A stretch of DNA of 28,524 nucleotides from a virus, in IMG/VR virus record IMGVR_UViG_3300045930_000274, positions 1-28,524 of that record, one strand, 5' to 3'. Below are positions 1 to 28,524 of the stretch, piece after piece; positions within the stretch are counted from its first letter, which is position 1, and each line of letters begins with the position of its first letter. A model generated the notes under the pieces. The model saw nothing but the letters and a program-made list of their open reading frames with translations. It was not told the origin of the DNA and made no database searches. The translations under genes were made by a program, and so were the position numbers.

Positions 1-522
1 GCCGACTTCGGCCACGGCATGTTTGAGCCGGGGAGCTGGAGCCGCATGCGGGAGGCGATTCCGCCCTCGGTCCTCACGGCGGCCGACACCCAGACGAGCG
101 ATATCGCGTGGGGTAACATTCTCGACTTCGCCGGGGCGCACTTGCTCTTTGCGAATGAGCGCGAAGCGCGCTTCGCCGTCGGCGATCGCTGGAGCCCGCT
201 CGAGGCGATTGCGCGCCGGCTCTGGACGCGGGCCCACCTGGCGGGGACCGAAGCCCTGTTTCTCAAGCGCGGCGCCGACGGGCTCTCGGTCTATCACCAG
301 GGCCCAACCCTGCACGTGCCCGCCTGCGCCGTGCAGCCCATCACCGATCCCATCGGCGCGGGCGATGCGCTCATGGCCTACGCCACGCTGACGTATGCGG
401 CGACGAAGGATCTGGCGCTCGCGGCGCGCGTCGGCTCGGCTGCCGCCGCGGTGGCGTGCGCGCAGGAAGGTAATGCGCCGGTGGCGCCGGCAGCGATCCG
501 CGCGCGCTGGTCGGAGTGGTGA
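1..522 (+). CDS. PfkB/ribokinase-family sugar kinase, 3' part
   Basis: The gene is open at the left edge and in frame from base 1; the first visible residues are ADFGHG. The C-terminal half of a PfkB fold is visible: an NEREA segment as in sugar kinases, a beta strand LFLKRGADG, and the family signature DPIGAGDALMAY, whose GAGD supplies the catalytic Asp and anion hole. ADFGHG resembles the matching segment of heptose-7-phosphate kinases (RfaE/HldE kinase domain), but the substrate cannot be fixed from half a protein. The family phosphorylates sugars with ATP in the cytoplasm. Its stop overlaps the next start by GTGA, and that gene abuts the portal gene, so it belongs to the phage head operon. 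A sugar kinase here is unusual. Confidence 0.8.
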   Translation, partial: ADFGHGMFEPGSWSRMREAIPPSVLTAADTQTSDIAWGNILDFAGAHLLFANEREARFAVGDRWSPLEAIARRLWTRAHLAGTEALFLKRGADGLSVYHQGPTLHVPACAVQPITDPIGAGDALMAYATLTYAATKDLALAARVGSAAAAVACAQEGNAPVAPAAIRARWSEW

Positions 523-677
523 GGCTCGATGGCGTCGATAGCGTCATGGTCATCGGCGGGCTCCTCGTGGCCATCGGCACGGCCTGGATCCATCCGCCGA
601 GCGCCGTCATCGTCGTGGGAGTCGAATTGATCGTGGGCGCCATTCTCGTCTCCGCGTCCCGAGCAGGGAGGCAGTAA
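519..677 (+). CDS. small two-helix membrane protein
   Basis: This 52-residue product starts at a GTG that overlaps the kinase stop (GTGA) and ends directly before the portal ATG (TAA then ATG). It has two hydrophobic stretches, about residues 10-23 and 28-45, split by IHPPS, with a short charged tail (RAGRQ), so it is probably a helical hairpin in the inner membrane. I recognise no family. The tight packing and the hydrophobic pattern support a real gene. Holin-like or packaging-linked roles are possible but not shown. Confidence 0.6.
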   Translation: MRLDGVDSVMVIGGLLVAIGTAWIHPPSAVIVVGVELIVGAILVSASRAGRQ

Positions 678-2378
678 ATGGGCCGACTGGTGCAGGGCGC
701 ACGGAGTTACTTCCTCGGGGAGAAATCGCTCCGCGATCCGACGCTCAATCTCTACTTCGGCACGGGCCCGACGGTGGCGGGCACCAGCGTCACGGAGTGG
801 ACGGCGCTGAATTATTCCGCCGTCTGGCAGGCCGTGCGCGCCATCTCGGAGCCCGTCGGCTCGCTCCCGCTGTTTCATTACCGGCGCCTCCAGCCGCGGG
901 GCAAGGACCGGATCACGACGAGTCGGCTGCACCGGCTCATCCACGATCAATTCAATCCCGAAATGACCGCGGTCATCGCGCGCACGACGATGCAGGCCCA
1001 CGTCCTCACGTGGGGCAATGCCTATGCCGAGATCGAGCGCGATCAGCTCGGCCGCCCGCTCGCCCTCTGGGTGCTCACGCCGGATCGCGTCACGCCGGAT
1101 CGGAATAAGGCCGGCGATGTCGTCTACCGCGTCCAGCAGGAAAGCGGCACGGAAGTCATCATCGCTGCGGCCAACATGCTCCACGTGCTCGGCCTGCCCT
1201 TTAACGGCCTGATGGGCTATTCCGTCATCGCCAAGGCGCGGCAGTCCATCGGCCTCGGCACCGCGACGGAAAAGTACGGCGCGCAATTCTTCGGCAACGG
1301 GGCGACCTCAAGCCTCGTGCTCACGCATCCCGGCACGCTGTCGAAGACGGCGAGCGAGAACATCAAGACCTCCGTGCAGAACGCCATCGGCGGCGACAAT
1401 CGCCACCGCCTCTTGATCTTCGAAGAGGGGATGAAGGCCGAAAAGATTTCCATCCCGCCCGATGACGCGCAATTTCTGGAGACGCGGAAATTTCAAGTCC
1501 TCGAAATCGCCCGCTGGTTCAATCTGCCGCCGCACAAGCTGCGCGACCTGGAGCGCGCGACCTACAGCAACATCGAGCAGCAGGCCATCGACTTCGTCAC
1601 CGATACCCTGCGGTACTGGCTCGTCGTCTGGGAGCAAGAGCTCCGGCGCAAGCTGATTCCGGAGCTCGAGTGGAATCAGCAATTCGTCGAGCACCTGATC
1701 GACGGCCTGCTGCGTGGCGATTCGCAGGCCCGCCATACCGCCTACGCCTCGGGCCATCAAAACGGCTACTACTCCATCGACGACATCCGCGAGCTGGAGA
1801 ATCTGAATCCGCTGCCCGATGGCGCCGGGGAAAAGTACTACGTCCAGGTCAACATGGTGCCCGTCGATCGCATCGATGAGCTGGTGGACAAGCAAGTCTC
1901 GACGGCGGCGCCCGCGGATCCCACGCCACTCCCGACGGCGCGGGCCCTGCCGGATCCCGACGCCAGCGCCCGCATGATTGCCGCGCAACGCGCCCTCTTC
2001 GTCGATGCGATGGGACGCATGGTGCGGCGCGAGACGCAAGCGCTGCGGCGGGCCGCGAAGAGCGGCTCGGCCGGCGTGACGCAGTGGCGGGAGGAGTTTT
2101 ATCCGAAGCACGCCGGGATGCTGCGCGATGCACTCTTGCCCGCGGTGTCGTCCCACCTGGCCTATGTGGCGGCCACCACCGGCGCGCAGGAGATCACGCG
2201 CCAGCTCGCCGAGGCCCATATCGCCGAATCGCTCGGAGAGCTCGAGCGCTTGCCCGCCGAGGAATTAGAAAACGCGGTGGATCTCATGGCTCAGCGCTGG
2301 GAAGTCCACCGGCCCGCCGCCCTGGCCGATAGCCTGATGACGGAGGAACTACGCCATGCCCTCACTCGCCCCGCCTGA
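678..2378 (+). CDS. HK97-type phage portal protein
   Basis: This 566-residue protein fits the HK97 gp3-like portal family (Phage_portal). It forms the dodecameric ring at one capsid vertex through which DNA is packaged and ejected. Typical segments are SAVWQAVRAISEPVGSLPL near the N-terminus, GNAYAEIERD at about 115, the clip region TPDRVTPDR, GLMGYSVI, and the wing/stem part with RWFNLPPHKLRDLERATYSN followed by IEQQAIDFV. The C-terminal about 150 residues are helical and more variable. The ATG follows GGGAGGCAGTAA, which gives a good ribosome site. The gene overlaps the protease by 23 bases, a common coupling in this module. Confidence 0.95.
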   Translation: MGRLVQGARSYFLGEKSLRDPTLNLYFGTGPTVAGTSVTEWTALNYSAVWQAVRAISEPVGSLPLFHYRRLQPRGKDRITTSRLHRLIHDQFNPEMTAVIARTTMQAHVLTWGNAYAEIERDQLGRPLALWVLTPDRVTPDRNKAGDVVYRVQQESGTEVIIAAANMLHVLGLPFNGLMGYSVIAKARQSIGLGTATEKYGAQFFGNGATSSLVLTHPGTLSKTASENIKTSVQNAIGGDNRHRLLIFEEGMKAEKISIPPDDAQFLETRKFQVLEIARWFNLPPHKLRDLERATYSNIEQQAIDFVTDTLRYWLVVWEQELRRKLIPELEWNQQFVEHLIDGLLRGDSQARHTAYASGHQNGYYSIDDIRELENLNPLPDGAGEKYYVQVNMVPVDRIDELVDKQVSTAAPADPTPLPTARALPDPDASARMIAAQRALFVDAMGRMVRRETQALRRAAKSGSAGVTQWREEFYPKHAGMLRDALLPAVSSHLAYVAATTGAQEITRQLAEAHIAESLGELERLPAEELENAVDLMAQRWEVHRPAALADSLMTEELRHALTRPA

Positions 2379-2946
2379 CGCGCTCGAGACGCGCTATCAG
2401 CCCGGCCATCTGCGCGTGGCTCTCGGCGACGGCCTGCGCCCCAAGTTGACCGGCCACGCCATCGTGTTCAATGCCCCGAGCGAAACGCTGGGCTTCTTCC
2501 GCGAGCAGATCGCGCCGCAGGCGATCCAGCGCACCTTTGACGAGGGCATCGACGTGCGCGCGCTGGTCGATCACGATCCAGCCAAGATCCTTGGGCGGGT
2601 GAGTGCGCGCACACTCAAGATCGCCGGCGATCCTCACGGGCTCCTGGTGGAGATCGATCCGCCCGATACGACCTACGCGCGCGATGTCCTCGAGTCCGTG
2701 CGCCGCGGCGATCTCAGCGGCATGTCCTTCGCCTTCCGCACGCTCATCGACGAGTGGGACGAATCGGTCGAGCCGCCGATGCGCACCGTGAAGGACATGC
2801 GGATCTCGGAAGTGAGTATCGTGACCTTCCCTGCGTACCCCCAGACCGACGTGGACGTGGCCCAGCGCTCGCTGAGTGCCTATCGCGCGGCCAAGCCCTT
2901 CGTGCCCTCGCTCGCCTTGCGCCGCCGCATGCTGGAGCTGCCGTGA
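2356..2946 (+). CDS. HK97-family prohead protease (U35)
   Basis: At 196 residues it has the usual length for HK97 gp4-like serine proteases, which cut the capsid delta domain and then themselves during maturation. The fold is seen as LTGHAIVFN (31-39), FREQIAPQAI (48-57), LVDHDPAKILGR with the candidate catalytic His73, a GDLSGMSFAF segment with Ser121/Ser124, and SEVSIVTFPAYP (151-162). The last is the family hallmark and includes an acidic residue, Glu152. The start lies inside the portal gene, after GGAGGAACTACGCC. Its stop overlaps the GTG of the glycosyltransferase by GTGA, so the two are translationally coupled. Confidence 0.95.
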   Translation: MPSLAPPDALETRYQPGHLRVALGDGLRPKLTGHAIVFNAPSETLGFFREQIAPQAIQRTFDEGIDVRALVDHDPAKILGRVSARTLKIAGDPHGLLVEIDPPDTTYARDVLESVRRGDLSGMSFAFRTLIDEWDESVEPPMRTVKDMRISEVSIVTFPAYPQTDVDVAQRSLSAYRAAKPFVPSLALRRRMLELP

Positions 2947-4454
2947 GTCAACTCCGCGGCCCGCAAGTCCCGCTGGTGACGCGGCTGGCCGCCGCCGCCT
3001 ACGATCACGCGCTTCGCGACGAGTTTTTTCAGGCCATCGAGTATTTCGATCAGCTCGTGAAGATCCAGCCGCGCGCCAGCTTCTTCATGAGCTACGGCTC
3101 GGCCTTGATGGCCGTCGGGCGCTCCGCGGAGGCGACGGCGATCTATGAGCAGGCGCTCACCGCGCCGCCGGGCTTGCAAGGCTACGAGCGCATGATGGTC
3201 CACGAGAACCTGGTGTTCAGCACCGATCAGATGGACGACACCACGCTCGCGCAGGCGTCGGAACGGCGCAACGATTTCGCGCGGACCTACTTCGATCCCC
3301 TCGTGGCCAAGCCGCGGGCGCCCTACGCCAACACGCTGGATCCCGAGCGCCCGCTGCGCGTCGGCTACGTCGGCGGCGATTTCTCGATGCACTCGGCGAC
3401 GATGGCCTTCGGCGTCGTGCTCATCAATCACACGCCGGCCGTCGAGCCGTTCCTCTACAACACGGCCCGCCCGAATCGGTGGGACGAATTCACCACGGTC
3501 TATTCCCAGCGCTGCACGCTCCGCATGATCGAGCAGGGCCAGCAGATGAGCGATGACGATCTCGCCGAGCTCGTGCGGCGCGATCGGATCGATATCCTCG
3601 TCGATCTCGGGTCATTCAGCAACGGTGGGCGGCTCTCCCTCTTTGCGCTGAAACCGGCGCCCATTCAAATCACCGCGTGGGGCTACGTGATGGGCACGGG
3701 CTTGGAGACGATTGATTACATTTTCGGGGATCCCGTCGCCATGCCGCACCGGCTGCAGCCCTATTACCGCGAGCAGATTTATCACTTGCCGAGCATCATC
3801 CCGTTCAACTACCAGCACTACGCGCCCGAGCCCAACGTCCTCCCGTGTCTGCACAATCAGCCCTTCACCTTCGGCTGTTTCAATCGGGCGGCGAAGATCG
3901 GGGCGAAGACGTTGGCGCTCTGGAAGCAAGTCCTGCACGCGCTGCCGGAGAGCCGACTCATTCTCAAAGAGGGCCAGCTCGGCTATCCCTACCACGCCGA
4001 GCGCATCCTGAAAGCCCTGGAGATCAATCCGCGGCGGGTGATCATCCAGGGGCACTCCGGCCACGCCGATCACCTGGGCGCCTATGGCCAGATCGACCTG
4101 GCCCTCGATCCCTTCCCGATCGCCGGCGGGGTCTCGATGCTCGAGGGGATCGGGCAGGGGGTGCCCGCGCTCATCCGCCGGGATGCGAATCAGGAGCGGG
4201 TCTGCTCCCTGGTCGGGGTGTCAGCGTCGGAGATCCTGGGCCTGTCCGATTTCGTGGCCGATAGCGATGAGGACTACGTGCGGCTGGCGAAGGCGTGGGC
4301 GACGGAGGGCCGGCCGCTCTTGGCCCAATGGCGGATGTACCTGCGGGCGATGCTGCTGAAAAGCCCGATCCACGCCGGCTACGTGCAGGCCGTGGAGGGC
4401 GCCTACCGGGACTTCTGGCGGGAGTACTGCGGCAAGGCCGGATCAGCCGCCTAG
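2943..4454 (+). CDS. SPINDLY/O-GlcNAc-transferase-like glycosyltransferase (GT41)
   Basis: I chose the GTG at 2943 because it overlaps the protease stop by GTGA; the reading frame extends further upstream inside the protease gene. The 503-residue product has one or two TPR-like helix pairs (about 20-90), then the two Rossmann lobes of the OGT/SPY catalytic region (about 138-490). Matching motifs are LRVGYVGGDFSMHS with the conserved His150, DILVDLGSFSNGGRL, PIQITAWGYVMGTG, FGCFNRAAKI with the phosphate-binding Lys318, and LDPFPIAGG...GQGVPAL around 388-410. The family transfers a sugar from a nucleotide donor to Ser/Thr (or Asn in HMW1C-type members) of proteins. Its place between protease and capsid genes suggests a virion target; that is inference. 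Confidence 0.9.
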   Translation: MSQLRGPQVPLVTRLAAAAYDHALRDEFFQAIEYFDQLVKIQPRASFFMSYGSALMAVGRSAEATAIYEQALTAPPGLQGYERMMVHENLVFSTDQMDDTTLAQASERRNDFARTYFDPLVAKPRAPYANTLDPERPLRVGYVGGDFSMHSATMAFGVVLINHTPAVEPFLYNTARPNRWDEFTTVYSQRCTLRMIEQGQQMSDDDLAELVRRDRIDILVDLGSFSNGGRLSLFALKPAPIQITAWGYVMGTGLETIDYIFGDPVAMPHRLQPYYREQIYHLPSIIPFNYQHYAPEPNVLPCLHNQPFTFGCFNRAAKIGAKTLALWKQVLHALPESRLILKEGQLGYPYHAERILKALEINPRRVIIQGHSGHADHLGAYGQIDLALDPFPIAGGVSMLEGIGQGVPALIRRDANQERVCSLVGVSASEILGLSDFVADSDEDYVRLAKAWATEGRPLLAQWRMYLRAMLLKSPIHAGYVQAVEGAYRDFWREYCGKAGSAA

Positions 4455-4485
4455 AATTGGCAGCCAGGGGCCTTAGAAACGATTT

Positions 4486-4516
4486 CTTGACAAGGTGGCG
4501 CGTCAAGATCTAGCCT
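4486..4516 (+). promoter_or_regulatory. promoter-like site with CTTGACAAG palindrome before capsid gene
   Basis: A perfect -35 box TTGACA (4487-4492) sits inside the palindromic 9-mer CTTGACAAG (4486-4494). After an 18-base spacer comes a weak -10, TAGCCT (4511-4516). The same palindrome covers the -35 of two other promoter-like sites in this window, near 22340 and 27998. An inverted copy of its half (GTCAAG) lies at 4502-4507. It would give the capsid gene a leader of about 170 bases. The poor -10 lowers confidence. Confidence 0.45.
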
Positions 4517-4594
4517 CTGGGCCGTCGATGGGCCTTCGGAGCCGACGCTGACCAGCCCACCGGCCACATAGCGAAGACGCGCACGCCGTAGCGG

Positions 4595-4651
4595 GCGCTG
4601 GATCGCGGGATCGAATCTCTCAACGTGAGAGTTTCGCCAGCCGGCCAGCGC
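4595..4651 (+). other. strong nested hairpin in capsid-gene leader
   Basis: An outer 7-bp helix pairs GCGCTGG (4595-4601) with CCAGCGC (4645-4651). Inside it, CGAATCTCTCA (4612-4622) pairs with TGAGAGTTTCG (4626-4636) around a 3-base loop, with one U-U mismatch. No T-tract follows, so it is not a simple intrinsic terminator. It lies in the only sizeable gap of the head module, directly before the major capsid gene. It could stabilise or process the capsid message. Confidence 0.5.
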
Positions 4652-4691
4652 TGTCCCATGCGGTCGCCTGGGCGAACAAGAAAGGGCGGCC

Positions 4692-6056
4692 ATGCCGGCA
4701 CATCAGGATCTCGTCGATCAGCGCCACGCCATCGCGCAAGAACTCCGCAAGATCGTGGACAAAGCCACCGCCGAGAAGCGCGATCTGAACGCGGAGGAAA
4801 ACGAGAAGTTCGACCGGCTCCACGGTGAGGATTCGGCGCTTCGCGCCAAGCTGGACAAGCTAACTCGCCTGGAGCAGATCGAGCGCGAGCTCGGCGAGAG
4901 CCGCGGCCGGCAAGCCGAGCCGGCGAAGCCGTGGACGCCCGAGCCGACCGTGCCTGCACGCCGGGAGACCTCCCAGGATCGCTATGCCTCCGGGCTCGAG
5001 GGCTTCCGGACGTGGCTCCTGGCCGGATCGACCAAGCGCAACACGATCACCGCCGAGCGCATCGACGCCGCCCGGCGGGTAGGCTTCGATCCCGATAGCC
5101 GGATCGTCGATCTCGAAATGCCCGTCATCGTGCCGCATTCGCTCGAGGAAGCCCGCAGTCTCAAATACGACGCGGTGGACTACCGGGCGATGGCGGTGGG
5201 CTCGGCCGGCCTCGGCGGCTACTCCGTCCCCGATGAGCTGATGCGCCCGCTCGAGGTCGCCCTGCTCCAATTCGGCGGCATGCGCACGGTGGCCACCATC
5301 CTGCGCACCGATACCGGCGCTTCGCTGCCGATCCCGATGACGAACGACACCGCCAACAAGGGCGAGATCATCGCGGAGAACGCGACCGTCAATCAGCAGG
5401 ATCTGACGCTCACCCAGCTCACCCTCGGCGCCTACAAGTATTCCTCGAAGATGGTGCTCGTCTCCGTCGAGCTCATGCAGGACAACGCCATCAATCTGGC
5501 GTCCTTCCTCGGCGAAGCGCTGGGCACCCGGATCGGCCGCATCACCAACGATCACTGGACGACCGGCACCGGCACCAGCCAGCCGTGGGGCATCGTCACC
5601 CGGGCGACCACCGGCAAGGCGTCGGCGACCTCGCAGCAGACCAGCGTGATCTTCGACGACCTGGTGGACCTCGAGCACTCCGTGGATCCGGCCTACCGGC
5701 CCGGGGCGCGCTTTATGATGCACGACAGCACGCTCAAGGTGATCAAGAAGCTGAAAGACACGAGCGGCCGGCCGCTCTTCCTGCCGGGCCTGGCCTCCAC
5801 GAATCCCGACACGATCCTCGGCTATCCCTTCGTCATCAATCAGTCGATGGCCGCGGTGGGGACGACGGCGAAGTGCATTCTCTTCGGCGATCTGTCGAAG
5901 TACATCATCCGCGACGTGCGCGGGATCACGCTGCTGCGGCTCGATGAGCGCTTCGCGGAATTCCATCAGACCGCCTTCCTGGCCTTTGCGCGCTTCGACG
6001 GCGATCTGATGAACGCCGGCACCAACCCGGTCAAGTTCTTCGTCAACGTGGCGTAG
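4692..6056 (+). CDS. HK97-fold major capsid protein with N-terminal delta domain
   Basis: This 454-residue protein matches the HK97 gp5-like family (Phage_capsid). Residues about 1-80 are charged and coiled-coil (HAIAQELRKIVDKAT to LEQIERELGE), the scaffold-like delta domain the upstream protease would remove. The shell fold follows from about 170: GGYSVPDELMRPL, VATILRTDTGASLPIP, ENATVNQQDLTLTQLTLGAYKYSSKMVLVSVELMQD split over two strands, and the C-terminal TILGYPFVINQSM and YIIRDVRGITLLRLDERFAEF. The ATG follows AAAGGGCGGCC. It sits behind a 237-base non-coding leader with its own promoter-like site, which fits the high expression a capsid needs. Confidence 0.96.
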   Translation: MPAHQDLVDQRHAIAQELRKIVDKATAEKRDLNAEENEKFDRLHGEDSALRAKLDKLTRLEQIERELGESRGRQAEPAKPWTPEPTVPARRETSQDRYASGLEGFRTWLLAGSTKRNTITAERIDAARRVGFDPDSRIVDLEMPVIVPHSLEEARSLKYDAVDYRAMAVGSAGLGGYSVPDELMRPLEVALLQFGGMRTVATILRTDTGASLPIPMTNDTANKGEIIAENATVNQQDLTLTQLTLGAYKYSSKMVLVSVELMQDNAINLASFLGEALGTRIGRITNDHWTTGTGTSQPWGIVTRATTGKASATSQQTSVIFDDLVDLEHSVDPAYRPGARFMMHDSTLKVIKKLKDTSGRPLFLPGLASTNPDTILGYPFVINQSMAAVGTTAKCILFGDLSKYIIRDVRGITLLRLDERFAEFHQTAFLAFARFDGDLMNAGTNPVKFFVNVA

Positions 6057-6065
6057 GAGGCGGGC

Positions 6066-6248
6066 ATGGCGTGGCTGGCGGGCGGGACGACCAAGCAGTG
6101 TGAGAAGTGCGGCGGCACCATCAAGACCGACAACGAGATCGTGGAGCAGCCGGAAGAGGGCGAGCCGGTGACGCGCGAGATCGAGCGGCATCTCGGCTCC
6201 TGCAATCCGCCGGTGGTGGAGGAGTACGCGGAGGCGCCGAAGCCGTGA
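6066..6248 (+). CDS. small Cys-pair protein after capsid gene
   Basis: The product is 60 residues with a CEKCG pair near the N-terminus (12-15) and a later H..x..C (HLGSC, about 42-46), so a single zinc site is plausible. The middle is acidic (EQPEEGEPVTREIE). It begins 9 bases after the capsid stop with GTAGGAGGCGGGC as ribosome site and ends in a GTGA overlap with the next gene. I do not recognise a family. Position suggests a head-linked or regulatory role. Confidence 0.7.
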   Translation: MAWLAGGTTKQCEKCGGTIKTDNEIVEQPEEGEPVTREIERHLGSCNPPVVEEYAEAPKP

Positions 6249-6478
6249 AGATCAAGTGCCTCGTGCCGGAGGCGGATATGAGCGGGTCGTTCGACTACGG
6301 GCAGATCGTGGATATGCCCGAGGCGACGGCCCGCGCCTTTCTGAAACGGCGCACGACCGACGGCTCGCCGAAGTGGGTGGAAGTGGCCCCGACGGCCTGC
6401 CCGCACTGTGGCCAAGATCTCGAGGCGCCGCCGCTCGAGGCGGCCACCGTCAGCCACCAACCGCGGCGCCGTGGCTGA
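6245..6478 (+). CDS. small zinc-ribbon-like protein
   Basis: Starting at the GTG that overlaps the previous stop (GTGA), this 77-residue protein opens with VKIKCLVPEADMSGS, has a short domain FDYGQIVDMPEATARAFLKR, and then a CPHCG pair at about 58-61. The first part resembles the small beta/helix proteins often found before head-tail connectors (residue-binding pattern 'G.IVDMPE..A..L...'), which lack an assigned role. It overlaps the connector gene by 8 bases. Confidence 0.7.
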   Translation: MKIKCLVPEADMSGSFDYGQIVDMPEATARAFLKRRTTDGSPKWVEVAPTACPHCGQDLEAPPLEAATVSHQPRRRG

Positions 6479-7052
6479 CGCGCTCAACCTGGTGACCGCG
6501 CCATTGATCGAGCCCATCACGGTCAATGACGTGAAGCTGCACGCCCGCGTGACTGGCCTGCAGGATGATCAGGTCATCGCGAGTCTCATTCCCGCCGCCC
6601 GCCGCCTGCTCGACGGGCGGGACAGTTGGCTCGGGCGGGCCCTCATCACGCAAACCTGGGATTACTTCTTGCCGGCCTTTCCGTGCTGCGGCGAGATCCG
6701 GATCCCGCTGCCGCCGCTGCAGAGCGTGACCTCGGTGAAGTATTACGACGCGGCGGGCGCCCTGCAGACGCTCCCGCCGGCCGACTACGTGGTGGACACC
6801 TACGCGCAGCCTGGGCGCATCGTCCCGGCCTACGGCGTCTCGTGGCCGTCCACCCGCTCGTATCTGCCCAACGCCGTCGAGATTCGCTTCGTCGCCGGCT
6901 ACGGGGCGAAGGTGTCCGACATTCCCCAAGATATCCGCGCGTGGCTCGCCCAAGCCGTGGCCTTCCTCTACGAGAATCGCGAAGCCCCGGTGATCCCGAC
7001 GGCGTTTCTGCACTCGCTCGGCGGCACCTACCGCGTGGAGTACGCCTTTTGA
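6471..7052 (+). CDS. head-tail connector protein (gp6/gp15-like)
   Basis: I chose the GTG at 6471, inside the end of the preceding gene; the frame is open further upstream. The 193-residue protein has the hallmark start of phage head-tail connectors: LIEPITVNDVKLHARVTG, then DDQVIASLIPAARRLLDG, LITQTWDYFLPAFP, LPPLQSVTSVKYYDAAG, and YGVSWPSTRSYLPNAVEIRFVAGYG. The C-terminal helix IPQDIRAWLAQAVAFLYENRE packs in the ring. The family forms the adaptor ring below the portal. The next gene starts inside its stop codon. Confidence 0.9.
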   Translation: MADALNLVTAPLIEPITVNDVKLHARVTGLQDDQVIASLIPAARRLLDGRDSWLGRALITQTWDYFLPAFPCCGEIRIPLPPLQSVTSVKYYDAAGALQTLPPADYVVDTYAQPGRIVPAYGVSWPSTRSYLPNAVEIRFVAGYGAKVSDIPQDIRAWLAQAVAFLYENREAPVIPTAFLHSLGGTYRVEYAF

Positions 7053-7399
7053 ATGCCGGCGAGCTGCACGACCGGATCATCCTCGAGCGGCTGGATCGCA
7101 CGACGAGCGAATGGGTGGAGATCGCCGATCCGGTGATGCGCGCGTCGGTCGAATCGCAGGGCGCCGAGCTCTACCGCGTGCGGATTCGCTACCGCCACGA
7201 TCTCTTCGGCTTGAAGGACACCGAGCCCAAGCTGCGGATCCTCTGGGATCGCGGCGCCGGCGAGCCGCGGGTCCTCTTCGTCGATGACGTGCTCGAGACG
7301 GTGCGCGCCCGGGAAGTGACCCTCATGGCGGCCGGCCGCCACGTCGAAGAGCCCGTGCTGCCGCATGGCGTGATCGAGCGGCGCACCTGGCCAGAATAA
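7049..7399 (+). CDS. head-tail adaptor / head closure protein
   Basis: I place the start at TTG 7049, which overlaps the connector stop (TTGA). It yields LNAGELHDRIILERLDR, matching the conserved beginning of the SPP1 gp16/HK97 gp7-like joining family (Phage_H_T_join: M-x-A-G-x-L-x-x-R-I). The 116-residue product continues as a small beta barrel with RASVESQGAELYRVRIRYR and IRYRHDLFGLKDTEPKL, ending VEEPVLPHGVIERR. It seals the connector and joins the tail. A TTG start is unusual but is supported by the family N-terminus. Confidence 0.85.
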   Translation: MNAGELHDRIILERLDRTTSEWVEIADPVMRASVESQGAELYRVRIRYRHDLFGLKDTEPKLRILWDRGAGEPRVLFVDDVLETVRAREVTLMAAGRHVEEPVLPHGVIERRTWPE

Positions 7400-7408
7400 G
7401 GGGGCCTC

Positions 7409-7831
7409 ATGTCCAACATCGCGAACGGCTGGACCTTCAATCGCGGAGACGGCGCCACGCCGACGGAAGCGTTCACGGAAGTCCCGAACACCAGCCGGGC
7501 CGATCCAGGCGCCCCGACCTCGCCCGATATCGACGTGACGCACCTGGGCTCCACGGCGCGCGAGAGCAAGCCGGGCCTGCCGGCCTTCGGCGACTTCCAG
7601 GCCGAGACGATCTATACGCCTGACGATACCGTCCACAACGCGATGCGTGCCGAGGCGCCGTCGGCGACCTTCCGCAACTATCGCCTGATGGATCCCACGA
7701 ACACCTTCGGCTTCCAATTCTCGCTGGCGATCGCCACCTTCGTCACCGCCGGCTATGAGGTCGATGGCTCCCTGCGCAATCGCATCACCTTCAAGCAACA
7801 AGGGGCGCCGACCTTGGTTGGGGACGCATGA
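7409..7831 (+). CDS. major tail (tube) protein
   Basis: The 140-residue product has the pattern of lambda gpV/HK97-like tail-tube proteins: GWTFNRGDGATPTEAFTEVPNTS, then PDIDVTHLGSTARESKPGL, FGDFQAETIYTPDDTVHN, and a C-terminal beta part VDGSLRNRITFKQQGAPTL. Such subunits stack as hexamer rings around the tape measure. The ATG follows AAGGGGGCCTC, and the gene overlaps the chaperone start by 4 bases (ATGA). Its place just before a frameshifted chaperone pair supports the call. Confidence 0.85.
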   Translation: MSNIANGWTFNRGDGATPTEAFTEVPNTSRADPGAPTSPDIDVTHLGSTARESKPGLPAFGDFQAETIYTPDDTVHNAMRAEAPSATFRNYRLMDPTNTFGFQFSLAIATFVTAGYEVDGSLRNRITFKQQGAPTLVGDA

Positions 7832-8178
7832 GCCTGCGCGATCGCGTGCGCAGCTTGAAACCGCGACGGGTGAGAGTCGCCGTGCCAGGCCATGACCTCG
7901 AGGTCACGCTCCAGGCGCCGACGGCGGGCGCCTGGCTCGAGTATCAGCGGTGGCTGATGGCCTTGCCGTCAGACTCGCTCGAGCATCTGACGGCGATCGT
8001 CGCCCTGACCGCGGTCGATCCCGAGGACGGCAAGCCGATCTTGACCGCCGAGGATTGCCAGCAGCTTCCCCATGATGTCTTGACCACCTTGGCCCGGGCG
8101 GCGATGGAGCTCACCCACAGCACGGCGGATCAGGGAGTGGCCGCCGCCAAGGGGGAATCCTCGCCCAGCCGCTCCTGA
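7828..8178 (+). CDS. tail assembly chaperone (G-like, zero frame)
   Basis: This 116-residue protein lies between tail tube and tape measure, the canonical place of the lambda G/GT chaperones. It starts SLRDRVRSLKPRRVRVAVPGHDLEVTLQAPTAGAWLEYQRWLM, with the beta-strand plus helix plan of this group, and ends in a low-complexity tail after a run of five G at 8151-8155. A -1 shift at that run continues into the 80 codons ending at 8396, giving a 189-residue fusion. The chaperones bind the tape measure and recruit tube subunits but do not enter the virion. Confidence 0.8.
   Translation: MSLRDRVRSLKPRRVRVAVPGHDLEVTLQAPTAGAWLEYQRWLMALPSDSLEHLTAIVALTAVDPEDGKPILTAEDCQQLPHDVLTTLARAAMELTHSTADQGVAAAKGESSPSRS
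8149..8157 (+). other. probable -1 programmed frameshift site
   Basis: In the zero frame the codons are AAG GGG GAA. The GGG codon can re-pair perfectly one base back on GGG (8151-8153), and the following codon becomes GGA. The run of five G is nine codons before the zero-frame stop. The new frame is open from there to 8396 and reads GGILAQPLLRYTLGLSRR, a sensible continuation. It is not a classic X XXY YYZ heptamer in both sites, so efficiency is uncertain. Confidence 0.6.
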
Positions 8179-8396
8179 GATACACCCTGGGGCTCTCACG
8201 GCGGCTGGGGATGAGTTGGAAGGCCATGCTGGAGACGGTGGACATCGACGAGCTGGTGTATCAAGTCGCCTACGATGCCCTCGAGGCCGAGCCGGCGAAG
8301 GCCCCGGCCTCGGCGGCGCCGGCGCCCGCCTTGATCGATCTCATGGCTCCCGATGTCTACGAGCAGATCAAACGACGGCTTGGGATGCGCCCGTAG
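8154..8396 (+). CDS. tail assembly chaperone T-domain, made by frameshift
   Basis: This is the frame entered by the -1 shift. Its 80 codons read GGILAQPLLRYTLGLSRRLG, then MSWKAMLETVDIDELVYQ, an Ala/Pro-rich linker and DLMAPDVYEQIKRRLGMRP. An internal ATG at 8211 could start a 61-residue protein, but no Shine-Dalgarno sequence precedes it. The residues before it also look like protein, and the G/GT arrangement is general in siphoviruses. I therefore treat it as the C-terminal part of the GT fusion. The T part normally contacts the tail tube protein. Confidence 0.7.
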   Translation, partial: GILAQPLLRYTLGLSRRLGMSWKAMLETVDIDELVYQVAYDALEAEPAKAPASAAPAPALIDLMAPDVYEQIKRRLGMRP

Positions 8397-8399
8397 ACC

Positions 8400-9011
8400 A
8401 TGGCCGCCGTCAATGCGTCCCTCACCATCAAGGGGCTGAGTGAACTCGACCGGGCCCTGGCCGAGCTGCCCGACAAGGTAGAGGAACACGTGATGGCGGT
8501 GGCGCTCCGTGACGCCGGCCTGGTGATCCACCGCGCCGCCGTCGCCAATATCCCCAAGCGCTCCGGCCGCACCGCGGCCGATCTCCGGCTCGCCGTCCAG
8601 CAGCCCGCCACCGATCAAGGCGTGGCCGCCGTCGGCGGCACCACCGGCAAAGACGGGCGGGCCTTTATCCTGCGCTTCCTCGAGATGGGGACGAAGGCCC
8701 ACAAGATCGTGGCGGGCAGTAACGAGCGGCGCCAGGCGCGGCAGGCAGCCAAGGCGCTGGCGGCCATCGGCCAGAAAAGTGCGGCCCGGGCCCTGCGTAA
8801 GCGCGTCCGTGAGGGCGGGATCCGGATGCGGAAAGCGCTGCGCATGCCCGGGCCCACCTTCCGCCGGAGCGTGAACCATCCCGGCTCGCCGGTACTGAGC
8901 CCGTTGACGCGGGCCCTCTTCGAGAACGGCCCGCGGGCGATCGATGTGTTTCGCCGGGCGCTCTGGGCGGGGATCGTGAAGCAAGCGCGCACGCTGAAAC
9001 AGCCCGCATGA
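8400..9011 (+). CDS. HK97 gp10-like tail/neck protein
   Basis: The 203-residue protein starts SLTIKGLSELDRALAELPDKVEEHVMAVALRDAG and continues VIHRAAVANIPKRSGRTAADLRLAV, the pattern of the HK97_gp10 family (head-tail joining or tail completion). FLEMGTKAHKIVAG is the usual family segment, where mutants and relatives have E-x-G-T-x-x-x-P. A basic, helix-rich insert of about 50 residues (NERRQARQAAKALAA onward) separates it from the last helix. Its place after the chaperones is unusual; normally it precedes the tail tube gene. It overlaps the tape measure start by ATGA. Confidence 0.75.
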   Translation: MAAVNASLTIKGLSELDRALAELPDKVEEHVMAVALRDAGLVIHRAAVANIPKRSGRTAADLRLAVQQPATDQGVAAVGGTTGKDGRAFILRFLEMGTKAHKIVAGSNERRQARQAAKALAAIGQKSAARALRKRVREGGIRMRKALRMPGPTFRRSVNHPGSPVLSPLTRALFENGPRAIDVFRRALWAGIVKQARTLKQPA

Positions 9012-10285
9012 GCACCACCGAGATCGGCGCGCTCATCGTCTCGCTGCGTACCGAGTCGGCGGAATTCCGCGCCGAGATGGACAAGGCCCGCGGCTCGCTC
9101 AAGACCGTGGGCGCGCAGTCGGATCAGACCAGCCGCCAGATCGCCAAGGTGGCGGCCGACGGCTTCGGCGCCATCATCCCGCTCAGTTTCCGGGCCGAGA
9201 ACGCGCTCGAGCGCTTCATCGAGCGGGCCTTGAAAGCCCAAGGCGCGATGGCCCTCTTCGGCAAGTCCGTGCTGGCCGTCGGCGTGGGGCTGGCCGCCTT
9301 CAAGCTGGGCTCGCTCATCGGCGAGATGCTGTCGCTCGGCACCACTGTTTCCAAGTACGACGAGGAAGTGAAAAAGGCCACCGCGGCTGAAAAGGAATTC
9401 ATGACGGCGCTGCGGGCCCGCGGCGATCTCCAGCGGAATCTGAATCGCGAGCTGGCCAGCGTGCGGGGCGACGAGCTCGCCACCTTCCGCGCCGCCGAGG
9501 AAGAGCGCAACGCCCGCATCCGGCAAGTGGTCGGGCCCACCGCCGAACGCGATCGGCTGCTCGCCCAGAGCGCCCAGATCCGCGCGCAGCAGGAAAGCAA
9601 GTTTTTCCAGGAGCAGCAGCGGCTCGCCGCCGAGAACGAGCAAAAGAACCTCGAGCGCATCAAGCGGGAGATGGACGCGCAGGCCCAAGCGTGGCAGCAG
9701 GAAACTGCCGCCTATTCGGAATCGCTGCAGCGGCGGCTCAAGCTGCGGCAGGACTTCGAAGCGCAACTCGGGCAGGGGGGCTTTGGCGGCGGCGCGGCGG
9801 CGGGCTTCGGCGAAGTCCGCCAATTGCAAGAGCGGATCCGGGCCGAAGCCCAACAGCTCGCCTTTCTCGAGCGCGAAGGGCGCATCAGCCAGACCGATTC
9901 GATTCGCGAACAAGCGCGGATTCGAGAGCGGGCGCTTCAAGACGCCGCGCAGATTCGCCAAGCCTTCGGCGCGCTGCCCGCCGTGCTCGAGGCCGTCGAT
10001 CGCGCGGTGGCGTCCATCGAATTCGGCAACTTCGGCGCCGAGCTCCAGGTGGCCCGCGGCGAGATCGAGATTCTGGCCCCGCGCCTGGATGAGCTGCAGA
10101 ACGGCCTCGGCCAATTCGCGGCAGCCCTGGCCAGCATGCCCAACGCCGTCGATCCGGCCTCGGCCGCGGTGCGGAAGCTGAGCGTGGACTATCTGAATCT
10201 CGCGAATGCGATCTATCAGGCGGTGGCCGCGCAGAGCACGCTCATCGGCGGCGCCGCACCCGTGCAGCCCGCGGAGACGCCGTGA
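9008..10285 (+). CDS. short tape measure protein
   Basis: This 425-residue protein follows the chaperones and begins like a tape measure: IGALIVSLRTESAEFRAEMDKARGSL. Hydrophobic stretch 78-106 (MALFGKSVLAVGVGLAAF...) is flanked by long charged coiled coils (about 115-240 and 265-330) rich in Arg, Gln and Glu. A Gly-rich break, GQGGFGGGAAAGFG, lies at about 257-270. By the rule of about 0.15 nm per residue the tail would be near 64 nm, short for a siphovirus. No peptidase or lysozyme domain is visible. Its stop overlaps the next GTG start. Confidence 0.8.
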   Translation: MSTTEIGALIVSLRTESAEFRAEMDKARGSLKTVGAQSDQTSRQIAKVAADGFGAIIPLSFRAENALERFIERALKAQGAMALFGKSVLAVGVGLAAFKLGSLIGEMLSLGTTVSKYDEEVKKATAAEKEFMTALRARGDLQRNLNRELASVRGDELATFRAAEEERNARIRQVVGPTAERDRLLAQSAQIRAQQESKFFQEQQRLAAENEQKNLERIKREMDAQAQAWQQETAAYSESLQRRLKLRQDFEAQLGQGGFGGGAAAGFGEVRQLQERIRAEAQQLAFLEREGRISQTDSIREQARIRERALQDAAQIRQAFGALPAVLEAVDRAVASIEFGNFGAELQVARGEIEILAPRLDELQNGLGQFAAALASMPNAVDPASAAVRKLSVDYLNLANAIYQAVAAQSTLIGGAAPVQPAETP

Positions 10286-10620
10286 TCGAGACGGCCCGGG
10301 CCCTCACGCAGCAGGGACGCGATCTGCGCGAGCTCATCGCCGCCATGCGCCGCACGACCCAGGCCATCGAGACCGCCTTTATCCGCGATCCCCGCGATCG
10401 GCAATTCTTTCTCACGCCCGCCGATCCGCGCTTCTCGATTCGGCTGAGCGAATGGGATCCGCGCGTGCGGAAGATCCTCGGGCGCAGCGTCGTGCGCGAT
10501 CCCCGCACGGCGTTTCTGCGCCCGAGCGTGACGCGCGATCCGCGGCTCTCCACCTTGATGGCGCTGACGCGCTTTGTCTGGGTCCGTGTGAACTCCAAGC
10601 CGATGCCGGGTGAGTCATGA
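10282..10620 (+). CDS. tail protein with repeated DPR motifs
   Basis: The 112-residue product starts at a GTG that overlaps the tape measure stop (GTGA). Residues 1-34 are helical. Then the motif DPR occurs five times, at residues 36, 48, 59, 73 and 86, spaced 11-14 residues, each followed by alternating hydrophobic residues. This looks like short beta strands joined by DPR turns. It ends VWVRVNSKPMPGES. No known family comes to mind. Position between tape measure and distal tail suggests a tail-tip component. Confidence 0.65.
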   Translation: MIETARALTQQGRDLRELIAAMRRTTQAIETAFIRDPRDRQFFLTPADPRFSIRLSEWDPRVRKILGRSVVRDPRTAFLRPSVTRDPRLSTLMALTRFVWVRVNSKPMPGES

Positions 10621-10802
10621 CCATCACGGAGTGGCTGAAGATCCAGACGGCGGCGTGGAACAACCTGGCCGACGCCGTGGACCGCCTGCGCGCTTCGCCC
10701 CAGCTCGACGTGCAGATTCGCGCCGATGACACCGAGGAAGCCGACGCCATCAAGCGCGGCCAGCGTCCCGCCTTGCTCGATGCCCTGCGGCGGATGCTCT
10801 AG
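10617..10802 (+). CDS. small helical tail-region protein
   Basis: The 61-residue product has two predicted helices, ITEWLKIQTAAWNNLADAVDRLRA and EEADAIKRGQRPALLDALRRML, with a beta-like segment QLDVQIRADD between them. The ATG overlaps the preceding stop (ATGA) and its TAG shares one base with the next GTG start. No family is recognised. It may be a chaperone or small structural piece of the tail tip. Confidence 0.65.
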   Translation: MTITEWLKIQTAAWNNLADAVDRLRASPQLDVQIRADDTEEADAIKRGQRPALLDALRRML

Positions 10803-11548
10803 TGCCGACCTATCCCGTCACCTTGTTCGCCCAGAACCTCTTGGAGTCAGGCACCGTCACGTCGAGCTCGACGGCCACGGGCTACGCGGTCACGCGGCTC
10901 TACGATCGCGATCGTAGCCAGGTCTGGAAGGCGGCCTCGGCCGTCGCCGTCGATATCGAGATCGATCTCGGCACCGCCCAGGATGTCGGCGGCCTCGCCC
11001 TGGTGGGCCACAACTTCCCCGATCCCACGACGCTGGATCTCTACTACGGCGCCTCGAGCCCGGCCAATACGCTCCAGGGGAGTCCCGCCGTCGGCGACGA
11101 TCCCTATAGCGCGACCTTTGCGGCAGTCTCGGCGCGGTACTGGCGGCTCCACATTCCGGTGCTGACGGGCAGCGTCGTCCCCGAGCTCGGCGAGCTGATG
11201 CTCGGCGATCCGCAAGTCTTGACGTGGAATCCGTCACTCGATCGGATCCAAAAGATCCGCAACGGCAACGTGCAGCGGGACGAGTCGCCCGCGGGCTACA
11301 CGTGGGCGGTGCGCAAGGGCATCCAGCGGATCCGCTGGGTCTATGGCTGGAATGCCGTGGGCGAGGATGACCGGACGGCCCTGGCCACCGCCTTCGCGGC
11401 GCTCGATGACGGCGCCAAGAAATTCGTGCTCGTCGATGACGAAGGCACGACGCGCTGGGTGATCTGGCGCTCCACGTCCTATGCGGAAGTGCCGCTCGGG
11501 AATAGTCAGTGGCAGATCCCCGAGATCATCTTCGAGGATGCGCCGTGA
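10802..11548 (+). CDS. distal tail-like protein with discoidin-type N-domain
   Basis: The 248-residue protein (GTG start) opens PTYPVTLFAQNLLESGTVTSSS and shows a beta-sandwich like F5/8-type-C domains: VDIEIDLGTAQDVGGLALVGHNF, then ATFAAVSARYWRLHIP, with the typical 'W-R-L' strand. The second half (about 145-248: PSLDRIQKIRNGNVQRDES to FVLVDDEGTTRWVIWRS) resembles the base of distal tail proteins. It lies between tape measure and hub, where Dit-like proteins occur, and likely forms the ring that joins tube and tip. It is coupled to the hub gene by GTGA. Confidence 0.65.
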   Translation: MPTYPVTLFAQNLLESGTVTSSSTATGYAVTRLYDRDRSQVWKAASAVAVDIEIDLGTAQDVGGLALVGHNFPDPTTLDLYYGASSPANTLQGSPAVGDDPYSATFAAVSARYWRLHIPVLTGSVVPELGELMLGDPQVLTWNPSLDRIQKIRNGNVQRDESPAGYTWAVRKGIQRIRWVYGWNAVGEDDRTALATAFAALDDGAKKFVLVDDEGTTRWVIWRSTSYAEVPLGNSQWQIPEIIFEDAP

Positions 11549-14500
11549 AGACCCTGAGCGCCGCGGCCACGCTCGCGACCGAGCGGCCCTATGCCACGCC
11601 GATCTTTCTGGCCGAGATCACCTTCACCGTGCCGTCCTCGCTGACGCTCTATCTCGCCGATCGCGCCGTCACGATGGGCGGCCAGGACTATCTGCCCTTC
11701 GTCGTCGATTGGGGCACGCTCGAGAGTACCCTGAACGTCCTCGACGTGGATGGGCGGCCGGCCACGGCGACGGTCCTCTTCAATAACACGACGCCGATCG
11801 CCGGCCGCGATCGGCTCTCCGATCTGATCCGCACGACCTTCAACCCCGGCGGCTACGAGTGGGCCTTCGCCGCTTGCACGATCCGCCAGGGCTTCGACGG
11901 GCTCACCGACGCGGCCGATCTCGCCACGCTCGGCGTGTTCTATCTCGAGGATCCCACCGACATCGGCGAGGACCGCCTCGCCGTGCGGATGAGCGATCAG
12001 GGCCTCGTGATCGATACCGCGCTGGCCGTCACCCGCGTCAATCGTGAGGAGTTTCCCCGCTGCAATCTCGCCGAGGTGGGCCGCAGCATCCCGATTCCCT
12101 TCGGCACGATGCGCGGGGTGCCCGCCGTCCAAGTCGTCGATAGCGCGCAGGATCGTCTCGACGGCGGCATCACGGCCTCGGCCACGAGCCTCACCCTGCA
12201 GGATGCCACCGACTTCCCGTCGGGTGCCGTGACGATGCAGATCGACAGCGAACAGGTCACCGGCACCAAGAGCGGCAATTCGTTCGTTTCGCTGTCTCGC
12301 GCCAATAACGGGACGAGCGCCGCGGCGCACCCGCACGGGACGCCCGTGTACGAAGTGCGGGCGGGCACGGCCGCCTATCGCTTCGCCGTCGGGGAGCACG
12401 TCGGCGATTTCAAGATCCGGTCGATCAGCAACGTGACGATCGACGACGAGCCGCCGACCTCCACCGCCGTCAGCATCGTGCTGGAAGACACCACCATCGT
12501 GCCCGGCAAGAACTTCGCGATGATCGATATGAACGGGCTCGCAAAATTCTTTGTCGAGGCCCCCACCACCGCCGAGCGGGATGTCAGCGTGACCACGCTC
12601 GGGTCCGTGCTCAATGGCAACGTCGGCAGCCCCACCTCGCCGATGGAACGGACCATTGCCCCGAGTTGCACCGGGGGCACGACCTCCACCGTGCGGAGTC
12701 TCAATGGCCGCGTCCAACGGGCGGGCAATAAGACCGGCATCGTCTACTGGCAAGTGGCGCGGCGGCTCTCCGGCGGGAGCAACGTCATCGTGGCGACGGG
12801 CACGTATGCGAACGAAGTGGGGGGCGATCAATCCTTTTCCGACAGTAAAACGTATGCCTCCACGTCCAATGAGATCGTCTCGCTCATCTTTTCCGGCGGC
12901 GAGTGGAACGATGGCGAGCTCTATCTCTACTTCGATAATTACCACGTCGAGGACTCGACCACGACCGTGCAAGGCGGGGGCCCGGTCACCATCGGCACGG
13001 TGCGCTGCGATGTCGAAGGGATTCAAGACGACGACGACGGCACCATCAGCGGCACGCCGGCGCTGCTCCTGGAGAATCCCGCCGATATCACGCGGCTGAT
13101 CCTCACCGAGCTCTACGACATTCCGAGCGCCAGCCTGGGCACGACGTGGGCCACGACGCGCACCCGGCTCGCCGGACTCGCCTACGCCTGGGCCTTCCCC
13201 TTGGACTACGACACCTTTGCGAATCTGCGGCGCCAGCTCGGCGAGCAAGCCCGCGCCGCGCTCTATCTCGAGGCGGGCCTCTGGGAATTTCAGTTTCTCG
13301 ACGACGCGCCGAGTGCGGGGCTCACCCTGGACTATCCGCGCGATATCTGGGACGGCGAGCCCGCGCTCCTGACGCGCACCCCGCGCGTGGACGTGCGCAA
13401 CCGGCTCACCGTGAACTCGCGTATCGATTTCGTCACCGGCGACTATCGGCGACGGGTCACGCTCGAGGATCTGACCCAGATCCCCACGGCCCAGGCGGGG
13501 GAATTGCTGTTGCCGTGGGTCCAAGATGAAACGACCGCCGCGAACCTCGGCGCGTACTGGCTCTCGATCTGGGGCCGCCAGCGCTTCTCGGTGGCGCTCA
13601 CGGCCTGGTGGAATCTCTTGCCCGTCACCAAGATCGATTACTTCCGCGTGCAGAGCCATCCGATCCTCGAGGCGCACGGCGACGATGCGCTCGTGTTTCG
13701 CGTCGTGCGGCGCGATGACCGGATCGCCGACGGGCGCGTGGCCTTGCACGGCGTGGAAGTGGCGTTGCTCCCGGTGCCCCGCGATCCCGAAGAGGACGAG
13801 GACATGGTGTGTAACTGCCGCCTGACCTACGTGAGCACTACCCAGATCCGCCTCGATCCCTGGCAGGGCAATCAGATCCGCATCAAGACGGGGAGCGGCT
13901 GGCAAGTCGGCACGGTGCCGAGCGCCGGCGTGACGAAGGATACGACCGGGCTCTCGGCGTCCACGCTCTACTACGTCTACGCCTACGACAGCAGTGGCAC
14001 CTTGACGCTCGAGCTCAGCACGACGGCCTACAGCGTGGACACCGTGACGGGCCTCGCCATCAAGACGGGCGACGATACGCGGCTCTTGGTCGGGCTGGTG
14101 CGCACGAATGCCTCCACGCAATTCGCCGACTCAGCCACCCAGCGCTTTTGTCTCACCTGGTTCAATCGCCACCACCGCCACGCCACGAATACCTTTAGCG
14201 CGGATCGCACGACGACCAGCACCAGCTTCGTGGAGCTCAATACGGAGATCCGCATCGAATTCCTCGCGTGGTCGGATGAGGCCGTCTACGCGGGCGCCTC
14301 GGGCGGCCTCGCCAATAACACCCTGGGGAACACGAATCAGAGCGGCCTGGCCTTCGATGGAACGACGCCGACCTCGACGAGTGGGGCCGTCTCCTACACC
14401 GGCGCGACCGCAACGAACCTGGGCACGCTGGCGGGGGCGGTCGTCACCACGCTGACCGAAGGCTATCACTACTTGACGCTGGTCGGGCGCGTGAGCGCCG

Positions 14501-14574
14501 GCACCGGCACTTGGTTCGGTACCGATGCCTCCAACACGGCGAAGTGTCGCCTCTGGCTCGATCTGCGGGGCTAA
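11545..14574 (+). CDS. large central tail hub / tip protein
   Basis: I take GTG 11545 as start because it overlaps the preceding stop by GTGA. The protein has 1009 residues. The first about 200 (RPYATPIFLAEITFTVP, LPFVVDWGTLESTLNVLDVDG) look like a hub beta domain. Residues about 210-290 hold a small inserted domain (SATSLTLQDATDFPSGAVTMQIDSE). The region about 540-740 (AFPLDYDTFANLRRQLGEQARAAL, then YLEAGLWEFQFL and WWNLLPVTKIDYFRVQ) resembles tail hub proteins of the gp27/J type. A C-terminal module with CNCRLTYVSTTQIRLDPWQG and a beta-rich end probably carries receptor or fibre contacts. Confidence 0.75.
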   Translation: MKTLSAAATLATERPYATPIFLAEITFTVPSSLTLYLADRAVTMGGQDYLPFVVDWGTLESTLNVLDVDGRPATATVLFNNTTPIAGRDRLSDLIRTTFNPGGYEWAFAACTIRQGFDGLTDAADLATLGVFYLEDPTDIGEDRLAVRMSDQGLVIDTALAVTRVNREEFPRCNLAEVGRSIPIPFGTMRGVPAVQVVDSAQDRLDGGITASATSLTLQDATDFPSGAVTMQIDSEQVTGTKSGNSFVSLSRANNGTSAAAHPHGTPVYEVRAGTAAYRFAVGEHVGDFKIRSISNVTIDDEPPTSTAVSIVLEDTTIVPGKNFAMIDMNGLAKFFVEAPTTAERDVSVTTLGSVLNGNVGSPTSPMERTIAPSCTGGTTSTVRSLNGRVQRAGNKTGIVYWQVARRLSGGSNVIVATGTYANEVGGDQSFSDSKTYASTSNEIVSLIFSGGEWNDGELYLYFDNYHVEDSTTTVQGGGPVTIGTVRCDVEGIQDDDDGTISGTPALLLENPADITRLILTELYDIPSASLGTTWATTRTRLAGLAYAWAFPLDYDTFANLRRQLGEQARAALYLEAGLWEFQFLDDAPSAGLTLDYPRDIWDGEPALLTRTPRVDVRNRLTVNSRIDFVTGDYRRRVTLEDLTQIPTAQAGELLLPWVQDETTAANLGAYWLSIWGRQRFSVALTAWWNLLPVTKIDYFRVQSHPILEAHGDDALVFRVVRRDDRIADGRVALHGVEVALLPVPRDPEEDEDMVCNCRLTYVSTTQIRLDPWQGNQIRIKTGSGWQVGTVPSAGVTKDTTGLSASTLYYVYAYDSSGTLTLELSTTAYSVDTVTGLAIKTGDDTRLLVGLVRTNASTQFADSATQRFCLTWFNRHHRHATNTFSADRTTTSTSFVELNTEIRIEFLAWSDEAVYAGASGGLANNTLGNTNQSGLAFDGTTPTSTSGAVSYTGATATNLGTLAGAVVTTLTEGYHYLTLVGRVSAGTGTWFGTDASNTAKCRLWLDLRG

Positions 14575-14602
14575 GTGCAGTCAACGTAACGAGGAGGATC
14601 AC

Positions 14603-15040
14603 ATGGCCAGATTTGGATGCGGCGTCCTCACCACCACGGCGGCCAACATCACGTTGCCCGCGATGGGCCTCTATAACTCGGCGTCGGTCGTCGCGGCCTT
14701 GCGCGAAGTCGGGATCTCGAATACGAGCTCGACGGCCTGCGCCTTCATGATCTCGCTCGTGACCACAGTCGGGACCAAAGTCTCGACGCCGACCGAAGTG
14801 AAGCATCGCGACAACGGGCCCGCCTCGGAAGTGGATGCGGTCACCTGGTCCGCCGGTCCCACCATCGGGGCCACCTTGGGGTATCGCCAGCAGCTCGGCG
14901 CCGCCGTCGGCGCGGGCGTGATCTGGACCTTCGGCGGGGACGGCCTGCAGTGCGCCGTCGGCACGGCCAACGCGCTGGCGATCGCGACATCTGACACGAC
15001 GGCGCAGAACGTCCATGCCTACATGGTCTGGGATGAGTAA
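14603..15040 (+). CDS. probable virion decoration/fibre protein
   Basis: The ATG at 14603 has the strongest ribosome site of this region (GAGGAGG, 6 bases upstream). The 145-residue protein is low in charge and rich in Ala, Thr, Ser and Val, with alternating beta-strand patterns (ACAFMISLVTTVGTKVS, AVGAGVIWTFGGDGLQ), as in beta-sandwich virion proteins. No family is recognised. The strong ribosome site fits a multi-copy structural protein. Confidence 0.65.
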   Translation: MARFGCGVLTTTAANITLPAMGLYNSASVVAALREVGISNTSSTACAFMISLVTTVGTKVSTPTEVKHRDNGPASEVDAVTWSAGPTIGATLGYRQQLGAAVGAGVIWTFGGDGLQCAVGTANALAIATSDTTAQNVHAYMVWDE

Positions 15041-15248
15041 ATTCCTTTGCGCGAAGGTCCGGACGACCGCCGGCGCCATCACGGCGCCGGATGGTCATTC
15101 GATGCCCTGCCGGGCCTGGCACGTCCAGATGACCAGTGTTGAGGAACCAATGGGCCCGCAGTGGGGCATTGCTGACGTGATGATCACGGTCCTCCACGAA
15201 TGTCATTTCGTGGAGGGCCAGATTTACGAGCTCGACTTCGAGCGATGA
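15033..15248 (+). CDS. small beta-rich tail-region protein
   Basis: The 71-residue protein starts at ATG 15033, overlapping the previous gene by 8 bases, and reads MSKFLCAKVRTTAGAITAPDG, ending HFVEGQIYELDFER. The strand pattern (WHVQMTSV, IADVMITVLHECHF) suggests a small beta fold. The ATGA overlap with the next gene shows it is part of the same operon. Function unknown. Confidence 0.6.
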   Translation: MSKFLCAKVRTTAGAITAPDGHSMPCRAWHVQMTSVEEPMGPQWGIADVMITVLHECHFVEGQIYELDFER

Positions 15249-15523
15249 GCCGCTGGACCAGCCGCCACGCCGTCAGCCACGCCGATCTCTTCGGCAAGGA
15301 TCACAAGCACGTCGGTGAGGAGGACTGGATGACGTGCGTGCATTGCTACTTCGGCTGGAAAGTCGAGCCGGGCAGTGGCCGCACCCGGAGCTGGTGCCAT
15401 GACTGCAAAGGGCCCGTCTGCAACCGCGGCCCGGAGCATTGTCGCGAGTGCAAGTATCTCGCGAAGCTGAAATTCTACGTCGCCATCGGCGCGCCGCGGG
15501 CGCGCGGGCGGTGGGCGCTGTGA
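15245..15523 (+). CDS. Cys-rich probable zinc-binding protein
   Basis: The 92-residue product has four Cys pairs or near-pairs: CVHC (31-34), CHDC, then CNRGPEHCREC, plus several His. This could bind two zinc ions. The start overlaps the previous stop (ATGA). The N-terminal WTSRHAVSHADLFGKDHKHVG is His-rich. Such a protein between tail genes is unexpected; it may be a small regulator or a fold-stabilised virion part. Unrecognised family. Confidence 0.65.
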   Translation: MSRWTSRHAVSHADLFGKDHKHVGEEDWMTCVHCYFGWKVEPGSGRTRSWCHDCKGPVCNRGPEHCRECKYLAKLKFYVAIGAPRARGRWAL

Positions 15524-15813
15524 GCATCATCGGGATCCTCGTCTACTGGAATGCCTCGACGGATACGAGCGTGAACAACTACAAGGTCTACGCGGGGACG
15601 GCGCCCACGAATTACAACCTCGCCAATTCCCCGATCACGACGGGCCACGTGCTGCACACTTACTATCCCGTGCCCGGGCCCGGGCGGTACTACTTTGCCA
15701 TCGCCGCCGTCTCGACGAGCACGGGGGAGTCGAATAAGGGAACCGAGTTTTCTCTCGACGTGCGCGAGCCCACGGGGCGCGTGACGCAGATGGTGCGGCG
15801 GTCGCTTGCATGA
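15520..15813 (+). CDS. fibronectin type III-like domain protein
   Basis: Start GTG 15520 overlaps the previous stop (GTGA). The 97-residue protein is essentially one FnIII-like beta sandwich: ILVYWNASTDTSVNNYKVYAG has the core Trp and Tyr of the B and C strands, and GRYYFAIAAVSTSTGESNKG has the F-strand Tyr and the following turn. Such domains are common on tailed phage surfaces and may hold the virion to carbohydrates. It is coupled to the secreted protein that follows (ATGA). Confidence 0.7.
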   Translation: MSIIGILVYWNASTDTSVNNYKVYAGTAPTNYNLANSPITTGHVLHTYYPVPGPGRYYFAIAAVSTSTGESNKGTEFSLDVREPTGRVTQMVRRSLA

Positions 15814-17645
15814 GGTATCTCGTGTCTGTGCTCCTGCTGCTCGGGGCGCTGGCGCCGGCCGGCGCGCAGCCCACCGGCGGGACGGCCACGCAAGCCGGCG
15901 CGTCGTTTGTCTCCCTGCGAGTCGCGAAGTCGGGCAGCGGCTCCGGCACCATCACCGGCGCCGGGCCCATTAATTGCGGGACGCAGTGCGATGCCTCCTA
16001 CGTGACGGGCGTGACCGTGCGCTTGGTCGCCGTGGCCTCGAGCGGCTCCACCTTTACCGGATGGTCGGGGGCCTGCGAAGGCACGGGCACCTGTGCCGTG
16101 ACCATGAGCGCCCCGCAAACCGTCACGGCCACCTTTGCGGTGCCCCAGACCGTCGATCGCTACGCCGGGCCGAGCGGAACGGGCAGCCCCAACGACTGCA
16201 CCAGCTATAGCTCGCCATGCCATATCGCTAGACTCATGCAGGTCCTGGCCTGCGGTGAAACCGCCATGTTGCGCGACGGCGAATATACCGGGTCTACCAA
16301 TAACGCCATCGATCTGTATAACGCCCCACCCGCCCATCCGACGTGTACGGCCGACAGTCAAATTCGGATTGTGGCCGAAACCGACGGCGGGGTGTTCATT
16401 AACGGGGACGGGGCGCGGGCGACGTTTAATGTGGCCGGCGTAACCTACTGGAATTTTGAAGGCTTTGATGCGGGCAATAGCGGCAACGGAGAATACCCCG
16501 GCTATGTGGGCGGCACCGGCAGCAGCGTCCCCACCACCAACAGCAGCTTCAAACGGATGTGTTTCTCTAATGCGTACAACGAAGGCGTCAGCGCCTCCAA
16601 CCGAAATCTACACGTCTTCGGAACCTCGGGAGTGACCAACAGTCTGTTTGAAGATATTTGCGCCCACGGATGGGGCCGCAATACATTGCTGACCAACAAC
16701 GATTTCGGCGAGATCAACGGCAATACTTATCGCCGCTTTTGGCTCCGATTTGAAGGGTACGTGAACGCCGCGGATAACTACGTCTCCCAGGTGAACTATT
16801 TGAGCAATTCGCCCGCCAGTCCAGCGAGCGGCAATAATACCTATGAGAATTTCATCGTCATTCATAGCGGCGAACAGAACCCCAGCTTCACGGGCGCCGA
16901 AAAATATATGGGCATGTCTCGCCGCTGGACGAGCCTGCCCGATGCCCGCGTGGGATTTGTTTTGTACGCCTACTCAACGAGCTACGCCGGGAGTCAACCC
17001 TTCTATCGCGATGTGAATGCCAACGGGGCGAATGAGGCGTGGACCACGAACGCCGTCGATATGTTCGCCGATGCGCGATCTCACTCCACGGTGGCGCCGA
17101 TCCACATGGATTGCTCGATGGGCGCCAATCCGACCAAGTGCGCGACGAATAGCGCCGACCGGTTGACGGCCATCCGGGCCTCGGGCGGCGCCACGTCCAT
17201 TTTCAATTTCCAGAACACCACGAACACGAACGAATGCACCTCCCTGGCGAGTTGTCCGAATTTTTATACAGGGGTGGCGCAGGGTGGCGGCTCGACGCCC
17301 GGCGCGCGAAATTGTTTCGCGTATAGTGGTGGCTCGCTGACCTCGACGCCGCTCTGGCCGTGGCCGATGGATGACCGCATCAAGGCATCGCTGGCTCGAG
17401 CGAATGCGGCGGGGAAGGGCGGCACCGCGCTCGCTGGCACCACCGGGATCTTTTGGGCCGCGAACACCGTCACCAGCGAGATCGTGTCCCGCTACGGCGC
17501 GATCCCCGTGGGCTGTATGAGTGGTTCGACGCTCCGGCTCCGTCATTGGGTCCTGCCGTTTCTCACCAGTGGCGTCTACTTCTTACTCGCCGGCGCAGCG
17601 CTTGCGCGGCGACGGAGGCCCCACGATGCCCTTCGATCCTACTGA
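15810..17645 (+). CDS. exported beta-helix protein with C-terminal membrane anchor
   Basis: The 611-residue protein begins with a clear signal peptide (MRYLVSVLLLLGALAPAGAQ). Residues about 36-113 form a bacterial repeat domain of the InlB-B/'TFTGWSGACEG..C.VTM' type with paired Cys. A right-handed beta-helix-like region follows (about 130-490) with Asn/Thr/Gly-rich turns (GYVGGTGSSVPTTNSSFKR). The C-terminus has a hydrophobic segment (about 583-602) followed by RRRR, resembling sorting or anchor tails. A signal peptide plus anchor is unusual for a tail fibre and suggests a surface protein of the host. Bases about 16200-17250 are of clearly lower GC (near 50 percent by eye in sampled lines). 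Confidence 0.7.
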   Translation: MRYLVSVLLLLGALAPAGAQPTGGTATQAGASFVSLRVAKSGSGSGTITGAGPINCGTQCDASYVTGVTVRLVAVASSGSTFTGWSGACEGTGTCAVTMSAPQTVTATFAVPQTVDRYAGPSGTGSPNDCTSYSSPCHIARLMQVLACGETAMLRDGEYTGSTNNAIDLYNAPPAHPTCTADSQIRIVAETDGGVFINGDGARATFNVAGVTYWNFEGFDAGNSGNGEYPGYVGGTGSSVPTTNSSFKRMCFSNAYNEGVSASNRNLHVFGTSGVTNSLFEDICAHGWGRNTLLTNNDFGEINGNTYRRFWLRFEGYVNAADNYVSQVNYLSNSPASPASGNNTYENFIVIHSGEQNPSFTGAEKYMGMSRRWTSLPDARVGFVLYAYSTSYAGSQPFYRDVNANGANEAWTTNAVDMFADARSHSTVAPIHMDCSMGANPTKCATNSADRLTAIRASGGATSIFNFQNTTNTNECTSLASCPNFYTGVAQGGGSTPGARNCFAYSGGSLTSTPLWPWPMDDRIKASLARANAAGKGGTALAGTTGIFWAANTVTSEIVSRYGAIPVGCMSGSTLRLRHWVLPFLTSGVYFLLAGAALARRRRPHDALRSY

Positions 17646-17862
17646 TGAGCGCGAGCGCACGCCGTGGCGCGCCGGGACGACGCGGTGGCGTCTGCCGGGC
17701 CTGCCGCAGTCCTTCGAAAATCGCTTGCTCCTGATCGGCGGCGTCTTGGTTGTGCTGGATTTTCTGCACTTGGCCCGCAGCTTCGCGTCAGAGTTTACGG
17801 GGCTCCTGATGCTCCCGGTCAGCCTGATCCGCACGCTCGGGCAGTGGCTGAGCGCCTGGTAA
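17626..17862 (+). CDS. small membrane protein, possible holin
   Basis: I chose ATG 17626 because GGAGG lies 7 bases upstream; it overlaps the previous gene by 20 bases. The 78-residue product is charged at the N-terminus (DPTDERERTPWRAGTTRWR). It then has two hydrophobic stretches, RLLLIGGVLVVLDFLHLA (33-50) and FTGLLMLPVSLIRTLGQWL (58-76). Small size, two helices and phage context allow a holin, but no lysis gene is adjacent. Its stop shares bases with the next ATG. Confidence 0.6.
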   Translation: MPFDPTDERERTPWRAGTTRWRLPGLPQSFENRLLLIGGVLVVLDFLHLARSFASEFTGLLMLPVSLIRTLGQWLSAW

Positions 17863-18602
17863 TGGGCATCACCGAAGTTTCGGGTCAGAAGTCGTCCTCA
17901 CCCGTGCGCGACGATAACGTGGCCTCGTCCACGCTGGCCTTTCCGAATCCGGTCACGGCGGGTAATTTGATCGTGTTCGCTGGGGCTGTGTGGAATGACG
18001 CCGCGGTGGCCAGTGTGACCGTCACCAAATCCGCCGGGGGCGCCACGCTGGTTTCTCCGGGCATAATCGCCGTCGCGGGTGAGTTGACGCCGACGGTCAC
18101 CGATAATTTCCCGTGGCTCGCGTATGGGATCGTCGAGACGGGCGGCACGTTGACGCTACAAGTGGCGCCGAGCACGACCAGCGGCAATTACATCAATGCG
18201 CAAGTCGATGAATTCACCGGCGTCGATCCCACGCCGCTCGATGCGACGGGCAGCGAAACGACGGGCGAGGGGTCATCGGGCCCGGCCACCGGCACCATTA
18301 CCACCGCCACGGCGGGCGCCTTAATTGTCGGGGTGCTGTGCTTGTATGGCGGCGCCGTGATCAATGTCGGCTCGGGCTACACGCAACTGGACGAAGACGA
18401 AACGCAGAATCGCGTGGCCTATAACTCCCAGTGGTCGCTCGCCGGGGCGGCCGGATCCTATAACGTGGATTGGACGGGATGGAGCGGAGCCACGCGCGGG
18501 TGGAGTTTGATTAGTCTCGCATTCAAAGAGCTGGCCACGACGCCGCCGCTGCCCGCCGATGCGGTGCCTGCCCGCCCGCTGCGCTCCACGATGCGCTGGT
18601 GA
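17862..18602 (+). CDS. beta-sandwich virion protein (tail fibre region)
   Basis: Start ATG 17862 overlaps the preceding TAA. The 246-residue protein has few charges, many Thr, Gly, Ala and Val, and strand pairs such as AGNLIVFAGAVWND, VAPSTTSGNYINAQVDEFTG and AGALIVGVLCLYGGAVINVG. The lectin-like jelly-roll pattern 'G..LIV..A.W' is seen in several phage and secreted bacterial proteins. The last 25 residues are Pro-rich (TTPPLPADAVPARPL). Likely a tail surface or receptor-binding protein. Confidence 0.65.
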   Translation: MGITEVSGQKSSSPVRDDNVASSTLAFPNPVTAGNLIVFAGAVWNDAAVASVTVTKSAGGATLVSPGIIAVAGELTPTVTDNFPWLAYGIVETGGTLTLQVAPSTTSGNYINAQVDEFTGVDPTPLDATGSETTGEGSSGPATGTITTATAGALIVGVLCLYGGAVINVGSGYTQLDEDETQNRVAYNSQWSLAGAAGSYNVDWTGWSGATRGWSLISLAFKELATTPPLPADAVPARPLRSTMRW

Positions 18603-18603
18603 C

Positions 18604-19131
18604 ATGGCCAGCACCGGCAACGTCTTCGTCGGGACGGGCGAGAACAACGCCGGTATCGGCGCAACGGCGTGGACGAACCCCGGCAATATCACCTCCGACA
18701 ATGCGACGGATGCCTCATGCAACGCCGCCGCGACCTCGCAGTACCTCGTCGGGCGTAATTGCGGGTTTGCGATTCCCACGGACGCCACGATCGTCGGCGT
18801 GACGGTGCGGATCGAAGCCGCCGAAACCTCGGCCGGCTCCGAAACGCTTAACGGGCGCTTGCAGGATGAAACGGGGGCGCTGACCGGGAGCGGCAAGACG
18901 GCCAGCATCGGCGGCACGACGCCGACCGTGTACACCTACGGGGGCACCGCGGACCTCTGGGGCGCCACGCTGACGCCCGCGATCGTCAATGACGCGGACT
19001 TCGGCGTGCGCTTTTGGTTCACGACCGCGCACAACATGACGGTCGATTACGTCACGATCGCCATCGAGTATTCCACGCCGACGCCTGCCGAATTCTGGGT
19101 GCCCGAGCTGCAGACCGCCATCGCCCCATGA
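18604..19131 (+). CDS. beta-rich virion protein
   Basis: The ATG at 18604 begins 1 base after the preceding stop. The 175-residue protein shows a beta-sandwich pattern typical of phage-borne carbohydrate-binding-like domains: CGFAIPTDATIVGVTVRIEAAET, then LWGATLTPAIVNDADFGVRF, ending YVTIAIEYS. The same 'IPTDATIVGV.V....' plan occurs in many phage structural proteins of unknown role. It overlaps the repeat protein (ATGA). Confidence 0.7.
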   Translation: MASTGNVFVGTGENNAGIGATAWTNPGNITSDNATDASCNAAATSQYLVGRNCGFAIPTDATIVGVTVRIEAAETSAGSETLNGRLQDETGALTGSGKTASIGGTTPTVYTYGGTADLWGATLTPAIVNDADFGVRFWFTTAHNMTVDYVTIAIEYSTPTPAEFWVPELQTAIAP

Positions 19132-20399
19132 TCAACCGCCGCGTGCCGCGCCCCATCGAGGAGCCGCGGCTCACGCGGTCGATCCTCTTTGAAGTCGTCC
19201 CGATCGGCGTCGGCGGGCCCGTCCCGACGCCGCAAGAATTCTGGCAGCCGCTCCGCGTCAAGGCCGAGGCCCCGACGCTCACGCCTCCGCTCACGACGAC
19301 GGTCCTGCTCGGCGAGTACGTCTATCCCGTCCCCGAGCCGCCCGTCCCGATCCGCGTAGACATGGCCCCACTGCGGGCGCGCTATGAAGCGCCGCCCATT
19401 CGCTATGCGCCCGTGCTGCTCGTGGGCCTCGTCGAGACGGTGCCGCTGCCGATCGATGTCGTCACCGCGCCGCTCACAAATGCCTCACAGATCCTCGAGC
19501 CGATTCCGCGCGCCTCCCGGATCCTCACGCCGCCGGCCGTCGCCGTCGCGGCGCCGGTCAACCTGCTCACCCAGCAGCGCCCGCTGGCCCGGCCGATTCC
19601 GCCACCGATCCCGGCGCCCGTCCAGCGCCTCGTTACGGCCCCGATCCCCGACCGGCACCCGAGCCCGCTGCTGCTGACGGGGCGCATTGCGCCCGAGCCG
19701 ATCCAGGCACCGCGGCCGCGGCTGGTCGTCGTGCCGGTGGCCGATATCATCAACCCGCTGGATCTGCTGCGGCAGCAGCGCCCGCACGCCGGGATCATCC
19801 GGACGCCCGTCCTGGTGCGCCCGCCGGCGCTGGTGGCCGTCCCTGTCCCGGATCGCCACCCGAGCCCGCTCCTGCTCCAGATCCCGCGGCGGCTCGAGGA
19901 ACGGGCCCCGCTGCCGAGCTCGCGCCTGGTCGTCGTGCCGGTGGCCGATGCGCCCGTAGCGCCGCCGCCCGCGCTCGAATTCCTGGCGCCACGGCAGGCC
20001 GTGCGGCCGATCCCGGCCCGTATCACCGCCGGTGCCAGCCGCCTCGTCACGGTGCGGCCGACGCTGAATCTGCTGACCACCCAGGCCCCGCGGCAGGGGA
20101 TCCTGCGGGCGGTCCCCGCCGAGGCCGGCTATCGCCCCAGCCGCTATATCAGCATCGTCCCAGCCGATCGCATCCCGCCCGTGCTCCTGCTCATGGTGCG
20201 CCCGCAGCCGGTCTATGTGACGATGCCGCGGCCTTCTCAGCTCGTCGTCGTTCCCGAGATGGCCGAGATCATCACCGGCCCGCTCAATGTGTTCAAAGTG
20301 CCGCCGCATCGGCGCGGCTTCGCCAGCCCGCGCAATGAACGCCAAGGCTTTCCCAGCCAGATCCCGCGCCGCCACTTCCCGGCGCCCCGACGGAGATAA
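19128..20399 (+). CDS. proline-rich repeat protein
   Basis: Start ATG 19128 overlaps the previous stop (ATGA). The 423-residue protein is extremely rich in Pro, Arg, Val, Leu and Ala, with no Cys. The middle is built of about seven repeats of 31-39 residues, each opening with a strand such as RLVTAPIPD, RLVVVPVAD, ALVAVPVPD, RYISIVPAD or QLVVVPEMAE and followed by 'P..LLL' and a basic Pro turn. Two pairs of units repeat at about 67-68 codon spacing. No family is recognised. It is likely a rod-like, non-globular tail component or a chaperone-like scaffold. Confidence 0.7.
   Translation: MINRRVPRPIEEPRLTRSILFEVVPIGVGGPVPTPQEFWQPLRVKAEAPTLTPPLTTTVLLGEYVYPVPEPPVPIRVDMAPLRARYEAPPIRYAPVLLVGLVETVPLPIDVVTAPLTNASQILEPIPRASRILTPPAVAVAAPVNLLTQQRPLARPIPPPIPAPVQRLVTAPIPDRHPSPLLLTGRIAPEPIQAPRPRLVVVPVADIINPLDLLRQQRPHAGIIRTPVLVRPPALVAVPVPDRHPSPLLLQIPRRLEERAPLPSSRLVVVPVADAPVAPPPALEFLAPRQAVRPIPARITAGASRLVTVRPTLNLLTTQAPRQGILRAVPAEAGYRPSRYISIVPADRIPPVLLLMVRPQPVYVTMPRPSQLVVVPEMAEIITGPLNVFKVPPHRRGFASPRNERQGFPSQIPRRHFPAPRRR
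19630..20310 (+). repeat. degenerate about 33-codon tandem repeats
   Basis: Within the Pro-rich gene, the codons for PDRHPSPLLL occur at 19647 and 19848 (201 bases apart), and those for LVVVPVAD at 19722 and 19926 (204 bases apart). The half-period units diverge more. The periodicity is best seen at protein level and suggests expansion by unequal recombination followed by drift. Confidence 0.7.
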
Positions 20400-20401
20400 T
20401 C

Positions 20402-20710
20402 ATGCTGCTCGGCACCGTCTATCCGCCCAAGCAACCGAGTGAGTCGTTTCCGGTGGGGATCGACTTCACCAACGATCTCGCCACCGGGGAGACCATCAGC
20501 AGCGCCGTGACCACCGCGCTCCGACTGAGCGATGGTGAGGACGTGAGCGCGGAAATCTTGACCGGCGTGGAGCTGATTGCCACGCCCGTCGTCGCCAAGC
20601 GCGTCATCGCCGGCGATCCCGGTGAGCTCTACCGGATGCAGATCACCATCACGACCAGCGGGCTCAATACCTACGAGCACGAGGTCGATATCCCGGTGGA
20701 GGAAAACTGA
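20402..20710 (+). CDS. small beta-sandwich phage protein
   Basis: The 102-residue product starts MLLGTVYPPKQPSESFPVGIDFTN and shows an immunoglobulin-like strand pattern (AVTTALRLSDGEDVSAEIL, YRMQITITTSGLNTYEHEVDIPVEE). The layout, with an initial 'PK.PSE.....DF...L..GE.I', matches small phage proteins found after fibre genes and often left without a name. It begins 2 bases after the repeat gene and is probably a virion or fibre-adaptor part. Confidence 0.7.
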   Translation: MLLGTVYPPKQPSESFPVGIDFTNDLATGETISSAVTTALRLSDGEDVSAEILTGVELIATPVVAKRVIAGDPGELYRMQITITTSGLNTYEHEVDIPVEEN

Positions 20711-20715
20711 GACGG

Positions 20716-20934
20716 GTGCTCCTGCTCGTCGCGTGTCTCAGCGCCGCGTGCTCGAGCGCAGGCACGGCGCGCGATCTCGCCGCCGTGAAGGGCTGGGATT
20801 ATCGGGGCGAAACCGTCGGCGAGATCATTTATCTCTATTGCCGCCGGGCCGCCCCGCGGGAGCAATTGATCTTCCAGTGGGGTGTGGAGCGCACCGTTGG
20901 GCCCCATCGGCTCACGATTCAGTGCGCCGATTGA
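20716..20934 (+). CDS. small lipoprotein
   Basis: The start is uncertain. GTG 20716 gives MLLLVACLSAAC. A CTG at 20707, overlapping the previous TGA, would add Arg-Arg in front and give a classical lipoprotein signal (RRVLLLVACLSAAC). The lipobox LSAAC is clear. The mature part is about 60 residues with two Cys (YLYCRRAAP, RLTIQCAD). Lipid-anchored in the envelope of a Gram-negative host, it could be an exclusion or lysis-linked (Rz1-like) protein, though it lacks the Pro-rich character of Rz1. Its end overlaps the converging minus-strand gene by 16 bases. Confidence 0.65.
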   Translation: MLLLVACLSAACSSAGTARDLAAVKGWDYRGETVGEIIYLYCRRAAPREQLIFQWGVERTVGPHRLTIQCAD

Positions 20935-21110
20935 GCTTCCTCGATGGCCCGGGCGTGGAAACTGCGCCATTGGGCCCATTCGGTGTCGGATCTTGGAGTA
21001 TGCCGGGACAAATCAGTCAGCGCCGCCCGCGCCTCGGCGAGTTGCTGGCGTAGGGTGTCCGTGGGGCACGAATGCCCGCATAGAGGACACTCGCGTAATT
21101 CTTCGCTCAT
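20919..21110 (-). CDS. small zinc-finger-like protein, last gene of immunity operon
   Basis: The 63-residue protein reads MSEELRECPLCGHSC then a helix (TLRQQLAEARAALTDLSRH) and WAQWRSFHARAIEEAQ. CPLCGHSC supplies three Cys and one His for zinc, or half of a dimeric site. Start 21110 overlaps the DUF1566 stop by ATGA, and an SD-like GAG is near. The end overlaps the plus-strand lipoprotein gene tail to tail. No known family. Confidence 0.65.
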   Translation of the reverse strand: MSEELRECPLCGHSCPTDTLRQQLAEARAALTDLSRHTPRSDTEWAQWRSFHARAIEEAQSAH

Positions 21111-21775
21111 CGATTCCGCACCGGCCACCAGCAGAGCTGGTAATTCGTCATGCCCGACACAGAGGCCCATTCCCGCTGCAGCCGCGTGATATCGACCAGC
21201 ACCACGGCGCCCGGCTCCCGGAAATACGTCGAGGTCCAATAGCCGCCGCACGTGATGAAGGGATCGCCCGGCGTGGCTTGGCCGGTCCCCGCGGCGTTAC
21301 TCAGCATCGGATTCAGATAGCGGTAGTCGAGCAGGCTCTCCAGCTCGCGCAGGTTGGCGAGTCGCCAATCGCCAGGATCGCTGCGATCCGTGAGGCCGCA
21401 CTGCCCATCGGCGAGCTCGCGCGTGCGGGCGAGGGCGCCCCACCAATTTTCGGTGCCGCACGCGGAATTCTGGAGCCAGACGAGGCCCGTCAAGAGATCC
21501 GTCACCGTGCCGTTGCGATTGTCGCGGAAGCGCGGCGTCGGCAGGGGGACGCCGGCTTGGAGATCGCCGTCATCGCCGGCGGTCAACGTGGGGGCGCCGG
21601 TGGAGGGGACGGGTGCCGGGGCTTTAGGCCCGGCGCCGACGGAGCTGGCGCTGAGGAGCGAGAGCACCAGGCCGACGAGCGCGCAGCTCATCGCCGAGCG
21701 CAGCGGACGCCATGTGCAGCTCGAGGAGTTGACGGATGAGGCGACCAGGAAACGACGCAATGTGCTGATGATCAT
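21107..21775 (-). CDS. secreted DUF1566 (Lcl C-terminal-like) protein
   Basis: The C-terminal about 140 residues match the DUF1566/Lcl_C domain: RFRDNRNGTVTDLLTGLVWLQ, WWGALARTRELADGQCGL, DWRLANLRELESLLDY, GYWTSTYF and LCWWPVRN. This fold occurs in surface and sugar-binding proteins. The start at 21775 has GGAGG 9 bases upstream and gives 222 residues. A later ATG at 21691 gives a cleaner signal peptide (MSCALVGLVLSLLSASSVGAG) but no ribosome site. Either way the product is exported. It lies downstream of the repressor gene on the same strand, so it may be made in the lysogen. Confidence 0.8.
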   Translation of the reverse strand: MIISTLRRFLVASSVNSSSCTWRPLRSAMSCALVGLVLSLLSASSVGAGPKAPAPVPSTGAPTLTAGDDGDLQAGVPLPTPRFRDNRNGTVTDLLTGLVWLQNSACGTENWWGALARTRELADGQCGLTDRSDPGDWRLANLRELESLLDYRYLNPMLSNAAGTGQATPGDPFITCGGYWTSTYFREPGAVVLVDITRLQREWASVSGMTNYQLCWWPVRNR

Positions 21776-21866
21776 GAGTCCACACCTCCACGGTGTAGTG
21801 GTCACGAAGGGGCCAACGCATTCCAACGTCATGGAAGCTAATGTGCAGGGCAATAGAGTTTGGCAT
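21624..21866 (-). CDS. possible small overlapping protein
   Basis: An 80-codon frame (a shorter version starts at 21821) overlaps the repressor end and the N-terminal part of the DUF1566 gene. Its residues HYTVEVWTHDHQHIASFPGRLIRQLLELHMASAA look more protein-like (strand, then amphipathic helix) than the alternative frame over the same bases. If real, the DUF1566 gene would start at 21691. There is no good ribosome site. Uncertain. Confidence 0.35.
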   Translation of the reverse strand: MPNSIALHISFHDVGMRWPLRDHYTVEVWTHDHQHIASFPGRLIRQLLELHMASAALGDELRARRPGALAPQRQLRRRRA

Positions 21867-22326
21867 AGGCCATCCATTTTAGGTGGCATCGGCCGCGCCA
21901 ACGATCATGCCAAACACGCCGCATCCCACTTCCGATAAGAGGGACGATGTTAAGCGCCACGGGCACCCATAGGGGCTGAGCCTCGGCCGAGCCCCGAGCG
22001 GTGGGGCCCACCACGGCGGCCCCGGCACCGAGCGAGAGCACCACCAATAGGTTTTTCAGCTTCCGCGCCCGGCCCTGCCGGGGTGCGGCTTTTCCCCGCT
22101 CGGCTCCCGTGAGTAACCATTCCGCGCTGCAATCCAGGGCGACACACAACCGGATCAGATCCTTAAAGGGGGTGTAGCGCTCGGAGAGCCAGTTGTAGAC
22201 GTTCGTTTTCTCGAAGCGGTGATCCCAGCAAAACCGCTGCACGTCCAGCTCGCCGCCATTCTTCACATAGCCGCGCTCGCGGAGCTTCGCCTCGATTCGC
22301 GGCCCGATCCCCGGATAATCGCCCAT
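21838..22326 (-). CDS. HTH repressor with hydrophobic C-terminal tail
   Basis: The start at 22326 has AAGAGG about 9 bases upstream; an upstream ATG at 22377 lacks one. The 162-residue protein has an XRE/CI-type helix-turn-helix (about 11-75): DVQRFCWDHRFEKTNVYNWLSER then FKDLIRLCVALDCSAEWLLTGA, the end being typical of phage repressors. A basic linker leads to two hydrophobic stretches (90-107 and 118-133). There is no S24 LexA-like protease domain, so RecA-driven self-cleavage is not expected. It faces a Cro/Ner-like gene and probably holds lysogeny. The hydrophobic tail may bind the membrane or a partner. Confidence 0.75.
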   Translation of the reverse strand: MGDYPGIGPRIEAKLRERGYVKNGGELDVQRFCWDHRFEKTNVYNWLSERYTPFKDLIRLCVALDCSAEWLLTGAERGKAAPRQGRARKLKNLLVVLSLGAGAAVVGPTARGSAEAQPLWVPVALNIVPLIGSGMRRVWHDRWRGRCHLKWMAYAKLYCPAH

Positions 22327-22337
22327 CGTGTGCAATC

Positions 22338-22350
22338 CTCTTGACAAGAG
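22338..22350. promoter_or_regulatory. 13-bp palindromic operator
   Basis: CTCTTGACAAGAG is a perfect odd palindrome around A22344 and covers the -35 of the rightward promoter. Its core CTTGACAAG recurs at 4486 and (with a central T) at 27998. Further half-site-like copies lie nearby: TTGTC at 22354-22358 and TGACA at 22369 and 22380. The best candidate for its binder is the adjacent HTH repressor. Confidence 0.65.
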
Positions 22351-22369
22351 TTTTTGTCGTGCGTATTCT
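22341..22369 (+). promoter_or_regulatory. strong sigma70-type promoter of early operon
   Basis: TTGACA (22341-22346) is followed after 17 bases by TATTCT (22364-22369). The -35 is perfect and the -10 matches four of six. The expected start of transcription, about 22376, is only about 3 bases before the ATG of the Cro/Ner-like gene, and no Shine-Dalgarno sequence is present, so the message should be nearly leaderless. Confidence 0.75.
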
Positions 22370-22378
22370 GACAGCGCC

Positions 22379-22606
22379 ATGACAAATACTATTGCAAGGT
22401 CCCCCAAAAAGCAAGCAGGCCGCGGGATTCGGCGGTTGCCGACCTGGGTACTCGTCCAGCGCTATCGCCGCGCCGGGCTGACGCAGTGGGGCATTGCGCG
22501 CGAGGCCGGCGTGTCGCAGGGCACCGTCGCGAGTGCCATCCACCGCCGGGCGAAGGGCCCGGCGGTCGATCGGGTGTGGGCCGTGCTCGAGCGGGTGCTG
22601 GCTTGA
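22379..22606 (+). CDS. Cro/Ner-like small HTH protein
   Basis: The 75-residue basic protein has a helix-turn-helix, GLTQWGIAREAGVSQGTVASAIHRR, preceded by LPTWVLVQRYRRA and followed by VDRVWAVLERVLA. The pattern resembles Ner-type phage regulators (helix - A-REAG-S--T--A). It is the first gene after the rightward promoter, with almost no leader and no ribosome site. It likely represses the divergent repressor promoter or commits to lytic growth. A later TTG start is possible. It overlaps the next gene by TTGA. Confidence 0.75.
   Translation: MTNTIARSPKKQAGRGIRRLPTWVLVQRYRRAGLTQWGIAREAGVSQGTVASAIHRRAKGPAVDRVWAVLERVLA
22386..22414 (-). promoter_or_regulatory. candidate promoter for repressor operon
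   Basis: On the minus strand TTGCTT (22414-22409) is 17 bases from TAGTAT (22391-22386), a moderate sigma70 match. It would start transcription at about 22379 with a leader of about 50 bases running over the palindromic operator to the repressor ATG at 22326. It overlaps the start of the divergent Cro/Ner-like gene, as in classic immunity regions. Confidence 0.4.
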
Positions 22607-22788
22607 CCACCACGGCGCACTTTCTCCCGCCCGAGCTGCAGGCCACCACGTTCTACGTCATCGGCCGCGAGCGCGCCTTCGCGATCGCCACCGCGCCCGT
22701 CGGCTGTCCCGTCTGCCACGTGGCCCACATGCTCTTTATCGTCGAGGCGACTGCGTATAGCTGCCTGCTGTGCGCGAAGGGGATGTGA
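22603..22788 (+). CDS. small zinc-ribbon protein
   Basis: The TTG at 22603 overlaps the preceding stop (TTGA) and gives 61 residues. One CPVCH and one CLLC pair at opposite ends of a short beta region (LFIVEATAYS) form a standard four-ligand zinc ribbon. The N-terminal FLPPELQATTFYVIGRERAFAIA is a strand pair. It overlaps the next ATG at TGATG. Unknown role in the early operon. Confidence 0.65.
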   Translation: MTTTAHFLPPELQATTFYVIGRERAFAIATAPVGCPVCHVAHMLFIVEATAYSCLLCAKGM

Positions 22789-23030
22789 TGAAAGCTCACG
22801 ATGTTCGCAAGCTGCGCCATTGCGCGAAGTGTGATCGCCTAGTCCATCAGGACAACTTCACCACCGATCAGATATGTATTGGATGCGCCTGGCGGAAGGC
22901 GAGAACTGTCGACCGTTTTCTCACGCTCTATCCGTGGCAGGACGCCGACAAGCTCTCGATCGGCTTGATTGGCGGCGACAATATGCGTCACCTGATCGAA
23001 CGCCGGCAATTCGCGCGGGCCGCGAGATAA
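22788..23030 (+). CDS. small zinc-finger protein
   Basis: The 80-residue protein has CAKCDRLVHQDNF and CIGCAWRKA, two Cys pairs spaced about 18 residues, the form of a small treble-clef or zinc ribbon (HNH-like without the His core). A helix with DRFLTLYPWQDADKLS follows. The start overlaps the previous TGA. The next about 100 bases hold no clear gene. Confidence 0.65.
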   Translation: MKAHDVRKLRHCAKCDRLVHQDNFTTDQICIGCAWRKARTVDRFLTLYPWQDADKLSIGLIGGDNMRHLIERRQFARAAR

Positions 23031-23133
23031 GGGTCCCCATGCTCCGCACCCGCGCCCGCTGCTGGGAGATTCCGACGCGCGACGACAGTGCCGCCGCCTA
23101 TCACGCCTTAAAGCTGATTCTGAGGAGGCCCGA

Positions 23134-23907
23134 ATGTCCACCGCTGTCGCCACCACCGAGGCGCCGATCCATTACAGCGCAAGCGAGATTGCTTTGGTCA
23201 AGAAGACCATTGCGGCGGGCGCCACGGACGAAGAACTAAAGCTCTTCCTCTTCGACTGCAAGCGCCAAGGCGTGCATCCGCTCGATCGGCTCATCCATTT
23301 CAGCAAGCGCGGCGGGAAGTACACGCCGATCACGTCCATCGACTTCATGCGCCTGCGGGCGGATGACACCGGCGTGCATGCCGGGACGGACGATCCCGTC
23401 TACGACCTGCCCGAGGATAGCGACAAGCTCATCCGGTGGGCGAAGGTCACCGTATACAAGTTCGTCCAGAGTCAGAAGGTCGCCTTCACGGCCACGGCGC
23501 GCTGGTCGGAGTACGCGCCGCCGGGCAGCGAAGGCTTCATGTGGAAGAAGATGCCGCGCCTGATGCTCGGCAAGTGCGCCGAGGCGCTGGCGCTGCGCAA
23601 AGCCTTCCCGAAACAACTGCACGGCATCTATGAGCGCGCCGAGATGGACCAGGCCGAGCGCGCCACGCCGGAGCCCGAAGCGCCGCCGCGCGTGGAGCCC
23701 GCGCCGCAGGAGCTCCTGACGCTCGAAGCCGATTCCAATCCGCTGGCCGAGGTCAAGGCGGGCCTGGTCACGCGCATCGAGAAATTCACCTTGGCCAAGA
23801 TCACGTTGCTGATGCACCGGCTCGATCTGGGTGAGGGCGAGTGGCAAAACCTGGACGTGGCCGCAATGGATCTGCTCGCGAAGAGTCTGGAGGGCAGTAA
23901 GAAATGA
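23134..23907 (+). CDS. Red-beta/Bet-family single-strand annealing protein
   Basis: A strong ribosome site (GAGGAGG, 7 bases before ATG) opens this 257-residue gene. It matches the Bet family (phage RecT/Red-beta group): GATDEELKLFLFDCKRQGVHPLDRLIHFSKRGGKYTPI split over strands, IDFMRLRADDTG, FTATARWSEYA, and the hallmark KMPRLMLGKCAEALALRKAFP followed by LHGIYERAEMDQAE. The protein forms rings on single-stranded DNA and anneals complementary strands for recombination-dependent replication. Its partner is normally an exonuclease; the small PD-(D/E)XK protein at 25200 is a weak candidate. The C-terminal about 70 residues are Pro-rich then helical. Confidence 0.93.
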   Translation: MSTAVATTEAPIHYSASEIALVKKTIAAGATDEELKLFLFDCKRQGVHPLDRLIHFSKRGGKYTPITSIDFMRLRADDTGVHAGTDDPVYDLPEDSDKLIRWAKVTVYKFVQSQKVAFTATARWSEYAPPGSEGFMWKKMPRLMLGKCAEALALRKAFPKQLHGIYERAEMDQAERATPEPEAPPRVEPAPQELLTLEADSNPLAEVKAGLVTRIEKFTLAKITLLMHRLDLGEGEWQNLDVAAMDLLAKSLEGSKK

Positions 23908-24119
23908 CGACGTGTCAGGGATGTCAGACGACCGCCCCGCAACGCCTGCGCCCGTTCCATCTCCCGAATCAGTGGGAGCCGCTGCAGCTCTGCGATGCCT
24001 GCTGGGCGGCGGCGATGACCGGGCTCATCGGGCGGATTCGCGCCTGCGAACGGGCCACCGTGGCGAAGATGGCCGAGCGGATCTGTGAGCGCTTGGCTGA
24101 GCTCCGGATGCATGGCTGA
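23904..24119 (+). CDS. small Cys-pair protein after recombinase
   Basis: The 71-residue protein has CQGCQ near the N-terminus and CDACW at about 30-33, a zinc ribbon like that in short phage proteins. It then has a long helix, MTGLIGRIRACERATVAKMAERICERLAEL. It overlaps the recombinase stop by ATGA and the next gene by 8 bases. Role unknown. Confidence 0.65.
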   Translation: MTTCQGCQTTAPQRLRPFHLPNQWEPLQLCDACWAAAMTGLIGRIRACERATVAKMAERICERLAELRMHG

Positions 24120-24426
24120 TCTGCTCTGCACCCACGGCCTCACGGAATACTGCGAATGCCTCGGGCCGCCGCGGAGGACCGGCTACCTCGTGCAACGGGC
24201 GGCGCTGAAAGGCCCGGGGGAGCGGGAGCCCGAGTGGACGTGTCAGTGCCGACGGCCCGACGGGCGGCCCTTGCTCAAGGGCCACCGCCACCAGCGCCCC
24301 GCGCAGTGTCTCCCGCAGGCCGCCATCGACACGTGGGCACACAAGGTGGGCTGTGGCCCGCGCGTGGCGCGCGAGATGTTCTGGCTCGAGCTGGAATTTA
24401 CCCCCAACCCAGGAGGACATCCATGA
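24112..24426 (+). CDS. Cys-containing early protein
   Basis: Start ATG 24112 gives 104 residues: LLCTHGLTEYCECLGP supplies three Cys and a His, and a second set CQCRRPDG ... QCLPQ follows. The C-terminal part (IDTWAHKVGCGPRVAREMFWLELEF) is helical. No family is recognised. It overlaps the following gene by ATGA. Confidence 0.6.
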   Translation: MADLLCTHGLTEYCECLGPPRRTGYLVQRAALKGPGEREPEWTCQCRRPDGRPLLKGHRHQRPAQCLPQAAIDTWAHKVGCGPRVAREMFWLELEFTPNPGGHP

Positions 24427-24680
24427 GTGGTGCGCACCCCGAAGTGAAGCCCGGCACGATGAACAAGGAGTTGGCGCGGCTGGAGCAGCAATACGGGCGG
24501 AAACCCCGTAAGGGCACGCTGGCCGCACGCGTGGCCCAGGAGCGGAAAGCCGCCGAAAAGGCGATGCGGGCGGCCGAGATTCGCTTGGCCAATGCCCGGC
24601 GGGCCGAGTCCATTCTGCGGACGGCGCCCGATCTGACGGAGAAGCAACTCGTCGCCCTCGTCCGGAAGAAGGCGCGGTAA
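24423..24680 (+). CDS. basic helical protein
   Basis: The ATG is preceded by AGGAGGACATCC, a strong ribosome site. The 85-residue product is basic (pI clearly above 9 by composition) and mostly helical, with a coiled-coil-like run of ARVAQERKAAEKAMRAAEIR and a final LTEKQLVALVRKKAR. It may bind nucleic acid, but no family is seen. Confidence 0.65.
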   Translation: MSGAHPEVKPGTMNKELARLEQQYGRKPRKGTLAARVAQERKAAEKAMRAAEIRLANARRAESILRTAPDLTEKQLVALVRKKAR

Positions 24681-24684
24681 GCCG

Positions 24685-24768
24685 ATGCGGGCGCCCGGCT
24701 GGCTGCGTGCGCTGGGCGCTCGCCTCGCCCGCTGGCTCGATCGAGTTCCCAAGACCGGAGCGTTGTGA
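24685..24768 (+). CDS. 27-residue amphipathic micropeptide
   Basis: The frame ATG 24685 to TGA 24768 reads MRAPGWLRALGARLARWLDR, then VPKTGAL. This Arg/Trp/Leu pattern gives an amphipathic helix. It starts 4 bases after the previous gene and ends with a TGATG overlap to the next, so it fits the operon exactly. Small size keeps confidence low. Confidence 0.4.
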   Translation: MRAPGWLRALGARLARWLDRVPKTGAL

Positions 24769-25130
24769 TGGAAGGCTATCTGAGCCTCTATCGGTGTCGA
24801 GCGGAATGCCACGTCATCCTGCTCACGTGGGCGGAGCCAGTGGCGAGTGAGCACTTCGCGGATGCGACCTTCGTGGTCACGGTCATTCCCAAGACGCAAC
24901 ACGGCGCCATCCGCAATCGCGTGGAAGGTGTCGATCGGTTTCAGGCGATCCGCGCCGAGTTCAAGCCGATGAAGACCTGGGTGGAGTGTTACGCGCGCCT
25001 CATCGACGAGGACCGCGCCCACCCGCATCGGCGCTGCTGGGAGCCATCGATTCGGCGTGCGGCCGCGCACATCATCGACGTGGAGCTGCGGAGTATTCCG
25101 CTCTGGCATCCGCCCTATGCCGTGCTTTAA
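24768..25130 (+). CDS. early protein of unknown function
   Basis: The 120-residue protein starts MEGYLSLYRCRAECHVILLTW and runs as an alpha/beta mix: strands FVVTVIPKT and YLSLYR, a helix DRFQAIRAEFKPMKTWVECYARLI, then basic His-rich RAHPHRRCWEPSIRRAA. The ATG overlaps the preceding micropeptide stop. No known family; the four Cys are not in pairs. Confidence 0.6.
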   Translation: MEGYLSLYRCRAECHVILLTWAEPVASEHFADATFVVTVIPKTQHGAIRNRVEGVDRFQAIRAEFKPMKTWVECYARLIDEDRAHPHRRCWEPSIRRAAAHIIDVELRSIPLWHPPYAVL

Positions 25131-25203
25131 GTTCGGCGAGCTCGCCCTGCTCGGCGTCATCGCCGGGCTCATCCTCGCCTGGCTCGCGAGCCTCGTGCTG
25201 TGA
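25117..25203 (+). CDS. 28-residue single-helix membrane micropeptide
   Basis: The frame from ATG 25117 reads MPCFKFGE then a hydrophobic helix, LALLGVIAGLILAWLASLVL, and a stop that overlaps the next GTG (GTGA). It overlaps the preceding gene by 14 bases. The helix is long enough to cross a membrane. The exact coupling on the 3' side supports it. Confidence 0.45.
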   Translation: MPCFKFGELALLGVIAGLILAWLASLVL

Positions 25204-25481
25204 AGGCGAAAGCGAAAGGGGCGCGAGCCGAGCGGCGCACGATGGCCTTGCTCGAAGCCGCTGGCTATCGGTGCACCAAGTCGGGGGGCTCCCTTGGGGA
25301 GTGGGACGTGATCGGCATCAGCGCCACCGATGTCGTGCTCTGCCAGGTGAAGAGTAACCGCGGCCCGGGCCCACTGGAGCGCCTGGCCCTGCGCGATTTC
25401 GTGATTCCACCGATCGGGGTGCGGAAGCTGATCCACGTATGGCGGGATCGTGCGCGGCGGCCGGACGTGCAGGAGTTGTGA
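25200..25481 (+). CDS. PD-(D/E)XK nuclease-like protein
   Basis: Start GTG 25200 gives 93 residues: KGARAERRTMALLEAAGYRC with Glu11, GGSLGEWDVIGIS with Asp36, and VLCQVKSNR with Gln49-x-Lys51. This is the E...D...QxK core of a minimal PD-(D/E)XK fold, as in archaeal Hjc-like resolvases and VRR-NUC-like enzymes. It probably cuts DNA branches or ends. The family also includes short homing or restriction-like nucleases, so the substrate is unclear. It sits in the early operon with the annealing protein. Confidence 0.75.
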   Translation: MKAKAKGARAERRTMALLEAAGYRCTKSGGSLGEWDVIGISATDVVLCQVKSNRGPGPLERLALRDFVIPPIGVRKLIHVWRDRARRPDVQEL

Positions 25482-25762
25482 TGCCGGACGAGTTGGCGAA
25501 GCGACTGTTTGATGCGTGGCCCTTGAATGATCGCGGCGGGGCCTGGCATGACCTATACCTGCGAGAACAGGCCGGGTATGAAGACATGGCCGCCGAAGCG
25601 CGGGCCTACTGGCGGGAGCGGACGCCGACGAGGGAGGAGATCATGGAGCGCGTCTTTCACATAGATCGTTGGAATCAAGAGCACAATCCGACCGCACAGA
25701 CCTACTTCGTTTACGCCGACGCCATCCTCGCCCTGCTGGACTCGCGACTCGGGGGGAAGTGA
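25481..25762 (+). CDS. early helical protein
   Basis: The 93-residue product reads MPDELAKRLFDAWPLNDRGGAW and is helix-rich, acidic, with many aromatic residues (FHIDRWNQEHNPTAQTYFVY). No Cys. Start ATG overlaps the preceding TGA (TGATG), and its stop overlaps the next ATG the same way. Function unknown. Confidence 0.6.
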   Translation: MPDELAKRLFDAWPLNDRGGAWHDLYLREQAGYEDMAAEARAYWRERTPTREEIMERVFHIDRWNQEHNPTAQTYFVYADAILALLDSRLGGK

Positions 25763-26031
25763 TGAACACGATAGACCGGCTCGTGCATGACGTTCGGACC
25801 CATGAAGGTCTGCGCGTGCGCCTGGATGATCTTGAAGAAGTGCAGCGCCAGCAAGCCGAGAACGAGGCCGCGATCCGGGCGCTGGGTGGGCCTAAGAATC
25901 TAGGTGACGGCGTCTCGGAGTGTAGATTCTGCGGAATCGCGTGGTGGCCCAATCACTCGTGGACACACGTGCCGGGCTGCCCAATCGCAGAGCACGCCCC
26001 CGCGATCGCGCGGGCCGAGGGGAAGAAGTGA
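25762..26031 (+). CDS. coiled-coil plus zinc-site protein
   Basis: Start ATG 25762 gives 89 residues. The first about 45 are a helix (RVRLDDLEEVQRQQAENEAAIRALG). Then comes a small zinc site: CRFCGIAWWPNHSWTHVPGC with two Cys, two His and a third Cys. The frame is open upstream but the coupled start (TGATG) and content favour 25762. The zinc part resembles tiny CxxC...H...C phage proteins of unknown role. Confidence 0.65.
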   Translation: MNTIDRLVHDVRTHEGLRVRLDDLEEVQRQQAENEAAIRALGGPKNLGDGVSECRFCGIAWWPNHSWTHVPGCPIAEHAPAIARAEGKK

Positions 26032-26192
26032 GCCTCCCGATCGAGGACGCCGATGCCGAGCGCGTCTTCGCCTGGCGGGATCGGCAGCGCGAGCAGGAAG
26101 TCCGGGTGTTCGCGTGGGTGGCCTGGATTGCGTTGACCGTGTCCCTCGTAAGCTTGTTTCTCTCGATCGCCCGCTTGGTCATTCAGCCATGA
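26028..26192 (+). CDS. small single-helix membrane protein
   Basis: GTG 26028 overlaps the preceding stop (GTGA). The 54-residue product has a charged first half (EDADAERVFAWRDRQREQE) and one hydrophobic helix (VFAWVAWIALTVSLVSLFLS) near the C-terminus. Role unknown; perhaps an exclusion or membrane-tether peptide. Confidence 0.6.
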   Translation: MSLPIEDADAERVFAWRDRQREQEVRVFAWVAWIALTVSLVSLFLSIARLVIQP

Positions 26193-26371
26193 AGCAGCGC
26201 ACCCTGGTGTCCTGTGACTACTGTCCCCATGAAGCGGAGCGGCGCAAGCCGATCGACACCTACGGCTTCGTCTTCCACTCCGGCTGGTGGTTGCCCGAGG
26301 GCTGGATCCTCATCGCCGATGGCGCCGAAGACAAGCTCGTCTGTGCGGCGCATAAGATCATCATCGAGTGA
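26189..26371 (+). CDS. small Cys-pair protein at end of early operon
   Basis: The 60-residue product has CDYCPHEAE and a later C..H (VCAAHK), a possible four-ligand zinc site around a strand-rich middle, TYGFVFHSGWWLPEGWILIAD. It overlaps the previous stop by ATGA and its end overlaps the converging minus-strand gene by 11 bases, so transcripts converge here. It resembles small 'C..C ... F ... C..H' phage proteins of unassigned role. Confidence 0.65.
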   Translation: MKQRTLVSCDYCPHEAERRKPIDTYGFVFHSGWWLPEGWILIADGAEDKLVCAAHKIIIE

Positions 26372-26525
26372 CCAATTGTGACCGAAGCCATGCGGCATAT
26401 CGCTCTGGATAGGCGCGCCGCCAAGCGGCAAATCCATCTGGATCTAGGCACTTAGCACACTCGCAGAATTCTTCATCGCAGGGGCGATTGTCCGCGCCGC
26501 AAGACCAGCAGGGCCGCAGGCGCAT
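26361..26525 (-). CDS. 54-residue zinc protein coupled to antirepressor
   Basis: On the minus strand, an ATG at 26525 overlaps the antirepressor stop (TGATG) and opens a 54-residue frame ending at 26361. It reads MRLRPCWSCGADNRPCDEEF then CECAKC and a helix with FAAWRRAYPERYAAWLRS. Six Cys suggest a zinc finger or two sites. The coupling and amino-acid pattern argue for a real gene despite the size. Confidence 0.6.
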   Translation of the reverse strand: MRLRPCWSCGADNRPCDEEFCECAKCLDPDGFAAWRRAYPERYAAWLRSQLVTR

Positions 26526-27370
26526 CAGAACGCGAATCCCATTTGCTGATCCGCGTCAATGCGTGGCGGCTTCGCCCGCATGGTCAAATTACGGAGTTGT
26601 CGGGCGAGGCAGTCCCGCTTCTCGCCAGTCGCCGTCGCGAGTTGCAGGAGCATGATCAGGATATCTTGCCGAAGGGCGACTCGGTTGGAGAGCGCATACA
26701 CCCGCTGCAGCCACGTCATCGTATCGCGGAACGCTGCGGCATCGAGGCCAAACTGGGCTAACGTCAGCCCATATTCACGCAGGGCCATGATGATCTGGTC
26801 TCTCGCTCGGCTAATCTCATCCAACAGCAGATGCACCACGTCGCGGCCTTCGATTTGGGCGTCCCGCTTCAGATTTTCGAGTGTGAGCTCAGCTTCCCGG
26901 GCAGTGGTCGGGCCTTCAAGCGGAAGCTTGGGCGGCAGGACATCAGCAATCAGCATTTGATCATGCGCTGTCGAATTCGGACCAAGGAACTTGGCGGCGA
27001 GTACGGCGCGGATAGTCGTGAAACATTCGCGGCGGTAGAGCTTGAGTTTTTCGGGATTCTTTGTGACTCGCCGGTGCCCGATCGTATAGAGGAAAACCGG
27101 GAGCACATCGAGCGGCATCGCGATGACCTGCCGGCCTTGTTTCCCGTCGCGCCCCTGGATGGTTATAACAACCATGGTTGCGGCGAGCTCCTCGTCGCGC
27201 TTGATGCGCTGCAATTGCGAGGACCAATCGACGCCCAAATTTTCCGCCACGGTCGACGGCAGAAATAGCGTTGCCTCCACCGTGGTGCCGGGGATCACTT
27301 CAAGCCGGTCACCGTGAAATTCGATCACCTCAACTTGCGGGGTTCCCCACGGGAATGCATTGGCCGTCAT
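26525..27370 (-). CDS. P22-type phage antirepressor (AR N-domain)
   Basis: The 281-residue protein has the N-terminal P22_AR_N-type domain: VIEFHGDRLEVIPG, ATLFLPSTVAENLGVDWSSQ, LQRIKRDEELAATMVVI, QVIAMPLDVLPVFLYTIGHRRV and EKLKLYRRECFTTI. The C-terminal 130 residues are helical and without a known domain. GGAGG lies 8 bases before the ATG at 27370. In P22 such a protein binds and disables the repressor. The repressor here lacks an autoprotease domain, so this gene probably drives induction. Its base use is less GC-rich than the tail genes. Confidence 0.85.
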   Translation of the reverse strand: MTANAFPWGTPQVEVIEFHGDRLEVIPGTTVEATLFLPSTVAENLGVDWSSQLQRIKRDEELAATMVVITIQGRDGKQGRQVIAMPLDVLPVFLYTIGHRRVTKNPEKLKLYRRECFTTIRAVLAAKFLGPNSTAHDQMLIADVLPPKLPLEGPTTAREAELTLENLKRDAQIEGRDVVHLLLDEISRARDQIIMALREYGLTLAQFGLDAAAFRDTMTWLQRVYALSNRVALRQDILIMLLQLATATGEKRDCLARQLRNLTMRAKPPRIDADQQMGFAF

Positions 27371-27705
27371 CGCTCGATCCTCCAGCCGCTACTTTTTAAG
27401 TTTGGCCGCCCAATTTTTTAACCCCAGTCACAAACGCAGACTCCCCCCCACCGAAGACCTTTTGCTCTCTCGGACTCGGCCCTCTGATTGCGAGAGCAAT
27501 CGCTCTGCTTTCAGAGGCCCGAGGGCACGGCGGTTTCGACCTCACGTAGTCCCGTGTTCGTCCAATCCATACCCGCCCAAGTTCTGCCTTTGCTCTTCGT
27601 CCGCTCCTAACTGCCAGACCAAATAGCACACGCCACAAGCCCCCCTCTCGCGGCCATGTTTGGTCAGTCTTCTCCGCTATTTCGGCATGCCCTTCACCAA
27701 GGCAA

Positions 27706-27735
27706 TTGCGTCCGTTGTACCACTGGGGATATGCT
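27706..27735 (+). promoter_or_regulatory. candidate promoter of late leader RNA
   Basis: TTGCGT (27706-27711), 18 bases, then TATGCT (27730-27735): three and four matches to consensus. A start near 27742 would give an RNA of about 124 bases ending at the intrinsic terminator 27824-27865. The match is moderate and the call rests on the downstream terminator. Confidence 0.35.
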
Positions 27736-27741
27736 GTGGAT

Positions 27742-27865
27742 TGGCTGAAACTTACCCACCCGGATAAGTAGCCGACGGTCCCGAGTCCGAGGGATGCGCT
27801 GCTTCCCTCGCCAGACTCGCAGAGGTCAGCCGATCAGCTCGTGATTGGCTGGCCTCCTTCTTTTT
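27742..27865 (+). ncRNA. candidate leader/small RNA with alternative pairing
   Basis: The predicted transcript contains a 13-pair hairpin with a 3-base bulge (27782-27819), then the terminator hairpin. The 5' segment GATTGGCTG (27739-27747) repeats nine bases of the terminator's right arm (27843-27851) and could pair with its left arm, the layout of an antiterminator. The boundaries are inferred. Confidence 0.35.
27824..27865 (+). terminator. intrinsic terminator on plus strand
   Basis: GGTCAGCCGATCA (27824-27836) pairs along its whole length with TGATTGGCTGGCC (27842-27854) around loop GCTCG, using two G-U pairs. It is followed by TCCTTCTTTTT. The two wobble pairs work only in plus-strand RNA (they would be A-C on the other strand), so direction is clear. 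It lies before the HNH/packaging operon, like lambda tR'. Confidence 0.7.
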
Positions 27866-27869
27866 AAAC

Positions 27870-27929
27870 CCCGTCCCAGCTCGGCTTGCACCGAGGTGTC
27901 CGCAGGTTGCCTGCTGCGTTAGGGACGGG
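27870..27929. other. three-helix junction element
   Basis: CCCGTCCC (27870-27877) pairs with GGGACGGG (27922-27929). Inside are two small hairpins: CTCGG/CCGAG (27880-27884/27891-27895) and GCAGG/CCTGC (27902-27906/27910-27914) with a 3-base loop. It lies between the terminator and the next promoter. It could be a structured RNA or a DNA site. Confidence 0.45.
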
Positions 27930-27997
27930 AGGTGGGTCGATGGCGAGGGACCACGGGCAACGTCATGGGAATCCACCGAGTAAACCTGGCAAGTCAT

Positions 27998-28028
27998 CTT
28001 GTCAAGTACCCCTGACCCAAAGTATTCT
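27998..28028 (+). promoter_or_regulatory. promoter with CTTGTCAAG operator before HNH gene
   Basis: TTGTCA (27999-28004), 18 bases, then TATTCT (28023-28028), the same -10 as the early promoter. The -35 lies in CTTGTCAAG (27998-28006), the same palindrome with T in the centre. Transcription would start near 28035, about 5 bases before the HNH ATG; no Shine-Dalgarno sequence is present, so the message may be nearly leaderless. Confidence 0.6.
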
Positions 28029-28039
28029 CTCGTCCCGAG

Positions 28040-28363
28040 ATGCCGCGCGCGCCCGCCCGCCCATGTACGACGCAGGGCTGTCCCAACCTGCAGCCGTGCG
28101 CATCGCATCCCCGCATTCCCTGGCGCCGGCCGCAATCGCAAACACGCCAGCAGCGTGGTTACGATCACCGTCACGAATTTCTCCGCCGCCGCGTGCTGCG
28201 CGAAGAACCGCTCTGCCGAGCCTGCCGCATTCGCACGTCGCTTATTTCTGATCACATCGTGCCGCTCTCGTTGGGAGGCAAGACCGTGCGCTCGAATCTC
28301 CAAGGCTTGTGTGCGTACTGCCACCGCACCAAGACGGGACGCGAAGGACAGGCGGCACGATGA
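28040..28363 (+). CDS. phage HNH endonuclease
   Basis: The 107-residue protein starts MPRAPARPCTTQGCPNL, the usual zinc-like start of small phage HNH proteins, then RGYDHRHEFLRRRVL, LCRACRI, and the catalytic core ISDHIVPLSLGGKTVRSNLQ followed by GLCAYCHRTKT. D-H, N and H of the HNH motif are present, and two CxxC pairs bind structural zinc. In HK97-like phages such a nuclease lies next to terminase and takes part in DNA packaging. Its stop overlaps the next start by ATGA. Confidence 0.9.
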   Translation: MPRAPARPCTTQGCPNLQPCASHPRIPWRRPQSQTRQQRGYDHRHEFLRRRVLREEPLCRACRIRTSLISDHIVPLSLGGKTVRSNLQGLCAYCHRTKTGREGQAAR

Positions 28364-28524
28364 GCGTGGTCTATGCGCAGCTCAGTGCGGGTGAGTATCC
28401 GCTCGCCGTCGTGCAACACGTGCGCGACGTGCGACAGCACTGCGATGCGGTGAAATATTTCTTGGGGCGCATACATTCGGCGACGGAGAGGGGCCGCGCA
28501 TCGCTGCGATTCGCGGCTCAGGAC
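28360..28524 (+). CDS. start of packaging-region gene, cut by window end
   Basis: ATG 28360 overlaps the HNH stop (ATGA); 55 codons are open to the right edge: MSVVYAQLSAGEYPLAVVQH, then a helical RDVRQHCDAVKYFLGRIH. Position right after an HNH nuclease suggests a small terminase subunit or the N-terminus of the large one, but the residues seen are not enough to tell. Confidence 0.6.
   Translation, partial: MSVVYAQLSAGEYPLAVVQHVRDVRQHCDAVKYFLGRIHSATERGRASLRFAAQD

Follow-up and report, generated by a model that had tools for sequence, protein, structure and literature searches.

Why does a tailed phage carry a sugar kinase and a protein glycosyltransferase among the genes that build its head? 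The window, by which we mean the whole 28,524-base virus record analyzed here, begins inside a PfkB kinase gene that leads into the portal gene, and it holds a GT41-family enzyme between the prohead protease and the major capsid protein (MCP). A first-pass annotation of the sequence had read this arrangement as a phage that makes or diverts an activated sugar and glycosylates a head protein or a host protein, and the comparative evidence assembled below supports that reading. We propose, as a fairly likely account, that a two-part glycosylation system is split over two slots of the head operon and that the GT41 enzyme O-glycosylates a head protein, most likely the MCP.

Head operon and left flank of the genome

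The gene calls of the first-pass annotation hold up in profile searches (Table 1): a PfkB kinase 3' part is coupled through a small membrane gene to the portal gene, and a SPINDLY-like transferase lies between protease and capsid. The kinase part matches positions 175-297 of the 302 in PF00294, GAGD signature included. Both sugar genes had been described as joined by GTGA overlaps; this is correct for the protease-GT41 junction, but the membrane gene, starting at GTG, shares 7 bases with the end of the kinase gene (GTGGTGA) and finishes in a TAA directly next to the portal ATG. The GT41 and MCP genes are separated by 237 bases. All of these identifications are far from chance level; the 53-residue membrane gene may be a general phage gene that stands outside the sugar system. 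Elsewhere the window encodes a RecT recombinase and a P22_AR_N antirepressor-type protein (23134-23907 and 26525-27370 (-)), from which the phage may be temperate or kin of temperate phages, and in the tail region (19014-20399) there is a proline-rich repetitive frame with VPVADRHPSPLLL-like repeats and no family match.

The left flank comes from a twin IMG/VR record, 3300045944_000260 (L003; 36,160 bases), which is circularly permuted relative to the window, 100% identical to it over 11,143 bases and 99.9% identical over the first 1,477 bases of the window. L003 fills the 7,355-base gap from window end to window start, giving a genome of ~35.9 kb. Whether a nucleotidyltransferase or other sugar genes adjoin on the left had been raised by the first-pass annotation, and L003 yields such a nucleotidyltransferase together with further sugar genes. 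The cluster runs contiguously with the portal gene, and most of its genes overlap or abut.

The twin records differ at the portal. At the end of L003 (9478-9589, compared with window 1478-1590) the portal frame is broken after DDAQFLE by an intein-like start (CVVPRTLFTMADGTRRAVESLRPGDEV...) that is absent from the window portal; the two ends of L003 share 172 bases at 99%. This points to a mixture of strains, some carrying a portal intein and others lacking it. Portal frames in six related contigs (L116, L117, L118, L119, L146 and L147) are 725-921 residues long as against 566 here, the excess being an extra domain or an intein.

Table 1. Features of the head operon and the adjoining sugar cluster (window positions unless prefixed L003)
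Feature	Position	Strand	Evidence
TerL	L003:687-2303
HNH	L003:2640-3179
DegT aminotransferase	L003:3143-4243		2.5e-83
NAD-dependent epimerase/dehydratase (SDR)	L003:4240-5091		4.7e-45
E1-alpha-like (transketolase-like/TPP half)	L003:5078-5644		part of phrog_34187
E1-beta-like (transketolase-like/TPP half)	L003:5732-6271		part of phrog_34187
SIS isomerase	L003:6268-6813
GNAT-fold protein, 147 aa	L003:6810-7253		phrog_24928; AF2 model
HldC-like nucleotidyltransferase	L003:7247-7672		TIGR02199 4e-27, under cut-off
HldA-like kinase, whole, 287 aa	L003:7659-8522		TIGR02198 3.9e-22, under cut-off
HldA-like PfkB sugar kinase, 3' part	1..522	+	PF00294 3e-18
Small membrane protein between kinase and portal, 53 aa	516..677	+	phrog_502 'membrane protein' 1.2e-5
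Portal protein, right border of sugar-cluster slot	678..2378	+	PF04860 3e-100
Prohead protease S78, left border of GT41 slot	2356..2946	+	PF04586 7e-46
GT41 (SPINDLY/OGT-type) glycosyltransferase, short N-terminal TPR-like helical region	2943..4454	+	PF13844 1.6e-28; 7y4i 7e-48; AF2 + Foldseek TM 0.86; His150 and Lys318 invariant
HK97-type MCP, proposed acceptor	4692..6056	+	PF05065 1e-62; r 0.86-0.91 between MCP and GT41 distances

A GT41 enzyme with a short TPR part

Judged by sequence and predicted structure, GT41 membership of the 503-residue protein is firm. It scores 99.7 bits against PF13844 (curated cut-off, 25), and phmmer aligns its residues 124-497 with SPINDLY, a protein O-fucosyltransferase (7y4i), and matches the Thermobaculum OGT (5djs) at 2e-46. 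The structure prediction suggested by the first-pass annotation gave an AF2 model (pLDDT 83, pTM 0.84) with a GT-B fold and N-terminal TPR helices, the TPR matches being weak by sequence; its best solved match in Foldseek is again SPINDLY, with the TM-score taken by query length, and 5djs follows with a TMt of 0.82. His150 and Lys318, constant across 11 sequences from the slot between protease and capsid (the head slot), align with the His and Lys of SPINDLY and OGT, and E401 lies at the OGT Asp position, which is D or E among head-slot relatives. The enzyme thus shares fold, TPR-type helices, the His and Lys, and the acidic residue with SPINDLY and with bacterial OGTs such as 5djs and XcOGT; it differs from them in the shortness of its TPR part (~110 residues) and in being encoded in a phage head operon. 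Its predicted function is sugar transfer from a nucleotide donor to protein.

How rare is such a gene set? PHROGs contains no family for this GT41, tblastn of the GT41 and kinase proteins against 50,697 phage records returned zero matches, and single-protein scans of IMG/VR with each of them retrieved the twin record only. Relatives were reached with alignments: E1-alpha-like relatives occur in 532 IMG/VR contigs and GT41 relatives in 62. Among environmental viruses the parts are therefore commoner than the first-pass annotation supposed, although GT41 goes unmatched in the phage records. The literature searched contains no paper that joins phage-encoded enzymes and GT41.

The sugar cluster and its product

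What sugar might the cluster make? The enzyme classes fit formation of a ketose phosphate, isomerization, activation at C1 and tailoring. ADP-heptose is the obvious model for the product; the classes recur in the ADP-heptose pathway (GmhA, HldA/HldE, HldC) and among the viral heptose enzymes that Tang et al. described. We use the heptose label tentatively. All of the NCBIfam equivalog cut-offs for HldA, HldC and GmhA are missed (TIGR02198, 78.8 against 345; TIGR02199, 94.8 against 181.5; TIGR00441, 53.7 against 209.5). The SIS protein lacks the GmhA catalytic residues, which we take to be Glu65 and His180 in E. coli numbering: the Glu65 position is Asp in the phage set and in a Comamonas homolog, and the His180 position is not His in this phage. 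The kinase IGAGD and the nucleotidyltransferase HPGH (HxGH motif) are both present, but the phage kinases are ~28 residues shorter than their HldE counterpart. The heptose nucleotidyltransferase motif (F/L)xxGxSTT (PMC11461863) is not kept, this phage having EVVFASTR. We recognized no phosphatase among the cluster genes, and none was reported for the viral heptose enzymes (PMC11461863). Because of the missed cut-offs, the SIS residues, the kinase gap and the lost motif, we withdrew an initial identification as ADP-heptose in favor of "heptose-like"; the comparison stops short of placing these proteins in the ADP-heptose pathway.

Two features of the cluster extend beyond the heptose model. The E1-alpha-like and E1-beta-like proteins together correspond to phrog_34187, a single protein in cyanophages, and the E1-alpha-like relatives of that family constitute a large, little-described viral TPP enzyme family. 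Many of the 532 contigs (the L020-L099 set) encode the TPP halves as separate genes, sometimes several kilobases apart. The 147-residue protein has a GNAT fold in its AF2 model, with phage Mu Mom (8bv8) placed 12th among general GNATs (E ~4e-3), and it is a candidate sugar N-acyltransferase or Mom-like DNA modifier; searches of its relatives did not demonstrate that they travel with sugar clusters. An N-acylated amino sugar would fit the presence of an aminotransferase alongside a GNAT-fold protein.

Two slots, occupied or empty

The 62 viral GT41 contigs carry 61 proteins in 53 clusters at 90% identity. With flanking genes called by profile searches and 90% clusters counted as distinct contigs, the protease gene is followed at once, in the same orientation, by GT41 in 15 (the window, L110, L112, L116, L117, L118, L119, L122, L123, L127, L130, L143, L146, L147 and L168), and MCP comes next wherever the contig reaches. 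Four of these phages have Hld-type clusters: this one, L110, L112 and the phage of L146. The first-pass annotation had staked its reading against the kinase and transferase being scattered through unrelated places in all relatives, and these two recurrences are not such a scatter. The cluster lies in the TerL-portal interval in three phages and upstream of TerL in the fourth. In L110 and L112, whose MCPs are 68% and GT41s 51-55% identical to those of this phage, the order upstream of the portal is SDR-HldC-HldA-SIS-radical SAM-E1a-E1b, with TerL on the far side in L110. The phage of L146 has, just upstream of TerL, an SDR, an HldC-HldA fusion, an SIS protein, transketolase N and C halves that make up a true transketolase pair, methyltransferases and a zinc alcohol dehydrogenase.

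Not every occupied head slot comes with a cluster. L116 (43 kb) and L119 (47 kb), both of them long head-slot contigs, show neither a nucleotidyltransferase nor an E1 gene of this kind; their donor would therefore have to be supplied by the host or in some other way, and slot 1 (TerL-portal) is separable from slot 2 (protease-MCP). The portal relatives L007 and L008 have no GT41, a protease-MCP spacing of 139-207 bases, and overlapping TerL and portal genes. Both gene sets are therefore cargo in defined slots, occupied or empty. Another nine viral GT41s have E1/Hld neighbors but sit apart from head genes.

Bacterial relatives and the flagellin parallel

The best bacterial GT41s are ~38% identical to the phage enzyme, and a prophage search of the best 79 bacterial GT41 loci turned up none with a portal, protease or MCP gene. 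In a Comamonas MAG, locus L183 has the order radical SAM-SDR-SIS-HldC/HldA-E1a-E1b-TPR-GT41, followed by flagellin-flagellin-FliD; its radical SAM, SDR and SIS proteins are 49-52% identical to counterparts in the phage contigs L023 and L112. Five other bacterial GT41 loci contain flagellin, and SPINDLY-type GT41s are found by flagellin genes in enterobacterial flagellin-glycosylation islands, where DegT aminotransferases are common (PMC4875605). In these Comamonas and flagellin-island loci the cellular cassette adjoins one self-assembling structural protein, and the viral version adjoins another. Four Magnetococcales contigs (L179, L180, L199 and L200) have up to five tandem GT41 genes.

A close functional parallel is FlmG of Caulobacter, a soluble TPR/GT-B enzyme that glycosylates flagellins bound through its TPR domain (PMC7591256). 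Both systems combine such an enzyme with dedicated sugar-synthesis genes and a self-assembling acceptor, the acceptor being only predicted in the phage. FlmG has a flagellin acceptor and a pseudaminic acid donor, whereas the phage version has an MCP neighbor, next to GT41 in all head-slot contigs of sufficient length, and sugar genes of the Hld/E1 type.

Head protein or host protein?

In a quick maximum-likelihood tree of 91 GT41s (SH-aLRT supports, without bootstraps), 14 head-slot rows fall within a 23-row all-viral group (support 93; 95 for a 21-row subset) that includes zero bacterial rows, and a single clade (100) unites the GT41s of this phage, L110 and L112. For 13 head-slot phages, the correlation between GT41 and MCP distances is 0.86, rising to 0.91 with full-length MCPs. 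The corresponding values with portal or protease are 0.22-0.39 (protease 0.39, portal 0.24), and MCP-protease is 0.36. A downstream connector gene also tracks GT41 (r 0.70, seven phages); linkage may therefore account for part of the GT41-MCP covariation. We had expected acceptor MCPs to be enriched in Ser/Thr, and no enrichment is visible when MCPs of GT41 phages are compared with those of GT41-free relatives.

The same data bear on a rather unlikely alternative, in which GT41 acts on a host protein, such as flagellin, pilin or some other factor of surface or defense, blocking superinfection or reprogramming the cell, with the head operon only a late-expressed insertion site. The flagellin genes beside bacterial GT41s would fit such a target, as would phage GT41s away from head genes, often beside an E1/Hld cluster (L121, L132, L135, L141, L144, L145 and L158). 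However, the slot right before MCP is kept although head-slot GT41s are only 33-55% identical to this one, and GT41 distances follow those of MCP much more closely than those of portal or protease. Taken with synteny and the flagellin parallel, the covariation favors a head protein over a host protein.

A different role for slot 1 would be remodeling of host LPS or surface glycans, as proposed for cyanophages, with no supply of donor to GT41. Heptose is an LPS core sugar, and in S-SM2 and P-TIM68, two cyanophages, a related E1/kinase/nucleotidyltransferase/isomerase set accompanies several other glycosyltransferases. The usual interpretation of sugar genes in cyanophages is LPS modification (PMC9602691). 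Here, however, no other glycosyltransferase, flippase or ligase was recognized among the genes scanned, and four head-slot phages and a flagellin locus combine a similar set with GT41, so that we regard this role as distinctly improbable. Very improbable indeed is that the two sets are unrelated morons in permissive head-operon gaps: the empty slots of close relatives and the GT41s of L116 and L119 with no detectable cluster agree with it, but four head-slot phages pair GT41 with different cluster forms, nine more viral GT41s have E1/Hld genes alongside, and the Comamonas locus contains both sets.

Proposed mechanism and implications

We return to the proposed two-slot glycosylation system. 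Its genes and their families, the GT41 fold with its active-site residues, and the recurring placement are observations; the flow of substrate, the sugar, the acceptor and the timing are inferred. In slot 1, the TPP enzyme pair, SIS protein, HldA-like kinase and HldC-like nucleotidyltransferase would make an activated, NDP-linked sugar, probably heptose-related, which the epimerase/dehydratase, the DegT aminotransferase and possibly the GNAT-fold protein would modify. In slot 2, the cytoplasmic GT41 would attach the sugar to Ser/Thr residues in a head protein, the MCP being the likeliest, during head building. The repeated layout and the bacterial gene set beside flagellin make it probable that this phage coats its own capsid with sugar, by an undescribed route.

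Phage virion glycosylation is itself known. In the excerpts of PMC12363180 and PMC11256854, both of which cite Freeman 2023, mycobacteriophages (Che8, Corndog and Myrna) decorate capsid and tail-tube proteins with their own glycosyltransferases, which in the F1 phage Maravista are encoded near the genome 3' end, outside the head operon (PMC11256854). Those excerpts report neither a GT41 nor a linked nucleotide-sugar cluster; the phage described here has both, and relative to them its toolset is new. Protein heptosylation likewise has a precedent in the autotransporter heptosyltransferases TibC/AAH, which modify Ser from ADP-heptose (PMC4358343); they belong to another enzyme family than the phage GT41 and have another acceptor, and TibC is absent from the GT41 sequence matches.

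More tentatively, we entertain a broader picture that is somewhat less likely than not to hold: self-contained capsid glycosylation in small tailed phages, in which the phage's own NDP-heptose-like sugar, possibly amino- or acyl-modified, is passed to the MCP by a GT41 using a donor new to its family, with the same kit serving bacterial flagellin as one shared modular cassette for structural proteins. A point against the proposed system is that, to our knowledge, ADP-sugars do not serve as donors for any known GT41.

Activity is known for viral heptose-type enzymes, whose role is described as unsolved (PMC11461863, PMC11573728); the link to a capsid-operon GT41 offers them a direct, testable one. 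If our proposal is true, virion glycosylation would extend beyond mycobacteriophages to a new enzyme family, phages and bacterial flagellin glycosylation would have a cassette in common, and the head operon would supply a capsid-tagging enzyme with its acceptor gene next door.
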